Both the position numbers and the translations under genes were made by a program. Shown piece after piece: positions 1 to 64,000 of a stretch of DNA of 64,000 bases. Every line of letters starts with the position of its first letter. Within the stretch, counting starts at the first letter, position 1. Source of the stretch: Fluviicola chungangensis (GTDB lineage Bacteria; Bacteroidota; Bacteroidia; Flavobacteriales_D; Crocinitomicaceae); NCBI RefSeq assembly GCF_007558725.1, contig NZ_VLPL01000004.1, positions 1 to 64,000 of the forward strand, in the 5' to 3' direction. Below the pieces are notes generated by a model. That model saw only the letters and a program-made list of their open reading frames with translations. It was not told the DNA's origin and did not search any database.

Positions 1-66
1 CTTACCGGCTTCGTATTCCTTTAAAATACTTACAATCTGAGCCTCTGTAAATCTCGATTTTTTCAT
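1..66 (-). CDS. IS3-family transposase OrfA, 5' end only
   Basis: The minus strand from 66 reads MKKSRFTEAQIVSILKEYEA, the typical start of IS3-family OrfA proteins (helix-turn-helix, DNA-binding part of the transposase). Only 22 codons lie inside the window; the rest runs off the left edge, so whether the element is intact cannot be judged. An IS-end-like sequence lies just upstream at 97-123, which fits this being the left part of a complete insertion sequence. Confidence 0.85.
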   Translation of the reverse strand, partial: MKKSRFTEAQIVSILKEYEAGK

Positions 67-96
67 AATTCTGACAATTTAAATCTATATTTTTAA

Positions 97-123
97 ACTG
101 TCTGATTTTTAGGGAAGTTTACA
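97..123. repeat. Probable terminal inverted repeat of the IS3-family element
   Basis: Read on the minus strand from 123 the sequence begins TGTAAACTTCCC and continues AAAAATCAGACAGT. A TG-starting end about 30 bp before orfA, with a CAGAC-type core, matches the usual layout of IS3-family ends. The other end and any target duplication are outside the window. Confidence 0.6.
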
Positions 124-302
124 GGTCGATCATTTTTGAAATGATGAACTTGGGGGATCGGAAAGATGTAGATGAAATCTTTGAGAAATACGTGGAATTA
201 TCAAAGCCAATATTAAAGCTATCCGCAAGCCAATCGAACCGAAAAATTGACGTGCTTGCTTCTAAGATTTATGATTATTTGGAGGTATATAGTCGAAAAT
301 AA
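124..302 (+). pseudogene. 3' fragment of an unknown gene, cut by the IS element
   Basis: Directly after the IS end a plus-strand frame stays open (RSIIFEMMNLGDRKDV...) and ends with TAA at 300-302. The text is protein-like, charged and helical (DEIFEKYVELSKPILKLS). It could start at the two ATG codons at 141 or 144 (53 codons), but it begins exactly where the IS ends, so a truncated gene is more likely. I do not recognise the family. Confidence 0.45.
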
Positions 303-350
303 AAAATCAGCTTTGAATTTTTCAAACGAAATTTTCTCCTTATTCCCATA

Positions 351-770
351 CTATAACAATAGAATCATAATAAGAAGCACTATCGGTATTGATAAAAAGG
401 GATAAATTAAATGGAACAAGAATATATTCCTTCCTTTTTTATAGTAACTTGTCTCTTTCCAATTATCTATACTTAACAGCTCTTCGACTTTACTTTTTAC
501 GTACTTCAAATTTGTTATATATCCAATTATTGGCACAATAGCAAGTGTTCCAATCAGAATAAAAACCCATCTATTTTCTCGAAGAAAATTGTTTTTTTCA
601 TCTGAAAAGATGATAACAATCGGTACAATAACGTAAAACATTAAATATAGAAGGATAGGGGCAATAACCAAATTGCCAGCTATCTCTTTTGCCCCATTAA
701 ACTTTTTTCTTTGAAAATATTTTAATGTCCATACGTAGTACAAACACCAATGATTTAATATTTTTTTCAT
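351..770 (-). CDS. Small three-helix membrane protein, candidate immunity protein of the Tc/RHS toxin
   Basis: A 139-residue protein of unknown family. It has three clear membrane segments (about residues 34-55, 68-85 and 116-138), a basic N-terminus and a charged loop between the second and third helix. It starts 10 bp after the stop of the TcB-TcC fusion on the same strand, so it is probably the last gene of that operon. The toxin gene ends in a hydrophobic glycine/alanine-rich segment, and small polytopic membrane proteins are the usual immunity type for pore-forming toxins such as colicins. Function as an immunity protein is therefore an inference from position and topology; no sequence motif proves it. 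It may equally be an unrelated accessory membrane protein. Confidence 0.6.
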   Translation of the reverse strand: MKKILNHWCLYYVWTLKYFQRKKFNGAKEIAGNLVIAPILLYLMFYVIVPIVIIFSDEKNNFLRENRWVFILIGTLAIVPIIGYITNLKYVKSKVEELLSIDNWKETSYYKKGRNIFLFHLIYPFLSIPIVLLIMILLL

Positions 771-780
771 ACGCTAAAAT

Positions 781-3700
781 TCACCACCAATCTAAGCCGG
801 ATACTAAGCCCCACACGATTGCTATAATAACCCCAACCACAACTCCAACAACTAGTCCAACTGGGCCTCCCCATGCTCCTGCTGCTGCACCTGTTGCTGC
901 TGCTGATGCAATTGAAGATCCAATCGTAACGGCAACACCTACTGCAGCTTTTGTACCAGATTCCCAAGCCTCCTTAGTATTTCCTTCTTGAGCATAAATA
1001 TAGGCATCAATTAGGTTTGTTCCAGCATCAAATACAGTTGTAAGAACTCCTCCAATCTTTGCTGCTTTTGCTACTTTCAATATACTGGCTGCACTATTAG
1101 GAACTTTTGCAGCATATTTTGGAACTGTAGCAGCAGCATCCTTAGCCACATACTCGACTACCTGCAGAGCCGGGTCAGCAGTATTGGTATAAACACTTGT
1201 TGCTGAATTGTAGATAGCCTTTGACTCTTTTGGTTGCTCCTTCTTTGCAGGACTATTATCTGTTTTCTGTGGATTTGTTGATGTAGGGTTTCCGTTACTC
1301 ATCGTTACACCAGAGGATGCAGTTCCTCCACCAGTTGTATTTGATTGTCCACCAACTCCCCCCGAACCTTTAATGGGTGATGTTTTATTAGGAATCTTCA
1401 TTAAAGCAAATATTCCTGCAGTACCTTTAGCTGCTGTTGGGTTACCTGCCAATTTATCTGTCACAACAGGGGTTTGCTCTCCTTTATGAAAAACGCTTTT
1501 TCTCCAATTCCCATTACCTAAATACGTATATGTGAATGCAGTGATTCCTGGATTTTTCCCACTTTTAGGATCAATCATAAAATGGAATGTATCCCCTTTA
1601 ACTAAACCATCTACTGGAAGTACGTTTTGAAATTCAGTTTCACTCAAATAATCAGTATTGTAAGTATATTTGGTGGCACCGCCACCTCCCTGTTGACTAC
1701 TGGGTGTATTATTGGTCTGCATTCCATCAATATCATAATCGTTGATCGGGTTATTATCGGAATAATTATACGGACTCAATTGCGCATATTTCGCAGAAAG
1801 TGGATCACAGCTAATAAATCTTGCTATCCAGGCAGAATAATAACGGGCACCATAATAATATAACCCGCTTTCTTCATCTCTTTCCTTACCAATATATTGA
1901 TAACGTTTTTTTGCATAACTACCAAATGAAGTTTCTCCAAACGGATAGTATTCTTGGGCATTTACAAGAGTTCCCACATCATCTAATACAATCGTAGAAG
2001 AATAAATGTTATTCTCAATATTATACTTGACTGCCGGAGTGGTATCTCCCAAATCATCACCAATACGAATCGTTGCAATTCGGCTTTGACCATTCATTAT
2101 ATGAACTGTGTTTTGCTCATTCGTTTCATCCGTAAAGTACTCAAAAACATTACCTATGTAAGTTGTCACCTCATAGTCTCCCCCTTGTTTTCTAACAATT
2201 TTCTTTATCCGATTTCCAGCGTTATCATATAAATATTGAGCTATTACACTTGGCTCAATTGAACCTGCCTGGATTTTAAATAACAATAATCTATTTGCAG
2301 CATCCCATTCAAAATAGCGTTCGGTATTTTCTGTTAATTGATTACCTGCATTATCATATGAATAATTATAATCATTAGAACCTACTTCAATAGTCTGTAG
2401 TTTATTTTTATCCAAAACATAGCTGAAATCACGAGTAAAACCACTTGTTCCCAGTTGTTTTATTTGTTGAACATTTCCAACTTTATCATAAGCATACTTT
2501 CTGGTATATGCTTGTGTAGTATTCGAATCAGAACTTCGAACCAAATCACTCCACCCGGGAAATGGATAACCACCACCTTGAACATTTTCTCGTCCTGTAG
2601 CACTTAATAATCTATACATAGGATCATATTCGAATTCACGATCCAAGCTGCCTGTTCCACCAACACCACAACCTGTTGAACTCAATTGAATATTTAAAAT
2701 ATTCCCAATCAAGTCATAAATATATTTGTCATCCTGTTTATTCGTTCCACTTTGTGGTGTATAAGTAATAGTATTCCCAACTTGTGTCTTGGAATATTTT
2801 TCACTTCGTTGACGTAACAATCGAAAAGTAAGACTATCGTATGAATAACGAGTCATGACACCATTCCCTAAAGCAATAAACAAACGCTGTCCCTTGGAAT
2901 TGTAAGCAATATTTTCAACGTATTCGATACTATCATAAAACACTTTTTCCAATGATCCGGATCGACTATAAATCGGAACTATAGATTTCCGATCATTGTT
3001 GACAGCTTCTGGAAGCATAATTTGTATAATACGATTCAAAGCATCATATTCATTAGTAATTTCAAAAACCTTGGCATCCAGTATACTTGGCAAACCCGTC
3101 CAGTCCACTAGATAGGATTGATAACTATCTAATGCTGTTTTTATCACGACATCACTAATTACCTGTTGTTTTTTAGTCAATAAATTCCCTTTAAAATCAT
3201 AGCTCGAACTTTCAGTTCTTCCGCTCTCATCATATTGTTGCCACAAACGCCCTAGTAGATTATTCGTTGAAGGATTAATTACTCCTTCTCCATAAATCGT
3301 ATAACTTTTTAATCGCACATTATCATCTCCATTGTTCTGGGCCCAGCCAAATACTGGACGTTGTAAGGTATCGTATGCAATTAATGAAAGTGCATCTTTA
3401 GAATCTTTTGCTTCAATTGTCTTACCCATTACATCCAGTAAGACTGTAGTTATACCGCAGTCAATATGTTTGGTACTAAGAGCTTGTAAGGAATTATCTT
3501 TTTCAACAACTCTAAGGTCATGGATGTATTCAAAAACTTTCCTGCCGTAAGAATCCTTAACTTCCAATAAATTGTTCCGAATGTCGTATCCATACCACAT
3601 ATCGACATTATCATAATCAGTTGTGATTTCATTATAATGTGCTTTATGCTCTATTGTCTGGATTATTCTTCCAAACGAATCAATCAATGAACTCTTTGGT

Positions 3701-6700
3701 GTAAACCAATGACTTTCCGGAACAGGATTATTAATCGGATTCGTTAAAGAAGCTAAGTCATTCGCATCGTACGTATAACTTTCCCATGGGGTAGGTGTAA
3801 AATTATCAGGTGTATCCAATTCAGCAGGAATCCCTATTACCGTTAATTGCTCACTATTATCAGGGTTTACTGTTAATATCACTCGCTCCAGGGTATCATA
3901 ATACATTTTTATTTTCACTCCCAGTTGAGGAATCATGATTCCTCCTATACTACTTAATTGGGGGAGGGTATAATCGAACCCTCTGTCAAAAAAAGGTTCG
4001 TATAGCTCTACCACCAAGCCTTTATTGTTATAAACACTCCAGCCACTTACAACTACATTGAGAAGATCGTTCTCATCGCGCTCAACACCTATAAGAGGTG
4101 CATTTGCTGCATTTTGATCTGCTGATAATCCGGATGTTCCAAAAGTCTGGTTTCCAAAAATCACATCTTCCGCTTGAGCTCTCGTCTGTAACAATCTTCC
4201 AAATCCATCTGTATATTCTACTTTTACAATCGTTAGACTATCAGGGTTTTGCTGGTAATGCTCTTCTCGTGTAATTGTTTTTACCCAGGTTGGGTCCCCA
4301 TCATTCTTAAAAGCAAAGAAATCGTATTCCATTTGTATTGAAGGTACATAACGGTCATAAAAATCTCCTGATCCGCTTTTATAATCTCCTTCCGTTCCTT
4401 TACCAATCAATGCAGTAGCTTTCAATAATCCAAGTGGTGAAAAATCAAAAACAGAAATATTATCATTCATATCCGTTATTTTGGTCACCTGTAAAAAACG
4501 GTAATCATATTCCCCTCTTATTCCAAGGTAATCTGTAGCATTGAACCATTGTTTGGTGTTAACAGGAAGGAATTGATACGCATCATAATCAATCGTCGAA
4601 CGATTTTCAAAGACATCTTTGGTTTCCTGTACTAACCCAACAGGGTTTGTTATCAGGTCATCTTGCCAATCGTATTTAGCTCTTGCCCCCTCAGCATACC
4701 AACCTTCTTCGTGGTGTGGAAACCCCGATCTACGATCTTTATATCCCAAGCGTTCATCTCCATTTTGCAATAATCCTTCAAATGCGGCCGGATAACCATT
4801 TGAACTGCTCCAATCCGGAATGTCTTTAAAACATTCAGGAGTATTTACTCCGTATGCGGCATCTATAATTTCATCTGTTAATACCAAGGTTTCACTTCTC
4901 ACCGGTAAGCCATAATTCCCAATTTGTCCGTAAGGCAAACCCTCAAAAGCTTCACCATCGTAAAAATTCAGGGAACAGCCTATTACAGGCAATGTGTCAC
5001 TATTGAAAACAAGGTCTTTGTACCCAAAAATATTCAGGTTTGTTGCGGATTTAGTAGCATCGTATGAAGTCGATTTTTTTACCCGGTCCGCCATGTATTG
5101 TCCGTTCGGAATGTCTTTGTAAATAAATTCGCTGATGCCGTAAGTGCCCAGATAGTCTCCATTTCCACCTCCAAGTGGAGTTGCTCCGCGTGGAAGTCCC
5201 GCACTTAACTGCCCTCCCGGATTTCCATACTCATCATAACTTTGCGTGAATGAAAAATGATGCATCGGATCATTTCCTCGTTCATACTGACTAGTTCTTG
5301 CCGCAAGATTAAATGAAAAAAATACGTACGTCTCGCCTGATAATGAAGAAGCCGCAATTGGATCAAATTCCGTACGAATTCCCTTTAAACTTTCAGAAAT
5401 AGTGTACGGAATATTTTCCAATACTGATCCATCACGACCATAGAGTTCCGAACGAAGTACAGTACCTCTCAGCGTTCGAATAGCATCTCGTCTGGCTCTT
5501 CTTGGTAAAGAACTCAATAGATTTTTAGTTTCAGGGGTGCGTTGAAATACATTAGTATCTCCCTGCCAGTATTGATCTGAAAAATCCAGTTCCTCCCAAC
5601 GCTTATAATCCGGGCCTACCGGCCCCAAATGGAACCAGCTTTTGGTTTCTACTGGTGGAGAGTAATACTCTGCTGTCAGGTTTCCGGGACTATTTAAGTT
5701 ATTCTCAGTTCCATCCGACGATGCTGCTGTGAAACGTTCGAATGATTCTGTATCCCTGGAATCGACCTGGGCAAATCCCCTGAATTCTCGTTCTGCTCCA
5801 TCCCAATAACCGTTGTGATAGGAATATTCTGTTACCAGTTTTCCTCCTGAAAGAAAATCATGTACTTCCGTACGATTCACCACCTGGACCGGAAAAGGTA
5901 ATTGTGTTTTCCAACGTGAAATTGGATTTTGGTCATCCCGCAAGAAATGTTCAATAGAAGAACCGTAAGTTACCCGCGTAACACTTCCCATATTATTGTT
6001 CATTTCTTCCAGTAAATAAGGCTTATTTCCACCCGTGAAATCCAGGAAGAACATGCGCCCTTTTGTTCCGCTTGTTACGATCTGACTCCACACAATTCCA
6101 GCCTGACCGGTTCCCATAATGTCTGCGATTCGTAGACTTTCCACCTGGTGCACAGCCGGAGTTCCCATAATCGTTACTCCATCCGAAAAAGAGTTTCCGC
6201 TTTGATTCACATAGAGTGTAACACGGTTATTTTCTACGAAAGCAATATCTGCCTGTCCGTCACCATCCAAATCTCCCAGCAGAATTTGTTTTGGATTAAA
6301 TTGCTCCGGAAAGCGTGGCGCATTGATCATATTTACCAGTTGACCGAATCGTCCGTAGCCCAAGTTCGGCCAGTATTGTACTCTTCCGGAAGAAATCAGC
6401 ACAATATCCTGCAATCCGTCGCCAGTCATGTCTGCAAAACGGATTCGCGGATCAGCAAAACTAAAATTGGCAAAGGTTTTGTCTGCAATCCGAATTTGAT
6501 CAAATCCCTTTTCAGGATCATTCAAAAAGCACTCAAATTTGGCTCCGTTTCGCAATACGTCTGTAATACCATCTCCATCGAGATCCATGAATTGCACTTC
6601 CGGATCTACTAAACTGAAAGAAGGTTTTTTGGAATAAGATCGATAGTTCTTTTTGTCCCAAACATCATTAAAACTCCCTGAAAAATAACCGGCCTGAGTA

Positions 6701-7977
6701 TCATTAACGACCAATAGATCACTGCGCCCATCCCCGTTGGCATCTATTAGCTGCACACCAATACTTCCCAATTGAATAGAAGGAGAGACGGGGATCGTTT
6801 TAGGAGAGGCAAAAACACCTTTTCCTTTGTTGGGCCAATAACGCGATCCTGTTCCGTCCATCTGTAACAGATCCGGAAGCCCGTTTCCGGTTACATCCAC
6901 CAATTCATAGCCTGATTGGGCTAATGAAAGGGAAGCAATAGGACCTTTTATTTCATCTAATCCACGAATGGAAGGTTTGAAGGTAGAATAACCAAATTCC
7001 AATGGTGGCATCCATTCACTTTCTTCTCCTTTGTGACCTTCTACACTTACGTCCTTCAATAGAGAAGCTCCATTCAAAGGAAGCTCTTCAAGGTAATTGA
7101 AATGATAGGTCTTCACCTTTCGGGTTTCATCTGCATGTGTGTAGGTTGAAACGGATTTACAGCGCTTGGAAGTGCGTATTTCAAATCCCTGGCGGTACAC
7201 GGAAAAAGCATCCGGGCGTTCTTCGTATTCAAAACGAACTTCACACAGGTGTTTTTTTACATCTTCGTCATAGTACTGATTGTATTTGATGGAAGAAAGG
7301 TAGAGCTGGTCTGAATTATGAGGTTGAGCTTTACTGTCCGAAAGAATCAATTCTCGCTCATATTCGTAAATGACTTCATTCCCAAATGGATCGACCGTTT
7401 TGCTTAAAGTCCATCCAAAAATGGCATTCCGGTTTTCAGGATTAGCAATTACAAAGGAAGCTTCGTTGAATGGAAGATCCGGGCTGCCATAATAGCTGAC
7501 TAAGCCGTCTTTGCTTCTGACTTCCCAGTAATTCCTGCCATTACTTTTTTTGTGGTGAACAATACGGGCAAACAAGCCTTCAGTACGCGGACGATAGTAT
7601 GTGCGCTCCCAATTGACTGAAGTTCCTTCTTCCTCAATGGTTTCTTTTTCATGTTTTACAGGAACCAGATCCTCAGATCCCGACAGGATAAAAACATCCT
7701 TGCTGTCATCATAAACAGGGATTCCCTTGCTAGTTTTACGAGTAATTCCGGGAATTCCCAATGCCCATCCCATTCCAAAGACACCATTCCCGTTTCCGGT
7801 ACTGTATCCTAAAGATAAGTTGGGTTGCATTCCATTTCTGCCTGAAGGAACTGCAATTGGAACACTGAAATTTCCGGTTCCTGTGAATAGATCCGGAGAA
7901 AATTTTTCTCCCAAACCACTTTGAGCTCCCCCGCCCGAGGGAGCTACGATTGCGGATGTGCCTTTGGTGTTAGACAT
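781..7977 (-). CDS. Tc toxin TcB-TcC fusion (SpvB / FG-GAP / RHS protein) with variable C-terminus
   Basis: A 2398-residue protein. Residues 1-about 350 resemble the SpvB/TcB N-terminal domain (GEKFSPDLFTGTGNFSVPIA, GWALGIPGITR). About 360-600 hold five FG-GAP/VCBS-like repeats with DxxGDGxxD signatures (LIDANGDGRSD, FMDLDGDGITD, LGDLDGDGQAD), the TcB beta-propeller type. YD/RHS repeats follow, then the RHS core near 2030-2087 (GKERDEESGLYYYGARYY ... NNPINDYDIDGM). In known Tc toxins B and C form a hollow cocoon that holds the cleaved C-terminal effector, which TcA injects. After the core about 310 residues are non-RHS: a linker rich in Gly, Ser, Thr and Asn, then an Ala/Val-rich helical part ending in a glycine-zipper-like hydrophobic stretch and GLVSGLDWW. 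No known enzymatic toxin motif is visible there. B and C are often separate genes; here they are one. Confidence 0.92.
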   Translation of the reverse strand: MSNTKGTSAIVAPSGGGAQSGLGEKFSPDLFTGTGNFSVPIAVPSGRNGMQPNLSLGYSTGNGNGVFGMGWALGIPGITRKTSKGIPVYDDSKDVFILSGSEDLVPVKHEKETIEEEGTSVNWERTYYRPRTEGLFARIVHHKKSNGRNYWEVRSKDGLVSYYGSPDLPFNEASFVIANPENRNAIFGWTLSKTVDPFGNEVIYEYERELILSDSKAQPHNSDQLYLSSIKYNQYYDEDVKKHLCEVRFEYEERPDAFSVYRQGFEIRTSKRCKSVSTYTHADETRKVKTYHFNYLEELPLNGASLLKDVSVEGHKGEESEWMPPLEFGYSTFKPSIRGLDEIKGPIASLSLAQSGYELVDVTGNGLPDLLQMDGTGSRYWPNKGKGVFASPKTIPVSPSIQLGSIGVQLIDANGDGRSDLLVVNDTQAGYFSGSFNDVWDKKNYRSYSKKPSFSLVDPEVQFMDLDGDGITDVLRNGAKFECFLNDPEKGFDQIRIADKTFANFSFADPRIRFADMTGDGLQDIVLISSGRVQYWPNLGYGRFGQLVNMINAPRFPEQFNPKQILLGDLDGDGQADIAFVENNRVTLYVNQSGNSFSDGVTIMGTPAVHQVESLRIADIMGTGQAGIVWSQIVTSGTKGRMFFLDFTGGNKPYLLEEMNNNMGSVTRVTYGSSIEHFLRDDQNPISRWKTQLPFPVQVVNRTEVHDFLSGGKLVTEYSYHNGYWDGAEREFRGFAQVDSRDTESFERFTAASSDGTENNLNSPGNLTAEYYSPPVETKSWFHLGPVGPDYKRWEELDFSDQYWQGDTNVFQRTPETKNLLSSLPRRARRDAIRTLRGTVLRSELYGRDGSVLENIPYTISESLKGIRTEFDPIAASSLSGETYVFFSFNLAARTSQYERGNDPMHHFSFTQSYDEYGNPGGQLSAGLPRGATPLGGGNGDYLGTYGISEFIYKDIPNGQYMADRVKKSTSYDATKSATNLNIFGYKDLVFNSDTLPVIGCSLNFYDGEAFEGLPYGQIGNYGLPVRSETLVLTDEIIDAAYGVNTPECFKDIPDWSSSNGYPAAFEGLLQNGDERLGYKDRRSGFPHHEEGWYAEGARAKYDWQDDLITNPVGLVQETKDVFENRSTIDYDAYQFLPVNTKQWFNATDYLGIRGEYDYRFLQVTKITDMNDNISVFDFSPLGLLKATALIGKGTEGDYKSGSGDFYDRYVPSIQMEYDFFAFKNDGDPTWVKTITREEHYQQNPDSLTIVKVEYTDGFGRLLQTRAQAEDVIFGNQTFGTSGLSADQNAANAPLIGVERDENDLLNVVVSGWSVYNNKGLVVELYEPFFDRGFDYTLPQLSSIGGIMIPQLGVKIKMYYDTLERVILTVNPDNSEQLTVIGIPAELDTPDNFTPTPWESYTYDANDLASLTNPINNPVPESHWFTPKSSLIDSFGRIIQTIEHKAHYNEITTDYDNVDMWYGYDIRNNLLEVKDSYGRKVFEYIHDLRVVEKDNSLQALSTKHIDCGITTVLLDVMGKTIEAKDSKDALSLIAYDTLQRPVFGWAQNNGDDNVRLKSYTIYGEGVINPSTNNLLGRLWQQYDESGRTESSSYDFKGNLLTKKQQVISDVVIKTALDSYQSYLVDWTGLPSILDAKVFEITNEYDALNRIIQIMLPEAVNNDRKSIVPIYSRSGSLEKVFYDSIEYVENIAYNSKGQRLFIALGNGVMTRYSYDSLTFRLLRQRSEKYSKTQVGNTITYTPQSGTNKQDDKYIYDLIGNILNIQLSSTGCGVGGTGSLDREFEYDPMYRLLSATGRENVQGGGYPFPGWSDLVRSSDSNTTQAYTRKYAYDKVGNVQQIKQLGTSGFTRDFSYVLDKNKLQTIEVGSNDYNYSYDNAGNQLTENTERYFEWDAANRLLLFKIQAGSIEPSVIAQYLYDNAGNRIKKIVRKQGGDYEVTTYIGNVFEYFTDETNEQNTVHIMNGQSRIATIRIGDDLGDTTPAVKYNIENNIYSSTIVLDDVGTLVNAQEYYPFGETSFGSYAKKRYQYIGKERDEESGLYYYGARYYSAWIARFISCDPLSAKYAQLSPYNYSDNNPINDYDIDGMQTNNTPSSQQGGGGATKYTYNTDYLSETEFQNVLPVDGLVKGDTFHFMIDPKSGKNPGITAFTYTYLGNGNWRKSVFHKGEQTPVVTDKLAGNPTAAKGTAGIFALMKIPNKTSPIKGSGGVGGQSNTTGGGTASSGVTMSNGNPTSTNPQKTDNSPAKKEQPKESKAIYNSATSVYTNTADPALQVVEYVAKDAAATVPKYAAKVPNSAASILKVAKAAKIGGVLTTVFDAGTNLIDAYIYAQEGNTKEAWESGTKAAVGVAVTIGSSIASAAATGAAAGAWGGPVGLVVGVVVGVIIAIVWGLVSGLDWW

Positions 7978-8012
7978 GGTGTAATATATTTAGTGGTTAT
8001 TTTAATGTTCTT

Positions 8013-8366
8013 TTATTTTTCTTTAGTAAGAACAAAAATTGTTAGAAGTAGTCCTGCAGAAGTAGTATTTGAAACACCTTCCAAGTCAAATCCTTGATTT
8101 TTCCAGTGATTTATTTCCGACTGTAAAACAACATCATTGTTACCAACTCCAATAGAATAATTTTTATGATCGATATTTTTCAATTCTATAGTTTTAGTAG
8201 TTCCCTCAGGGGAGGTAACATACATTTGAGACACAACTCCTCCTCCCCCAAAAAACTCGAATGTTCTGATTATTACAGTTTGAGATGTCTTTTCCTGTGC
8301 AGACAACTTATTAATTCCCAAAAACAACATGGTCATAACCAATGTAATCATCTTTAAATTTTTCAT
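8013..8366 (-). CDS. Small secreted protein encoded between TcA and TcB-TcC
   Basis: A 117-residue protein with an N-terminal signal peptide (MKNLKMITLVMTMLFLGINK, probable cleavage after LSAQ). The mature part has two short beta-rich blocks (QTVIIRTFEFFGGGG, SQMYVTSPEGTTKTIEL) and ends in a pattern like ITLVLTKE-type small exported proteins (GLLLTIFVLTKEK). I recall similar short exported proteins in Bacteroidetes but cannot name a domain. It sits 32 bp after the TcA stop and 35 bp before the TcB-TcC start, all on one strand, so it is very likely co-transcribed with the toxin. It could be a chaperone, an anchor or an unrelated passenger. Confidence 0.8.
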   Translation of the reverse strand: MKNLKMITLVMTMLFLGINKLSAQEKTSQTVIIRTFEFFGGGGVVSQMYVTSPEGTTKTIELKNIDHKNYSIGVGNNDVVLQSEINHWKNQGFDLEGVSNTTSAGLLLTIFVLTKEK

Positions 8367-8398
8367 ATTATTTCTTTTTTGATCTTTAATTTAAACTT

Positions 8399-11300
8399 TT
8401 ACAATGGATAAACAGGTAGATCCGCTTTACAACTCACCAATAACAAAATATCCGTAACATTTTCCTGGCTAAATAATTCCCTGTTTATCGGAGTATTGGC
8501 AAATGCCAAACGCAATTTCACAAATGGAGCAGCCGGACTTTGAGTATTCAACACATTGGATAACGCATTGGCACTAAATGTTCCGTTAACTGTTACACCG
8601 TCCATTGGTTGAGTATTACTTCCTGCTGTGATCAGGCTGAAGTCTGCAATGGAAACTTCATCAGTAAATCCGTCTTTACGTGCAAAATGAAGCAGGACAT
8701 TTGAACCATCTAAGCGTATGTTTTCTACTCCTTGAGGGAACATTTCCCGTTTCAATTCAAAATCCACATAAAAAGAAGGACTTCCTTCCTGTGCCTGAGC
8801 AAGTTCGTACCATTGATCCGGGAAGTCATTCTTGAATGAGAATCCTTTGCTGAATCCAAGTGTATTATCGATATCCTGCAATACCTGGAAGCGGTATTGG
8901 AAGCTATCCAATGCGGTATACTCTACTTCAATCACCACATCTGCGATATTGGTAAAATCCATTCGGTTAGAGAATTTCGGCATTTTAAATTCCCAGTGTG
9001 ATTCCACTCCCATTCCTTCAAATGGATTGAGAAACTCATTTTGCATAGGTTGCAATTCAAATAAGCCAGTTGCACGGGAAGCACCGGTTAGCGCTACCTG
9101 GTCCGTTTCCATTCGTCTGATTGGAATACGCTGGAAGGTGTTATTTGCTTCTATCACCGTATAGGAAGTTGTGCCAGCTGTTAAGGTTGCTTTGATATTG
9201 TCATAAACGGGTACCAAACCAATCACTGAAACTTTCATTCCGTTGATTAATCGCAGGTAATGCCCCGGGAAGTCATAATCAAACAATCGATTCGTCAGAT
9301 CAAAATTCAAAACACCTGTTTCGCGGAATGTCTGGAACGCATCTGGGAAATTTTGTCCCAATGAAATGATCTTGGTCATTTGAAGCTTTCGTTTGGTCGT
9401 TTCAAATGCATATTGATCCAAACGTGTCAAATCTTGCAATAAACGAGCACTTCCTGTTAAACCTCTACGATCAACTCCGCCACCCGTCAGTGCTAAAGCT
9501 CCAGTTTGTGGTACTTCCCAATAGTCATTCAAAATGAATGGTCCCGCTTGTTCCTGCTGCTCGAAATAATATTGCTGCTCAGCGGTTCTGGCAACGGCAG
9601 TTGCAATACTTAACATATAGCTATATGTTCGTTCCAACACATTCCCCATCCAGCGATACAATTCCGCATTCGTAAACTTCGTTTTTAAAAATTCCAAAGT
9701 ATCTGTTGCGTGATCCATATTCATCGAAGCAATTTCTCGTTCCTGGGAAACAATACGAGTGTTTTGTTCTGCGATTTTGATCTGTTGGTTCGCAATACTG
9801 ATATCATAACCTGTCAAGTCACTTTGGAATTGCCATTCTTGTTGGCGACGTGCATAGGAAGCAAGTTGAGAATTTAGACCAGATAAAGAAGATAATGAAC
9901 CGGAAAAGATATTTAATCCAGTGACTACATTTTGTAGTATAGCTGCAGCATTTGCACGAGGATCCGTTGAAGTTGCAATTGTAGCCGCAGCAGTCATTAT
10001 CGCAAGTCCCTGTGAGACTGCTATTGATGTTGTCAATAGCGCAATACTGGCAGTTTCATACCCATTCAATCCTGCGTTAATCCAATTGTTATAATTATCC
10101 TGAATAAACTGCACTTTATCCAATTGCAAATCAGCCACTGTTTCTTCATTCAAAGCCTGTTTCACACGCATATCCTGCAGTTTCACGGTTGCTTTTGCTG
10201 TTTGCAGATCTTGTCTTGCTCGCAACTGGCTATAATTTTCTGCATCTTCTTTTTCCAGTGTGGATAAGAACTGGCTTTCCAATTGCTGTGCCTGTGACAC
10301 CAATTGTTTTGCTCGTTCAATCAATACTCGGAAACGGTATTGAGAAGGTGCTAAGTTTGCTACTCCCGGAAGTACTAAATTTCCACCCGCTCCGATCACA
10401 GGAACACCGCTTACACTATCTGTCGGTGCTGCAAAAATGTCGAGTGATCGTTCCATGCCGGCAATGTTTCGGCAATTATGGATCTTGAATAATTCCAGGT
10501 TCGCTTTCAATTCCAAAGCCTGGTAAACAGGGTTTGTTGGCAAACAGAAAGCGTAATCTACAAAAGGAACATAATCTTCGGTGTAGAGGAATGGCTGATA
10601 CAACACAGATGCATTTCCAAATACCAGGTTACCCTGTAAAGCAGCTGATGTAGGTTGGAACGGATTGTAAGCAAAATCCGGATTTTTCAAAAGCTGTGCA
10701 CCGGTATCATCTGCAAAATGAAATACAAGTGACTGTGCGTTATCCGGAACCGGGTCCAGCAACCAGCTAATTTGCGTGCTATTTTCCGGAAGCCCAATCT
10801 GATCGGGAGTTGTAGCAGCAAGTGTTGCCAGCGTATTTGTAAAATGACTTCCCACCACATTGTTGAATGCTTGAGTATCTATATCTGCAAATAAATATCG
10901 ATAGGCATCATTCATTCGGTTACTGATTCCATCCATTAACCCCGTTACCGAATCTGCTGCCGGAGCCGGGTGCGTATTCTTGAAGTCTTTGAGGTAATCG
11001 AAGGCATTTGTGAATTTTGCATCGGTCTCCAGTTCTCCGTTGAATATACCAACCAAATGTTCTGAAGCCTCTTCAATCAATGCAACGTCATTCAAACTCT
11101 CCAATTCCGATTGGACTTCTGCAAACATATTCGCCCAATAAAAATCAACAGGAGTTTCAACGGCCGTTTGGAAACAAGCATGAGAACTCGTGTAACATTG
11201 AGAAGGTTTGACATTCAATTCACTGACTTTCAATAAATCCAGTACTTCCGTATAAAGCTTTCGGGCATTCGGAACAGTTTCTATTGTATCAATGGTAAAT

Positions 11301-14300
11301 TCCCTATCTCCGTAAGCGGTCATACATTGAATAATATTCATCAAGGTATACTTCGTATAAGCATTGGTGCGGGTCTGAGCAATTAAATGCGGATTTAACG
11401 GATCCAATAACCAATCTGCCGGGCGGTCAAATACATTTACAATAGATTCTTCCAATACCAGTCCGTAGAAAATTTTGCGCTTATGCGCCATGTTATTGGT
11501 GTAATCGTATACTGATTGGTACCAGGATAACGCTGTCGGATAATCACCCCGTTGCTGTTGGTCCAGTGCAATGAGCATAGGAACAAAATAGTAGGCTTCG
11601 TAGAGTACTTCTTTGATAGTACTTGTTCGGTACAGCGAACCGATCGGACTTCCCTGCGGTGCATTTAAATTAGCACGCATGTGTAGTTTGATGTTGGAAG
11701 TTCGCAAATCGAAATTATCAACGCAATCTCCTGATTCTATTTGAACGGTAACACTTTTTTCAGGAGCAAGGGCAAATATCATGGCATTTCCGAGTACACC
11801 GCTAATATCGTTTCTGAATGTAACTCCGGTCAGCAAATTGTTGTTATAGACTGTTATAGCATTAGCAGATTCCCAAATCGAACTGTTGAAACGCGGTGCA
11901 ATTGAAAGTACATTCTGAGCAAATGGTACTGTAGAAAGTATCTGCTCATGCATATCTATGCTGTAAGGAAGAATTGAATAGGTGAAATAGACCTCCTGGT
12001 AGGTTGTGAGTCCGGAACTGTTCCGGTTCGCTATAATAAAGTGGTCCTCCGACAGATCTTTTTTATAAGCACCAACTATTCCCTGGATATACCTGCTTAC
12101 AGGAAGCATAGGAGTGAAGCCAGTTAATCCACCATAAATACCTGTTTGAATTTCATTGTCAAAAACAAGGGTAATTCCCGTTTGAGGGTCCAGGTTTGCA
12201 ATACTGCTCGCTACACTGTGTTTTACAGCTGTAATCGGATAGGAACTTTCTGTATCAAAAAAGATAATGCTACCTAAAGATTTATCAAAATAATCATCTT
12301 TGGACCAGTATCTTACTTGAACATGACGCAAACTGCCGTCTGCTCGTGTATAAGAGAAGACAAAATAAATAAAATCCCAGTCCGCAGAATTCTGACAAAT
12401 GGTCACTTTATTCAACACGTCAGAAGCATTTGTAATACGAGAAGCATCTATAAACACAGATGATGAAGAAATGTCTGTTATGTAAGAAACATCCGTAAGA
12501 TCAGGTAATTCGATCGTTTCTTCTTCTGCCCATTCGCTTCCAGCAGTCATCAAATCCTTTTTGAGATAGGCCAGCTTGAACTCTCCGTCTTCTTTGAAGG
12601 TATAGAATAACCACAAAGCAGCATCTGTTGCTTTTCCGTTGTCATCGAACTCTGAACTGATTGGTAAACAACCCAAAATTGTAGCTTTTTCCCTGATCGG
12701 TATTTCTATCCAGAAATCGTGTTCATTCGGATCAGTTGCATAGAATGCTTTGGTTGAATAATACACTTTATTTGTCAGCGTACTTTGCCCGAAATAGAAA
12801 GTCATGTATTCGCGCATGCTGTTGTTCGTATCCCCACAGCAATCGAGCGGATCTTTCCGGAAGATATATGCATCCGTATTTGCAGTGCAGACCAGTTTTA
12901 GGTTTTGAATATCTTCAAAATACGTCTGGTACTTTTTCGCGGCTTTGCAGGCATCGATCGGTGTGAAACGGTTTGCGTTCTGGATCGTATCTGCCAATTC
13001 GATGAATGCCGGACTTTGCTTACGCTTCAAGGTTGGATACAGCAGGTTTTCCGGATAAATATACGTGAATACAGCCGATCTCCAGGTTGCATAGGAACCC
13101 AGCCATTGCCACTCTTTGTCAAAATTTGGTGCGGTAAGCGAGAAACCAGTGAGGTAATTGTCATATACACCACTTTCTAATGCGAAGATTAACCCCTGAA
13201 TCGTTTCAATAGCATGTGATACCCGGCTGTGTTTTACGCAACAATTGTCTTTCGTTTCAATGAACAATGTTTTAGCAATACGCTCGGCTGCATCGTCGAG
13301 TGACTCACAGTTATTTCGAAGTGCCTGGATCAATGCATCCCGCATTACCGGCAAGGTGATGTCTTCTGTTTCTTCAATCACCGTGTTCCATTCTTCCGCG
13401 ACTTTCTCCTTGCGTTCTATGCGTGTATTCAAAGTATCTTTCCAGGCCTTTTTATCTGCATTCGGAGAACGCCACTGCTCAGTTTCCTGCACCAATTTTA
13501 TCGGAAAGTCAATAATTGCAGGAGTGTAATTCTGGAAGTCATCTCCTGCTAATACGATGTTATTAATATACTCTTGCTCAACAAGCGTGAAATACTGTGA
13601 ATTGGAAGTCTGAATCCGGATAAAGATATTGATTAAGCTGTCAAACTCTGAAGGAAGTAAATTGGATTGAGAAGTCGGACTGGTTTCCGCGCCGTTTTTA
13701 AGTACCGTGTAAATTTCTCTCAATACCCGGTATTCAGATATTCGGACATTGAGTTGATTTAAATACGGTCGAATATCTTCTCCGGCATCTTCTTTTTCAA
13801 ACAGCGCTGTAAAGTAAGGATAATAAGTGGTTGAAGGTGTTCCATATTTACGTCTAACGATATCGCTCAGTAAAATATCCCGGTAATTATTGAACAGGTC
13901 ACCGAAAGTATGCGTAGCAGAAAACAAAGTGGTCAGTTCTGTATATGTATAATCTAATACGTTTTTACGATCTATCCATAAATCATGAATAACTTCTCCG
14001 CTAACGAATTCTTTAATGTTTTCGGGCGGAACTATATCCGGAAAAACAGTCGGAACGCGGTTCCATCTGGCAAGTGTTTGCTGCCACGACGAACGATTCT
14101 GGGAGCTTCCTCTGATGGGGTCCATTTGAAGTTGAAGGACATTGTAGTATTTAATTGGTCCACCTGCCCAATCAACTTCTTCTTCAATCCATGCGCTTTC
14201 AAGATTATCCGTAAAATAAAATTGTTTCCGTTTACAAGCAGTAACCAGTAAGTCTGTAACGGATCGTAATTCGGCTATAGTCGGTTGATTGGAAGGGTCA

Positions 14301-17300
14301 GAATCTTCATACGCCTGCATCACTGGAATAATTAATGAAAATTCATCCGGGGTAAGTGCAAATGCTTCTGAAAGTACCTCTACCGCTTTCTGCTTTACAA
14401 AGGCATCATTACTTTGAAAAGCAGCGATTAACTGAGTCATGCCCGTATATGGTGGATCAATATCATAAGGAGTTGACTGGCTTCCGGTATTGATCTCATT
14501 GAAAATAAGCTTAAAACCATCTGCATCAAAAGAGCTCAATAAAGAGAAATATTCATTGCGTTTATCATCCAGCTGCCTTTTTCGGTCATCATATAAATCG
14601 ACATAAGGCTTCGCATCCGGAGAAATAAGTAGCTGATTTCTTGAGACCAATTCGGGATCAATGATCGGAACATCCATGGAAGAAATCGGGACTACCGTAA
14701 TCGGAATTGTTTGCAAAGAAGGGTCCCAGGAACCTGAAGATGGCTCGTTTAATGATTTCCAAAAAAAGCGGCCATCCAGCATCAATTTTTCAGGGTACGT
14801 GCCACCCGTTCGTATGTATTTGATTTCTTCTTTCACCCAAAGAGCATCTAATTTCGTTCTTGCACAATTTCGCAGAATAGAGGCTGTTTGATAAAGCTTC
14901 GACAACTCCGGTTTTTCAACAGAATACATGGAATTCAGGAACTGTTCGCATGCCAGCAAATTCTCCATTAACTGGTTAAATCCGAAGGTATTGGTATGAA
15001 GGTTCTCAGTTACCAGTTGCATATAGATCGGATCAGGATCTCCCGAACGGATAATTTCATACAATTTTTTCAGTTTCGTATAATAGGTCGGTTCAGAATC
15101 AATTGAAGCTGGCCAGGTTGTTGGAGCGTTCCAGACTCTATAATTAAACGGAGACGCTATAGCAGGATCCAAATAGGTATAGCTTGATTCTGTATCGAAA
15201 AGTGTATCACAGGTCTTTTCCGGATCCGGAATAGTAGTTGTATCCAGTGCAACTTCCACTTCATAAATGAAACTAATGTTTCCAGCTATAAATTCGGATG
15301 ACAAATCAGCAGAAAGAACCAATTGCACCTCTGTTCTTTCAGAATTTACTGTAATTGAAGTAATATTGTAAGTTCCAAGCCCATCGTTACTATATGTATC
15401 CGCACTGCCACTACTGATTAACTTTACAATTCCACCGGATAAATAATTTTGAATAACAGGTTCGCTCCAGGTCAATGTTACTAACGATACTTCAGAAAGA
15501 TTATTAATTACTGAAAGAACACTATCATACCTCATGACAGGTGTATTACCATGAGGTTGGAATAAAACTGACTGAGTAACATCCGGAGTAGATTTTTTCA
15601 ATACTATATCTGTGCTAGCCTCATTTAATGATGTATTATAAATATTAAATTCTTTAAATAACAAATCAGCCGGGTCCTTGATTCGAATCTTATTATCCAA
15701 GAAAATGACTCCGGATAAATTAATACCCGGTACTCGCAATATTCTTCCTGAAATATCTGCTGAAGTTCTAATGAGGATACCTGCATCTGTAACAAAACGA
15801 TTTAAGAAAGTATCGGTATCCTCTTTTCGATGTCTCCAAAGAGCAAGTGCAAAATCGGAAGATTCATAAGTCATATCACCTCTTCCGATCATGTCCGGAT
15901 CAATAATCGGTTTCCAATTGGCTTTGAATGTAAGATCGTCTTCCGGTTTAACGCCTTCGCGGCTGTATTCAGAGAAGAAGTAATCTGCACTTTTCCAAAG
16001 TTCCCGGAGATATGCATTTTTCCAGGTTAACATCAAAGCTTCTGCAGGATTCGTCAATACGTTGCGTTCTGTATTTCTAAACCCGTAGATAATTTCCAGG
16101 TTTTCTGCAGTCAATTCTTGTTCAGGAATTCCATTATCAAATGTCAGCCACATGCGGTCAGCTGTATATTGCGTAGTACTCAGTGGTGTATACAACAGAA
16201 TTCCCAGCTTATCAGCGAAACGTTGAGCCGCAGATTTCTTCTCATCAACATCCTGAATCGCTATTATACTTCGCAATTCTTCATAAGATGTTCCCGCTTG
16301 GGTAAGGATCGTTTTATAAGTTAATAACAAGAAGTTCTTGCGGTCATTCTCTAATCGCTCCAACACCTCTGTCGGAAGTGTTTTCGTGGCAACGTATTGC
16401 TCTAAAATCTCAGTTACCAGGCGTAAACGGCAATACTCTTTGTGCAAGGTATCACAATCCACCGAAAAAGAACCGAATGGCTGGAAGAAATAACCTTCCA
16501 ATAAGGTCAGAAACGCGTCGTAATTCACAGGGGTGTACGATGGTGTTCCCGATTTGGAAATATGTTTCGCTCCGTATTTTAATAAATCAACCAGGTAAGA
16601 GAATGGACTAACTGCTGAAGTACAGTCTTCACATTCACAACGATTAATGAATTTGGAAAATGCCGTTGAAGCAAAATTGGAGTTCAGAAGATCCGGAATG
16701 GATGGTGTTTTCAATGCATAATCTCCCATTTTTGCAGAAAGCAGATTGGACAATAACTTTTGATTTTGCACCACCGTATTATGCAATTTTGCAGCACTGT
16801 ATATTGTAAGGCCGGCACTTTCAGCATCTGGAATAAAAGTCTCCTTTGAAGTTTCAGCAATCTTAGACAAGTTATCATAACCTTTATCGATTAAGTCCTG
16901 ATTTTGAGTAGCGTTTGTATTTACAGTATACAAATCAATATGTGCCTGAAGTAAAGTCAATTCTGATTCCGTAGCAGTTGGCAATCCATCAATATACCGG
17001 ATTGGTCCTGCTTTCTTCAAGCTATCAAGAGTATCAAGCCCTTCATCCCCGAGGAAATCGACCAAATCGACAGAAAAAGTAACACCACTTATTGTTTCAA
17101 TCTCTTCAATTGATGGAGAATAAGGTATCGCTTCTTTAAAAGGTAGCGTTGCTATCGGAACAAAATTCTTGCTGCCTGGTAATAAGCCTTCAATGATTTT
17201 AGAGAATAATACATTATCATTTGTTGGATCTGAAACAATAACATCCACATCAATTGGAAAGACTCCGGGATTCTCAACAGAAATGGAAAAGGGAGCGAAT

Positions 17301-18340
17301 GTACCGTCTCCTCCTAAATGACCAGATGTGATTGTCCCTGCAGGATCCCCCGCTTCGTACATGCCGTCTTCAAACAAAGTCAGGTTCTCCGGGTATTGAA
17401 ATTGGTAGAAAGTCAAAGCTGGGTATGTAGTCCACTGATCGAGAACTTCATCATACATAAAAAGCGTACCATCCGGATCAATCCCAATTCTGGTAACATT
17501 ATCAATTCCGATAGGAGTAAGTGCCGTTGGATAATAATCTCCATTTCCGCAAACACATAATCTACCGTCACGAATAGTCAAATTGCTATTCATCGTATAA
17601 AGCACTTTACTCAAATCAGGAGTTGCGACTTTCCAATAAACATTTTCAGAGAGACTTGACGGAGCACCGTTTATCTTAGTTTTTACAATAAACTCGTCGC
17701 CTGTTTTGGTACTTACAGGAAATTCCGGAACAACTAATTCCACATAACCTTCTTTTATTGTCTGTTGAGTTGAAGTAAACAAGTTTTTAGCAGGAGACGA
17801 TCCAATTGATCCGGTAAAGGAGCAGTCATATCCAACAGGTAGGAGACGTCTTTCCCCTTCGGCTTCTTTTATTTCAAATAAGATACTGTTTCGGGATGTT
17901 GTTTCTTTTTTTGCAACCTCGATAGCACTGGTATTTACCGGAAACTCAAAAGCAGTAATCGGAATGGAGTAAGAACCCACATGAGTGTATCCCTCTTTCA
18001 GTACAATATCTTTAATGGGGCGTAATGTGGTATCATCATCGATATAGGGATTCTCGCCCGAAACCAGAGTTCCCTGATAATAAACTTTCGCAAAAACGTT
18101 TTCGATCCGGCCTTCGATAAGGTATTTCGGTTCGTCATTTACCGTAAAGGTGATTTGAAAATCTCCTTCATCATTGGTAGATCCTCTCCCAAGAAAGAAA
18201 ATATCCATCGGACTCTTTTGCCAGAGTTCTACTTCAAGGTTTGAGACTTTTTCAAGGGATTCTGTTGATTCAGGGGTAAAAGAGGCGTCTATTCGCCCGG
18301 CTACAGTAAACTTCCTGCTGTTTAGGATGGTGCTTGACAT
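8399..18340 (-). CDS. Tc toxin A subunit (TcA-like, VRP1/neuraminidase-like, TcB-binding C-terminus)
   Basis: A 3313-residue protein. An N-terminal region of transthyretin/Ig-like character (about 1-450, two or more copies) is followed near residue 567 by a Cys-rich CECEDC and VSPFSYLVDLLKYG, which match the VRP1 start (SPxxYLxxLL) of insecticidal TcA proteins. A long alpha-helical shell follows. About 2670-2900 is a coiled coil with a hydrophobic hairpin (ASIALLTTSIAVSQGLAIM), the translocation-channel region, then the TcA hallmarks KFTNAELYRWM (near 2883) and FPGHYLRLINGMKVSVIGLVP-like block (near 3025) of the TcB-binding domain. TcA pentamers bind cells and form the channel through which the C-terminal effector of TcC is passed. 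No signal peptide and no T9SS signal are visible. It is longer than the usual roughly 2500 residues, mainly from the N-terminus. First gene of the operon. Confidence 0.93.
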   Translation of the reverse strand: MSSTILNSRKFTVAGRIDASFTPESTESLEKVSNLEVELWQKSPMDIFFLGRGSTNDEGDFQITFTVNDEPKYLIEGRIENVFAKVYYQGTLVSGENPYIDDDTTLRPIKDIVLKEGYTHVGSYSIPITAFEFPVNTSAIEVAKKETTSRNSILFEIKEAEGERRLLPVGYDCSFTGSIGSSPAKNLFTSTQQTIKEGYVELVVPEFPVSTKTGDEFIVKTKINGAPSSLSENVYWKVATPDLSKVLYTMNSNLTIRDGRLCVCGNGDYYPTALTPIGIDNVTRIGIDPDGTLFMYDEVLDQWTTYPALTFYQFQYPENLTLFEDGMYEAGDPAGTITSGHLGGDGTFAPFSISVENPGVFPIDVDVIVSDPTNDNVLFSKIIEGLLPGSKNFVPIATLPFKEAIPYSPSIEEIETISGVTFSVDLVDFLGDEGLDTLDSLKKAGPIRYIDGLPTATESELTLLQAHIDLYTVNTNATQNQDLIDKGYDNLSKIAETSKETFIPDAESAGLTIYSAAKLHNTVVQNQKLLSNLLSAKMGDYALKTPSIPDLLNSNFASTAFSKFINRCECEDCTSAVSPFSYLVDLLKYGAKHISKSGTPSYTPVNYDAFLTLLEGYFFQPFGSFSVDCDTLHKEYCRLRLVTEILEQYVATKTLPTEVLERLENDRKNFLLLTYKTILTQAGTSYEELRSIIAIQDVDEKKSAAQRFADKLGILLYTPLSTTQYTADRMWLTFDNGIPEQELTAENLEIIYGFRNTERNVLTNPAEALMLTWKNAYLRELWKSADYFFSEYSREGVKPEDDLTFKANWKPIIDPDMIGRGDMTYESSDFALALWRHRKEDTDTFLNRFVTDAGILIRTSADISGRILRVPGINLSGVIFLDNKIRIKDPADLLFKEFNIYNTSLNEASTDIVLKKSTPDVTQSVLFQPHGNTPVMRYDSVLSVINNLSEVSLVTLTWSEPVIQNYLSGGIVKLISSGSADTYSNDGLGTYNITSITVNSERTEVQLVLSADLSSEFIAGNISFIYEVEVALDTTTIPDPEKTCDTLFDTESSYTYLDPAIASPFNYRVWNAPTTWPASIDSEPTYYTKLKKLYEIIRSGDPDPIYMQLVTENLHTNTFGFNQLMENLLACEQFLNSMYSVEKPELSKLYQTASILRNCARTKLDALWVKEEIKYIRTGGTYPEKLMLDGRFFWKSLNEPSSGSWDPSLQTIPITVVPISSMDVPIIDPELVSRNQLLISPDAKPYVDLYDDRKRQLDDKRNEYFSLLSSFDADGFKLIFNEINTGSQSTPYDIDPPYTGMTQLIAAFQSNDAFVKQKAVEVLSEAFALTPDEFSLIIPVMQAYEDSDPSNQPTIAELRSVTDLLVTACKRKQFYFTDNLESAWIEEEVDWAGGPIKYYNVLQLQMDPIRGSSQNRSSWQQTLARWNRVPTVFPDIVPPENIKEFVSGEVIHDLWIDRKNVLDYTYTELTTLFSATHTFGDLFNNYRDILLSDIVRRKYGTPSTTYYPYFTALFEKEDAGEDIRPYLNQLNVRISEYRVLREIYTVLKNGAETSPTSQSNLLPSEFDSLINIFIRIQTSNSQYFTLVEQEYINNIVLAGDDFQNYTPAIIDFPIKLVQETEQWRSPNADKKAWKDTLNTRIERKEKVAEEWNTVIEETEDITLPVMRDALIQALRNNCESLDDAAERIAKTLFIETKDNCCVKHSRVSHAIETIQGLIFALESGVYDNYLTGFSLTAPNFDKEWQWLGSYATWRSAVFTYIYPENLLYPTLKRKQSPAFIELADTIQNANRFTPIDACKAAKKYQTYFEDIQNLKLVCTANTDAYIFRKDPLDCCGDTNNSMREYMTFYFGQSTLTNKVYYSTKAFYATDPNEHDFWIEIPIREKATILGCLPISSEFDDNGKATDAALWLFYTFKEDGEFKLAYLKKDLMTAGSEWAEEETIELPDLTDVSYITDISSSSVFIDASRITNASDVLNKVTICQNSADWDFIYFVFSYTRADGSLRHVQVRYWSKDDYFDKSLGSIIFFDTESSYPITAVKHSVASSIANLDPQTGITLVFDNEIQTGIYGGLTGFTPMLPVSRYIQGIVGAYKKDLSEDHFIIANRNSSGLTTYQEVYFTYSILPYSIDMHEQILSTVPFAQNVLSIAPRFNSSIWESANAITVYNNNLLTGVTFRNDISGVLGNAMIFALAPEKSVTVQIESGDCVDNFDLRTSNIKLHMRANLNAPQGSPIGSLYRTSTIKEVLYEAYYFVPMLIALDQQQRGDYPTALSWYQSVYDYTNNMAHKRKIFYGLVLEESIVNVFDRPADWLLDPLNPHLIAQTRTNAYTKYTLMNIIQCMTAYGDREFTIDTIETVPNARKLYTEVLDLLKVSELNVKPSQCYTSSHACFQTAVETPVDFYWANMFAEVQSELESLNDVALIEEASEHLVGIFNGELETDAKFTNAFDYLKDFKNTHPAPAADSVTGLMDGISNRMNDAYRYLFADIDTQAFNNVVGSHFTNTLATLAATTPDQIGLPENSTQISWLLDPVPDNAQSLVFHFADDTGAQLLKNPDFAYNPFQPTSAALQGNLVFGNASVLYQPFLYTEDYVPFVDYAFCLPTNPVYQALELKANLELFKIHNCRNIAGMERSLDIFAAPTDSVSGVPVIGAGGNLVLPGVANLAPSQYRFRVLIERAKQLVSQAQQLESQFLSTLEKEDAENYSQLRARQDLQTAKATVKLQDMRVKQALNEETVADLQLDKVQFIQDNYNNWINAGLNGYETASIALLTTSIAVSQGLAIMTAAATIATSTDPRANAAAILQNVVTGLNIFSGSLSSLSGLNSQLASYARRQQEWQFQSDLTGYDISIANQQIKIAEQNTRIVSQEREIASMNMDHATDTLEFLKTKFTNAELYRWMGNVLERTYSYMLSIATAVARTAEQQYYFEQQEQAGPFILNDYWEVPQTGALALTGGGVDRRGLTGSARLLQDLTRLDQYAFETTKRKLQMTKIISLGQNFPDAFQTFRETGVLNFDLTNRLFDYDFPGHYLRLINGMKVSVIGLVPVYDNIKATLTAGTTSYTVIEANNTFQRIPIRRMETDQVALTGASRATGLFELQPMQNEFLNPFEGMGVESHWEFKMPKFSNRMDFTNIADVVIEVEYTALDSFQYRFQVLQDIDNTLGFSKGFSFKNDFPDQWYELAQAQEGSPSFYVDFELKREMFPQGVENIRLDGSNVLLHFARKDGFTDEVSIADFSLITAGSNTQPMDGVTVNGTFSANALSNVLNTQSPAAPFVKLRLAFANTPINRELFSQENVTDILLLVSCKADLPVYPL

Positions 18341-19012
18341 GTGATTAGAATTAAGTGTTACAATAAGTTGTGATTTGCAATCTAGTTACAAAAGAATAAA
18401 AACGCAATTCCAACCATAATTATTTCTTTTTGAAGTTGTTAAAATATGTTATAGAGGAAAAATGAATCTTCAGAAGCTTGTTAACTGATTTTTGGCAAAG
18501 ATGCAGGGGGAAGACCGTAAACTATTTACGATGTGACTAAAATAGTTGTATGTTATGTATATCCTCAGCCAACTCTTTGTTCGATGGAGGTCAGTCATCC
18601 GCTACAGTTTTTCTTAGACTAAGTATAAACCCGTTGTAAAAAGCTCGAAAACCTTAGAATCAGATTAATTAGAATTGGCTGTAATTACGTGAAACTGATC
18701 CAAAAGAAAAAAAATATTTTTTGCGAAAGTTAATAAGTGATTATGTTAATAGAACACCTCACCTTATTTAAATTAAACGGAGAAGCTAAAAACTGGACCT
18801 ACTTCCATTAACCAAACAGTAAGTTAAGACCAAAGTTGGCGCAGAGAGATTGATGTCAATCCCCAGGAAACTTTCGGTGGCAATGGCACTAAGCAGCTTA
18901 GTGAGGAGCAAAAATGCGTCTTAATGACGATAGGGACAAGAAAATGAAACTTAATGAAATGAAAAACTACATTTCAGAAAATTCTTACCGAAATTCTTAC
19001 CGAATGCAAATA
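18341..19012. other. Gene-free region upstream of the Tc operon
   Basis: About 670 bp between the TcA start and the tRNA cluster. It must contain the promoter of the Tc operon, but I find no exact TAnnTTTG box near the start codon. Two short open stretches look like degraded coding sequence: a plus frame from about 18823 to 18921 (reads AERLMSIPRKLSVAMALSSL) and a 36-codon ATG frame from 18913 to 19023 (MRLNDDRDKKMKLNEMKNY). A 12 bp unit AAATTCTTACCG is repeated twice at 18979-19002. No confident gene. Confidence 0.5.
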
Positions 19013-19046
19013 AAACAGCCGTAGAACATTGATTCTACGGCTGTTT
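19013..19046 (-). terminator. Terminator of the tRNA-Arg transcript
   Basis: A perfect 14 bp stem (19013-19026 with 19033-19046) with a 6-nt loop. On the minus strand it is followed by a T-rich run (TTTTATTT). It lies 13 bp beyond the 3' end of tRNA-Arg. Confidence 0.8.
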
Positions 19047-19059
19047 ACCTTTTGAAGTG

Positions 19060-19133
19060 TGATCCCATTTGGATTCGAACCAAAGACCTACTGCTTAGAA
19101 GGCAGTTGCTCTATCCAGCTGAGCTATGGGACC
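19060..19133 (-). tRNA. tRNA-Arg (anticodon TCT)
   Basis: The minus strand folds as a cloverleaf: acceptor GGTCCCA pairs with TGGGATC, the anticodon loop is CTTCTAA with TCT, and the T arm is GGTTCGAATCC. Discriminator base A; CCA is not encoded. Its 3' end faces the Tc toxin region. Confidence 0.95.
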
Positions 19134-19230
19134 GTTGAAAGTATACTTTCAACTGACGATACAAACGTTAGTTTGTATGCACTGTAAAAGCAAACTTATT
19201 ATTTTCAATTTCAAACCTAATTAAAACAAA

Positions 19231-19257
19231 AAAGGGGATGATTGCTCATCCCCTTTT
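19231..19257 (-). terminator. Terminator downstream of tRNA-Pro
   Basis: Hairpin AAAGGGGATGA / TCATCCCCTTT with a short loop. On the minus strand it is followed by T-rich sequence (TTTTTTGTTTTAA). It lies between tRNA-Pro and tRNA-Arg, so the two may be separate transcripts. Confidence 0.75.
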
Positions 19258-19263
19258 CTTGTG

Positions 19264-19338
19264 TCGGGGCGGCAGGATTCGAACCTGCGACCTCCTGGTC
19301 CCAAACCAGGCGCGATGACCGGACTACGCTACGCCCCG
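19264..19338 (-). tRNA. tRNA-Pro (anticodon TGG)
   Basis: Minus-strand cloverleaf: acceptor CGGGGCG pairs with CGCCCCG, anticodon stem CCTGG/CCAGG with loop TTTGGGA (TGG), T arm GGTTCGAATCC. Discriminator base A; CCA not encoded. Confidence 0.95.
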
Positions 19339-19454
19339 AACTAGGCTTTTATTTCAAGTTACTTCAATCGTTTTTGAAGTAGTTATTTCTCTGTTTTGAG
19401 GGTGCAAAGATAGTTACTTATTTCACTTGTGCAAGCCCCTTGAGAAAATTTTTG

Positions 19455-19541
19455 CGGAGAGAGCGGGATTCGAACCCGCGGTACAGTTACCCGTACGTCA
19501 GTTTAGCAAACTGGTGGTTTCAGCCTCTCACCCATCCCTCC
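19455..19541 (-). tRNA. tRNA-Ser (anticodon GCT)
   Basis: 87-nt minus-strand cloverleaf with the long variable arm of class II tRNAs. Acceptor GGAGGGA pairs with TCTCTCC, the anticodon loop is TTGCTAA (GCT), and the discriminator is G as expected for tRNA-Ser. First of the three clustered tRNAs. Confidence 0.95.
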
Positions 19542-19681
19542 AATATTCTTACAAAGAACGTGTCTATGGTCTCCCTAAGACAGGCGCAAAATTAATAAAT
19601 GCATTGTTCTATCAAAGGATTTTGACTAAAAAAAAGTAAAAAAAATCATTTCCGTATGCTTTACACTTCCTTAATCTGCGC

Positions 19682-20998
19682 TTAATCTCTAAAAATCAAG
19701 TCTTTCAACTGTTCACGCTGCGCCCTTAAATTCTGAAGAATAGCACTTCGTCTGCGTGCAAAACGACCGAATCGCTGCTTGGAATTCAAATGATGCATGT
19801 AGCGCATGTAATAATGTGCAAAGGTGCCGAATAAAGGCAATACCGCCCAATAAAGCAAGGTTTCCAGCCAGGTTAAATCCAACCAAAAATGGGCAAGCAA
19901 ACCAAATCCCAGGTAATTCAACGGATACAAAACCAACCCCAGCAAAATCGATAAAGGTGCGTGATACTCCACTTCCTTCGTCATTTTCGGGACCAGCCAG
20001 CCAATTAGCCAATACGGAAGTACGTGATGAATAAATCCGATCAGGAAAACAGGAACCGTCAGGATGACAAACAACCAGCTTTGGATGAATTGCCTCAAAA
20101 ATAACAGCGGTCTGTATGGCCGGTCCAGGAAATCGGGTTTGATTCCCAAAAATTGGAGCGATGCAAATACATTGCTTGTTTCCGTTTGGATCTCATTCAA
20201 CTTCCAGGGACTAGTCAGGCTGTACCCTTCCAAACGGGCGTGAACAGATTTCATAAAATTCATTTCCCCCGAAACGTCGGTTTGATTGGTATATTTAGTG
20301 ACAAACAGGTCCGCCAGCTGTTCTATCAGGTCTTCGCGTGCGGAATCCTCCATATTGACAAAGACACGCGATAACTCCACACGGAATCGTTCGGTAAGCA
20401 ATTTTGCCGCATGGCCCTGGTTGGATTCGTATTCTTTCCACAAGTCCTCCAGGGTGATTGGCCTGCCGACCTGTACCAACACTTTTCCTCTGTAAGAATC
20501 AGCTGAGACGTAATTCAACCCGATAGGAACGACTTTTAATCCCAATTTTCCCTGGTTTCTTCGTTCTACTTCCAAAGCAATACGGGCTGTTCCGGTTTTA
20601 ATCTCTCGGAGTTTCCGTTCCAAAAAACTGGTCCCTTCCGGGAAAACAACCAGGATCTCCCCTTTTTCCAGCAGTTGATAACAGGCCTCGAAAGAATCTT
20701 TGTTGTTGACACCTGAAACGGCTCCGTCGGATTTCCGGTTGATCGGGATCATTCCCAATGCACCTAATAATTTGCGTTTGAAAGGGGAATTGAAAAAAGT
20801 GGCCTTTGCCATGAAATGGACGCGTCTCCTGTTGACAAATCCCACCATCCAGGCATCCATTAACGTATTCGGGTGGTTCGCAATAAGGATCAATGGACCG
20901 TTCTCCCTATCCAGCAATTCCTTATTGACCACCTTGATTTCACGGTAGTAATGCCTGATCCCAAATGAAATGATCGCTTTTAAAATTCGGTATAACAT
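19682..20998 (-). CDS. Glycerolipid acyltransferase (PlsC/Gpt2-like)
   Basis: A 438-residue membrane acyltransferase. Residues 41-48 are NHPNTLMD, the catalytic His-Asp motif with five residues between H and D, a spacing found in the Gpt2/Sct1 group rather than the classical HX4D. FPEGTS at 119-124 is the substrate-binding motif. The acyltransferase domain fills about the first 230 residues. The C-terminal half has about four membrane segments (from roughly 300 to 395) and a basic tail. The expected role is acylation of glycerol-3-phosphate or lyso-phosphatidate in membrane phospholipid synthesis; which of the two substrates cannot be told from sequence. It stands alone, with the divergent pabB unit 445 bp away. 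Confidence 0.85.
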   Translation of the reverse strand: MLYRILKAIISFGIRHYYREIKVVNKELLDRENGPLILIANHPNTLMDAWMVGFVNRRRVHFMAKATFFNSPFKRKLLGALGMIPINRKSDGAVSGVNNKDSFEACYQLLEKGEILVVFPEGTSFLERKLREIKTGTARIALEVERRNQGKLGLKVVPIGLNYVSADSYRGKVLVQVGRPITLEDLWKEYESNQGHAAKLLTERFRVELSRVFVNMEDSAREDLIEQLADLFVTKYTNQTDVSGEMNFMKSVHARLEGYSLTSPWKLNEIQTETSNVFASLQFLGIKPDFLDRPYRPLLFLRQFIQSWLFVILTVPVFLIGFIHHVLPYWLIGWLVPKMTKEVEYHAPLSILLGLVLYPLNYLGFGLLAHFWLDLTWLETLLYWAVLPLFGTFAHYYMRYMHHLNSKQRFGRFARRRSAILQNLRAQREQLKDLIFRD

Positions 20999-21431
20999 GA
21001 GTGGGTTTTGAACGAAATTACATAATTCCTAATTATCAGTTGTGACACAACGGATTACAAATTTCAATAATCCATACATTTCTTCACTTATCGTGCCAAC
21101 TTGATCACCTGGCCCCCTAAAACCAATCTGAACCTGCTCACTTATGTAACCCTGCTTTCGAACAAATTACTCCTGATAATTAGCTACGGCAAATTAAAGA
21201 ATAGGTCAAGTACGGGTCAAGTATGGGTCAAGTATGGATAGAGTATTAAAATGTTATATATTTAACACCTGATTCTAGCTGCTTTTTAGCTTTTTCAATC
21301 CAAAATCCGGTTCTTCCGGCAAATCAAAAACACCTCTGAAAACTTCATCCCATTACTCACAATTGTGAAAAACAGGTTTTGTCCTCCGTCATAATCCTCC
21401 AATACACAATTCGTAATTAGGAATTAGGAAT
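20999..21431. other. Divergent intergenic region between the acyltransferase and pabB
   Basis: No gene is visible in these 430 bp. It holds the promoters of both divergent genes, the 11 bp direct repeats listed separately (21203-21246), and short AT-rich repeats next to pabB (GTAATTAGGAATTAGGAATT at 21413-21432). Confidence 0.5.
21203..21246. repeat. Four 11 bp direct repeats
   Basis: Consecutive units AGGTCAAGTAC, GGGTCAAGTAT, GGGTCAAGTAT and a degenerate GGATAGAGTAT. The 11 bp period places each copy on nearly the same DNA face, as in direct-repeat binding sites of OmpR/PhoB-type regulators. They lie about 200 bp from both divergent start codons. Confidence 0.75.
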
Positions 21432-21439
21432 TACCTTTG
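21432..21439 (+). promoter_or_regulatory. Bacteroidetes -7 box of pabB
   Basis: TACCTTTG is a perfect TAnnTTTG box; a TTCG at 21410-21413 may serve as the -33 element with an 18 bp spacer. The box ends only 4 nt before the ATG at 21444, so transcription probably starts at or next to the start codon (leaderless mRNA). Confidence 0.65.
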
Positions 21440-21443
21440 TGAA

Positions 21444-22628
21444 ATGGTCGAGCGCGCACTCTTCAGGTACAAAGAAAACTCCTTCCTGGTTGGAATCGGA
21501 TGCGAGTCCGAGTTTCTGCTCCATTCCGATCTGAACTGGAACGCATTGGACACCTTCCTGGAAAAACACGAAGGCCGCACCTTATTCACGGTCATCAATT
21601 ATCAATTGGGACTCGACATTCTCTCCGTTCCACATGCCCCGAACCAATTGCCCCTGCTAAGAGTTTGGGTTCCTGAAAGCACGTATCTGTATGAAAGCAC
21701 TACCGCTTATTTACTGGAAGGAAAGCACGATGAGATGCATCAAAAGTTGGCAGAAGCAGTATTTGAAACCCGGGAAAACGCCCCCACCGTCCAATGGAAG
21801 GCAAAAATAGATCAAACGACCTATTTGGAACGCATTCAACAATTGAAAGAACACATCCAGCTGGGAGACATCTATGAATTGAATTTCTGTCAGCTGATTG
21901 AATCACAACCCATCACCTTGCATTCGATCCAACCGTTCTTCAATCGGATGTGGGAACTCAACCCAACCCCCTTTGCAGGAATGGTGGAAACGGAACGCTG
22001 GATGCTTGCGTCTGCAAGTCCGGAACGCTTTATTCAAAAGAAAGGATCCAAATTGATTTCACAGCCGATCAAAGGAACGGCACCAAGAGGAAAAACCGAA
22101 CCGGAAGACATGCAATTCCGGAATAACCTGCAGGCGAGTCCGAAAGAGCGTGCCGAAAACGTAATGATTGTCGATCTGGTCCGGAATGATCTATCTCGGG
22201 TCGCCACAAAAGGAAGCGTACACGTAGAAGAGCTGTGCGGGATTTATTCTTTCCCCACGGTCCACCAAATGATCTCAACCATTTCCTGCGAATTGAAAGA
22301 AAAAATGTCCCTTTCAGAAATTCTGAAAGCAGCTTTTCCGATGGGTTCCATGACAGGAGCCCCAAAAAAATCAGCCGTTGAGCTGGCCGAGAAATACGAG
22401 GGTTTTTCCCGTGAATTCTATTCCGGATCCTTTGGCGTCATCTACCCGAATATGGATTTTGACCTGAATGTCCTGATCCGCACATTGGTTTACGACCACC
22501 AAACGAAAAAACTATCCTGCGGAGTTGGCGGAGCCATTACCATGCTTTCGGATCCCCAGGCCGAATACGAAGAATGCAGGTTCAAAGTCGACAAAATCCT
22601 CTCACTTTTCGGAACATGTCAGTGGTAA
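21444..22628 (+). CDS. pabB: Aminodeoxychorismate synthase component I
   Basis: A 394-residue chorismate-binding enzyme. It converts chorismate, with ammonia from a glutaminase partner, to 4-amino-4-deoxychorismate in folate synthesis. Around residue 209 it reads PIKGTAPRG; the Lys in PIKGT is the PabB signature, whereas anthranilate synthase TrpE has PIAGT. Other family motifs are MIVDLVRNDLSRV and GSMTGAPKKSA, plus SFGVIYPN near the C-terminus. It is a little shorter than stand-alone PabB of enterobacteria because the N-terminal part is reduced. No glutaminase (pabA) gene is adjacent. It overlaps tilS by 13 bp, so the two are translationally coupled. Confidence 0.92.
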   Translation: MVERALFRYKENSFLVGIGCESEFLLHSDLNWNALDTFLEKHEGRTLFTVINYQLGLDILSVPHAPNQLPLLRVWVPESTYLYESTTAYLLEGKHDEMHQKLAEAVFETRENAPTVQWKAKIDQTTYLERIQQLKEHIQLGDIYELNFCQLIESQPITLHSIQPFFNRMWELNPTPFAGMVETERWMLASASPERFIQKKGSKLISQPIKGTAPRGKTEPEDMQFRNNLQASPKERAENVMIVDLVRNDLSRVATKGSVHVEELCGIYSFPTVHQMISTISCELKEKMSLSEILKAAFPMGSMTGAPKKSAVELAEKYEGFSREFYSGSFGVIYPNMDFDLNVLIRTLVYDHQTKKLSCGVGGAITMLSDPQAEYEECRFKVDKILSLFGTCQW

Positions 22629-23863
22629 AAGAAGCTGTTTCGCAGTTAGGACTTCAATCGTTCAACTTGTGTGTTGCCTGTTCGGGCGGACTCGACTCAA
22701 CCGTCCTGTTAACTGCTTTGGTCCAATTAGGATTAAAACCCTCCGTTCTGCACATCAATTATCAGCTGCGTGGGGAAGAAAGCGAAAAAGACGAAGCATT
22801 TGTTCGTGCATTGGCCTGGAAACACGGGTTAACAATAGAAGTTGTTCGTTGTCCCATAGAATACACGAAAGGAAAGGGCATTAACCTGCAGGCAGCCGCA
22901 AGGGAATTCCGGCATGATTTGTTCCGTCGCTTTCTTCGTGAATCACCGGTTAACCGCGTTTTACTGGCCCATCATTCAGACGACCAGGTAGAAACGTTCT
23001 TTTTACAGCTTTTGCGTGGTTCCGGAATTTTCGGACTTGGAGGAATGCACCCGGAACGAAACGGAATGATCCGGCCATTCCTCGAACTGTCCAAAGCAGA
23101 ATTAAAAGCCTTTGCACTCGAAAACAAGATCCGGTGGCGTGAAGATGCCAGCAACGAAGAAAATAATTATAAGAGAAACCAATTCCGGAACCTGATCATT
23201 CCAAAACTGATGGAATCCAATCCGGAATTAAATCACTCCATCCTGTTGATGCAATCCGTTTTCCGTGATACCCAGGAGGAAATTCGGAAAAATATCAAAC
23301 CACAGCTGCAACAATGGGAAAAGCAGTACCGGATTTCTTTTAGCGAGTGGACGCGGCTGACAATGGACAAGCAGATTCTGTGCTGCTTTTATTTCGGATG
23401 GCCTGTCCGCACCATCAAACGCATTCAAGCTTTAGAAGCTTCCGAACTGAGTGCGCGAATTGATAAAACCCCAATATTCAGAACGAAGGATGGGTTTTCC
23501 TGGAATGCCAATTTTGCAGAGATTATGCATTGGGAATTCAAGATTGAAGAAGTTGAATTCTTACCCGATACATTCAACAAATGGGAAGTGTACCTGGATT
23601 CGGAGAAATGTACCTCGCCCATTACCTGCGGATTCGCGACTGCTTTGGATAAAATGAGTCCCATCGGGGTAAACGGAACGAGCAGTATTTTCAAACTCCT
23701 GAAGGATTCCGGAATTCCCGAACAATGGAGAAGTTCCTATCCGGTATTCAGAATCGGAGAAGAAATTACCTGGATTCCGGGAATTTCCGTTTCAAAAAAA
23801 TACCTCGCAACCTCATCTACATCTCTGATAATCAAGCTTTATAAAGCACCTTCAGAACTGTAA
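22616..23863 (+). CDS. tilS: tRNA(Ile)-lysidine synthase
   Basis: A 415-residue PP-loop ATPase. SGGLDS at residues 23-28 is the ATP-binding P-loop of the family, and the downstream ANHSDDQxE-type motif appears as AHHSDDQVETFFLQLLRGSG. TilS attaches lysine to C34 of the CAU-anticodon tRNA-Ile so that it reads AUA; it is an essential cytoplasmic enzyme. I place the start at the ATG at 22616 because translation from there gives the usual N-terminus (MSVVKEAVSQLG); the longer frame from 22574 runs inside pabB. It overlaps the pabB end by 13 bp. The C-terminal third carries the substrate-binding domains. Confidence 0.92.
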   Translation: MSVVKEAVSQLGLQSFNLCVACSGGLDSTVLLTALVQLGLKPSVLHINYQLRGEESEKDEAFVRALAWKHGLTIEVVRCPIEYTKGKGINLQAAAREFRHDLFRRFLRESPVNRVLLAHHSDDQVETFFLQLLRGSGIFGLGGMHPERNGMIRPFLELSKAELKAFALENKIRWREDASNEENNYKRNQFRNLIIPKLMESNPELNHSILLMQSVFRDTQEEIRKNIKPQLQQWEKQYRISFSEWTRLTMDKQILCCFYFGWPVRTIKRIQALEASELSARIDKTPIFRTKDGFSWNANFAEIMHWEFKIEEVEFLPDTFNKWEVYLDSEKCTSPITCGFATALDKMSPIGVNGTSSIFKLLKDSGIPEQWRSSYPVFRIGEEITWIPGISVSKKYLATSSTSLIIKLYKAPSEL

Positions 23864-23942
23864 TACTTTTTTTTCACGAAATGTGATTTTGAAATTATTT
23901 TTTTATTAAATTTCGGATTGTACACTCTTAAAACCCCGCAAA

Positions 23943-24212
23943 ATGGAACCCGTTACAGTTGAAAAAGAGATGGTAAAAGATTTGACTTTTAAACATCAGG
24001 TTGAATTCGAACAACAATCAGATATTCGCTCCAAATTAGAAGAAGCAACCCGATTGGGTAACGGATACCATCACAAAGTCGGCATTATTTTTCACGACGA
24101 CGAAGGACTAAAAAGAGTCAACACAACCATTTGGGCCACCGGGCAAAAATACATCTGCCTGAAAGGCGGCATGTGGATTCCTATAGATCACATCGTAGAA
24201 TTGAAGTTTTAG
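23943..24212 (+). CDS. Conserved small cytoplasmic protein of unknown function
   Basis: An 89-residue soluble protein without signal peptide or membrane segments. The first half is charged and helical (KEMVKDLTFKHQVEFEQQ); the second half is beta-rich and reads like a small barrel (GYHHKVGIIFHDDEG, VNTTIWATGQKYICLKGG, IPIDHIVELKF). I recall closely similar short proteins in Flavobacteriia, but no function is known to me. Its start at 23943 is supported by the compact fit between tilS and the next promoter. A link to nucleic acid or ligand binding is only a guess from the barrel-like pattern. Confidence 0.8.
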   Translation: MEPVTVEKEMVKDLTFKHQVEFEQQSDIRSKLEEATRLGNGYHHKVGIIFHDDEGLKRVNTTIWATGQKYICLKGGMWIPIDHIVELKF

Positions 24213-24240
24213 CTTTTCAAGAAAAGTACTTAAACTCCTA

Positions 24241-24270
24241 TTGTCAAGCAGTTTTCGTTTTGTAGCTTTG
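24241..24270 (+). promoter_or_regulatory. Promoter of the dsbD gene pair
   Basis: TTG at 24241-24243 and TAGCTTTG at 24263-24270, with 19 bp between them, match the Bacteroidetes sigma-ABfr consensus (TTTG, 19 bp, TAnnTTTG). The first start codon follows 21 nt later at 24292. Confidence 0.75.
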
Positions 24271-24291
24271 AAATTATAAACTTGAAGCCCC

Positions 24292-24726
24292 ATGCGCAAA
24301 CTGCTTTTTTTATGCTCCTTTTTATTGATCGGAACAGTCATTTTCGCCCAGGATAGGGTAAAATGGGATTTTTCCTACAATCCGGGCACAAAAGAAATTG
24401 AATTTAAAGCCGTTATTTCTGAAGGCTGGCACCTATACAGTCAGCACATAAATAACACCATCGGACCGGTTCCGACCAGCTTTACCTTTACAGAAAACCC
24501 AACGATCAAATTCGAAGGAGAGGTCATTGAACCCAAAGCCATTCACGAATACGATGAAAATTTTGAGGCAGCACTCGATTTCTTTAAATCGGAAGTTACA
24601 TTCACACGTAAAGTTGCCAAAGCAAAATCCGGAGACGTAATCAAAGGATATGTCACCTTCATGGTTTGTAATGAAGTGATGTGCCTTCCTCCTGTTGATA
24701 TCGATTTTTCCATAACAATTCCTTAA
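24292..24726 (+). CDS. Secreted DsbD alpha-domain-like protein
   Basis: A 144-residue protein with a signal peptide (MRKLLFLCSFLLIGTVIFAQ) and one DsbD N-terminal-type domain. The Cys pair is in MVCNEVMCLPP, the form used by the periplasmic alpha domain of DsbD to pass electrons to client proteins. In the family this domain takes electrons from the membrane part of DsbD and reduces periplasmic disulfides, including those needed for cytochrome c maturation. The next gene encodes a full DsbD with its own alpha domain, 15 bp downstream on the same strand, so this is a second free-standing alpha domain in the same operon, either an alternative electron acceptor or a duplicate. Confidence 0.85.
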   Translation: MRKLLFLCSFLLIGTVIFAQDRVKWDFSYNPGTKEIEFKAVISEGWHLYSQHINNTIGPVPTSFTFTENPTIKFEGEVIEPKAIHEYDENFEAALDFFKSEVTFTRKVAKAKSGDVIKGYVTFMVCNEVMCLPPVDIDFSITIP

Positions 24727-24741
24727 CATCTCAAAATCTTT

Positions 24742-26835
24742 ATGAAATACTTAGTTAAAAGTTTAATCCTTTTAGTTGGTTTAACTCTTTTCAATAAAGC
24801 AAATGCCCAAATAGAACTTGCGCAAGACATGGCCAAGTGGAAATTTTCCGTGGAATATGGAAAAGACTGCGAAGCAACCATTGTAGCAGAAGTAAATATT
24901 GCTTCTCATTGGCATATCAATGCATTGATACTTCCGAAAGGAGCTTTTGGTATCGCTACTGAATTTCGTTTGGATAAATCTCCGAATTATCAAATTGTAG
25001 GAGCAGTAAAAGAGCCCAAGCCAATTCAAAAACACGATGACATAGCCGATGAAGATTTGAGCTATCATGAGGGTAAAATCATCTTGAAACAAAAAATTAA
25101 AATTCTTTCGGGAAAAGACTTTACCCTGAATGGCGCATACCTCTTTCAGCCGTGTGATGCAGACCATTGTTTACCTCCTTATGATTCAAAATTCACCGTT
25201 AAAGTAAAAAGTTGTGCGGATGCTGCACAAATCGAGGAAACACCTGCTAATAGTGATATCGCGCAAACACCGGCGGTTGCACCAACTGACAACGTAAAAA
25301 AAGACGATAAGCCTGGAAGTACGGCAAAGCAAACGGCTACCGAAAAAGCACCTGCCGTCGGTAAAGAAAAAACAAAAAAATCCTTGTGGGGTGTGTTCTT
25401 TGCTGCATTTTTCAGCGGGTTCATCGCATTGATCATGCCGTGTGTATTCCCGATGATCCCGATGACCGTTAGTTTCTTTACCAAAAGAAGTAAAACGAGA
25501 GCGCTGGGAATTCGCAACGCATTTATCTATGGCGGATCGATTATATTGATCCACGTCTTATTGGCGGGAGTCGTTATTGCAACACGCTTATCCAGTCTTT
25601 TAAATGAATTATCGACAAACCTGTACTTCAACTTGTTCTTCTTTGGGATGCTAATCGTATTCGGGCTTTCCTTCTTGGGCGCATTCGAGATCCAATTGCC
25701 ATCCAAATGGGTCAATAAAGCAGATGAGAAAGCAGATAAAGGTGGTGTTGTGGGAATCTTCTTCATGGCATTGGTACTTTCACTGGCTTCATTCTCCTGT
25801 ACAGGACCTATTTTGGGAGACTTATTGGTAAGTATTTCCACTTCTGGCGGCGACCTGGCACTTCTGATCGGCATGTTTGCATTCGGATTGGCATTGGCAT
25901 TGCCTTTTATGCTTTTCGCCATTTTCCCTTCCTGGTTAAATTCTATGCCGAATTCAGGAGGATGGCTGAATGTGGTAAAAGTATTCTTAGGCTTCCTGGA
26001 AATTGCGTTTGCATTCAAATTCCTGGGAGCAGCAGATACTACCATGCAATGGCATTTATTGCACCGCGAGGTCTTTGTCGCAATCTGGGTCGGGATTTTC
26101 GCCATGTTATCTTTATACCTGCTCGGAAAAGTACGCCTGCCACACGACAGTCCGGTAGAGAAACTATCCGTTGGACGGACTATGATGGCAACAGCGAGTA
26201 TTGCATTTACCATGTACCTGATCCCGGGATTATGGGGAGCACCTTTGAATCTGGTAAATGCCTACCTTCCTCCTGATTTCTATGCAGAAGTTCCGGGCGG
26301 AATCAGCGGCGGCGGAAACACCATTTCTGTTTCAGAATCCGGTTCCGGTGAGCAAATTGAGATCGTGGAAGGAATGCACAAAGGACCGCAAGGACTAATG
26401 GCATTCAAGGATTACGACAAAGCTTTGGCTTATGCTAAAAAAGTAAACAAACCGCTTTTCATCGATTTCACAGGCTGGGGATGCGTGAATTGCCGTAAAA
26501 TGGAAAATTCCGTTTGGGGTCAGCCCGGAGTGATCGAACACTTGCGTGATGACGTGGTAATCGTTTCCCTTTATGTAGATGAGCGCACGGAATTGCCGAA
26601 AAAAGAACAGAAAACGATCAAAGTAAACGGACAGGACTTCTCGGTAACTACTATCGGTAACAAATGGACGGCGAAACAAATCGAAGAATATCAAACTGCT
26701 TCACAGCCCTATTATGTACTTCAAACTCCGGATGGAAAAGATATTCCCGTAGGAGGAGCTACTTACCAGGATCACGGAAGCGCACCGGTATTTCAAAAAT
26801 GGTTGGAAAAAGGGTTAAAAGCCAACAAAAAATAG
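24742..26835 (+). CDS. dsbD: Thiol:disulfide interchange protein DsbD
   Basis: A 697-residue membrane protein. It starts with a signal peptide (cleavage after ANAQ), then a periplasmic alpha domain (CDADHCLPP near residue 150), a low-complexity Thr/Lys/Ala linker, about eight membrane helices with the conserved Cys sites (LIMPCVFPMIP and FSCTGPI), and a C-terminal thioredoxin domain with WGCVNCRKME near residue 580. DsbD carries electrons from cytoplasmic thioredoxin through the membrane to periplasmic proteins. All three Cys pairs are present, so it looks functional. It follows the free alpha-domain gene by 15 bp and shares its promoter at 24241. Transcription probably ends at the hairpin at 26961. 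Confidence 0.93.
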   Translation: MKYLVKSLILLVGLTLFNKANAQIELAQDMAKWKFSVEYGKDCEATIVAEVNIASHWHINALILPKGAFGIATEFRLDKSPNYQIVGAVKEPKPIQKHDDIADEDLSYHEGKIILKQKIKILSGKDFTLNGAYLFQPCDADHCLPPYDSKFTVKVKSCADAAQIEETPANSDIAQTPAVAPTDNVKKDDKPGSTAKQTATEKAPAVGKEKTKKSLWGVFFAAFFSGFIALIMPCVFPMIPMTVSFFTKRSKTRALGIRNAFIYGGSIILIHVLLAGVVIATRLSSLLNELSTNLYFNLFFFGMLIVFGLSFLGAFEIQLPSKWVNKADEKADKGGVVGIFFMALVLSLASFSCTGPILGDLLVSISTSGGDLALLIGMFAFGLALALPFMLFAIFPSWLNSMPNSGGWLNVVKVFLGFLEIAFAFKFLGAADTTMQWHLLHREVFVAIWVGIFAMLSLYLLGKVRLPHDSPVEKLSVGRTMMATASIAFTMYLIPGLWGAPLNLVNAYLPPDFYAEVPGGISGGGNTISVSESGSGEQIEIVEGMHKGPQGLMAFKDYDKALAYAKKVNKPLFIDFTGWGCVNCRKMENSVWGQPGVIEHLRDDVVIVSLYVDERTELPKKEQKTIKVNGQDFSVTTIGNKWTAKQIEEYQTASQPYYVLQTPDGKDIPVGGATYQDHGSAPVFQKWLEKGLKANKK

Positions 26836-26960
26836 CTCAACTTTACCGTTTATCAATAAAAACTCGGTATTAAGATAATTTTAACTAAAAAATGGTTACC
26901 TAATCACAAAATAGATTTAACTTTGTAATGATTTAGGTGGTTAGGTTAGGTTGATTAGTG

Positions 26961-26993
26961 AATGGAGTTCGGACGCCTGTCTGAACTCCATTT
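26961..26993 (+). terminator. Terminator after dsbD
   Basis: A long hairpin AATGGAGTTC-GGACG / TGTCTGAACTCCATT with G-U pairs and a 2-nt top, followed by TTTATCATTTAT. It lies 125 bp after the dsbD stop inside the 26836-27157 gap. Just before it is an unusual GGTTAGGTTAGGTTGATTAG run (26938-26957). The rest of the gap holds the repeat and promoter listed next. Confidence 0.7.
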
Positions 26994-27110
26994 ATCATTT
27001 ATAGGGTCTGCATTCAGCACTTAAATTTAATACTCCATGAGATTTTTCACTTAATCCCGATAGTCGTCAGAAACCTGAAGTCTGTATATCTTAAATCTTG
27101 ATGTCTTAAA

Positions 27111-27154
27111 ATCCTGATGTCTTAGCATCTTAAAGTCCAAATAGCTAAATTCGC
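27111..27154. repeat. 44 bp dispersed repeat, copy 1 (recG promoter region)
   Basis: This 44 bp block is repeated at 30761-30804 with three differences. Both copies end in CTAAATTCGC just before a gene on the plus strand. The stretch before it carries shorter variants of the same text (CTTGATGTCTTA at 27098-27109, CCTGATGTCTTA at 27113-27124). Confidence 0.85.
27146..27153 (+). promoter_or_regulatory. Probable -7 box of recG
   Basis: TAAATTCG is one base from TAnnTTTG and ends 4 nt before the recG ATG, the same distance as at pabB and at the phhA leader. No clear -33 element. Confidence 0.5.
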
Positions 27155-27157
27155 TTC

Positions 27158-29257
27158 ATGAATCAATGGTTGCAAACTCACATCGAATTCCTCAAGGGAG
27201 TTGGTCCGCAAAGAGCCAAATTATTGAGGGACGAATTGGGAATAGCAACTTTCCACGACCTGCTCTATCATTTCCCCTTCCGTTACATTGATCGATCTCA
27301 ATTTCATTTGATCAAGGACATTCCCCAAATTGACGGGTATGTGCAATTGAAGGGACAAATTATTTCTGTTTCCGAAACCGGAACCGGAAGACAAAAACGC
27401 TTAAATGTCAAGTTCCAGGACAATACCGGGATCATCGATCTGCTTTGGTTCCAGGGTTACAAGTATATATTGCCTAATCTGAAATTAAATACAACTTACA
27501 TTGTTTTCGGTAAAGCAAAACCGTATGTAAACACGTGGAATATTTCTCATCCGGAAATCAACCCGGCAACAGGAAATGAAGCCAGTATGGGTTGGCAGCC
27601 TGTTTATTCGTCTACTGAAAAACTAACTGCTTCAGGCCTGCATTCCAAAGGGATCCAAAAATTGATTGAAGGATTGCTGGACCTTGCTTCCAAGGTATAT
27701 TTTGAGGAAACAATTCCGCCCAAATTAATCCGGGAACTGAAACTCCCTGCTTTCGGTGCCGCCATCCGCGCAATCCATATGCCTGCAGATGTTGGGTTGG
27801 CACAAAAAGCACGCACACGTTTCAAGTTTGAAGAACTCCTGAACCTTCAAATCGAATTGTTGCTCCGGAAGTCCATCAACCTGCAAAAGAACAGCGGGCA
27901 AGTTGTGGCTGAAGTAGGACAGATCTTTCACGATTTTTATGAAAACAACTTGCCCTTTCCTTTGACGAATGCACAAAAGAAAGTCCTGCGGGAAATCCGG
28001 AGGGATATCGGTTCGGGTTTTCAAATGAACCGCCTACTGCAAGGCGACGTGGGAAGTGGGAAAACAGTTGTTGCCTTACTGACGATTTTAATGGGAATCG
28101 GTTCCGGCCTACAGGGTGCATTGATGGCTCCAACAGAAATCCTTGCGAACCAACATTTCGTTGGATTGAGCGAATTATTGGAAGGAACACCGGTGAACAT
28201 CGCTTTGCTTACCGGTTCTACAAAGAAATCTGTACGAAAAGAAATTCACGCGAAATTACTCAGCGGAGAAATCCATATTTTAGTCGGAACACATGCTTTG
28301 CTGGAAGACATCGTCCAATTCAAAAACCTCGGATTGGTCGTCATTGACGAACAACATCGGTTCGGCGTCGAACAGCGCTCCCGGCTGTGGAAGAAAAACA
28401 CCTCACCTCCACACATTTTAGTCATGACCGCAACACCCATCCCGCGAACTTTAGCCATGACATATTATGGCGATTTGGATGTCTCGGTGATCGACGAACT
28501 TCCTCCGGGAAGGAAACCCATTACGACCAAACATCATTTTGAAAAGGACCGCTCACTGGTTTTCGGGTTCATCCGCAGGGAAATTGCTCTTGGAAGACAG
28601 ATCTACATCGTTTATCCACTCATCCAGGAATCCGAAACACTGGATTACAATAACCTCATGGATGGTTACGAAGCAATCAGCCGCGCTTTCCCATTACCGG
28701 ATTACCGGGTAAGTATTGTACACGGAAAAATGAAACCGGAAGTAAAAGATTACGAAATGCAGCAGTTTGTGGAAGGAAAAACACAGATTATGATTGCAAC
28801 AACCGTCATCGAAGTGGGTGTAAATGTACCGAATGCATCCGTAATGGTCATTGAAAGCTCGGAACGTTTCGGGTTGTCACAATTGCACCAGTTGCGCGGT
28901 CGTGTTGGTCGCGGTGCCGAACAATCTTACTGCTTGCTGATGACCGGGAACAAATTATCCGCCGATACAAAAAAACGCATCCATACCATGGTCCGGACCA
29001 ATGACGGATTTGAAATTTCGGAGGTCGATTTGGAATTGAGAGGCCCCGGAGATATTATGGGAACCCAGCAAAGCGGCAACCTGGATTTGAAAATTGCCGA
29101 TTTGGCAAAAGATGGCCCGCTTGTTGCATTGGCACGTGAAAAAGCAAGAGAGCTTTTAACAGATGACCCGCGTTTGGAAAAACCAGAACATGTTTTCTTG
29201 CGATTGGAAGCAATAAAAAGACTCCAGGACAAACCGAATTGGGCAGAAATTTCGTAA
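27158..29257 (+). CDS. recG: ATP-dependent DNA helicase RecG
   Basis: A 699-residue superfamily 2 helicase that remodels stalled replication forks and Holliday junctions. An N-terminal wedge (OB-fold) domain covers about 50-150 (YVQLKGQIISVSETGTG). Helicase motifs follow: the Walker A GDVGSGKT near residue 296, the DEQH box in VVIDEQHRFGVEQR, motif III TATPIPRT, and the C-terminal motif QLHQLRGRVGRG. Length and order match the family. It starts at the ATG at 27158, directly after a -7-like box, so its mRNA may be leaderless. The next gene follows after 9 bp. Confidence 0.95.
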   Translation: MNQWLQTHIEFLKGVGPQRAKLLRDELGIATFHDLLYHFPFRYIDRSQFHLIKDIPQIDGYVQLKGQIISVSETGTGRQKRLNVKFQDNTGIIDLLWFQGYKYILPNLKLNTTYIVFGKAKPYVNTWNISHPEINPATGNEASMGWQPVYSSTEKLTASGLHSKGIQKLIEGLLDLASKVYFEETIPPKLIRELKLPAFGAAIRAIHMPADVGLAQKARTRFKFEELLNLQIELLLRKSINLQKNSGQVVAEVGQIFHDFYENNLPFPLTNAQKKVLREIRRDIGSGFQMNRLLQGDVGSGKTVVALLTILMGIGSGLQGALMAPTEILANQHFVGLSELLEGTPVNIALLTGSTKKSVRKEIHAKLLSGEIHILVGTHALLEDIVQFKNLGLVVIDEQHRFGVEQRSRLWKKNTSPPHILVMTATPIPRTLAMTYYGDLDVSVIDELPPGRKPITTKHHFEKDRSLVFGFIRREIALGRQIYIVYPLIQESETLDYNNLMDGYEAISRAFPLPDYRVSIVHGKMKPEVKDYEMQQFVEGKTQIMIATTVIEVGVNVPNASVMVIESSERFGLSQLHQLRGRVGRGAEQSYCLLMTGNKLSADTKKRIHTMVRTNDGFEISEVDLELRGPGDIMGTQQSGNLDLKIADLAKDGPLVALAREKARELLTDDPRLEKPEHVFLRLEAIKRLQDKPNWAEIS

Positions 29258-29266
29258 ACTTGAACA

Positions 29267-29614
29267 ATGAAAAAACTTATTCTACTTATCCTTGCGTTTT
29301 CAAGCTATTCTCAAGCTGACTCTCAAATACTTACAGGAACATTGGTCGATTCGGGCCGTAAATTACTGACAACACAAGAGACTTTTGCAATTGAAGGAAC
29401 TGTTGACGGCACCGTCGTGGTAGAACTTGCTGTCAATCGGGAAGGAATTGTAACCGGAACAAAAATTATCGGCGAGCAATCCACAGTTAAATCTACTCCT
29501 TCGCGCATGAAAGCTGAGAATGCAGCCAAAAAGCTGAAATTTACTGCAGGAACCCGATATGCCCCATTTGAGCATGTGCGTGTAAAATATACTTATAAGA
29601 AAGGGGTAAATTAA
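29267..29614 (+). CDS. Small exported protein with a TonB C-terminal-like domain
   Basis: A 115-residue protein with a signal peptide (MKKLILLILAFSSYSQADSQ). The mature part follows the TonB C-terminal pattern: a strand GTVVVELAVNREGIVTGTKI, a Ser/Thr-rich turn, a helix with AENAAKKLKF and a final strand FEHVRVKYTYKK. Such domains in TonB bind outer-membrane receptors, but this protein has no membrane anchor or Pro-rich stalk, so it is not a TonB energy transducer by itself. It lies 9 bp after recG on the same strand and is probably co-transcribed. Role unknown. Confidence 0.7.
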   Translation: MKKLILLILAFSSYSQADSQILTGTLVDSGRKLLTTQETFAIEGTVDGTVVVELAVNREGIVTGTKIIGEQSTVKSTPSRMKAENAAKKLKFTAGTRYAPFEHVRVKYTYKKGVN

Positions 29615-29623
29615 GTCCCTCAA

Positions 29624-29650
29624 GTTGCAAATTTGCGATATAGCGAACAG
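29624..29650. repeat. 27 bp dispersed repeat, copy 1
   Basis: GTTGCAAATTTGCGATATAG followed by CGAACAG. The same 27 bp occur at 48333-48359 with one change (A to T). Here it sits between the convergent ends of 29267-29614 and dusB. Confidence 0.8.
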
Positions 29651-29677
29651 CCCCTCATTTATAAGGATTCGTGGCAA

Positions 29678-30682
29678 TCAAACAACCGGGTTGGAGAACA
29701 TAAACACTTCCGAATTTTCTTCCAGGTATGAAAGTGTATCCAATATCTCCTGCAAATCAAAAGAAGTAACCAACTTGGTGCGATATTCCTTGAAATGAGC
29801 AATTCCTTTGAAGTAATTTGTGTAATGGCGCTTCATTTCAACCACTCCCAAACGTTCTCCTTTCCACTTCACACTCATCATCAAGTGATCGCGGGCGGCT
29901 TCCACCCTGTCCTTAATTCCCGGAACTGCCAAATGCTCGCCCGTTGCCATAAAATGCTTCACTTCGTTAAAGATCCACGGATAACCGATACTTGCGCGCC
30001 CGATCATGATTCCATCCACTCCGTAGCGGTTTTTATATTCCAATGCTTTTTCCGGTGTATCAATATCTCCATTCCCGAAAATCGGGATTTTGATGCGGGG
30101 ATTATTTTTCACTTCGGCAATGTGGCTCCAGTCTGCTTCACCTTTATACATCTGCGCACGCGTACGCCCGTGAATGGATAAGGCCTCTACTCCAATATCC
30201 TGTAAACGTTCCGCTACTTCCATAATATTGATCATGGAATGGTCCCATCCCAAGCGGGTTTTAACCGTTACAGGTAACTTAGTCGAATTGATACAGGCTT
30301 TTGTTAAACGTACCATTAAGTCTACATCTTTTAAAACACCCGCTCCTGCTCCTTTGGAAACCACTTTCTTTACCGGACAACCAAAATTGATATCCAGGAT
30401 ATCCGGATTGGTTGCATCCACAATTTTTGCTGACATCGCCATAGCTTCCTCGTCACCACCAAAAATCTGGATCCCGATCGGTTTTTCATAATCGAAAATA
30501 TCGAGTTTTTGACGACTCTTAATCGCATCACGAATCAACCCTTCGGAAGAAATAAATTCCGTGTACATCAAGTCAGCACCGTGCTTTTTGCATAACGCCC
30601 TGAACGGTGGATCACTCACATCTTCCATAGGAGCCAACAGAAGCGGAAATTCACCCAATTCAATATCCCGGATTTTTACCAT
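29678..30682 (-). CDS. dusB: tRNA-dihydrouridine synthase (DusB type)
   Basis: A 334-residue flavoenzyme that reduces uridine to dihydrouridine in tRNA D-loops. It has the TIM-barrel start PLLLAPMEDVSDPPFR, the catalytic Cys in INFGCPVKKVVSKGAGAGVL-type sequence, the SIHGRTRAQMYKG FMN-binding block and the late motif GIMIGRASIGYPW. Length and motifs match bacterial DusB. It is the only gene on its transcript here: the upstream neighbour (30821) is divergent and the downstream one convergent. Confidence 0.93.
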   Translation of the reverse strand: MVKIRDIELGEFPLLLAPMEDVSDPPFRALCKKHGADLMYTEFISSEGLIRDAIKSRQKLDIFDYEKPIGIQIFGGDEEAMAMSAKIVDATNPDILDINFGCPVKKVVSKGAGAGVLKDVDLMVRLTKACINSTKLPVTVKTRLGWDHSMINIMEVAERLQDIGVEALSIHGRTRAQMYKGEADWSHIAEVKNNPRIKIPIFGNGDIDTPEKALEYKNRYGVDGIMIGRASIGYPWIFNEVKHFMATGEHLAVPGIKDRVEAARDHLMMSVKWKGERLGVVEMKRHYTNYFKGIAHFKEYRTKLVTSFDLQEILDTLSYLEENSEVFMFSNPVV

Positions 30683-30760
30683 GGTGCAAAGGTACGGAAT
30701 TTAGATTTTAGAATATTAAGATCTCAGGACTTTAAGACTTAAACTCTTTCATGTGCTAAT

Positions 30761-30804
30761 ATCCCGATGTCTTAGCATCTTAATGTCCAAATAACTAAAT
30801 TCGC
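30761..30804. repeat. 44 bp dispersed repeat, copy 2
   Basis: 41 of 44 positions match 27111-27154. It ends in TAAATTCG (30796-30803), a near-consensus -7 box 17 nt upstream of the start at 30821, so it probably carries the promoter of the porin-like gene. Confidence 0.85.
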
Positions 30805-30820
30805 GATTCAATATTACTTG

Positions 30821-31966
30821 ATGAAAAGGTACTTATTTATTTGTTTAACTGGTTTATTCTCCGGGTTTGCTCACTCGCAGATCTTCAAAAAAGACACAAC
30901 TGATTTAACATTTACAGGTACACGTATAAACCCGTATAACCAGGAGTACGATACAACCGGAAAAGTGAAGGTTTCCGGGTACATTGACACCTATTACAGT
31001 TATTATACAGATACACTCGGAGCCGGCGGATATGCCAAGTTCCCAACCTCATCTCCAAAAAACAACCAGTTCGGGATCAATATTTTACAAATTTCAGCCA
31101 AGTACGAAAGCAGTCGCATGCGCGGGATTGCCACTCTTTTTTACGGAGATATTCCCCTGAGTGCCTGGTCTCAAAACCTGAACCTCATCCAGGAAGCCAA
31201 TGTCGGTTTCCGTATTTATAAGAAATTGTGGCTTGATGCAGGTTATTTCCGCACACATATCGGGTTGGAATCCATTCAGCCAAGAGAAAACGTCACGACG
31301 AGCATCGCTACCACCACATACTTCGAACCCTATTTCCTGAGCGGGGCCAAATTAACCTGGCAACAATCCGCCAAATGGACTTACCAGGTCAATGTTTTCA
31401 ATGGATTCAGTACGTTTATCGAAACGAATAAAAATAAGGCAATCGGTTTTTCGATCGCTTATTCCGGGAACAAATGGACGCATACTCTAAGCTCGATTGT
31501 TTGCGATGAATATCCGAGTAACGTTTCTCAAAATCACTTTCGCCATTATACCAATTACATCGGGATTTTCAAAACCAAACACGTCATTCTCGGATTGGAA
31601 GGGAATTTCGGGTATCAGCAAAACAGCCGCCTGAATAATCCCAATCAAACGGCCTATATCTTTTCAGGAATCGCCGCATTTAAATACCGCTTCACACATT
31701 TCATTGCCGCTTATGCACGTGCCGAATTATTCAGTGATCCGGATGAAATCCTGACAGGTCCTATAGAAAATGAAAATCACAACCTCACCGGGCTTGATAT
31801 CCTGGGGGGAACGATCGGATTTGAATACAAACCCATACCGAACGCTTTTTTCCGCATCGAATCACGTGTGCTGAAAACCAAAGCCAGTGAACGCATTTTC
31901 TATTATAACAATCATTCCAACAATATCCGCTGGGAAGGAATTGCAAGTATCGGTCTGTGGTTCTGA
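30821..31966 (+). CDS. Outer-membrane beta-barrel protein (BBP2-like porin)
   Basis: A 381-residue protein with signal peptide (MKRYLFICLTGLFSGFAHSQ). The mature part begins with VSGYIDTYYSYY and consists of alternating amphipathic strands rich in Tyr, Phe and Gly, ending in an aromatic residue (IASIGLWF), as outer-membrane barrels do. The pattern fits the putative beta-barrel porin-2 family (small-solute diffusion). The ATG at 30821 is preferred over the TTG at 30818 one codon earlier. Its 3' end abuts the convergent DUF2339 gene without a gap. Confidence 0.75.
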   Translation: MKRYLFICLTGLFSGFAHSQIFKKDTTDLTFTGTRINPYNQEYDTTGKVKVSGYIDTYYSYYTDTLGAGGYAKFPTSSPKNNQFGINILQISAKYESSRMRGIATLFYGDIPLSAWSQNLNLIQEANVGFRIYKKLWLDAGYFRTHIGLESIQPRENVTTSIATTTYFEPYFLSGAKLTWQQSAKWTYQVNVFNGFSTFIETNKNKAIGFSIAYSGNKWTHTLSSIVCDEYPSNVSQNHFRHYTNYIGIFKTKHVILGLEGNFGYQQNSRLNNPNQTAYIFSGIAAFKYRFTHFIAAYARAELFSDPDEILTGPIENENHNLTGLDILGGTIGFEYKPIPNAFFRIESRVLKTKASERIFYYNNHSNNIRWEGIASIGLWF

Positions 31967-34222
31967 TTATCCGCCCTGGTCCTCATTCTCATTTTGCACT
32001 GCTTCCTGTTTGGATAAAGTCTGGTAGAAATATGCACCTACCAACAGCAGACCTCCAATTGCAATAAAAACAACTGTTTTATAGATCGTACTCAATCTGC
32101 TCAGATCGTAAAAGAACATTTTCAGGATCGTGATGCCTAAAATGACCATGGCCGTAATTCGCATAATCGCTTGTTTTCGTTTGATCCCGATAACAATCAT
32201 CACGACCGCAAACGAAACCCACAATACGGATAACCAGATTTTGTATCCCGCACCGAATCCGGAAACAAAAGACCATTGGACTAATTCCAACGAAAGGATC
32301 CACAAGATCAATATCAGGGAAAACGCTTTTGTCCAGCCTTCCTGTTTTTCATATGAACGAACAGTTAGAATGGTCCCGAGAACTCCTGCAAACAAGGCAT
32401 AATGCGCCATATTGAAAGCACTCCAATAGGTTTGTCCTTCATACACTGAAGTAATGTTGGAAATGCTTCCGGTGAATCCCAGTAAAGACAATCCCAAAAG
32501 AATGGTCCCTACGATTGCCAATCCACCGGAATAGTTTTCCTTCCGGCCTAAAACCCATCTTCTGAAAACTCCAATGAAACCGATCGAAATGGAAATCCAG
32601 GCGTATTGCCAAAGGATAATCGCATCTTTGAACTGACTGAACTGCTCATCCTGCGCAAGACGCAGTTGGACATCTTTCACATCCAGCTGTCTGACGATTG
32701 CATAGCGATACCCGAGATGAGCGCTCAATCCGTAGACTCCTGTGAAAAGTAAAAAGAATAAACCAAAAATTCCCGCTGTTTTCCAGGCAGCCGATTGATG
32801 GTAGGTTGGCTGGAACCGGGATAAAAGCACAAAAGTGATTCCCATTGCAAGAACAGCCAATCCGACAGTAATCAACAATTCATTCTCGTAGTACGGAACT
32901 TCTTTATGAAAAGAACGGATGAATACTTCTATGAGGATACATAAGGTAGTCAATCCCAATAAAATAATTCCGATCACTTCCTCCAGGTTCCGTTTGATCT
33001 CTTTGGATAACCAGAACAACAATAAAACTCCTGTAACCATGACATAGATATAGGAATAATCTCCGCAAAAAGAAGTCAGTAAGTTGGACAATCCGAACAG
33101 TGACAATGCCAGGAAAATGCGTTTGAACTCCAACCTGTTTTCCCGTTCAAACAGCATTTTATTCAAATAATACACCCCAACACCGATCACGTTGTACACA
33201 ATGGTTTCCCAAAAAGGTGCTTTATCCAGTACAAAACCGATCGCTCCGAAGTAACAAATCCCGACCAAAACCAGTTGAACCAGCTGATGCCCGACCAACT
33301 CGTCTTTTTTCCAATGGTTTCTTCCCACAATTCCGAATACGAACAATGCAAAAAACGCCAATAAATAAACTGCCGCAATGGTCGAATCGACGCGGAAATT
33401 GAAATCCGTATTAAACCAAAAAAGGAAAATAATACTTGTCCAGACAATCACCGGATATTGAATCGTCGGCCATTTCCGAATAATTGAAATAACCAGCATT
33501 CCGATATTGATGATCAACATGTAAAGCAGGTAATACGAAATGTGCTTCGACCCGTCTGATACCAACGGAGGAAGAATATAAGCCCCGATCAGGCCTAAAT
33601 GCGCAATGATCGCCATATTGTAATACATCGCCAGGAAAACAGCGATCAGCACCAATACCAATAAACCACCGAAAGCAACCGAAGACGGGATCAACTGATA
33701 AAAACTGTAAGCAGCGTAGGTCATGAAATAAGCCACACCGATGGAACCGCTTGCCAAAACTGCACTGAACGACTGGTATTTTGTGCGGAATACAAAAGCA
33801 AATCCCCCCAGAACCAAAGCAACTGCAAACCCGGCCAGAACGCGTCCGCTTTCTCCTATCAGGTTGTGATCAATCGCATACTTCGCTCCGATTCCTACTC
33901 CGATCAGAACGATCACAATCCCGATCTTGCTCAGCAATTGCTCTCCAATAAATTGTTCCCAGGAAGTTTTTTCTTTTTTAGGGGTACCGCTTGGTTTACC
34001 CGGCCCCTGAACAGGAACAATTGGTTGCTGGTTTACCTCAGGCTGAATAACAGTCGCTTCCGAAACCGGTGCAATCGGGAATTTTTCAACTCCGAATTGC
34101 TCGCGCAATACCTTGAATTCAGCATAATTTTCCTTGATTCGAATCTTTAGTTCTTCCTGTTCTGCCCATAGTTTCCTGTAGGCTTCTTCCAGGCGAATAA
34201 TCTTGTCCTTGTCAGACTCCAT
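31967..34222 (-). CDS. DUF2339 polytopic membrane protein
   Basis: A 751-residue membrane protein. The first about 40 residues form a coiled coil (IIRLEEAYRKLWAEQEELKI), followed by a Pro/Gln-rich linker, then WEQFIGEQLLSKIGIVIVLIG, the typical entry of DUF2339 proteins. About 20 membrane helices follow to the end, and the tail is acidic (QNENEDQGG). The function of the family is unknown; the large number of helices suggests a transporter or glycan-related role, which is only a guess. It is 107 bp downstream of the TonB/vWA gene on the same strand. Confidence 0.85.
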   Translation of the reverse strand: MESDKDKIIRLEEAYRKLWAEQEELKIRIKENYAEFKVLREQFGVEKFPIAPVSEATVIQPEVNQQPIVPVQGPGKPSGTPKKEKTSWEQFIGEQLLSKIGIVIVLIGVGIGAKYAIDHNLIGESGRVLAGFAVALVLGGFAFVFRTKYQSFSAVLASGSIGVAYFMTYAAYSFYQLIPSSVAFGGLLVLVLIAVFLAMYYNMAIIAHLGLIGAYILPPLVSDGSKHISYYLLYMLIINIGMLVISIIRKWPTIQYPVIVWTSIIFLFWFNTDFNFRVDSTIAAVYLLAFFALFVFGIVGRNHWKKDELVGHQLVQLVLVGICYFGAIGFVLDKAPFWETIVYNVIGVGVYYLNKMLFERENRLEFKRIFLALSLFGLSNLLTSFCGDYSYIYVMVTGVLLLFWLSKEIKRNLEEVIGIILLGLTTLCILIEVFIRSFHKEVPYYENELLITVGLAVLAMGITFVLLSRFQPTYHQSAAWKTAGIFGLFFLLFTGVYGLSAHLGYRYAIVRQLDVKDVQLRLAQDEQFSQFKDAIILWQYAWISISIGFIGVFRRWVLGRKENYSGGLAIVGTILLGLSLLGFTGSISNITSVYEGQTYWSAFNMAHYALFAGVLGTILTVRSYEKQEGWTKAFSLILILWILSLELVQWSFVSGFGAGYKIWLSVLWVSFAVVMIVIGIKRKQAIMRITAMVILGITILKMFFYDLSRLSTIYKTVVFIAIGGLLLVGAYFYQTLSKQEAVQNENEDQGG

Positions 34223-34329
34223 AGTTTTCAGTTTCGATTGGTTTTCAGGGTGAATGTATAAATAAGATTTATCGGCGATTGTTAAATAAAGAAAAAAGTA
34301 GGGATGGAAAATTTTTTACACCTGCTTTT

Positions 34330-35943
34330 TTAATCTCTCCTCTGAACAAAATGTCCTTTCTTCAGAACATACGTCATTTTCCCGATATGCATTGTCGAGC
34401 CGTCTTCGAACCGATGAAAATCGGTATAATCATTCCCATTGAAACTTAATGAGCCTTTTGTCTTATATGCCAAATCCAGATAGTCTTCATTCAGTATCGT
34501 TCCTCCGCAAACAACCACATGCACCGGTATACCGATATTACCAATCAATGACATATCCCGGGGAGAAGCAAAGTTATCTGCGATCAATACCAATTTTTCT
34601 GTTCCCGGATAACTTTTTAATGCGTGGATGAGTGCTTCCACATTATTCTCCGGTAAATCGCCTCCAGACCCCTTTGACATCACGTAGATCATAAATTCTG
34701 AAATGGAATCCAGGTTGTTGGAAGCATAATTATAAACTCCACCGGTCTGACCTGTTTTTTTTGTCTTGTCCTTCCGGTTGTCTCCATCGTTGAAAAACAC
34801 AAACTGCTTAGGTCCCTGCGACTTGTTTTTCAACTGTCCGGCAATAAATTCCACTACTTGCGCATTATATGGAGCCATACTCCCGGTGACATCACATACC
34901 AAAGTGGTTTTGGGCCAATCTATCTTTGTAAGCGATTTACTGACCTGGTTGGATGAAGGCTGAGGTTTAATTGCGTTGTAATCGGTTGCCGGTAATTTTG
35001 CCTTTAATTTCGGAGGCACTTCCGTTGCAAACACTTCCAACGGTGAAGGCACCACGCTACCGCGACTCATGAAGTCTACCGAGAACTGTACCATGCATTC
35101 GGTTGGTTTTCCATTCAGCGTCCCCGGAGTCCAGTCGGGCATGCTTTTAATAAATTCACTGACCTCCTCTTTATAGGGAGACGGACCGGCCATATTTGGA
35201 AATACGATCTTTGTAATCTTTCCTTCTTTACTGATAATGAATTGAACATCTACCTTTTTTGGCCCGGACGCTTCAGGCGGAAAGTTCAGGTAGTTTGAAA
35301 AATAATTGATGCGCGCCTGCTCACTGTGCGGGAATTTGGGAAGTACGATTACCGGATCGACGTCCGCCAGTGAATCCTGTTCGAGTTTTGCGGTTTCCTT
35401 TTTCAGATACGTATCGTAAGCATACGATTTAATCTTTCCGGCTGCCACTTCGCGAATAAAATTACTTTCAACTTTGGTTGATACCGCATCAGGCAAATCC
35501 CGGTAAGTAATGGCAAAACCGTGGAAGAAATTCGCTCCGTCTTCAGCGGATTTACAACCTGTTTGAGCCACCAACACCCATTCTATGCCGGATTGGTTCA
35601 AACTATTCGGAGCTGCCAGGAATAAATTTTCCAGCCGTTTTCTGCTTAATCCATGCTGATCAAAGGTTTCCGATTTACGGTATGTGGTATAGATCAATTC
35701 AATTTTTAAAATGACTTTATTCTTCACCGACTGCAACACTTTCTGATCGGTAAAAACAGCATTATTGAAGGCTGTTTCGAGAAATAACACCTCTTTCTTT
35801 GCAGGTTTTATGTATTTTTCAACCGTTCGGGGAGTTGTTTTCAAAACAAAATCGATCTGTTCCCGGGCCGTTTGAGCCTTCAAAGACAAGGGTAATAAGC
35901 ACAAAAAGAGTAAACGGTATTGCATATTCAGTTGGTTCTTCAT
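34330..35943 (-). CDS. Exported protein with TonB C-terminal and von Willebrand A-like domains
   Basis: 537 residues from the ATG at 35943, chosen because it gives a good signal peptide (MQYRLLFLCLLPLSLKAQ core). Three parts are visible: an N-terminal region of unknown fold (to about 200), a TonB C-terminal-like domain (about 215-300; DVQFIISKEGKITKIVFPNM ... WTPGTLNGKP), and a vWA-like domain (about 345-510) with DVTGSM, the MIDAS-type DxSxS variant, and LVLIADNFASPRD. The combination suggests a periplasmic binding or sensing protein, but the partner is unknown. It lies 25 bp after the small membrane protein gene and is probably in one operon with map. Confidence 0.7.
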   Translation of the reverse strand: MKNQLNMQYRLLFLCLLPLSLKAQTAREQIDFVLKTTPRTVEKYIKPAKKEVLFLETAFNNAVFTDQKVLQSVKNKVILKIELIYTTYRKSETFDQHGLSRKRLENLFLAAPNSLNQSGIEWVLVAQTGCKSAEDGANFFHGFAITYRDLPDAVSTKVESNFIREVAAGKIKSYAYDTYLKKETAKLEQDSLADVDPVIVLPKFPHSEQARINYFSNYLNFPPEASGPKKVDVQFIISKEGKITKIVFPNMAGPSPYKEEVSEFIKSMPDWTPGTLNGKPTECMVQFSVDFMSRGSVVPSPLEVFATEVPPKLKAKLPATDYNAIKPQPSSNQVSKSLTKIDWPKTTLVCDVTGSMAPYNAQVVEFIAGQLKNKSQGPKQFVFFNDGDNRKDKTKKTGQTGGVYNYASNNLDSISEFMIYVMSKGSGGDLPENNVEALIHALKSYPGTEKLVLIADNFASPRDMSLIGNIGIPVHVVVCGGTILNEDYLDLAYKTKGSLSFNGNDYTDFHRFEDGSTMHIGKMTYVLKKGHFVQRRD

Positions 35944-35968
35944 TCCATAATGCGTTCGAAAAGAAATG

Positions 35969-36559
35969 TTACAGGTTTCCCAATATCGCTTCTTTTCCAA
36001 AATACAGTGCGGAACACCAGGAACTGACGATAACAAATCCTGCCAAACCGGCCATGGATTTGTGCATCGGGTTTTCGGCCTTACTCAGAAAGAGTGACAT
36101 CAGCCACATCCAGGTGGGAACAATCAACCATTCGAACAAATTCATCATCAAACAAGCCATCATGGCCAGTGCGTTCGCAATTTGCAGCCAACGATACATG
36201 GTATCGTCTTCAAAAGCAAGCAACATTTGCCAGAAGAAAAAGAATAGAACAAATCCTAAGAAAAACCAGGAAGAAAAAGAAACCATGGTATTCATTTCAC
36301 GCTCAAAATCGCGCTCTGCAAAGATCAGTTGCATGACAAATTTGGAGGAGACCGCCAAAAAGGCCGTCCAAAGTATCAGGGTCACTTCTTTTAACCCGAT
36401 TCTTTTCCGGTTTGCAATCAATAAAACGATAGCAACCAGAAACAAGCCCGCTTTATACAATCCGAAAGGAAAAATAAATGCTCCATCCTTCATCAAGGTG
36501 GATAATCCATACATTCCGGCAGTCAGAACAGCAAGTAAAACGATCCGTTCACTAATCAT
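35969..36559 (-). CDS. Six-helix membrane protein of unknown function
   Basis: 196 residues from the ATG at 36559 (MISERIVLLAVLTAGMYGLS), which overlaps the end of map by 8 bp and therefore suggests translational coupling. About six membrane helices, with Phe/Trp-rich segments in the middle (SFSSWFFLGFVLFFFFWQML). A longer frame begins at 36622, inside map, and lacks any sign of use. No family recognised. The tight coupling to map is the only functional hint. Confidence 0.7.
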   Translation of the reverse strand: MISERIVLLAVLTAGMYGLSTLMKDGAFIFPFGLYKAGLFLVAIVLLIANRKRIGLKEVTLILWTAFLAVSSKFVMQLIFAERDFEREMNTMVSFSSWFFLGFVLFFFFWQMLLAFEDDTMYRWLQIANALAMMACLMMNLFEWLIVPTWMWLMSLFLSKAENPMHKSMAGLAGFVIVSSWCSALYFGKEAILGNL

Positions 36560-37334
36560 TTTTCTTAGCCAGGGCTTCTTCGATATACTCGAAAGTGGAA
36601 AGAATGACCGGTTTTCCGTCAACTACGGCAATGTCGTGTTCGAAATGTGCACTCGGCTGACCATCAGCGGTTACAATGGTCCAGTTATCTTCCAATTGAA
36701 TGACCTTTTCAGTTCCCATATTGATCATCGGTTCAATGGCAATTGTCAAACCATTCATGATCTTTTTACCACGCCCTCTTTTTCCGTAATTGGGAACTTG
36801 CGGATCTTCATGCAATGTTTTGCCTAATCCGTGTCCGACCAGTTCACGAACAACTCCGTAACCATGCTTTTCGGCATGCGTTTGAATCGCCCAACCGATA
36901 TCTTCTATGCGATTAGAGGTAGTTGCCTGTTCGATTCCTAAATACAGACATTCTAACGTTACATCCAGCAATTTTTGCTTTGCTTCGGAAATTTTTCCAA
37001 TCGCAAAGGTATAAGCGTGATCTCCATAATATCCTTTGTAAATAGCTCCGCAATCCACAGAGACAATATCTCCTTCCTGGATGGTTCGCTCGGTTGGCAA
37101 GCCATGAACAACCTGCTCATTCACCGAAATCAACAAAGTACTCGGACAACCGTATAATCCCAGGAATCCCGGAATCGCATCCTGTGAACGAATATAAGCC
37201 TCAGCCATTTTATCTAATTCAAGCAAGGTAATCCCCGGGCGAATGATTTCCGCCACCTTCCCCAACGTTCTGCTAACGACCAGGGCCGCCTGACGCATAA
37301 TTTCGATTTCTTCGGCTGTCTTATATTTAATCAT
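36552..37334 (-). CDS. map: Type I methionine aminopeptidase
   Basis: 260 residues from the ATG at 37334 (MIKYKTAEEIEIMRQ), the usual start of type I enzymes. It removes N-terminal Met from new proteins. The metal ligands are in recognisable blocks: VSVDCGAIYKGYYGDHAYTF (two Asp), GHGLGKTLHEDPQVPNYG (His), AIEPMINMG (Glu) and EHDIAVVDG (Glu). Type I map is often in a ribosomal protein operon; here it heads a small operon with a membrane protein and a TonB/vWA protein, and a 4 x 58 bp tandem array lies 42 bp upstream. Confidence 0.95.
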   Translation of the reverse strand: MIKYKTAEEIEIMRQAALVVSRTLGKVAEIIRPGITLLELDKMAEAYIRSQDAIPGFLGLYGCPSTLLISVNEQVVHGLPTERTIQEGDIVSVDCGAIYKGYYGDHAYTFAIGKISEAKQKLLDVTLECLYLGIEQATTSNRIEDIGWAIQTHAEKHGYGVVRELVGHGLGKTLHEDPQVPNYGKRGRGKKIMNGLTIAIEPMINMGTEKVIQLEDNWTIVTADGQPSAHFEHDIAVVDGKPVILSTFEYIEEALAKKND

Positions 37335-37376
37335 ACTCTTATTCAAGAAATTCATTGGATGCAAAGATAAGAAAAA

Positions 37377-37608
37377 GCGAAGCTTTTGAAGACTAAATTA
37401 TGACAAACGTTAGTGCGGAAATAATTTAGGAGAAGCGAAGCTTTTGAAGACTAAATTATGACAAACGTTAGTGCGGAAATAATTTAGGAGAAGCGAAGCT
37501 TTTGAAGACTAAATTATGACAAACGTTAGTGCGGAAATAATTTGGGAGATGCGAAGCTTTTGAAGACTAAATTATGACAAACGTTAGTGCGGAAATAATT
37601 TGGGGCGC
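37377..37608. repeat. Tandem array of four 58 bp units upstream of map
   Basis: Units start at 37377, 37435, 37493 and 37551 (GCGAAGCTTTTGAAGACTAA ...). Copies 1-3 are nearly identical; copies 3 and 4 share TTTGGG in place of TTTAGG. Each unit contains AAATTAT ... ATAATTT as an inverted repeat and a nine-codon ATG frame. The period is not a multiple of three, so it is not a coding repeat. The flanking 37335-37376 and 37609-37712 hold nothing I recognise; the whole 378 bp gap lies between two minus-strand genes. Confidence 0.95.
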
Positions 37609-37712
37609 AGTTGCAACGACCATTGGTGCGACAGCAACGAAGGAAAACTCAGGATTAAACTTCGTGAGTTCAACTTCTCTCTGTGGTTGACTTAGCAGAG
37701 TCGGCAACCGGT

Positions 37713-38570
37713 TTATTTCGCAAAGCGTTTTAGCTGGAACTTTTCAAACGTATATTCCGCCGTATAGATCTTCAGTTGCTCGTCCAGGTCGTACCACGGT
37801 GAAATTTTGCTGTTCATTGGGTTCATCAACACCTGAATTTCCTGGGCCGGCATATAGCTTTGTGCTAAAAGCACCCGTTTTTCCCCATCTACCTTTTCAA
37901 CCATATCCACCACGATAACAGCATGTCCAGGTGACCCGCCACGAATCAATACATCCCCGATTTCCACGTCCTTCAATTCCACGGAACGCAATTCCTTTTC
38001 CAGGGAAAGTGTGCTTGCATAATTGAAAACCGTTTCCATGTATTTTAAAAACGACGAATAACTCTTATCGGGAGCAGCCGATTTTTGCCAAAAAACGGAA
38101 TTCCCGTTCAGCACTACCCGGTTTCCTTCCTGCCATTTTGAATACGCGCAATTGAAGCCACTCACAAATCGAAAATGAATGTCTGAATATCGTTTGTTTT
38201 GGAATAAATATTCCCCCCGCAAACGCATCACCGCATCGGCACATTGCTGCAAATCCCTTTTACCTACAGACATGTCGATAACCGCCACATGTGCACCTTG
38301 GTTTCCTTTTAAATTACCGTTGTATAAATGAACAGCGGAACCATGCTTTTTAAGCGGGAGATTGCGCAAATAAAATCCGAAACTGCTGCTGTCCTGCGCT
38401 GTCCGCACATATCCTTCGGGAGGAAGAAAGCGTGTTGCGATTGTTGATCCGGAGGTATCGATTACCTGTTCCTCCGCATACACTCCATGGATGGTTTTTG
38501 ACGGATCGAAGTTACAGGAAGTCATTCCTGTTAAGGCAATTAAAAATACGGCAAATGTTCGTTTATTCAT
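37713..38570 (-). CDS. DUF4846 lipoprotein
   Basis: 285 residues from the ATG at 38570, chosen because it gives a lipoprotein signal (MNKRTFAVFLIALTGMTSC, lipobox TSC). The body carries the DUF4846 signature blocks: SSFGFYLRNLPLKKHGS, VHLYNGNLKGNQGAHVAVID, QQCADAVMRLRGEYLF and the late HAVIVVDMV. The late His-containing block and a Cys (FNCAYSKW) resemble papain-fold amidase features, but I would not call an enzyme. It should sit in the periplasm, anchored to a membrane by lipid. Confidence 0.85.
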   Translation of the reverse strand: MNKRTFAVFLIALTGMTSCNFDPSKTIHGVYAEEQVIDTSGSTIATRFLPPEGYVRTAQDSSSFGFYLRNLPLKKHGSAVHLYNGNLKGNQGAHVAVIDMSVGKRDLQQCADAVMRLRGEYLFQNKRYSDIHFRFVSGFNCAYSKWQEGNRVVLNGNSVFWQKSAAPDKSYSSFLKYMETVFNYASTLSLEKELRSVELKDVEIGDVLIRGGSPGHAVIVVDMVEKVDGEKRVLLAQSYMPAQEIQVLMNPMNSKISPWYDLDEQLKIYTAEYTFEKFQLKRFAK

Positions 38571-38639
38571 GGATATGACGGCTTCAAGTTCGATGCAAGA
38601 TAAGGAATCCCCTAAACACCAACCCACCTTTCAAAAAAA

Positions 38640-38663
38640 AACCGACTCACGGATGAATCGGTT
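38640..38663 (-). terminator. Terminator after the LIC11966-like gene
   Basis: AACCGA / TCGGTT stem with an inner TCATCC-type imperfect extension. On the minus strand the 3' arm is followed by nine T residues. It lies 44 bp after the stop at 38707. Confidence 0.8.
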
Positions 38664-38706
38664 CTTGTTATGTGTTATCACGCACTCACAAGGGATTTGT
38701 GTATCC

Positions 38707-39741
38707 TTACTTCCCTTTCGGAACGTGCGTATCTGTGAACTTTTCTGCTGTCGCATTCCAGCTGTCAATTAACGCAGAACGTTTCTTATTCAGGTTTTGA
38801 GTGGTTGCATTGAATGTATTCACTCCGGCATTCATCTCGTTTACAGCTTTATTGTATCCATCTACATCAGCCTGCGTTCTTTTCTTTTCCGGAATTTCAT
38901 CAAATGCCTTCTTCACTTTATTGAAGTTTTCTGTTTTCATGAAATAATCTGCCATTTTGGGGGTTTCGTTTTTCCCTTCTTCAATGTAGAAATTCAATAG
39001 TTTTCTGGTGGCTTCAACCATGCTTTTATCATTCTTATAAGGTTTTACGGCATCCAATTTTTTCAATCCTTCTTCCGCTGCAGCAACCAACGCATTTCTG
39101 TTTTGCTCAATGGCATTGATGTCCTGACGGCCAATCGCATCCATCAGGTAAACTTCCTGTTTAAAGCTTTTAAAGAAAATCAAATAAATCTCATTATATG
39201 TATCGTACACTTCTCCGGCTACAGCCATTTTTTTATCCAATGGATCATCGGATGTAATCAGATTGATATTATTTGATCCTGCAAATGATTTTTGTTCCCT
39301 GCTGATCATTTCCGAAGCTTCTATCAATTTATCATTCGCACGTTCTCTCGCCAGCATGTAAGCTTCCATGGCATCATACGATTCTTCGGAAACAGCTTCC
39401 ATATCCACGATTTTTGCATAATCTTCTTTCAACACAAGATTTGCAATCCGGAAATACTCAATCACCGAATCACGGAATTGTGTCGACCCGTTAAATCCTT
39501 TCGCAGATTTCGCCTTGCTTAACGCCGCATTGGAGGTTTGAATTAACTCCACTCTCCGCTTTTCTACTTTGCGGGCACTTTTACCGTGTGAAACAGAACT
39601 GGTATAATCCCACATATCCTGTTGGATCTTGCCGTATTCCGCTGTAAATACATTCATATACTCTACTGCGGTTTGTGCGTAGGTATTCGCCGTTCCGAAA
39701 AAGGCGATCATTAAGGTGATTTTTAGTAATCGATTCTTCAT
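38707..39741 (-). CDS. LIC11966-like exported protein
   Basis: 344 residues from the ATG at 39741 (MKNRLLKITLMIAFFGTANT, signal peptide, cleavage after TYAQ). The mature part is alpha-helical and charged, with EYMNVFTAEYGKIQQDMWDY, GKSARKVEKRRVELIQTSNA and SYDAMEAYMLARERANDKL. This pattern matches the family annotated as LIC11966 surface proteins, whose function is unknown. It follows the tail-specific protease gene by 11 bp on the same strand and may be its substrate or partner; a terminator follows. Confidence 0.7.
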   Translation of the reverse strand: MKNRLLKITLMIAFFGTANTYAQTAVEYMNVFTAEYGKIQQDMWDYTSSVSHGKSARKVEKRRVELIQTSNAALSKAKSAKGFNGSTQFRDSVIEYFRIANLVLKEDYAKIVDMEAVSEESYDAMEAYMLARERANDKLIEASEMISREQKSFAGSNNINLITSDDPLDKKMAVAGEVYDTYNEIYLIFFKSFKQEVYLMDAIGRQDINAIEQNRNALVAAAEEGLKKLDAVKPYKNDKSMVEATRKLLNFYIEEGKNETPKMADYFMKTENFNKVKKAFDEIPEKKRTQADVDGYNKAVNEMNAGVNTFNATTQNLNKKRSALIDSWNATAEKFTDTHVPKGK

Positions 39742-39752
39742 TTGTTGTTTAT

Positions 39753-41840
39753 TTAATTGATTAATTGCAGCCATTCGTTCATTATTCCAAGTGCTTCAAA
39801 CAGCTCAATGTCTCCTTTTAAGTGCGTTGTAAAATCTTCAAAGTATTTTTTCAGGATCGGGTTCTTATCGTAAACAGTCTGATCAAATGAATTCGAACGC
39901 ACCTGGTAGTTCCAATTCGTCGTATTTCTCCAGGTTTTGAATCGTTCCATTACAGCAGCTGCTTTTAAAGACTCATTCCAGTATGCGGTCATGTCTAAAG
40001 AACGGATTTGATTTTCAGTGTAATCCTTCCCGATTGAATCCAGCATGTGATAGTAATTCAAATAAATTTCTTCGGTGCGCTGCCTGATAGAAAACGTTTT
40101 TAATTGATCCACCGGTAAATCAACTGATGATGGTGTATATACCATTTTTTTGTCAATCGCTCCCGGAACCAACGCATTCTTATAGACCCGTTCACGTTCT
40201 TCGATCGTATCAAAAGAAGTTTTTCCCAATTCAATGTCAGGTATTACACCAATTCCCTGGTTGGACTTTCCATTCACCCGGTACAAAAACCCGCCGGTAA
40301 TATTGGCGTATCCATAATCCGGATTTTCCTGCAACGCTGAAAAATCACCTACCAGCGGATCCAGGGGATAAACTACCTGGCTGGTTGCTTTACCAAAACT
40401 GGGAACACCAACGATGATCGCTTTCTTATAATCCTGTAAAACCGCTGCAACGATTTCAGAAGCTGATGCGCTTCCAGCATCGATCAAAACCATCAATGGT
40501 CCGTCATAAATAAATCCACGGTTAATGTCTTTCAGAACTGTCACTTCTCCGGTGTTATCGCTGGTAGCCAAAATTGGTCCGTAATCAATAAAAATCCCTG
40601 AAAGCGCGATTGCTTCATACAACGAACCGCCGCCATTTCCGCGTAAATCCAAAATCAATCCTTCAATGCCGTCTTTCTTCAATTTCAGGATGCATTTTGC
40701 CATATCATTTGCACAACCTTGCTCGGTAAAACTGGCTGTATGATTGGTGTAAAAATCAGGAAGGCTGATGTAACCAATCTTATTCTGACCCGTCATCAAT
40801 GCATTTTTGATGTTATCATTATCATTGTAGACAAGTGTTTTCTGAAGATCAACCTGTTCTTCTTTCCCGTCCTGATCTTTTATGCGCAAGGTAATCTCTC
40901 TTCCCTGGAAATTCTTGAATGCCTCCGACAGCTCCTTCAGTCCGCTGATTCCGGATTTCACTTCCAGCCAAGTAGTCGAGTTCCAGTTGAAACGGACTCC
41001 CAGAATCTGATCTCCGGTGACAAGCTCATTACTTAACCAGGCGGAACTCCCCGGAAGAATTTCGGTAAGTATAACCCGGTTTTGTTCGTCCAGTCCATAA
41101 GAGATCCCGAATTTTTCTTTTTGGGTCGACAATTCTTCTACAAACCCCGCCTTTTGACTTGGGCTGAAATACAAACTGTGCGGGTCGAAACTCATAGCAA
41201 TGGCATTCAGGTACATTTCCTGCATTCCCTTTTTGCCCTGAACCATTTCAAAAAAATTGGAATAGCGGGTTTCAATCTTTATCCGTGCCTTTTTTTCAAA
41301 TTGAGTCAGCGAATCTTTCAATAACACCTTTGCATCTTTCGGATGCATGGCAACAATCTCTGAAAAGACAGCCAGGCACAAATTGTTCTCCCAAAAAACC
41401 TTGTAATTTTCCGAAGTCAACTGATCCCGCATCTTCGGGTCATATTTTTTTGTGCTGTTCAACACAACCGGTTTACTTAAATACCCTTTCTGAATCGCCT
41501 GGATCTGTTTGGATCTTTCGGTAAAGATCCGGTAAAACTCTGAGAAATAATCTTGTTTTCCGTTATCAATATCCTCATTCAATTTCGAGCTCAACTTCTT
41601 CAGGTATGCCAAATCATCGGATAATAGGATTTCCTTTTTCGAATCCATAAAAGAATAAAAGTAATCGTGGACCTGGTTTCCGAATTCCGCATCGATTGGT
41701 CTCGGTTTTACATGTTTGTTTTGGATTTTTTTGACCAATAGCCGAACACTGACAGATAATGAGTCCGGTTCTCCAGCAACTGATTGAAATGCAAGAAGCA
41801 AGCTTAGTAAGGTGATTGTAAGTAAAGATCTTAAACGCAA
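39753..41840 (-). CDS. prc: Carboxy-terminal (tail-specific) processing protease
   Basis: A 695-residue S41 protease. It has a signal peptide (RLRSLLTITLLSLLLAFQSV), a long N-terminal helical domain, a PDZ domain near 250-330 (VILTEILPGSSAWLSNELV), and the S41 catalytic region with GSASASEIVAAVL (Ser) and VGVPSFGKAT (Lys), then a C-terminal DUF3340-like region. Prc/Tsp enzymes trim the C-termini of periplasmic proteins. The start codon is TTG at 41838-41840: no ATG gives a signal peptide and the frame is closed just upstream. A perfect -7 box lies 20 bp upstream. Probably in one operon with the LIC11966-like gene. Confidence 0.9.
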   Translation of the reverse strand: MRLRSLLTITLLSLLLAFQSVAGEPDSLSVSVRLLVKKIQNKHVKPRPIDAEFGNQVHDYFYSFMDSKKEILLSDDLAYLKKLSSKLNEDIDNGKQDYFSEFYRIFTERSKQIQAIQKGYLSKPVVLNSTKKYDPKMRDQLTSENYKVFWENNLCLAVFSEIVAMHPKDAKVLLKDSLTQFEKKARIKIETRYSNFFEMVQGKKGMQEMYLNAIAMSFDPHSLYFSPSQKAGFVEELSTQKEKFGISYGLDEQNRVILTEILPGSSAWLSNELVTGDQILGVRFNWNSTTWLEVKSGISGLKELSEAFKNFQGREITLRIKDQDGKEEQVDLQKTLVYNDNDNIKNALMTGQNKIGYISLPDFYTNHTASFTEQGCANDMAKCILKLKKDGIEGLILDLRGNGGGSLYEAIALSGIFIDYGPILATSDNTGEVTVLKDINRGFIYDGPLMVLIDAGSASASEIVAAVLQDYKKAIIVGVPSFGKATSQVVYPLDPLVGDFSALQENPDYGYANITGGFLYRVNGKSNQGIGVIPDIELGKTSFDTIEERERVYKNALVPGAIDKKMVYTPSSVDLPVDQLKTFSIRQRTEEIYLNYYHMLDSIGKDYTENQIRSLDMTAYWNESLKAAAVMERFKTWRNTTNWNYQVRSNSFDQTVYDKNPILKKYFEDFTTHLKGDIELFEALGIMNEWLQLIN

Positions 41841-41859
41841 AGTAAGGATTTTTCAGAGA

Positions 41860-41867
41860 CAAAAGTA
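41860..41867 (-). promoter_or_regulatory. -7 box of the prc operon
   Basis: TACTTTTG on the minus strand is a perfect TAnnTTTG match, 19 nt before the TTG start codon of prc. No good -33 element at the expected distance. Confidence 0.55.
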
Positions 41868-41918
41868 CTACGAATTTTGATATGGAAAAAATCTCAAAGA
41901 AATTGATTAAAAAAACAA

Positions 41919-43670
41919 TTACGGTTCTTTAAACAATCCGAAAATCTCTATATTATCAATTTGTAATTCAGATTTCACAAACGAATTCCATTTAATAAGC
42001 TGCCTTCTGTTTCTTCCGTGATCTACGTCTTCAAAGTACATCTTTTTTATCAAATCACACATTCTGATGAATTCATCATACCTTTCATTCAGCTCTTCCC
42101 GAGTGAGGACCTTGTTTTTCAAAGTCTTTTCAAGTTTTCTTCGCTCTATTTCAACCAAATCAAAGTAGATATTTATAAAACAATGAGTTACCGTATCAAT
42201 TGGAAGCAAATAATAACTTTCATACGGATCAAAAATCGTACAGGTCAGTATATTCGTTGAATCCTGATAGGAATTCATATCCAAAAAAACCTTTACGGAA
42301 AGGTTGTAATTTCGATCGGTAAGGCCAACTTTAGAGTGGTCAAGTAATGAATCGGGAATGCTTTCTTTAAAGATAATCCGGTTGGTCGACCATCGAATAT
42401 AAGGTTCCTGGAAAAAACCCTTTTTCAACGGAGAATCCGTTTTGACAGAATAGTTTGCATTTGTCATCGAAGCCGGGTCGGAAAAGAAAGCAAGGTTACT
42501 GTTCTGATGATCATTCATCCGGTATTCATCGTTGTATTTCCAAAAGAAATCATTTGAAGGGATAGAGAATATCTTTCTGTAATCAGATGCTTTTTTATCA
42601 AACTCAAACTTTGGAATGAAAAAAGTTTCGTCATAGTCATAAGCATATAATAGCGCACTCGTCTTGATTCGGTAATTTTTCTCACCTGATTGACCAAATC
42701 TACTTTTATAAGCAATTTCATAGTTAAAGTCTACATGATTAAACAATTGTTTTCCATTCTTGGGTCCAAATGTCTTTGTGATTTGAAGATTAACCTTCAA
42801 AATACTATCGGATTCAAAAAGTGGTAGAAAAGGATGGATTTTACAATCCTCACACTCCATTGTTTGCTTCACCAATCTGTTTTGAGTGGTATTTAACCAG
42901 ATTTTTCCTTTGAAATAATTACCTGATCTTATTTTGGGCAAGTAGTTGATTACCGTAATCGAATCTTGATTGTCGTCCAGGTATTTACGATCCAGATTCA
43001 GGTAAAAACCACGTCGCATTTTTTTTAAGTTCATCGAAAGCGGACTCAAGGGAAAGTAATCCGTTTCATTCATTACTTTGGATAATATAATCGCTTTGGA
43101 ACTTTCAGTCGAAACAAACATGCGCATTTGTTCATCGTAGGTTTGCATGGCAATTCGCCCGGCTTTCAACTCCTGACTTGAAAGTTCGTATCCCGAAAGC
43201 CCGACATTGAAAAAACCTTCTACCAATTCCACTTGTTTATCATCGATAAACGTTTTCAACTCATAGTAGGATTTCGCCTGCTGTTTGATTTTATTCGGAT
43301 TGGTTCTACAGGCTTCCAGAAGATGAAACAATTGAATATTCTCATTAAGCGTCACCATCACTTCTCCCAATTCGGTAATGCTTTCCTGCATTTTCACCAC
43401 ATAAAACCCTGTTCTTTGATCCAGTGTAAGTCTTTGAGATTTGAATCCGACACTATGAATCCAGATGGTATCTGTCCATTTTTCAAATGAAATCTTGAAA
43501 AATCCATCTGCATTGCTAATGGTTCCTTTCCTTAGCGAGCGATTCTGAATATTTGCAAAAGGGATTGCTTCATTAGTTGATTCATCCATAATTTTCCCTT
43601 CGATTTCTCTTAGCTGACCAGTCAGTCGATTGGAGAGTATGAAAATCAGTATGAAGAGCAAGTATTTCAT
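41919..43670 (-). CDS. Exported protein with carboxypeptidase-like regulatory domain
   Basis: 583 residues. After a signal peptide (MKYLLFILIFILSNRLTGQ) comes a carboxypeptidase-D-regulatory-like Ig fold (about 22-100; IEGKIMDESTNEAIPFANI, GTISNADGFFKISF), common in Bacteroidetes surface proteins and TonB-dependent receptors. The rest (about 110-583) is beta-rich, with no plug or barrel motifs, so it is not a receptor by itself. The family of these CarboxypepD_reg plus large beta domains has no known function to me. It is a single gene between two terminator-like signals. Confidence 0.75.
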   Translation of the reverse strand: MKYLLFILIFILSNRLTGQLREIEGKIMDESTNEAIPFANIQNRSLRKGTISNADGFFKISFEKWTDTIWIHSVGFKSQRLTLDQRTGFYVVKMQESITELGEVMVTLNENIQLFHLLEACRTNPNKIKQQAKSYYELKTFIDDKQVELVEGFFNVGLSGYELSSQELKAGRIAMQTYDEQMRMFVSTESSKAIILSKVMNETDYFPLSPLSMNLKKMRRGFYLNLDRKYLDDNQDSITVINYLPKIRSGNYFKGKIWLNTTQNRLVKQTMECEDCKIHPFLPLFESDSILKVNLQITKTFGPKNGKQLFNHVDFNYEIAYKSRFGQSGEKNYRIKTSALLYAYDYDETFFIPKFEFDKKASDYRKIFSIPSNDFFWKYNDEYRMNDHQNSNLAFFSDPASMTNANYSVKTDSPLKKGFFQEPYIRWSTNRIIFKESIPDSLLDHSKVGLTDRNYNLSVKVFLDMNSYQDSTNILTCTIFDPYESYYLLPIDTVTHCFINIYFDLVEIERRKLEKTLKNKVLTREELNERYDEFIRMCDLIKKMYFEDVDHGRNRRQLIKWNSFVKSELQIDNIEIFGLFKEP

Positions 43671-43748
43671 CAGTAGTATAAATTGTCGGGATTAAATTAT
43701 CGAATTATTCTGTAAAACAATAAAACTATTGACTTAAGTGCCTCAACA

Positions 43749-43777
43749 AAAATGTCCCCGATAATCAGGGACATTTT
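43749..43777. terminator. Terminator between the TPR gene and 41919-43670
   Basis: Perfect 10 bp stem AAAATGTCCC / GGGACATTTT with a 9-nt loop and A/T runs on both sides. It follows the stop at 43796 on the minus strand. Confidence 0.75.
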
Positions 43778-43795
43778 AACGGTTCATCCGTTTTC

Positions 43796-44275
43796 TCATT
43801 TCAAAGCTATTTTCTTCTCGATCCGCTTTTTCATCTCTTCCAAATCGGACATAAACGAACCGGTTTGAGCCAAAAGCATGGCTTCTTTGATTACTTTTTG
43901 TGCTTTTTTAAACTTCAATTGTTTTTCCAGAAGCAGGGCTTCATAATAGAAGAGTAATCCCCTGTCTATCCCTTTTCGTTTTCGTGCAAAAGCCAACAGT
44001 TTCACCATCTCTTCAAATTCTTCCTGGATTAGTAAACAATCCAAAAAGTACGTGTAGGTTTCCAGGTAGTCGACACTGGCAGCAAGCGCTTCCCTGAAAT
44101 AGCTGTTTGCGAGCGGATAATCCTTAAAAATCTCCAGGTTCACTCTTCCCATCAGGCAAAGTGCAATCGGATTATTCTCTTCGTATGCCATTGCATAATT
44201 CAACGATTCCAAAGCTTCTTCCAGGTTGTACGGATAGTAATCCAGGGCTTTTACCAGGTAAATATTTGCTGTCAT
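43796..44275 (-). CDS. TPR-like helical repeat protein
   Basis: 159 residues, soluble, almost wholly helical. Paired helices with the TPR spacing are visible: LEEALESLNYAMAYEENNPI, ALCLMGRVNLEIFKDYPLAN, SYFREALAASVDYLETYTYF, and LLFYYEALLLEKQLKFKKAQ. It should be a protein-protein interaction scaffold; the partner is unknown. It starts 50 bp after the prfH stop on the same strand, separated by a strong palindrome, so it may be the third gene of the rtcB-prfH operon. Confidence 0.75.
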   Translation of the reverse strand: MTANIYLVKALDYYPYNLEEALESLNYAMAYEENNPIALCLMGRVNLEIFKDYPLANSYFREALAASVDYLETYTYFLDCLLIQEEFEEMVKLLAFARKRKGIDRGLLFYYEALLLEKQLKFKKAQKVIKEAMLLAQTGSFMSDLEEMKKRIEKKIALK

Positions 44276-44299
44276 AAATTTTCCATTTTTGTAACGATA

Positions 44300-44331
44300 G
44301 GGCAGGTATCAGTCGCGACTGATACCTACCC
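44300..44331. repeat. REP-like palindrome at the end of prfH
   Basis: AGGTATCAGTCGCGACTGAT followed by ACCT is a perfect 24 bp palindrome (44304-44327); one mismatch further out GGG pairs with CCC. It covers the prfH stop codon. There is no T run after it, so it is not an ordinary terminator; it resembles a REP-type element or an mRNA-stabilising hairpin. Confidence 0.85.
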
Positions 44332-45021
44332 ATTCAATTCTTTTTTTAATTCCTGTTTCAATTTATTGCGTTGTTTCTTAAAAGTCTTCTCCGCCTTTTT
44401 GGGTTTAAAATCCATCCCGGTAAAGGTTCTCACCGGGTTTCCGCGTTCCAGTTCCTGGTGCTGCGACCAGGTTTGATTAATAACCGAAACCAGCTTTTCA
44501 CTTTGGACCTTTTCCAGCTTTTCACGGATGCGTTCACGAGCAATTTTCTTGTTCTGAAGCTGCGAACGGCTTTCCTGTACAAAAACCATGGTTCCGCTCG
44601 GCTTGTGAATTGCCCGAACCGCAGAACTGACTTTATTCACATGCTGTCCGCCTGCCCCGCTGCTTCGAACAGATTGATAACTAATCTCATTTTCGTCCCA
44701 GCCGGTAATTTCCACCGGGTTTACCTCAAAAATGCCCACAAACCAATTTTTTCGTCCATGATTGGGACGATACGGACTTTGCTGAATCCATTGTATCGTC
44801 CCTAACCAGGATTGAATTGCTGTCTGAATCGCAATTCCGTTGATTTGGATGGTGGCGGATAAAATCGTTCCGTTTTCTTGCCCGGCAGTGCGATCAATCA
44901 CTTCTGCCTGTACCCCTTTCTGCCGTAACTCTGCAAGCAAAGCGGCCAAGATTTTCCCGGCGGCCAACTGGCACTCCAGAGGACCTTTTGCTGTTGTGAT
45001 ATGTACTAATTTTGTTTCCAT
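44326..45021 (-). CDS. prfH: Release factor H (ribosome rescue)
   Basis: 231 residues from the ATG at 45021 (METKLVHITTAKGP), the usual PrfH start; an upstream ATG at 45045 is possible. It has the release-factor catalytic loop in VRSSGAGGQHVNKVSSAVRA and lacks the stop-codon recognition domain of RF1/RF2. The block SPYRPNHGRKNWFVGI is characteristic of PrfH. PrfH is known to act with an RtcB-type RNA ligase on ribosomes damaged in the decoding centre: PrfH releases the peptide and RtcB reseals 16S rRNA. The neighbour upstream is indeed rtcB, separated by the 56 bp repeat array. The C-terminus is Lys/Glu-rich. Confidence 0.93.
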   Translation of the reverse strand: METKLVHITTAKGPLECQLAAGKILAALLAELRQKGVQAEVIDRTAGQENGTILSATIQINGIAIQTAIQSWLGTIQWIQQSPYRPNHGRKNWFVGIFEVNPVEITGWDENEISYQSVRSSGAGGQHVNKVSSAVRAIHKPSGTMVFVQESRSQLQNKKIARERIREKLEKVQSEKLVSVINQTWSQHQELERGNPVRTFTGMDFKPKKAEKTFKKQRNKLKQELKKELNG

Positions 45022-45062
45022 TTTGTTGCTTCTTAATGTCTTCACTAATGCTTGACTTGAAT

Positions 45063-45300
45063 CACTAAGCTGTGCTTTTCCTCGGCTTTTCCATCTTGTG
45101 AGATGAAGCCTCAGTCTTCACTAAGCTGTGCTTTCCCTCGGCTTTTCCATCTTGTGAGATGGAGCCTCAGTCTTCACTAAGCTGCGCTTTCCCTCGGCTT
45201 TTCCATCTTGTGAGATGGAGCCTCAGTCTTCACTAAGCTGCGCTTTCCCTCGGCTTTTCCATCTTGTGAGATGGAGCCTCAGTCTTCACTAAGCTGCGCT
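45063..45300. repeat. Tandem array of four 56 bp units between rtcB and prfH
   Basis: Units begin CACTAAGCTG at 45063, 45119, 45175 and 45231, and a fifth partial copy at 45287 runs into the rtcB stop codon. Each unit contains CCATCTTGTGAGATGG, a hairpin with a 6 bp stem and 4-nt loop that can be extended by GGCT/AGCC around it, and AAGCTGCGCTT, a second small palindrome. The period is not a multiple of three. The array fills nearly the whole intergenic space and would be in the mRNA of both genes. Confidence 0.95.
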
Positions 45301-46688
45301 TAGTTCTTGTCCATTCTCACAATACGTGGAACAAATGTCCCGATCGTTTCTACCAATTCCTGCTGATTTCCCATGACCTGATGAATGTTCTTATAAGCCA
45401 TCGGAGCTTCATCTACTGCGCCTCCGATCAAACTGACACCGGCATTATTCAAGGTTTTCATCATCTCGCTTTTCGTGAACCTGCTTTTACATTCCGAGCG
45501 TGAGAACACGCGTCCGGCACCATGAGATGCTGAATTCAAACTGGAAGCATTTCCCAATCCACGGACAATAAACCCGGGTGCTGTCATACTTCCGGGAATG
45601 ATTCCCCATTCACCTAAACCGGCTGGTGTTGCACCTTTTCGATGCACAATACATGCTTTGTCATTAACGGTTTCTTTCCATGCAAAATTGTGGTGGTTCT
45701 CTATCGTCATCAACATGCGGAGCCCCAACTTTTTGGTCAATCGTGCGTGAATATCATCGTGACAAGCTTTTGCATATTCACCGGCAAGGTTCATGGCATT
45801 CCAGTACTCTTGTCCGTCGTGTGTGTCCAGGTTCAACCAGGCCAAATGCTGCACTTGTCTCGGCAACGGGCATTGTTTCACAGCCAATTGCGTGTATTGT
45901 TTAGCAATTGCTGCTCCCAAACCCCGTGAGCCGCTGTGACTCAACAAAGCAAAGTACTCTCCCGCAGGTATTCCTGCATCCGAAGCAGTAATCGTTACTG
46001 TTCCGAATTCCACAAAATGGTTTCCTCCGCCGGAAGTTCCCAACTGCTGGTATGCCTTGGTTTTCAACTTTCTCAAAAGTGGAATTTCGCGAAACAGCTT
46101 GCTTTCCATAATCGGATGATCGTGTTTGATCTTGTGTGTTTCATACATTCCGAACTTGGTATGTTCCGAAAGTAAATTCTCCAATTGATGTGTTTTTCCA
46201 TTGAAAAACGACGCCGGTGCATCGAAAATGCTCAGTGACATCCGGCAACCGATATCTACTCCGACCCCATAAGGAATCACCGCATTATCCGTTGCCAAAA
46301 CGCCTCCGATCGGTAAGCCGTAACCGTAATGTGCATCAGGCATTAAAGCTCCCTGAACTGAAACAGGTAATTTCAAAGCCTGGTAGAATTGATGTTTTGT
46401 TTTGTCATCAATTTCATTTTCGCCGTAGATCAAAAACGGTGATCGTTCGATCTTCAATTCGTTGAATTTCACCTCAACCGGTGCAATGAGTCCTTCTGCC
46501 ACCTTGCCCCAAATTCCATCTCCGATGTATTCATCCGGAGCGTAAAGCAATTCGGACAATTCTTTCAGAACGCGGTCTTTTGTTTCTCTTTTTTTATACC
46601 TGCTGATCAGCCCTAAGGCGATGTTTACAGAGTTGTCGTTGGGGAAGCCTATTTTCAACAGATCTTTCCCCTTAATCTTATTTCCCAT
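45300..46688 (-). CDS. rtcB: RNA 3'-phosphate/5'-OH ligase RtcB
   Basis: 462 residues from the ATG at 46688 (MGNKIKGKDLLKIGF); a longer frame from 46808 includes repeat-derived sequence and is unlikely. RtcB joins RNA ends with 2',3'-cyclic phosphate and 5'-OH, using GTP and Mn. Metal and active-site blocks are present: MPDAHYGYGLPIGGVLA, GVGVDIGCRM (metal Cys), SHSGSRGLGAAIAKQY, HRKGATPA (with the guanylylated His nearby) and SASHGAGRVFSR. Paired with prfH it belongs to the rRNA repair type rather than to tRNA splicing. No sigma-54 RtcR regulator is near; the upstream region carries palindromes instead. Confidence 0.93.
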   Translation of the reverse strand: MGNKIKGKDLLKIGFPNDNSVNIALGLISRYKKRETKDRVLKELSELLYAPDEYIGDGIWGKVAEGLIAPVEVKFNELKIERSPFLIYGENEIDDKTKHQFYQALKLPVSVQGALMPDAHYGYGLPIGGVLATDNAVIPYGVGVDIGCRMSLSIFDAPASFFNGKTHQLENLLSEHTKFGMYETHKIKHDHPIMESKLFREIPLLRKLKTKAYQQLGTSGGGNHFVEFGTVTITASDAGIPAGEYFALLSHSGSRGLGAAIAKQYTQLAVKQCPLPRQVQHLAWLNLDTHDGQEYWNAMNLAGEYAKACHDDIHARLTKKLGLRMLMTIENHHNFAWKETVNDKACIVHRKGATPAGLGEWGIIPGSMTAPGFIVRGLGNASSLNSASHGAGRVFSRSECKSRFTKSEMMKTLNNAGVSLIGGAVDEAPMAYKNIHQVMGNQQELVETIGTFVPRIVRMDKN

Positions 46689-46946
46689 TTTTCTTTCTTT
46701 GGGATCGAATCCTTTTTTACCACTGATGCACAGATAAAACATGGCACTTACCAGTCGCCATTTGAACTCCAAAAGCGAGTCCGGTAAGCGAGTCCGGTAA
46801 GCGAGCATAAAATCTGCGCATTTGTGGAAAAGTAATCATCGACTTGTCGATGCATCCAACAAAGGATTAATCCTGTTTTTGATTGCAGTCATTTCTGACC
46901 TTGATTAAAAGAGATTCCGGGAAATTTTGGTGGTACCTAAAACAAA
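46689..46946. promoter_or_regulatory. rtcB upstream region with palindromes and 13 bp repeats
   Basis: No gene is visible. It contains AAGCGAGTCCGGT twice in tandem plus a half copy (46773-46805), the inverted repeat CATCGACTTGTCGATG (46837-46852) and the perfect palindrome AGGATTAATCCT (46863-46874). The palindromes are plausible operators for the rtcB-prfH operon; this is inference. No exact -7 box is seen within this stretch. Confidence 0.5.
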
Positions 46947-46978
46947 AAAATCCGAAACCTCTAGGAGCTTCGGATTTT
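46947..46978 (-). terminator. Terminator between the 25-codon ORF and rtcB
   Basis: Perfect 10 bp stem AAAATCCGAA / TTCGGATTTT with a 12-nt loop that can fold further (CTC/GAG); on the minus strand it ends in seven T residues. It lies 26 nt after the stop of the small ORF at 47004. Confidence 0.8.
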
Positions 46979-47003
46979 CATATACAGATGATTTTATAAA
47001 TCG

Positions 47004-47081
47004 CTATTGAAAAACCCAAAGCCCGAGCACACAAGCATCTTTGCCTGTAGGAGCTCCTAATGTCGTACTGAAATTGATCAT
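47004..47081 (-). CDS. Small ORF, possible leader peptide or independent small gene
   Basis: 25 codons starting at the ATG at 47081 (MINFSTTLGAPTGKDACVLG, then LWVFQ). It is preceded by a perfect -7 box at 47138 and followed by a strong terminator, so the whole is a compact transcription unit of about 185 nt. The longer 100-codon frame that contains it begins upstream of the promoter box and is unlikely. It contains the palindrome TAGGAGCTCCTA (47048-47059), whose left half is complementary to the loop of the terminator. It may be a leader peptide that controls rtcB-prfH, or a small RNA/peptide gene. Confidence 0.4.
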   Translation of the reverse strand: MINFSTTLGAPTGKDACVLGLWVFQ

Positions 47082-47137
47082 TGCTTCGGTTTTTAAAATT
47101 GTTAATACTTGTTTTTGTCGACATCTTTTCGACAGCA

Positions 47138-47145
47138 CAAATGTA
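47138..47145 (-). promoter_or_regulatory. -7 box upstream of the 25-codon ORF
   Basis: TACATTTG on the minus strand, a perfect TAnnTTTG match, 56 nt before the ATG at 47081. The transcribed leader would contain a TGTCGA/TCGACA hairpin. No clear -33 element. Confidence 0.5.
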
Positions 47146-47327
47146 ACGCAAAAAAAATGATACGGTTGTGTGCGAATTGAAAAAAAAATTGGGGAGCGAC
47201 TGGTTATTACGTAGTAATAAGATTTTTTTGAGAAGCTCTTTTCTGTCTGCTTCTCGATACTTTTGCTGTCGTTTTTTTGAAAATTTGGGTTTAACCAGAA
47301 CCGCAAAAACTCGAAGTGACAGAACCT

Positions 47328-48251
47328 TTAAAATTTAATTTTCACCTGGTAGATCTTACTCAACCCGTTCGCTCCCTGGTTCACATATTCCTGGAATTCA
47401 GCTAGGTTTTTAAATGCTTTCGTCCCGATCTCGACACGTTTGCTGGTGAAGTACAAAGTCTCTGTTTTTTCATCATAAAAGGGGCAATATTCCATGTGTT
47501 TGCTGTTGATAATCGCTCCCAGATTTTCTGCTTTTTGCCACGTTCCTGTTGCATCTTTTTTGGCGATATATAAATCACCGCTTCCATTGCCATCCGGAGT
47601 ATTGTATTTGGTGTAAAGCAAGAAGCGCTCATCACTGGAAATGAAGGCATTGAATTCATATCCGGAGCTATTGATATTATCGTTCAACAAAACTGGTGAA
47701 GCATACTTTTTTCCGTTCCAGGTACAGAAATAAATATCGTCTTTTCCCTTCCCGGTTGTGGCATCCATCGTGAAATACAGGTTGTTGTTTTTGCTCAGTG
47801 TCGGGTAGAATTCATTGTTCTCCGAGTTCACTGATTTTCCGAGGTTAATCGGTTCGGACCAGGGATCCGGATTGGATTTTCGTTCAACGTACCAGATATC
47901 AAAATTTTTCTCAGTGACCTTCGTTCCTTTTTCAGGTCGGTCAGAAGCAAAATAAAGACGCAATCCGTCATCTGAGAGAAATGCTTCCATGTAGCTGTTT
48001 TCGTCGCAAAACGGGAGCAATTCGGGTTCGGTCCATTCGTTTTTTGTTTTTCGGATTCGCGCAAGTTGTGAAATAGTGCCGTCCGGACTTTGAACGGTGA
48101 AAAATGCTTCTGTTCCGTCTTTGGAAATGCAAAAATCACGCACATTCAGGAATTGGTTGAGGCTTTTATCGAACAGAGAGACGGAAAGGGAATCCTGTGC
48201 AAAAGAAAAGCAGGAAATGAATAGGATACAACTTAGTTTGAATCGCAGCAT
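47328..48251 (-). CDS. Exported WD40-like (TolB/PD40-type) beta-propeller protein
   Basis: 307 residues with a signal peptide (MLRFKLSCILFISCFSFAQ). The mature part shows repeated PD40-type blades: YMEAFLSDDGLRLYFASDRP, NEFYPTLSKNNNLYFTMDA, YEFNAFISSDERFLLYTKY and MEYCPFYDEKTETLYFTSKR, each ending in an aromatic-Thr/Ser-Lys motif typical of TolB-like propellers. Such proteins in Bacteroidetes often bind peptidoglycan or OmpA-like partners, but no such domain is fused here. Stand-alone gene; role unknown. Confidence 0.8.
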   Translation of the reverse strand: MLRFKLSCILFISCFSFAQDSLSVSLFDKSLNQFLNVRDFCISKDGTEAFFTVQSPDGTISQLARIRKTKNEWTEPELLPFCDENSYMEAFLSDDGLRLYFASDRPEKGTKVTEKNFDIWYVERKSNPDPWSEPINLGKSVNSENNEFYPTLSKNNNLYFTMDATTGKGKDDIYFCTWNGKKYASPVLLNDNINSSGYEFNAFISSDERFLLYTKYNTPDGNGSGDLYIAKKDATGTWQKAENLGAIINSKHMEYCPFYDEKTETLYFTSKRVEIGTKAFKNLAEFQEYVNQGANGLSKIYQVKIKF

Positions 48252-48332
48252 GGCTATGAATGTTTAATCGGTGAAAGTACGTAATTTGTGGTCGCAAAAG
48301 TTGTCAGAAAATGCAGGATTTTTGATCATCCG

Positions 48333-48359
48333 GTTGCTAATTTGCGATATAGCGAACAG
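48333..48359. repeat. 27 bp dispersed repeat, copy 2
   Basis: 26 of 27 positions match 29624-29650. Here it lies between the propeller gene and the sucC terminator, again in an intergenic region. Confidence 0.8.
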
Positions 48360-48412
48360 GGTAGTTACAGCACGGTTTCAGAAAGTTGCAAACCGGTTTA
48401 TGGGAAACAAAA

Positions 48413-48437
48413 AGCCCCGACATTTACCGTCAGGGCT
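48413..48437 (-). terminator. Terminator after sucC
   Basis: AGCCCCGAC / GTCAGGGCT stem with one G-U pair and a 7-nt loop; on the minus strand it is followed by TTTTTGTTTCC. It lies 24 bp after the sucC stop. Confidence 0.8.
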
Positions 48438-48460
48438 TCTATTTTATTCGTTGTTTTGAC

Positions 48461-49672
48461 TTACGCCAATACTTCTTTCACTTTATCTGCTGCTTCCTGC
48501 AACAACACTGCCGAATGCACATTCAATCCGGATTCATCAATGATTTTCTTCGCTTCAACAGCATTGGTCCCCTGCAAACGAACAATGATCGGAACCGGAA
48601 TGTTCCCGATACTCTTGTAAGCATCAACAACCCCTTGAGCCACACGGTCACAACGAACGATACCACCGAAGATATTGATCAAAATTGCTTTTACGTTCGG
48701 GTCCTTCAAAATAATGTGGAATGCTTTTTCAACACGTTCAGCATCTGCCGTTCCTCCTACATCCAGGAAGTTCGCAGGATTACCACCTGAATACTTGATG
48801 ATATCCATTGTTGCCATTGCCAATCCGGCCCCGTTTACCATACAAGCCACGTTTCCGTCCAGTTTCACGAAATTCAATCCTGCTGCATCAGCTTCTACAT
48901 CCAATGGATCTTCTTCTGAAGTATCACGCATAGCTGCATAGTCCGGGTGACGGTACAATCCGTTTCCATCCAATGTCACTTTCGCGTCTACTGCAATGAT
49001 CTTGTTATCCGAAGTTTTCAATACCGGGTTGATCTCGAACATTGCCGCATCACACCCTTCGTAAGCATTGTACAAATTCACAACGAATTTCGTCATTTGC
49101 TTGAATGCTTCTCCTGACAATCCCAGGTTGAACGCGATCTTACGCGCCTGGAATGCCTGAATTCCCACACGTGGATCGATTTCTTCTTTGAAAATCAAGT
49201 GTGGTGTATCGTGAGCTACTGTTTCAATATCCATTCCTCCTTCAGTGGAGTACATGATCGTATTGCGGCCTTTTTCACGGTCCAGCAAAACCGACATGTA
49301 AAACTCTTCTACTTCAGCTTCTCCCGGATAATACACATCTTCAGCCAACAAAATTTTGTTAACCAATTTTCCTTTTCCGTTTGTTTGAGCTGTTTCAAGG
49401 TGTCCCCCAAGGATTCCTTTTACTTTTTCTTCTACCTGGTCAATACCTTTTGCCAAAACTACACCATGGGAACCTGTTTCCTGAACGATCCCTTTACCGC
49501 GACCTCCAGCGTGGATCTGTGCTTTTACCACATACCAGCCTGTTCCTGTTTCTTCTGTCAATTTTTTAGCTGCAGCGACTGCATCTTCTACTTTTTCTAC
49601 AACAATTCCGCGCTGGATTGCCACGCCGTATTTTTGTAAAATTGATTTTCCTTGATATTCGTGTAAGTTCAT
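48461..49672 (-). CDS. sucC: Succinate-CoA ligase (ADP-forming) beta subunit
   Basis: A 403-residue ATP-grasp enzyme of the citric acid cycle. It starts MNLHEYQGKSILQKYGVAI, the normal SucC N-terminus, and has KAQIHAGGRGKGI (nucleotide binding), FEINPVLKTSDNKIIAVDAK (Mg binding) and NFLDVGGTADAERVEKAF (CoA domain, beta-alpha contact). With the SucD alpha subunit it converts succinyl-CoA to succinate and makes ATP. The alpha subunit gene is not adjacent, as often in Bacteroidetes. Single gene with its own terminator. Confidence 0.95.
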   Translation of the reverse strand: MNLHEYQGKSILQKYGVAIQRGIVVEKVEDAVAAAKKLTEETGTGWYVVKAQIHAGGRGKGIVQETGSHGVVLAKGIDQVEEKVKGILGGHLETAQTNGKGKLVNKILLAEDVYYPGEAEVEEFYMSVLLDREKGRNTIMYSTEGGMDIETVAHDTPHLIFKEEIDPRVGIQAFQARKIAFNLGLSGEAFKQMTKFVVNLYNAYEGCDAAMFEINPVLKTSDNKIIAVDAKVTLDGNGLYRHPDYAAMRDTSEEDPLDVEADAAGLNFVKLDGNVACMVNGAGLAMATMDIIKYSGGNPANFLDVGGTADAERVEKAFHIILKDPNVKAILINIFGGIVRCDRVAQGVVDAYKSIGNIPVPIIVRLQGTNAVEAKKIIDESGLNVHSAVLLQEAADKVKEVLA

Positions 49673-49860
49673 GACAACTTTTTAAATTTTTGGTGCGCTA
49701 AAGGTAAACATTAAATTCTTTTGCGCGTCATAGAAATGAGTGAATTATCTATATCTTTTTCATGAATTAATTTCAGGAAATAATCTAGTTTGAATAACTC
49801 GATAATTTATTTCATTTTTTCGAATAAACCTTATTACTGTTATTTACAAAACATTTTACT

Positions 49861-49868
49861 TACATTTG
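49861..49868 (+). promoter_or_regulatory. -7 box of the phhA leader transcript
   Basis: TACATTTG is a perfect TAnnTTTG box and ends 4 nt before the ATG of the leader peptide, so the leader mRNA is probably leaderless. A -33 element is not obvious. Confidence 0.7.
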
Positions 49869-49872
49869 CCTC

Positions 49873-49935
49873 ATGAACAAACAAATGCACATCAGCACTT
49901 ATTATTATCAGTTTCTGAATCCAGGAACCGAATAA
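49873..49935 (+). CDS. Tyr-rich leader peptide of the phhA attenuator
   Basis: A 20-codon ORF (ATG 49873, stop TAA 49933-49935). It begins MNKQMHIST, then three tandem Tyr codons TAT TAT TAT (49900-49908), Gln, Phe (49912-49914) and LNPGTE. It is not followed by a coding frame but by a strong terminator and then phenylalanine hydroxylase, the enzyme that makes tyrosine. This is the layout of amino-acid leader peptides such as those of trp or phe operons: ribosome position on the Tyr codons would report the level of charged tRNA-Tyr. The ORF is too short for a normal gene call. The match of codons to the downstream enzyme makes the role very likely. Confidence 0.85.
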   Translation: MNKQMHISTYYYQFLNPGTE

Positions 49936-49993
49936 GTCGTTGTGCAAACTTTATAGCTGTGAAGCCCGGTTCTTTTTGAGCCGGGCTTTTTTT
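49911..49993 (+). promoter_or_regulatory. Transcription attenuator (segments 1:2, 2:3, 3:4) controlling phhA-phhB
   Basis: Four segments can pair alternately. Segment 1 GTTTCTG (49911-49917) with segment 2 CAGGAAC (49922-49928), 7 bp, 4-nt loop. Segment 2 AGGAACCG (49923-49930) with segment 3 CGGTTCTT (49967-49974), 8 bp, the antiterminator. Segment 3/4 is the terminator: AAGCCCGGTTC (49962-49972) with GAGCCGGGCTT (49978-49988), 11 bp, loop of five T, followed by a T run to 49993. A ribosome stalled on the Tyr codons would cover segment 1, free segment 2 for segment 3 and allow read-through. Confidence 0.8.
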
Positions 49994-50016
49994 ATTCACT
50001 CATTTTTTCATTTGAA

Positions 50017-50751
50017 ATGAAACAACAATTTGAAAAGTACACCCTGGAAGACCTTGCGGTTTGGTCGCTATTATTTGAGCGGCAGGTAGACAATCTGAAA
50101 CAGAAAGCATGCTCCGATTACCTGCAATCATTGGAACAAATGCAAGAAGTATTGAATGCGGATGAATTGCCGGATTTTGAGCGGATCAATCACTGGTTCA
50201 AAAAAAATACCGGGTGGGAAATCTATTGTGTTCCGGGATTGATCGACGTGGAAGATTTCTTCGATCTGCTGGCTGAAAAGAAATTCCCCTCATCTACCTG
50301 GCTGCGCTCAAAAGATAAGCTGGATTACTTGGAAGAACCGGATATGTTTCACGATATATTCGGACATGTTCCCCTGCTCTCCAATCCGACTTATTCCGAT
50401 TTTGTTCATGAATTCGGGAAACTGGGAAAACAACACAAAGGAAATACACAACTGGTTACGGAATTGCAGCGCTTATATTGGTTTACCATTGAGTTCGGAC
50501 TTATTTCAGAACAGGAGCAACTGCGCATTTTCGGAGCCGGGATCATTTCTTCTTTTCATGAATCGGTTTCCAGTATTTCAGGTAACGGAACAATCCACCT
50601 GGACTTTGACCTGAAAACCATTCTTGGAACAGCTTTCTGCACCAGTGAGATCCAGCAGAAATACTTTGTCATCAACAATATGGAACAGTTAAAAAACGCA
50701 ATTGAAATACTTACAAATACATATTCCCATGAATTGGAGCATCATAATTAA
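50017..50751 (+). CDS. phhA: Phenylalanine 4-monooxygenase
   Basis: A 244-residue bacterial-type aromatic amino acid hydroxylase. It converts phenylalanine to tyrosine with O2 and a tetrahydropterin cofactor. The iron ligands are visible: His112 and His117 in EPDMFHDIFGHVPLL and Glu159 in YWFTIEFGL. There is no N-terminal regulatory ACT domain, as in other bacterial forms. It is preceded by the Tyr leader peptide and attenuator and overlaps phhB by 23 bp. The attenuator fits product control: low tyrosine switches on the enzyme that makes it. The length is slightly below the usual 260-300 residues. Confidence 0.95.
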   Translation: MKQQFEKYTLEDLAVWSLLFERQVDNLKQKACSDYLQSLEQMQEVLNADELPDFERINHWFKKNTGWEIYCVPGLIDVEDFFDLLAEKKFPSSTWLRSKDKLDYLEEPDMFHDIFGHVPLLSNPTYSDFVHEFGKLGKQHKGNTQLVTELQRLYWFTIEFGLISEQEQLRIFGAGIISSFHESVSSISGNGTIHLDFDLKTILGTAFCTSEIQQKYFVINNMEQLKNAIEILTNTYSHELEHHN

Positions 50752-50992
50752 TAGCTACCGAACCGTCATCCATTTCTCCAATCAGACAGAGCTTGCCTTC
50801 TTTCTTGTTGAAGTGGCTCGATTAGCGGACCAAATGGACCATCATCCGGATATGACCATCAGGCATTGCAATGAATTAAGTATTGCTGTGTATTCTCACG
50901 ACCAGCAACGGATTACCCAACGGGATGAGCGACTGGTGCATGGAATCAATGCCATCTATGACAAATGGAACACAAAAAAAGCGGATGAATAA
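50729..50992 (+). CDS. phhB: Pterin-4a-carbinolamine dehydratase
   Basis: 87 residues from the ATG at 50729 (MNWSIIINSYRTVIHF), which matches the usual start; an in-frame ATG at 50702 would add nine residues inside phhA. The catalytic motif is ADQMDHHPDM (His38, His39, Pro40), followed by the second His in YSHD and the RD near the end (TQRDERL). It dehydrates the 4a-hydroxy-tetrahydropterin made by PhhA, so that the cofactor can be recycled. The 23 bp overlap with phhA shows tight coupling. Its last codons lie inside the terminator hairpin. Confidence 0.92.
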   Translation: MNWSIIINSYRTVIHFSNQTELAFFLVEVARLADQMDHHPDMTIRHCNELSIAVYSHDQQRITQRDERLVHGINAIYDKWNTKKADE

Positions 50993-51007
50993 TCCGCTTT
51001 TTTTGTG
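50971..51007. terminator. Bidirectional terminator between phhB and accC
   Basis: Perfect 16 bp stem: CACAAAAAAAGCGGAT / ATCCGCTTTTTTTGTG with a 5-nt loop. The 5' arm and loop include the last codons and stop of phhB. It has A and T runs in both directions, so it can serve the convergent accC too. Confidence 0.9.
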
Positions 51008-51028
51008 TTCCATATGCTTTATTCGCAA

Positions 51029-52513
51029 TCAATGTGCATGTAATTTCCAGGTAGAACTAATGTTTCTCGAAGCCGCATTTTTATTTGCTTTTTCTGTCAG
51101 GTCCTTCCATATCTGCCAGATTCCTGCTTCCAATGCGTGTTTCTCATCGGTGAACATGTCCCACATCACAGTTGAATCCTGGAAATAATGTTTTACAAAA
51201 TTCGTATCGAAATCTCCAGACCGGAATGCCGGGTGCATCATCACAAACTTTCCGAAATCCAGGGTTGTTTTCAATCCGGAAATTTCGTAATTATTAATTG
51301 CTGTGATCATTTTTTCCATGGCTTCCTCACGCGTGTCTCCCCGAACAACCAACTTTGCAATCATCGGATCATAATAGATCGGAACCTCCATTCCTTCCTC
51401 AAAGGCATCATCTACACGCGCCAAGTCTTTGCGCGGTCTGCGGTACCTGTTCAATGTCCCGATATCCGGAATAAATCCATTCAACGTATCTTCTGCGTAA
51501 ACCCGAACTTCGATGGAATGTCCGTGAATCTGTAATTCATCCTGCAATTTCGGCAAACGCTCGCCGCGTGCTACGCGTACCTGCCATTCTACCAAATCTG
51601 TCCCGGTAATTTCTTCCGTAACCGGATGCTCTACCTGCAAACGCGTATTCATTTCCAGGAAATAGAAATTTAAGTCCGCGTCCAATAAGAACTCCACCGT
51701 TCCGGCGCCTTCATAATTACAAGCCTTGCAAACTGCAACCGCAGCTTCTCCCATTCGTTTGCGCAATTCAGGAGTTAAGACTGCAGAAGGAGCTTCCTCA
51801 ATCACTTTTTGATGGCGACGCTGAATAGAACATTCGCGTTCAAACAAATAAACGGTATTTCCCAACTGATCAGCAAAAACCTGGATTTCGATGTGACGTG
51901 GTTTTGTAACGAATTTCTCAATAAAAACCGCATCGTCCCCAAAGGAAGAGCGTGCCTCGCTTTGGGCCATTTTCATCTGTTCTTCAAATTCAGCTACATT
52001 TTCAACCAGGCGCATTCCTTTTCCGCCACCTCCGGCAGATGCTTTGATCAAAATTGGAAAACCAACTTCCGCTGCGATTTTTTTAGCTGCTTCCACGTCG
52101 GTGATTGCTTCATCCACTCCGGGAACCAAGGGAACGTTGTAGTTCTTTACCGCTTGTTTCGCAGAAAGCTTATCGCCCATAATCTCCATTGCTTCCGGAG
52201 AAGGTCCGATAAATTTGATCCCCGCTTCTTTCACTTTTCGCGCAAAGCCGGCATTTTCAGACAAGAAACCATATCCCGGGTGAATTCCTTCAACGCCCAA
52301 TTCCTTACAATATTTTAAGATCAGGTCCTGCTGCAAATAAGATTCCGAAGAAGGTGATTTTCCAACATACACTGCTTCGTCAGCTTCATGAACATGCGGG
52401 GCATTGGCATCTGCGTCCGAATAAATCGCAACGGTTGCAATGTTCATTTTCTTTAATGTGCGAATAACTCTTCGAGCTATTTCTCCTCTATTTGCAATTA
52501 AAACTTTTTTCAT
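51029..52513 (-). CDS. accC: Biotin carboxylase of an acyl-CoA carboxylase
   Basis: A 494-residue ATP-grasp enzyme that carboxylates biotin on a carrier protein. It starts MKKVLIANRGEIARRVIRTL, the usual N-terminus, with KASAGGGGKGMRLV (ATP), ECSIQRRHQKVIEEAPS and FLEMNTRLQVEHPVTEEITG (catalytic). It is about 45 residues longer than E. coli AccC, with a C-terminal tail (TVMWDMFTDEKHALEAGIWQ) of the kind found in the biotin carboxylase subunits of Bacteroidetes acyl-CoA (acetyl/propionyl) carboxylases. The carrier and carboxyltransferase genes are not near. It lies 120 bp downstream of tamB on the same strand. Confidence 0.9.
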   Translation of the reverse strand: MKKVLIANRGEIARRVIRTLKKMNIATVAIYSDADANAPHVHEADEAVYVGKSPSSESYLQQDLILKYCKELGVEGIHPGYGFLSENAGFARKVKEAGIKFIGPSPEAMEIMGDKLSAKQAVKNYNVPLVPGVDEAITDVEAAKKIAAEVGFPILIKASAGGGGKGMRLVENVAEFEEQMKMAQSEARSSFGDDAVFIEKFVTKPRHIEIQVFADQLGNTVYLFERECSIQRRHQKVIEEAPSAVLTPELRKRMGEAAVAVCKACNYEGAGTVEFLLDADLNFYFLEMNTRLQVEHPVTEEITGTDLVEWQVRVARGERLPKLQDELQIHGHSIEVRVYAEDTLNGFIPDIGTLNRYRRPRKDLARVDDAFEEGMEVPIYYDPMIAKLVVRGDTREEAMEKMITAINNYEISGLKTTLDFGKFVMMHPAFRSGDFDTNFVKHYFQDSTVMWDMFTDEKHALEAGIWQIWKDLTEKANKNAASRNISSTWKLHAH

Positions 52514-52633
52514 AGATCATTTCAATGGCGGTAAAAATACTGAAAGTGCAATTAATGACCTATACAAGACCGGAATACTTTCCCAACAAAATGCAAGATT
52601 AGATGTCGCCAAGCATTTTAGTAATGGCACAAA

Positions 52634-55600
52634 CTACGGATTCGGAGATGGAATCGGCTTTGGCTCCGTAGCCGGAATGTTGTTTTCCTCCTCCTTTTTC
52701 TCTGTTTGGATGGCAGGAGACTGTCCCGGGATATAATCTACAGGCACCCGGTTTTTGCGTTTCGAGTTGCTGACCTTGTTCTTTTTTCTAAACAGATTGG
52801 CAAAAAATTCGATGATCCGGGATTCGGAAATATTGTTGAAGGATTCCTCGTAGTGCAAACCGACACCCTGGGTAAATTCACCTTTGTCTTTGTTACTCAG
52901 AATTCCCTTATCGTTCGATTCGTTGAAGATTGACACCCGGAAAGTACCGTCGTCATTAATCAGGTATTCCAGGTTAAAGGAACCGATCAGGGAATTTTGT
53001 GCCGTCCCGGTCGTGGTATTATTCGATACTCCCAAAGACGTTTTTAAGACAATATTTTGTTTGGCACCGTAAGCCCGCTGTAATCCCAACTGGAAGTTTT
53101 TATCCCCGGTCACCGAATTGTCATTATATCCGACATTGATCTTTGTCTCTTTGGATAATTGATCAAAAGCCTCATTCATTTTTTGGGTGATTAATTCAGC
53201 CACTCCTCCATAACTTCCGTTTGTGTTGTTCCCGGTTCCCTGGAAACGATTGAATGCCAACAACGAAAAGAATTGTTTTTGAAGCTCATCTTTATCTGAT
53301 CTGATCTTACTCAAAACGGCTTTTCCGGATTCGCTGATATTCGGTACTTCCAGATCCAGGGTAATTGAAGGATTGGATAGTGTTTGCCGGATATACAGCA
53401 CACAATGAACCTCGGATTTTGTTTCTGCAGACCCGCCGATCTGGTCGCGGTTCAATTCATCCAAACTTGCATTTACTTTGTAATATGCCTTGATATCCAG
53501 GTTCGCTTCTTCCGGGGTTCCCGTCCAGGTAATACTGCTTCCCTGATCGATCTGGAACAATTTTTTGAGTGGGTTCAAAACAAAAAGGTACTGACCGTTA
53601 TTGATCACGTACTGCCCGGACATCGTAATGTGGTCCTGGTTATCTATTGCCAGCTGAATATGTCCCCTACCTGTTGCCTCAATTTTTTCGTCCGTTTGCT
53701 CATTCAGGATCAATTTGATTTTTGCATCCGGAGTAGCTTCGATATCCAGGTTCAAATCAACTCCCGTTAAATCGATCTTCTTTTCAGCAGCAATCGAATC
53801 GGTATTGAAATCAATGAAATCAAATTCGCTGATCTCTTTTGCTCCGTACATCGGCAGGTTTATCTCGGTATCTTTTTGTGTTTTTGCACTCACATTGATC
53901 TCGGTATTTCCTTTTTCGATCAAAATACTGGCAGTTCCTGTTGCATACGCTTTTCCATAATAAACCGTTCCTTCTTTGTACCCGGTATTCAAAACCATGA
54001 ATCTTCTTGTCGGACTCAAAGGACGTCTACTGATCGGATCCCTGAAACCTCCTACGGATTCATCAAACGCAACATCAAAACTCATGGAGAAATCCTTAAA
54101 ATTGTTGTGGAAGATCGTCGCAAGTGCATAAGCTGTATTTCCATCATCATCCTGAACAGGAAAAGCTCCGTAAATACCATCATTCTCGCCATCGAATTTA
54201 AGTGGTCCGCTCAAGCTGTAATGCGTTCCCAAAATCCCTACTTTTAACCCACCTTTTTTCAATTGCAAATCTCCGGTGATTTCCGGTTCTTCGATACTCC
54301 CGGTAGCGTGAATAACTCCCTTCAATGTTCCTGTAATGTCCGAAATAACTTCCGGGTCCATGAATGCATTTGCAAAAGACATATTCATATCCTTGAATTC
54401 AAGGTCAAAGTTGATATTGTCTTCTTTTTTCATCGGCAAAACATATCCGTTGAAATCAAATGTTTGAAGGTCCTTGTATTTTAAATCCCCGCTCAGAATG
54501 ATTTTTTGTTCCAGGTCGATCCAAATCCCATTCAAATGAACATCTCCGATTTCCTGCCCTTCCAGGAACAAATCGTTCAGAACAAAATCCCCGTCCACTT
54601 TGATATCGGTAAACGGTGTTGCCAAACGGGCAGTACCGTCCAAACTTCCTTCCATTTTGATCTCTGCTCCTACTAGTGAGGAAAATTCTTCCACATGCAA
54701 TTCATGAGCATTGACCGTCAAATAATCTTCCGGATTCTCCGATAAAATTCCATTGACAGCTAAGTATTGGTTGTCGCGTTCGAACATCAGGTGATTGATC
54801 TCCAAGTGCTTTTCCTTATAGATCATCTGACCGGTATTCATGATCTCCCACTTATTATTCTTCACGGAGAAATAAGAAGGTTTTACCTGGATATCAAACT
54901 CCCCTTCCTCACGCACGTCAACGATAAAATCAAAGTCGGATGTGTTCGGTACATCTTTATTCCAGATCAGGTCTGTTTTATAAACGTTTTTAGTTCCATC
55001 CATTGTAAGCTGGATATTCTCCACATCCAGTGAATCACGCAATTGGGTTTTCCCCGCATTTAAAGTCAGGGTTCCGTTGCCACGGGTAAATTCCTGGTGT
55101 AAGACGACATCAGTCAGATAGGCATCACTCTTATCGTTCATGAGCTTTTCATAGCTAATTTTCGACGAGTTAATATCCAGCATTTGGTGATGAACTCTCG
55201 AATCAAGCTCCAATTTGACAACAGTTCCGTAAGCAATTTCGAGTTTCGGCACGAAAATATTGAGGAAATCTTGTGAATTCTTAATCGTAGCATTCATATC
55301 AAAATGATCGCTCGACTCCAATCCTTTGGGGAAGGGCTGTGGAGAGAAATACGACGGAAATGCGTCGGAAAGCCCGTTATTGACAGCTATCGGGATGGTC
55401 TTGAAATTAATTTTCCCGTTAATATCCGCATCTACAATATCACTTCTCAATTCAAAGCGGTCGCTTGCCGGATTCCGTTCGATATAGAGACTCAGGTCCG
55501 ACAAGGTCATTTCTTTACCCTGCTCAACGAACTCAACCCTGTTCGCATTGACCAATCCCTCATACGTTTCCAGGGAGTTTCCTTTCAAATCCACATCCAG

Positions 55601-57286
55601 GTTCCCAATGAAGGAAGATTCCGGATCTTTCACAAAATTCAGTAATCCCAGATTTGCTTTTTCAATCCTTACCTTGAAATCATAATGCTGTATTTTGGAT
55701 ACGTCGATCAAACCGTTAAAAGCCAATTGCAAATTAGGATCATCCACTTTTAAATCTGCATCCAGGATATTCTTGATAAATGAACCGTCCGTTACTGAAA
55801 TATTCGAATAGATATAATCGTTGAATGTGAATTTTGAAACCTCTCCTTCCAGTGTTTCCAAACGAATAATATCTTCCTGACCGACAACTCCGCTCAAATA
55901 TACCTGTCCCGTTACATTTCCGAACACGGGGTTATCGAGGAATTTCGCCAGGTTAAAACTGTCCACGATGATATCGTAACGTTCTCCCATGGTTCGTTCA
56001 AAAGCATATCCGCCCTCCTTCAGTTTTGTAAACGTAATTTCGTTATCCAGCTGCACTGTCCCTAATACGCATTGCAGTTTATCACTTTTCAGCAAAAACT
56101 GATCTACCGAACCTCTCATGGTCGTATTGCGAACTTCCGCATACTCAAGCCGGTCGATCTTTTCGTCAAAGTTCATGCGGTTTCTCCCCGCGCCCTTTGG
56201 CAATTTAATCTGTTCTACATCCGAAAAATCAATTAATGCGTAATCAATCCGTTCGCTAAAATTGGATCCCGAAAGCTTCCTGAAATCCGGGAGGGAATAA
56301 TTTCCTCGGATAATACTTCTGGTACCGAACCGCAAATCCAGGTTATCAATTTTCAGGTCCTTTACTTTTTTGGTAACCGTGGCGCTTAAAGACACCAGTT
56401 CGTTCATCCCTTCCAATGCTGTCCCGAATTGAGAAATATCCCAAAAACTAACCCTGGAAGAATCAATTACTGCATCAAACGCTACGCTGTCCACAAAGTC
56501 ATTCACTCCTTTCAGCGTGCTCATCAGCATGTTCAATTTCGATGCATAAATGGTTGAACGTGAGGTGTTGATTTCCACATGGTTTAATAAAATCCCTTTG
56601 TGTGGATCGATCACAGCGTTTGCGAATAAGCGTTTCAGCCAAAACCCGCATTTTTCCTGAGTTTGTAAATGTTTCACCTGAAAAGCCAGGATTCCTTTTT
56701 CTTCCTTGAAATCTACTATGTGAAGGATCACATCTTTAAACCTCAAATGGTCATAATCCATTCCGTAGGTATTCCTGCCTTTCCGGTTGTCATCGTAAGA
56801 AATAGTCACCCACTCCACATCCACGTTTTCAATGGTTACCTTCGGAGGGTCCGATTTCTTTTTTTTGGATTTTTTACCGGAAAAATAATCTGCAATGAAT
56901 TCATAATTGTAATCCCCGGTGATCGAATCCCTTTCAATTCCCACTCTTCCTTTCGACAAACCAACGCTTTTCAGGTTGATGTAATCACCCCCCAAATCGA
57001 AATTTTTCACCCGCACCATGATCTGGTTCAGTGAAGCCAGTGTATCTCCATGCAGATCACGTACAAAAACATCTTTTAAGTAAACTTTGTCGAAGAAAAC
57101 AATATCAATTTTTCCAATGCGTAACTCTGTATCCAATTCTTTGGATAAAAAGTTAGTTGCAAGTGATCCCAAATAGGTCTGAAATTGGCTCGTACGAATG
57201 GCAAACGCAAAAAGTATGAGTACCAAAAGCACCCATTCAAAAGAAATCCCTACTATTCTACCTAGTATTTTGAGTACTTTTGCCAT
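52634..57286 (-). CDS. tamB: TamB-like translocation/assembly protein (DUF490 domain)
   Basis: A 1550-residue protein with one N-terminal membrane anchor (GISFEWVLLVLILFAFAI) and a very long beta-rich body, as in AsmA/TamB proteins that span the periplasm. The C-terminal about 450 residues match the TamB domain (NGQYLFVLNPLKKLFQIDQG, SITWTGTPEEANLDIKAYY). In proteobacteria TamB helps insert outer-membrane proteins and moves phospholipids between membranes. A Pro/Glu-rich tail (PATEPKPIPSPNP) ends the protein. It is divergent from tsaD with only 24 bp between the start codons, which share overlapping promoters. Confidence 0.9.
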   Translation of the reverse strand: MAKVLKILGRIVGISFEWVLLVLILFAFAIRTSQFQTYLGSLATNFLSKELDTELRIGKIDIVFFDKVYLKDVFVRDLHGDTLASLNQIMVRVKNFDLGGDYINLKSVGLSKGRVGIERDSITGDYNYEFIADYFSGKKSKKKKSDPPKVTIENVDVEWVTISYDDNRKGRNTYGMDYDHLRFKDVILHIVDFKEEKGILAFQVKHLQTQEKCGFWLKRLFANAVIDPHKGILLNHVEINTSRSTIYASKLNMLMSTLKGVNDFVDSVAFDAVIDSSRVSFWDISQFGTALEGMNELVSLSATVTKKVKDLKIDNLDLRFGTRSIIRGNYSLPDFRKLSGSNFSERIDYALIDFSDVEQIKLPKGAGRNRMNFDEKIDRLEYAEVRNTTMRGSVDQFLLKSDKLQCVLGTVQLDNEITFTKLKEGGYAFERTMGERYDIIVDSFNLAKFLDNPVFGNVTGQVYLSGVVGQEDIIRLETLEGEVSKFTFNDYIYSNISVTDGSFIKNILDADLKVDDPNLQLAFNGLIDVSKIQHYDFKVRIEKANLGLLNFVKDPESSFIGNLDVDLKGNSLETYEGLVNANRVEFVEQGKEMTLSDLSLYIERNPASDRFELRSDIVDADINGKINFKTIPIAVNNGLSDAFPSYFSPQPFPKGLESSDHFDMNATIKNSQDFLNIFVPKLEIAYGTVVKLELDSRVHHQMLDINSSKISYEKLMNDKSDAYLTDVVLHQEFTRGNGTLTLNAGKTQLRDSLDVENIQLTMDGTKNVYKTDLIWNKDVPNTSDFDFIVDVREEGEFDIQVKPSYFSVKNNKWEIMNTGQMIYKEKHLEINHLMFERDNQYLAVNGILSENPEDYLTVNAHELHVEEFSSLVGAEIKMEGSLDGTARLATPFTDIKVDGDFVLNDLFLEGQEIGDVHLNGIWIDLEQKIILSGDLKYKDLQTFDFNGYVLPMKKEDNINFDLEFKDMNMSFANAFMDPEVISDITGTLKGVIHATGSIEEPEITGDLQLKKGGLKVGILGTHYSLSGPLKFDGENDGIYGAFPVQDDDGNTAYALATIFHNNFKDFSMSFDVAFDESVGGFRDPISRRPLSPTRRFMVLNTGYKEGTVYYGKAYATGTASILIEKGNTEINVSAKTQKDTEINLPMYGAKEISEFDFIDFNTDSIAAEKKIDLTGVDLNLDIEATPDAKIKLILNEQTDEKIEATGRGHIQLAIDNQDHITMSGQYVINNGQYLFVLNPLKKLFQIDQGSSITWTGTPEEANLDIKAYYKVNASLDELNRDQIGGSAETKSEVHCVLYIRQTLSNPSITLDLEVPNISESGKAVLSKIRSDKDELQKQFFSLLAFNRFQGTGNNTNGSYGGVAELITQKMNEAFDQLSKETKINVGYNDNSVTGDKNFQLGLQRAYGAKQNIVLKTSLGVSNNTTTGTAQNSLIGSFNLEYLINDDGTFRVSIFNESNDKGILSNKDKGEFTQGVGLHYEESFNNISESRIIEFFANLFRKKNKVSNSKRKNRVPVDYIPGQSPAIQTEKKEEENNIPATEPKPIPSPNP

Positions 57287-57296
57287 GTATTATATA

Positions 57297-57304
57297 CAAA
57301 TTTA
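57297..57304 (-). promoter_or_regulatory. -7 box of tamB
   Basis: TAAATTTG on the minus strand, perfect TAnnTTTG, 10 nt before the tamB ATG at 57286. It lies inside the 24 bp gap to the divergent tsaD start, so transcription of tamB begins almost at the start codon. Confidence 0.55.
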
Positions 57305-57310
57305 ACAAAG

Positions 57311-58339
57311 TTGAGCCAACAATCGTTCGTAATTCTAGGAATTGAATCATCTTGTGATGATACTTCTGCTGCTATTCTCAAAGATGATACCATATTATCA
57401 AACGTTACGGCTAGTCAGGCTATTCATGAACAATACGGTGGTGTAGTTCCTGAATTAGCCTCGCGTGCACATCAACAAAATATCATCCCTGTAGTGGATG
57501 CAGCTTTAAAAAAGGCAGCCATTACTCTTAAAGATATTGATTTAATTGCATTTACACAAGGTCCCGGATTGATGGGCTCCCTGGTTGTAGGAACGGCTTT
57601 TGCCAAATCCTTAAGCCTGGCATTGAACAAACCGATGGTTGCCGTGCATCACATGCATGCACATATCCTGGCCCATTTTATCAATGAAGGAGTTCCGGTT
57701 CCGGGTTTTCCGTTTATTTGCATGACTGTTTCAGGCGGACATACCCAATTGGTCCGGGTAGATTCTCCCACTGAACTGATCGTCCTGGGAAGTACCATTG
57801 ACGATGCCGCCGGGGAAGCTTTTGATAAAACTGCAAAAATTCTTGGTTTCCCATATCCGGGTGGACCTTTGATTGATAAATACGCGAAGGAAGGAAACCC
57901 GAACGCCTTTTCCTTTGCAAAACCTCAGGTTGACGGATACAATTTCAGCTTTAGCGGTTTAAAAACTTCCGTGCTTTACTTTATCCAGAAGGAAGTTGCC
58001 AAAAATCCTAACTTTATTGAAGAAAATAAGGCCGATCTCTGTGCATCCATTCAGGCAACTATCCTGGAAATCCTGTTCAAAAAATTGCGAAAAGTTGCTG
58101 CTGATACCGGTATTAAGGACATTGCCATTGCCGGCGGCGTTTCGGCTAATTCCGGATTACGGGCAAAACTGGCTGAAGAAGGAGAGAAATCAGGTTGGAA
58201 TGTATTTATTCCCAAATTTGAGTATTGCACGGACAATGCGGCAATGATTGCAATAGCAGGAAAATTCCTGGCAGAAAAGAAGCAATTTGCACATCAGGAT
58301 GTCAGTGCCAATGCACGATTACCATTTGTGAAACCATGA
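57311..58339 (+). CDS. tsaD: tRNA threonylcarbamoyladenosine synthase subunit TsaD
   Basis: A 342-residue Kae1/Qri7-family protein that transfers threonylcarbamoyl to A37 of ANN-reading tRNAs. It has the N-terminal VILGIESSCDDTSAAIL, the metal-binding HHMHAH motif near residue 110, SGGHTQLV and the late GGVSANSGLR and CTDNAAM. The start codon is TTG at 57311: it gives the normal N-terminus, and the only upstream ATG (57284-57286 complement side) leads to a stop. The last four bases ATGA overlap the next gene start, so the methyltransferase gene is translationally coupled. Confidence 0.95.
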   Translation: MSQQSFVILGIESSCDDTSAAILKDDTILSNVTASQAIHEQYGGVVPELASRAHQQNIIPVVDAALKKAAITLKDIDLIAFTQGPGLMGSLVVGTAFAKSLSLALNKPMVAVHHMHAHILAHFINEGVPVPGFPFICMTVSGGHTQLVRVDSPTELIVLGSTIDDAAGEAFDKTAKILGFPYPGGPLIDKYAKEGNPNAFSFAKPQVDGYNFSFSGLKTSVLYFIQKEVAKNPNFIEENKADLCASIQATILEILFKKLRKVAADTGIKDIAIAGGVSANSGLRAKLAEEGEKSGWNVFIPKFEYCTDNAAMIAIAGKFLAEKKQFAHQDVSANARLPFVKP

Positions 58340-59673
58340 AAAAAGTCGATCTTCCGAAAGCATTCGTTGAACGTGTAAGCCGTGATTCCTTTTTAGGAAC
58401 TTCCCTGCTCAAGGCTTTGAATGAAGAACAACCGATCGCCATTCGGATGAATTCATCCAAAGGAGCTTCTGTGTTTACTAATTTGGAAGAAATTCCCTGG
58501 TCCGAAAATGGTTTTTATCTTCCCGAACGACCAATTTTTACCCTGGATCCGCATTTTCATGGCGGAAGGTATTATCCGCAGGAAGCAGGCTCCCAGTTTA
58601 TTGATACGATCTTAAGACAATTGGAACTTCCCGAGGAACCGGTCGTACTGGACCTGTGCGCTGCTCCGGGTGGGAAAAGTACCTTAATTGCAGATTTTCT
58701 GGGAGGAAAAGGGTTGCTCTTAGCCAATGAAGTGATCCAAAACAGATCGAAAATATTAAAAGAAAACCTCACCAAGTGGGGAGCAAAAAATACATTGGTC
58801 AGTAATAATGATCCATCGGATTTCGGAGAATTGAAAAGCCTCTTCGATTGTATTTTGATTGACGCACCTTGTTCCGGGGAAGGAATGTTTCGCAAAGATC
58901 CGGATGCCAGGAATGAATGGTCGCCGGAATCAGTAAACCTGTGTGCAGCCCGGCAAAAACGCATCGTGATGGATGTTTGGGATTCACTAAAACCGAATGG
59001 TTTTTTGATCTATTCAACCTGTACCTTTAATGCGCAGGAAAACGAAGAAAATGTGCGTTGGATCCTGGAACAGACTGATTCCCGCATTTATCCCTTGCAT
59101 TTGCCATTTGCCAAAGAGGGACGCGACGGTCTGGGGTATTATGCGCTTCCTTCCGAATTGAAAACAGAGGGTTTTTATGTCGTGGCACTCCAAAAACAGG
59201 GAGAAGCGCGCTCCCCAAAAAACAAATCCCGGAAAAAAAGTACGCTTACCCGATTGAAGCCGGAGACCTGGTTCAAAGATTGGATCGGTGATTCGCCATC
59301 TGAATTGGTACAATGGAACAATTACCTGTTTGCCATTCCAGAAGGCATGTTTGAACTGGCAGAAACCCTGCATAGCTATCTACGGATCATCAAACTTGGA
59401 ACGGAGTTGGGCGAAATTTCCCGGAAAGGATTAATTCCAAACGAAGCATTGGCATTGGACCAAGCCACTTTATCGGACCGCGTTCCGGATATTCCTTTAA
59501 CACGTGAACAGGCATTGCATTACCTGAAAGGAGACACCTTTAACCTGGAAGGAAAACACGGATTCCATACCGTTTCATTTGAAGGAACAAAATTGGGTTG
59601 GATCAAGCATTTGGGAAACCGATTCAACAACCTTTTCCCCAAAGAGTGGCGCATCCGCATGCGTATCGATTAG
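58336..59673 (+). CDS. rRNA cytosine-C5 methyltransferase, RsmF-like
   Basis: 445 residues from the ATG at 58336, which overlaps the tsaD stop (ATGA). It is a NOL1/NOP2/Sun family S-adenosylmethionine enzyme: LDLCAAPGGKSTLIADFLGG (motif I), DAPCSGEGMFRKDP (motif IV, PCS Cys) and YSTCTFNAQENEENV (motif VI, catalytic TC Cys). The EGMFRKDP form is that of RsmF/YebU, which modifies C1407 of 16S rRNA; the C-terminal part (about 300-445) carries the RNA-binding (PUA-like) region, as in RsmF. The exact target in this organism cannot be told. Its stop overlaps that of the convergent gene 59670-60158. Confidence 0.88.
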   Translation: MKKVDLPKAFVERVSRDSFLGTSLLKALNEEQPIAIRMNSSKGASVFTNLEEIPWSENGFYLPERPIFTLDPHFHGGRYYPQEAGSQFIDTILRQLELPEEPVVLDLCAAPGGKSTLIADFLGGKGLLLANEVIQNRSKILKENLTKWGAKNTLVSNNDPSDFGELKSLFDCILIDAPCSGEGMFRKDPDARNEWSPESVNLCAARQKRIVMDVWDSLKPNGFLIYSTCTFNAQENEENVRWILEQTDSRIYPLHLPFAKEGRDGLGYYALPSELKTEGFYVVALQKQGEARSPKNKSRKKSTLTRLKPETWFKDWIGDSPSELVQWNNYLFAIPEGMFELAETLHSYLRIIKLGTELGEISRKGLIPNEALALDQATLSDRVPDIPLTREQALHYLKGDTFNLEGKHGFHTVSFEGTKLGWIKHLGNRFNNLFPKEWRIRMRID

Positions 59674-60158
59674 CGTTTCGGACGGAAAAATTCTATCTTG
59701 CCCTTCTTCAGATCTCCGATGAAAATACTGGATTCACCTAGTTTTTTGCCAAACCGGCCAGTATTCTGATGCCACAATACCAATTCGCCGTTTGCTTTGA
59801 CTTCCTTTACCACTGCAAAGTGCTTCTCCATCTCTTCGAAATACTTTTGTCCGTTTTGCACTCCCCCGAATTTCACTCCCTTAAACGCAATGATATCACC
59901 GGGAGAAATACATTCTTTTTTATAATCATATGTAGTCCCGAAAACATCATACCCGTTCCATTCCGCATGTGTTTCATTTAAAGCCAAACTTAAAACATCC
60001 CAACATTCACCTCGTAGAATTTTCTGTCCCATGTACGGTTTTAAAATGTTCAATATCTCTGAATTCAAGGCCGGAACAGAATCACAACGTTGAATTTTTT
60101 GTGTCTTTCCATGGAACGAAAACACGAAAGCAAATACCAGGATGCTTAAATAGTTCAT
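59670..60158 (-). CDS. Exported papain-fold-like (CHAP/NlpC type) protein
   Basis: 162 residues from the ATG at 60158, chosen because it gives a signal peptide (MNYLSILVFAFVFSFHGKTQ). The mature part has RGECWDVLSLAL with a possible catalytic Cys on a helix, PGDIIAFKG, and EKHFAVVKEV with a possible catalytic His, followed by LVLWHQNTG. This order Cys-helix, PGD loop, His-strand is that of CHAP/NlpC-P60 papain-like amidases that cut peptidoglycan. Whether it is active is unknown. It lies 43 bp after the beta-barrel gene on the same strand. Confidence 0.65.
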   Translation of the reverse strand: MNYLSILVFAFVFSFHGKTQKIQRCDSVPALNSEILNILKPYMGQKILRGECWDVLSLALNETHAEWNGYDVFGTTYDYKKECISPGDIIAFKGVKFGGVQNGQKYFEEMEKHFAVVKEVKANGELVLWHQNTGRFGKKLGESSIFIGDLKKGKIEFFRPKR

Positions 60159-60201
60159 GTTGTTTGTGTTATTGATCGTATAACGTATAAATATAAAAAA
60201 G

Positions 60202-61530
60202 TTAAAATGCAATTTGATACTGTACTACCAACATATTTTTCCTGGCTGTTTGAATGGCCTTTCCTGATGCATTGTAATCAAAAACAGGTCTGTTTTGTAA
60301 ACCCAATGACAACTTCGCTCCATGAGTCCCATGAATGAACCAGTTGAGCCCCGCTTCACACATAACCGAAGGATCTTTTAAAGCCTGAAAATGTGCATAT
60401 TGAATTTCTGTATAAGGCATCAGAGTACCATTATCTGTGGCAAACAAATCGTCCTTTAATTTATACCCGATTTGTGCAAACAGGATGTTCCCCGTTCCGA
60501 TCATCGGGTAGTTTACTCCGGCACCATTCAATGTTCCCTCGGAATTGACACCATTTGCCGGATTCATTCCGTTTAACATCCGTACATAATTTTTACCGTA
60601 GTCAAAATGATTATAAGCAACATAGACATTCAAAGCTGCTCCTTTTGTGCCTGTAGGAAGATCCAGAAACACGTCTGCACCAAGTAAAAGCAAAGCTGTC
60701 CGGATTGTATCACCGGAATCAGTTGTATGCCACATGGCTTTATTTTGGTGGACCCAGCCGACTCCCAGGTTCAAGAGCTTCTTTTTTCCTAAATAAGTTC
60801 CGACCATATACGGATTCGGCGTGCTCTCCTTATCAAAAAACTGCCAGAATACATACCCCGAAGTTTGTGCACGAGGAGCTTCAGTATTAAAATTTGAATT
60901 CGAATTAATGGATGGAATGGCAACAGTACTGTTTTTCACAGACATTGGTCGCGACAACGCAACCCGGTAATTCAAACGCGCAATTTCACCTTTAAAGTAA
61001 ACCGATAGTTTTCGGCCGAACTGCTCGTTGACTCCGTTTGTGGCTTGTTGGTAGATTGGTGCATCCACCCCCATTAAGTTTGCCACTGACGGTGAAGAAA
61101 ACCTGGAAACACCTCCCCAGGCTGTCAATCCTGCACCAATTTGTAATTGTTTTAGGGCTCTGAACTCTGTTATTGCATCGTGCAAAAAAGCACCGGTGTG
61201 CCTTGGTTGCAGAAAACTGAAATTATTTTGTCCGAACTGGGTATAGAAATAGATCCGATTCGTTAGCTGACCAAAAAACTGGATGCGCCACCTTCTGATC
61301 CCAATATCACAATAAGTTGATTTAGGAGTTCCATCAACAGTTGTTCCCGGGTTAAACTCGGAATACCTCGCCCAGGTTTGAGCTAAAAAAGTTCCCTTGA
61401 TATAATTAGATCCCGATTTGTTGAAGTTCAATTTCAATTCGGGAATGGTGATCCTGCTTGAATCTTTTGTCTGAGCAGTTGCTAATGTTGAAACTGTCCA
61501 GAAACAGCATACAGCCAGTAAACTTTTCAT
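60202..61530 (-). CDS. Porin-like outer-membrane beta-barrel protein
   Basis: 442 residues from the ATG at 61530 (MKSLLAVCCFWTVSTLATAQ, signal peptide); upstream in-frame ATGs only add non-signal residues. The body is made of amphipathic strands with many Tyr, Phe, Gly and Asn (IRRWRIQFFGQLTNRIYFYT, QFGQNNFSFLQ, GVGWVHQNKAMW), ending in VVQYQIAF with a terminal Phe, the outer-membrane insertion signal. The family could be phosphate-selective porin O/P-like, but I cannot fix the substrate. It may be co-transcribed with the downstream papain-fold-like gene. Confidence 0.8.
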   Translation of the reverse strand: MKSLLAVCCFWTVSTLATAQTKDSSRITIPELKLNFNKSGSNYIKGTFLAQTWARYSEFNPGTTVDGTPKSTYCDIGIRRWRIQFFGQLTNRIYFYTQFGQNNFSFLQPRHTGAFLHDAITEFRALKQLQIGAGLTAWGGVSRFSSPSVANLMGVDAPIYQQATNGVNEQFGRKLSVYFKGEIARLNYRVALSRPMSVKNSTVAIPSINSNSNFNTEAPRAQTSGYVFWQFFDKESTPNPYMVGTYLGKKKLLNLGVGWVHQNKAMWHTTDSGDTIRTALLLLGADVFLDLPTGTKGAALNVYVAYNHFDYGKNYVRMLNGMNPANGVNSEGTLNGAGVNYPMIGTGNILFAQIGYKLKDDLFATDNGTLMPYTEIQYAHFQALKDPSVMCEAGLNWFIHGTHGAKLSLGLQNRPVFDYNASGKAIQTARKNMLVVQYQIAF

Positions 61531-61650
61531 AATTATCTTCTTTGATTGCTCCATTGATCTTCCCGAAGAAAGATCGTTAACGGAAGCAAACAAAAATAAG
61601 CATGAGAACAATGTTTTCGGCCCGAAAGCATCGATTTTATTTAAACAGCA

Positions 61651-61677
61651 GAACCCCGGCAATACCTGTCGGGGTTC
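61651..61677 (-). terminator. Terminator after the T9SS adhesin
   Basis: GAACCCCG / CGGGGTTC stem with an 11-nt loop, 31 bp after the stop of the adhesin gene. The minus strand after it is A/T-rich but without a long T run. Confidence 0.65.
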
Positions 61678-61707
61678 CTGTTATATAATTAAAGTAGTCG
61701 GTAATAC

Positions 61708-64000
61708 TTATTTCAAAATATTGATTGCTCCACTGAACGTTTTCTTGGCATCTGAATAAATGTCTTTCACACGAGCGATCCAGGAATAAGCTCCGGCCTG
61801 GACAACCTTACCGTTGTAGGTCCCGTCCCAAGCTGCATTCGGATCGTGTGTTTCCCAAATAACTTCTCCCCAACGATCAAAGATCATCAACTCAAAATTA
61901 TACTCATCAATTCCCGAAACATAGAATTTCCATGTCTGATTGAATTCATCCCCGTCAGGCGTAAATGCATTCGGAGCGTAGAAAATGATGTCACTGTTCA
62001 CCGACAATACTCGTTCTATAGTATCAACACATCCTTCCGCTGTTTCAACAATAAGCTGGATGGTATACGTTGCTACAACACCTTCCGGATAATGGAATGT
62101 CGGACTTTCATAGGTGCTGCTATTTGGATTTGATCCCACGGCACTCCATGTCCAGCTCACCACTCCCGGACTTGATTTATCCTGCATTTTCACCACCGTT
62201 TCAAAGATCGTAGTCGGATTTGCCGACATGGTGAAGTCTGCTGTAGGATTCGCAATTACATTGGCAATTCCAGGGAACGTATTGGTTGTAACACATCCCT
62301 GAACAGAGGTTGTAATGACACTGATCGTATAAACTCCCGGTGCCATATAAGTATACGTTAAATCTGAATTACCATAAAATATCCGTGTATCCCCATTCCC
62401 GAAGTCTGCCACCACAGAATCAATTTCAGCACTGTTATTTGACTGGTTGATGAAAATAAACTCACCCGGTAAACAAGAGTATGGAAGATTTGAAACGTAA
62501 TTCGGAATAATCTTCGTAGGGAAATTAATCGTCATACAAGAATCGGTGCTCGGCGAACCGCACGTTTCTGTCAGTTCGACACAGTATTGCGTATTCGTTG
62601 TTTCCGGATCAACCGTTATGGAAGCCCCGGTGCCAATAATTGTCCCGTTTTCCTTCCATGTAAATGTGTAATATTGACTTCCATTACCACCCGTTCCCTG
62701 AACATTTAAAACAATGGATGATTCAGGACAAATAATGGTATCCGGAGTGAGACTTGTAATCTTTAAGGCCGACGGTTCACCTATCGTGGCAGTAGTCGTA
62801 ATGACACAGTTATTTGCATCTGTAATTGTTACGGTATGTGTTCCAGCATACAGGTCATTTGCCAGAGGTCCCGTAGAAGCTGAGTTATCCCAGGAATAGG
62901 TATACGGAGCCGTTCCGTCAACAACACTGATTTCTATAATTCCATCGTTGGCGCTGTTACAAGTTACATTCTGCTGATTGATAATCGTTGACACCATACC
63001 AGGTATTTCCGAAACAACAACTTCAACGGTATCGGTACAACCGGAAGATTGAGATGTGGTAACCACACAATGATATGTCCCTGCTGTCAGACCTGTTGCA
63101 GTCTGGGTTGTCTGTCCGCCTGCATCATACCAGTTATAAGAAACGACACCAAGCGGTGGAGTCATCGTTGCTGTTGCCGTGCCATCGCTTCCTCCGGGAC
63201 AACTTACCAATGTTGAAGATCCGCTGAAGGTTGCATTGGTATTCGGAACATTCACGTTGACATTTGCTCCGCATCCCATTGCATCCGTGATGTGAACCGT
63301 ATAAGGACCTGAAACCAGGTTAGTCGCTGTTTGAGTCGTTTGTCCTCCCGGAGACCATGTGTAAGTAAAAGGAGCTAGCCCCTGTGTCGGATTAACAGTT
63401 GCAGAACCAACTCCTCCGAAACAATAATCGGTTACAGCTGTTGCAGTTCCTGCAACAACCTGTCTGGTAATAAATGTCGTATCACTGACACCACCTACAG
63501 CAGCATTACAAGCTGTAGCTGTCAGATAATAACCCGTTGTTCCGGGCAGAACAGTTGTAATATTCAGCACTCCGTTATTATACGGATACAAGCCTCCGGC
63601 CGTACTTGCCCATTGGATACTATTATTGGATGTGGAAGTTACAGTATAATACTGAACGGTAGCTACAGAGTAATTCGAAGTATTATTTGGAGCAACCGGA
63701 GTGAATCGTTTTCCATCCTGGTTTGCAGTCCAAACGCTGTTATTTCTTCCGGGTGTGATCGTAGCCACAGTTCCCGCAGCATTTTCAAGACCCTGGATCG
63801 CCAAACCACCGTTCCAGCTTGAACAGTTCGGTTTTTGACCGATCATCATATCGATCATATTACTGGTCTCATAAAAGATAATTGCTCCGTAATAACAGGT
63901 ATTCGGACACTGGAAGGCATTTACACTTTCATACAAAACAACGAATTTTCTGTTGGGCGCGGTTCCAATAGTTTGATACTTAATCGGTCCGATTGGCGGT
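61708..64000 (-). CDS. T9SS-secreted adhesin with SprB-like repeats and gliding-motility C-terminal domain (5' end missing)
   Basis: The frame is open to the right window edge (PPIGPIKYQTIGTAPNRKF ... before residue VVLYES), so 764 codons are seen and the start lies outside. Repeats of the SprB type follow each other (GLAPFTYTWSPGGQTTQTAT, PPLGVVSYNWYDAGGQTTQT, GTAPYTYSWDNSAS), then PKD-like domains (ADFGNGDTRIFYGNSDLTYT) and a C-terminal gliding-motility-associated domain (APNAFTPDGDEFNQTWKF, MIFDRWGEVIWET, AWDGTYNGKVVQAGAYSW). That last domain is the type B signal for the type IX secretion system. The protein should be exported to the cell surface. SprB-type proteins act in gliding or adhesion. 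Confidence 0.9.
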   Translation of the reverse strand, partial: PPIGPIKYQTIGTAPNRKFVVLYESVNAFQCPNTCYYGAIIFYETSNMIDMMIGQKPNCSSWNGGLAIQGLENAAGTVATITPGRNNSVWTANQDGKRFTPVAPNNTSNYSVATVQYYTVTSTSNNSIQWASTAGGLYPYNNGVLNITTVLPGTTGYYLTATACNAAVGGVSDTTFITRQVVAGTATAVTDYCFGGVGSATVNPTQGLAPFTYTWSPGGQTTQTATNLVSGPYTVHITDAMGCGANVNVNVPNTNATFSGSSTLVSCPGGSDGTATATMTPPLGVVSYNWYDAGGQTTQTATGLTAGTYHCVVTTSQSSGCTDTVEVVVSEIPGMVSTIINQQNVTCNSANDGIIEISVVDGTAPYTYSWDNSASTGPLANDLYAGTHTVTITDANNCVITTTATIGEPSALKITSLTPDTIICPESSIVLNVQGTGGNGSQYYTFTWKENGTIIGTGASITVDPETTNTQYCVELTETCGSPSTDSCMTINFPTKIIPNYVSNLPYSCLPGEFIFINQSNNSAEIDSVVADFGNGDTRIFYGNSDLTYTYMAPGVYTISVITTSVQGCVTTNTFPGIANVIANPTADFTMSANPTTIFETVVKMQDKSSPGVVSWTWSAVGSNPNSSTYESPTFHYPEGVVATYTIQLIVETAEGCVDTIERVLSVNSDIIFYAPNAFTPDGDEFNQTWKFYVSGIDEYNFELMIFDRWGEVIWETHDPNAAWDGTYNGKVVQAGAYSWIARVKDIYSDAKKTFSGAINILK

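Follow-up and report, generated by a model that had tools for sequence, protein, structure and literature searches.

Enteric attenuators switch between alternative 1:2, 2:3 and 3:4 stems. The enteric trp, pheA and his attenuators share with the phhA leader described here codons for the end product in the leader ORF and release by stalling, whereas the phhA leader is proposed to sense Tyr, controls a hydroxylase converting Phe to Tyr, has a start codon predicted at or near +1 and belongs to the phylum Bacteroidota. The signal read by a T-box is also tRNA charging, the RNA binding uncharged tRNA directly with no leader ORF. Tyrosine genes are listed as T-box regulated (PMC1262725), and these Gram-positive tyrosine T-boxes have RNA-level control of tyrosine genes in common with the phhA leader. 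Attenuation at the trpL, pheL and pheST leaders is summarised in PMC11802643, which also covers the AroR leader of Corynebacterium glutamicum, an aromatic-pathway attenuator likewise carrying Tyr in its leader peptide. AroR presents Phe-Tyr-Phe before aroF and tyrosine supply is reported to be without effect (Neshat et al. 2014, cited in PMC11802643); in contrast, the phhA leader has a Tyr run and a proposed response to tyrosine. Leader-peptide systems were known solely from Proteobacteria and Actinobacteria before Firmicutes were added (PMC2965389). Flavobacterial leader-peptide attenuation was suggested in 2021 for amino-acid biosynthesis operons of Flavobacterium psychrophilum (PMC9723704); these leaders have phylum and promoter type in common with the phhA leader, and no phhA or tyrosine leader was found there, the word 'phenylalanine' having 0 occurrences in the main text. 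Among the matches listed in the open-licence literature, no tyrosine-sensing leader-peptide attenuator was found and, in line with the first-pass annotation of this DNA, neither was an attenuator of a phenylalanine hydroxylase. The mechanism is of a known type, with the sensed amino acid, the target and the phylum setting this member apart, and, if the reading is true, tyrosine joins the amino acids sensed by leader-peptide attenuation.

Anatomy of the phhA leader

Here we describe the anatomy, conservation, co-variation, geometry and genome context of the proposed attenuator. The following features were located in the window, the whole 64-kb stretch of DNA that was analysed.

48461-49672, minus strand: upstream neighbour, with ATP-grasp_2 and CoA-ligase domains (domain matches)
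49861-49868, plus strand: promoter -7 box TACATTTG, read directly; Bacteroidota consensus TAnnTTTG
49873-49935, plus strand: leader peptide ORF MNKQMHISTYYYQFLNPGTE, 20 codons, coordinates including the TAA stop at 49933-49935
49886-49946, plus strand: 1:2 hairpin, which hides segment 2 (fold, permutation tests, shuffles)
49886-49891/49941-49946, 49897-49902/49932-49937 and 49911-49917/49922-49928, plus strand: stems of the 1:2 hairpin (fold)
49900-49908, plus strand: TAT TAT TAT, codons 10-12 of the leader, the tandem Tyr codons proposed as sensor
49923-49930, plus strand: segment 2, 5' arm of the 2:3 antiterminator, six-pair core 49925-49930 (fold, stall profile)
49967-49974, plus strand: segment 3, 3' arm of the antiterminator, lying within the terminator too (fold, partner-exchange test)
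49961-49993, plus strand: 3:4 intrinsic terminator, hairpin 49961-49989 and T run 49987-49993 (seven T), -21.4 kcal/mol
50017-50751, plus strand: phhA, phenylalanine 4-monooxygenase, the regulated gene (TIGR01267, PF00351)
50729-50992, plus strand: phhB, pterin-4a-carbinolamine dehydratase, overlapping phhA (PF01329)

The first-pass annotation had described a 20-codon ORF with three tandem Tyr codons, a terminator followed by a T run, and phhA as the gene behind them, and all of these were recovered where they had been placed or a base or two away, phhA beginning with the ATG at 50017 and scoring 267.9 bits against TIGR01267 (cut-off 264.75). The 2:3 antiterminator also appears in the fold. 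The 1:2 stem reported earlier is present (49911-49917/49922-49928) but forms only the core of a longer hairpin, 49886-49946, which had gone unmentioned. The three stems are mutually exclusive, and the leader region folds at -41.8 kcal/mol compared with a shuffle mean of -25.9 (z -4.61), a value equalled by 0 of 200 shuffles. A terminator serving an upstream gene is ruled out: the neighbouring gene lies on the opposite strand and points away, leaving the leader transcript as the only one that the terminator can serve. phhB is presumably co-regulated with phhA.

When both strands of the 64-kb window were scanned for a strict TAnnTTTG box followed at 2-12 nt by a short ORF, with a terminator at most 90 nt past the stop, two matches were obtained, the phhA leader and a second at ~43799 (MRKRMNR). 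The latter starts at the stop codon of a minus-strand coding gene and was judged to be due to chance.

The leader is very probably a ribosome-mediated transcription attenuator which senses charged tRNA-Tyr and controls phhA-phhB; its start site, stalling, termination and response to tyrosine are predicted from the features above. We infer that transcription begins on the leader AUG itself or no more than a few bases from it. When tyrosine is ample, the ribosome would reach the stop codon at 49933-49935 and cover segment 2, allowing the terminator to form and transcription to end before phhA. When charged tRNA-Tyr is low, the ribosome would stall at the Tyr codons, opening 1:2 and freeing segment 2, which would then pair with segment 3 ahead of the synthesis of segment 4; no terminator would form and phhA-phhB would be transcribed. 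Without translation, 1:2 is expected to form, with the terminator following.

Tyrosine codons in homologous leaders

The first-pass annotation had pointed to conserved Tyr codons and compensating changes in homologues as the evidence to be sought. PhhA homologues were therefore looked for among relatives and in the family, order and phylum, and the stretches upstream were taken, the loci being, for each search, its best matches up to a limit of 30, together with a further 40 stretches chosen among the matches listed. The first set counted 103 of 121 loci, six having no tblastn match and 12 (L019-L030) having been taken out by hand as distant or long paralogues, fragments or duplicates. Leader ORFs were picked by a rule that favours an ATG start behind a strict TAnnTTTG box and is blind to codon content, Tyr being ignored. 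With terminator calls limited to at most 155 nt from the gene, 62 of the 103 upstream regions have a called terminator and 41 do not; 54 of the 62 have a rule-picked leader ORF and eight have none. At least two Tyr codons occur in 53 of the 54 leaders, a Tyr-Tyr pair in 46 and three Tyr in a row in 35. Three of the eight terminator loci lacking a rule-picked ORF (L066, L088, L092) have Tyr-bearing leaders and the remaining five have none. Among the 41 loci without a called terminator, L014 and L015 carry a leader and terminator farther upstream, L067 has a Tyr4 ORF, and the matches of L040 and L041 start at a contig end.

A similar pattern was observed in the second set of 39 new regions, drawn from a titled collection, which remained after 41 of 80 loci were set aside as repeats of the first set. 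A terminator was called in 27 of these and none in 12, and a Tyr-run leader is present in 26 of the 27; the titles of these 26 include Psychroflexus, Flavobacterium, Lewinella, Saprospiraceae, Vicingaceae and Chitinophagales. Twenty-three regions meet the leader rule, 22 of them having at least two Tyr and a Tyr-Tyr pair and one (L193) a single Tyr, and four terminator loci without a rule-picked ORF likewise show Tyr runs. In the pooled sets, an in-frame Tyr-Tyr occurs in 66 of 75 leaders. Reading the other two frames gives 1 and 2, and 500 base shuffles give a mean of 4.0 and a maximum of 10. The conservation of Tyr codons anticipated by the annotation is thus borne out in both sets.

What is conserved bears on a second reading, that a direct RNA sensor, a T-box or a tyrosine-binding riboswitch, controls the gene and that the leader ORF is incidental. 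A strong conserved fold does precede the terminator, as such a sensor would have it. The conserved element is, however, a reading frame with Tyr codons and no aptamer sequence, no Rfam family reached its gathering score in 12 loci, and the T-box covariance model had no match in the window or in those 12 loci, being absent from the 18 sub-threshold matches in the window, of which examples such as PyrR and Thr_leader were judged to be chance. We regard a direct RNA sensor as extremely improbable.

In the window's leader, the ATG lies 4 nt past the end of the promoter box; the corresponding box of F. psychrophilum is located at -12 to -5 (PMC9723704), so that +1 of the window's leader is predicted to coincide with the A of the ATG, at 49873. 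A strict box is found 2-24 nt ahead of the leader start in 60 of the 75 pooled leaders, the gap amounting to exactly 4 nt in 19 of these 60 and to no more than 6 nt in 35. The leader mRNA may well be leaderless, as the annotation had also thought: the 4-nt gap fits a predicted +1 on the A. Such a start, if true, would be unusual, since 5.5% of mRNAs are leaderless in F. psychrophilum (PMC9723704) and ~3.7% of 5' UTRs are shorter than 10 nt in the Bacteroides thetaiotaomicron map (PMC7366714). If the leader does start at the promoter, a simple reporter would be enough to test leaderless translation in Bacteroidota.

Several phhA loci depart from the common arrangement. L075 and L077 (family f20) have a boxed short ORF and a terminator with leaders KCFCLN and KCFDLT that lack a Tyr run; L075 has two Tyr, and is counted in the 53, and L077 has one, in each case not ahead of segment 2. 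In family f19 (L062, L063, L065, L066), the leaders contain His codons alongside Tyr codons, MNPTPRTYIHHSHYYLQ being one example, and ~93-117 nt lie between the end of the terminator and the gene. In the genomes of L015 and L014, a stretch with inverted repeats, identified by eye (L145, L149), parts the leader and terminator from phhA and is perhaps an insertion in these two genus members. The phhA place of CP034120.1 (L158), titled Glaciecola amylolytica, is the same as that of G003 of the window's genus, and the title may be wrong.

Pairing partners, geometry and the sensed amino acid

RNAalifold applied to a plain alignment of 30 leaders recovered the terminator, with both-sided changes in 8 of 9 predicted consensus terminator pairs, and did not recover 1:2 or 2:3. 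The leaders align poorly, so 1:2 and 2:3 were tested by swapping partners between loci. These exchanges, and the distance measurements below, used 52 of the 54 first-set leaders, near-duplicates L032 and L087 being dropped, with distances defined for 50, and in the second set 22 loci, L193 being left out of the 23. Pairing of segment 2 with its own terminator arm averaged -9.61 compared with -7.50 (SD 0.27) for exchanged arms, 0 of 20,000 permutations being as good (52 loci), although the loci share kinship and the permutations ignore the tree. The second set gave -9.24 compared with -7.72, with 30 of 20,000 permutations as good (22 loci). For 1:2 pairing, none of the 20,000 permutations was as good in any of three tests (50 loci), and the pre-terminator stretch is more stable than its shuffles (mean z -2.66), with 49 of 50 loci below -1. 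The compensating changes looked for in 1:2 and 2:3 are therefore present and, as antiterminator and terminator co-vary and the Tyr codons are kept, the annotation's reading as a Tyr-sensing attenuator is supported.

The spacing between the last Tyr codon and segment 2 is closely kept, with a median of 17.5 nt, an IQR of 16.25-19 and an SD of 2.9 in 50 loci of the first set, compared with an SD of 8.6 for the spacing to the stop. Second-set leaders give a median Tyr spacing of 19 nt (IQR 18-20, SD 2.6; 22 loci), but their spacing to the stop varies about equally little (SD 3.1). In both sets, the Tyr codons lie about one ribosome footprint from segment 2. Closeness of the Tyr run to the release point of segment 2 is also what one might expect if the Tyr-rich peptide were a nascent-chain arrest peptide responding to free tyrosine or another ligand and not to tRNA charging. 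Arrest peptides usually keep specific residues conserved, whereas the residues flanking the Tyr run vary widely and it is the Tyr codons and their distance that are kept, so that arrest by the nascent chain appears highly improbable.

The effect of ribosome position was examined in a three-state model in which the RNA is folded before segment 4 exists, with a ribosome at the last Tyr, with none or with one at the stop. With the ribosome at the last Tyr, 2:3 rises above 0.5 in 67 of 72 loci, compared with 14 of 72 when there is no ribosome and 1 of 72 when it is at the stop, a result that is partly built in because segment 2 was found by complementarity to the terminator arm. Average 2:3 drops below 0.5 once the stall sits 2-4 codons past the last Tyr (footprints of 15-11 nt). 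In the full-length RNA of the window at equilibrium, the terminator outdoes 2:3 even when a ribosome is stalled, which means that the switch has to work kinetically. Classical attenuators likewise rely on kinetic timing.

The same attenuator might instead sense phenylalanine, or both aromatic amino acids, through the Phe codon at position 14. The annotation had set this aside on the ground that a stall at the Phe codon would mask part of segment 2, an argument that the model does not support, as a stall at Phe14 in the window still permits 2:3 there (0.85 with a +13 footprint); moreover, Phe recurs at this place in the six closest leaders (L001-L006). Conservation gives a different picture. 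Tyr is the commonest residue of the 54 first-set leaders, at 17.7% of 1004 residues compared with 3.7% for Phe, and the last Phe codon, in the 23 loci having one, keeps no fixed distance to segment 2 (SD 9.2). The pheA leaders of relatives described below carry Phe runs, so that the lineage apparently relies on Phe codons when Phe is what is sensed. Sensing through Phe14 is, on this evidence, improbable. Tyr, which the annotation had named the better signal, is preferred because Tyr and not Phe is conserved, geometry alone leaving Phe14 permissive.

Tyrosine supply and leaders before other genes

Prephenate dehydrogenase (tyrA) was above cut-off by PDH_N (PF02153) in 0 of 28 genomes, with two sub-threshold matches, and by PDH_C (PF20463) in 0 of 16, the control for the latter being positive in 12 of 14 and missing Bacteroides and Haloferax. 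As no tyrA exceeds the cut-off in the 28 genomes, PhhA is probably biosynthetic and the source of the cell's tyrosine. A catabolic role is disfavoured: two of the 28 genomes have a homogentisate dioxygenase above cut-off, and the window's genome is not one of them. Two relatives, G007 and G013, have neither tyrA nor a PhhA match, which counts against the reading proposed here. The findings support PhhA as the tyrosine route in the lineage, as in animals, beyond its place as a catabolic enzyme; bacterial phenylalanine hydroxylases would, if this is true, gain a biosynthetic mode of control.

Seven of the 28 genomes contain prephenate dehydratase (pheA). The window's genome lacks it and carries a DAHP synthase with a chorismate-mutase-like domain. 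Upstream of pheA in relatives (L239-L245), Phe-bearing short ORFs picked by eye precede a terminator in five of seven regions, none being seen by eye in the other two. The five leaders (MNMNNTTYYFFFSVSIHRNLERR, MINRMATYFTFDFFPISTRE, MNSRNNMSFFYYNSM, MTQNFNFFFFSFFHKCD, MKMTTLNNNFYFFWYVPITR) have runs such as YYFFF, FFYY and FFFF; four contain Tyr, and a promoter-like box precedes three of them, at gaps of 19, 22 and 8. In L239, two leader-terminator pairs seemingly stand in tandem. Judged by their codons, pheA leaders seem to read Phe, mostly together with Tyr, and phhA leaders Tyr. Tyr-only phhA and Phe-bearing pheA leaders offer a natural test of codon-specific sensing.

We lean towards a wider view in which Bacteroidota, foremost Flavobacteriales, would use promoter-fused attenuators generally, the leader AUG being the start and the codons tuned to the product of each step. 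On this view phhA would be tuned by Tyr alone, pheA by Phe either on its own or together with Tyr, hisG by His, trpE by Trp, and both cysE and a sulfite/nitrite reductase by Cys, and phhA would have the first tyrosine-sensing leader-peptide attenuator. Leader codon content would then aid prediction of the roles of unannotated genes behind such leaders.

A covariance model built from 30 leader sequences was run on 28 genomes. Its 21 top rows, with E values no higher than 1e-4, are all located upstream of phhA and are mostly loci used in building the model; G013 and G337 gave no row, and in G024 a hisG leader scored above the phhA leader. Ten loci from this search were viewed, eight of which have leaders, two before phhA and six before other genes; L150 and L152 showed no convincing leader.

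Leaders with His runs (HHHHH, HHHH) stand before hisG in L151, L156 and L148, 4-8 nt after a TAnnTTTG box and with a terminator between leader and gene. L153 and L155 have Cys-bearing leaders, MIVKTKITTCCMSLF and MKLINSYVMMCCPKQ, with terminators, which may possibly be cysteine-sensing attenuators. The gene in L153 is of the sulfite/nitrite reductase type (NCBIfam below cut-off, the sequence being cut by the locus end) and that in L155 is a serine O-acetyltransferase, with the EpsC model above cut-off. L126 (G000:C13, ~572 kb) and L154 each have a gene of the anthranilate-synthase type (PF04715) that is divergent from a DAHP synthase/chorismate-mutase gene; the best NCBIfam match of the L154 gene is trpE, below cut-off in a locus that is cut. 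Trp-run leaders lie nearby, MIFQQTMKFWWWQLTQKVTDA in the window's genome and one with WW in L154, and the DAHP synthase leader of L154 is MKNTTQILNFIWCIGIS.
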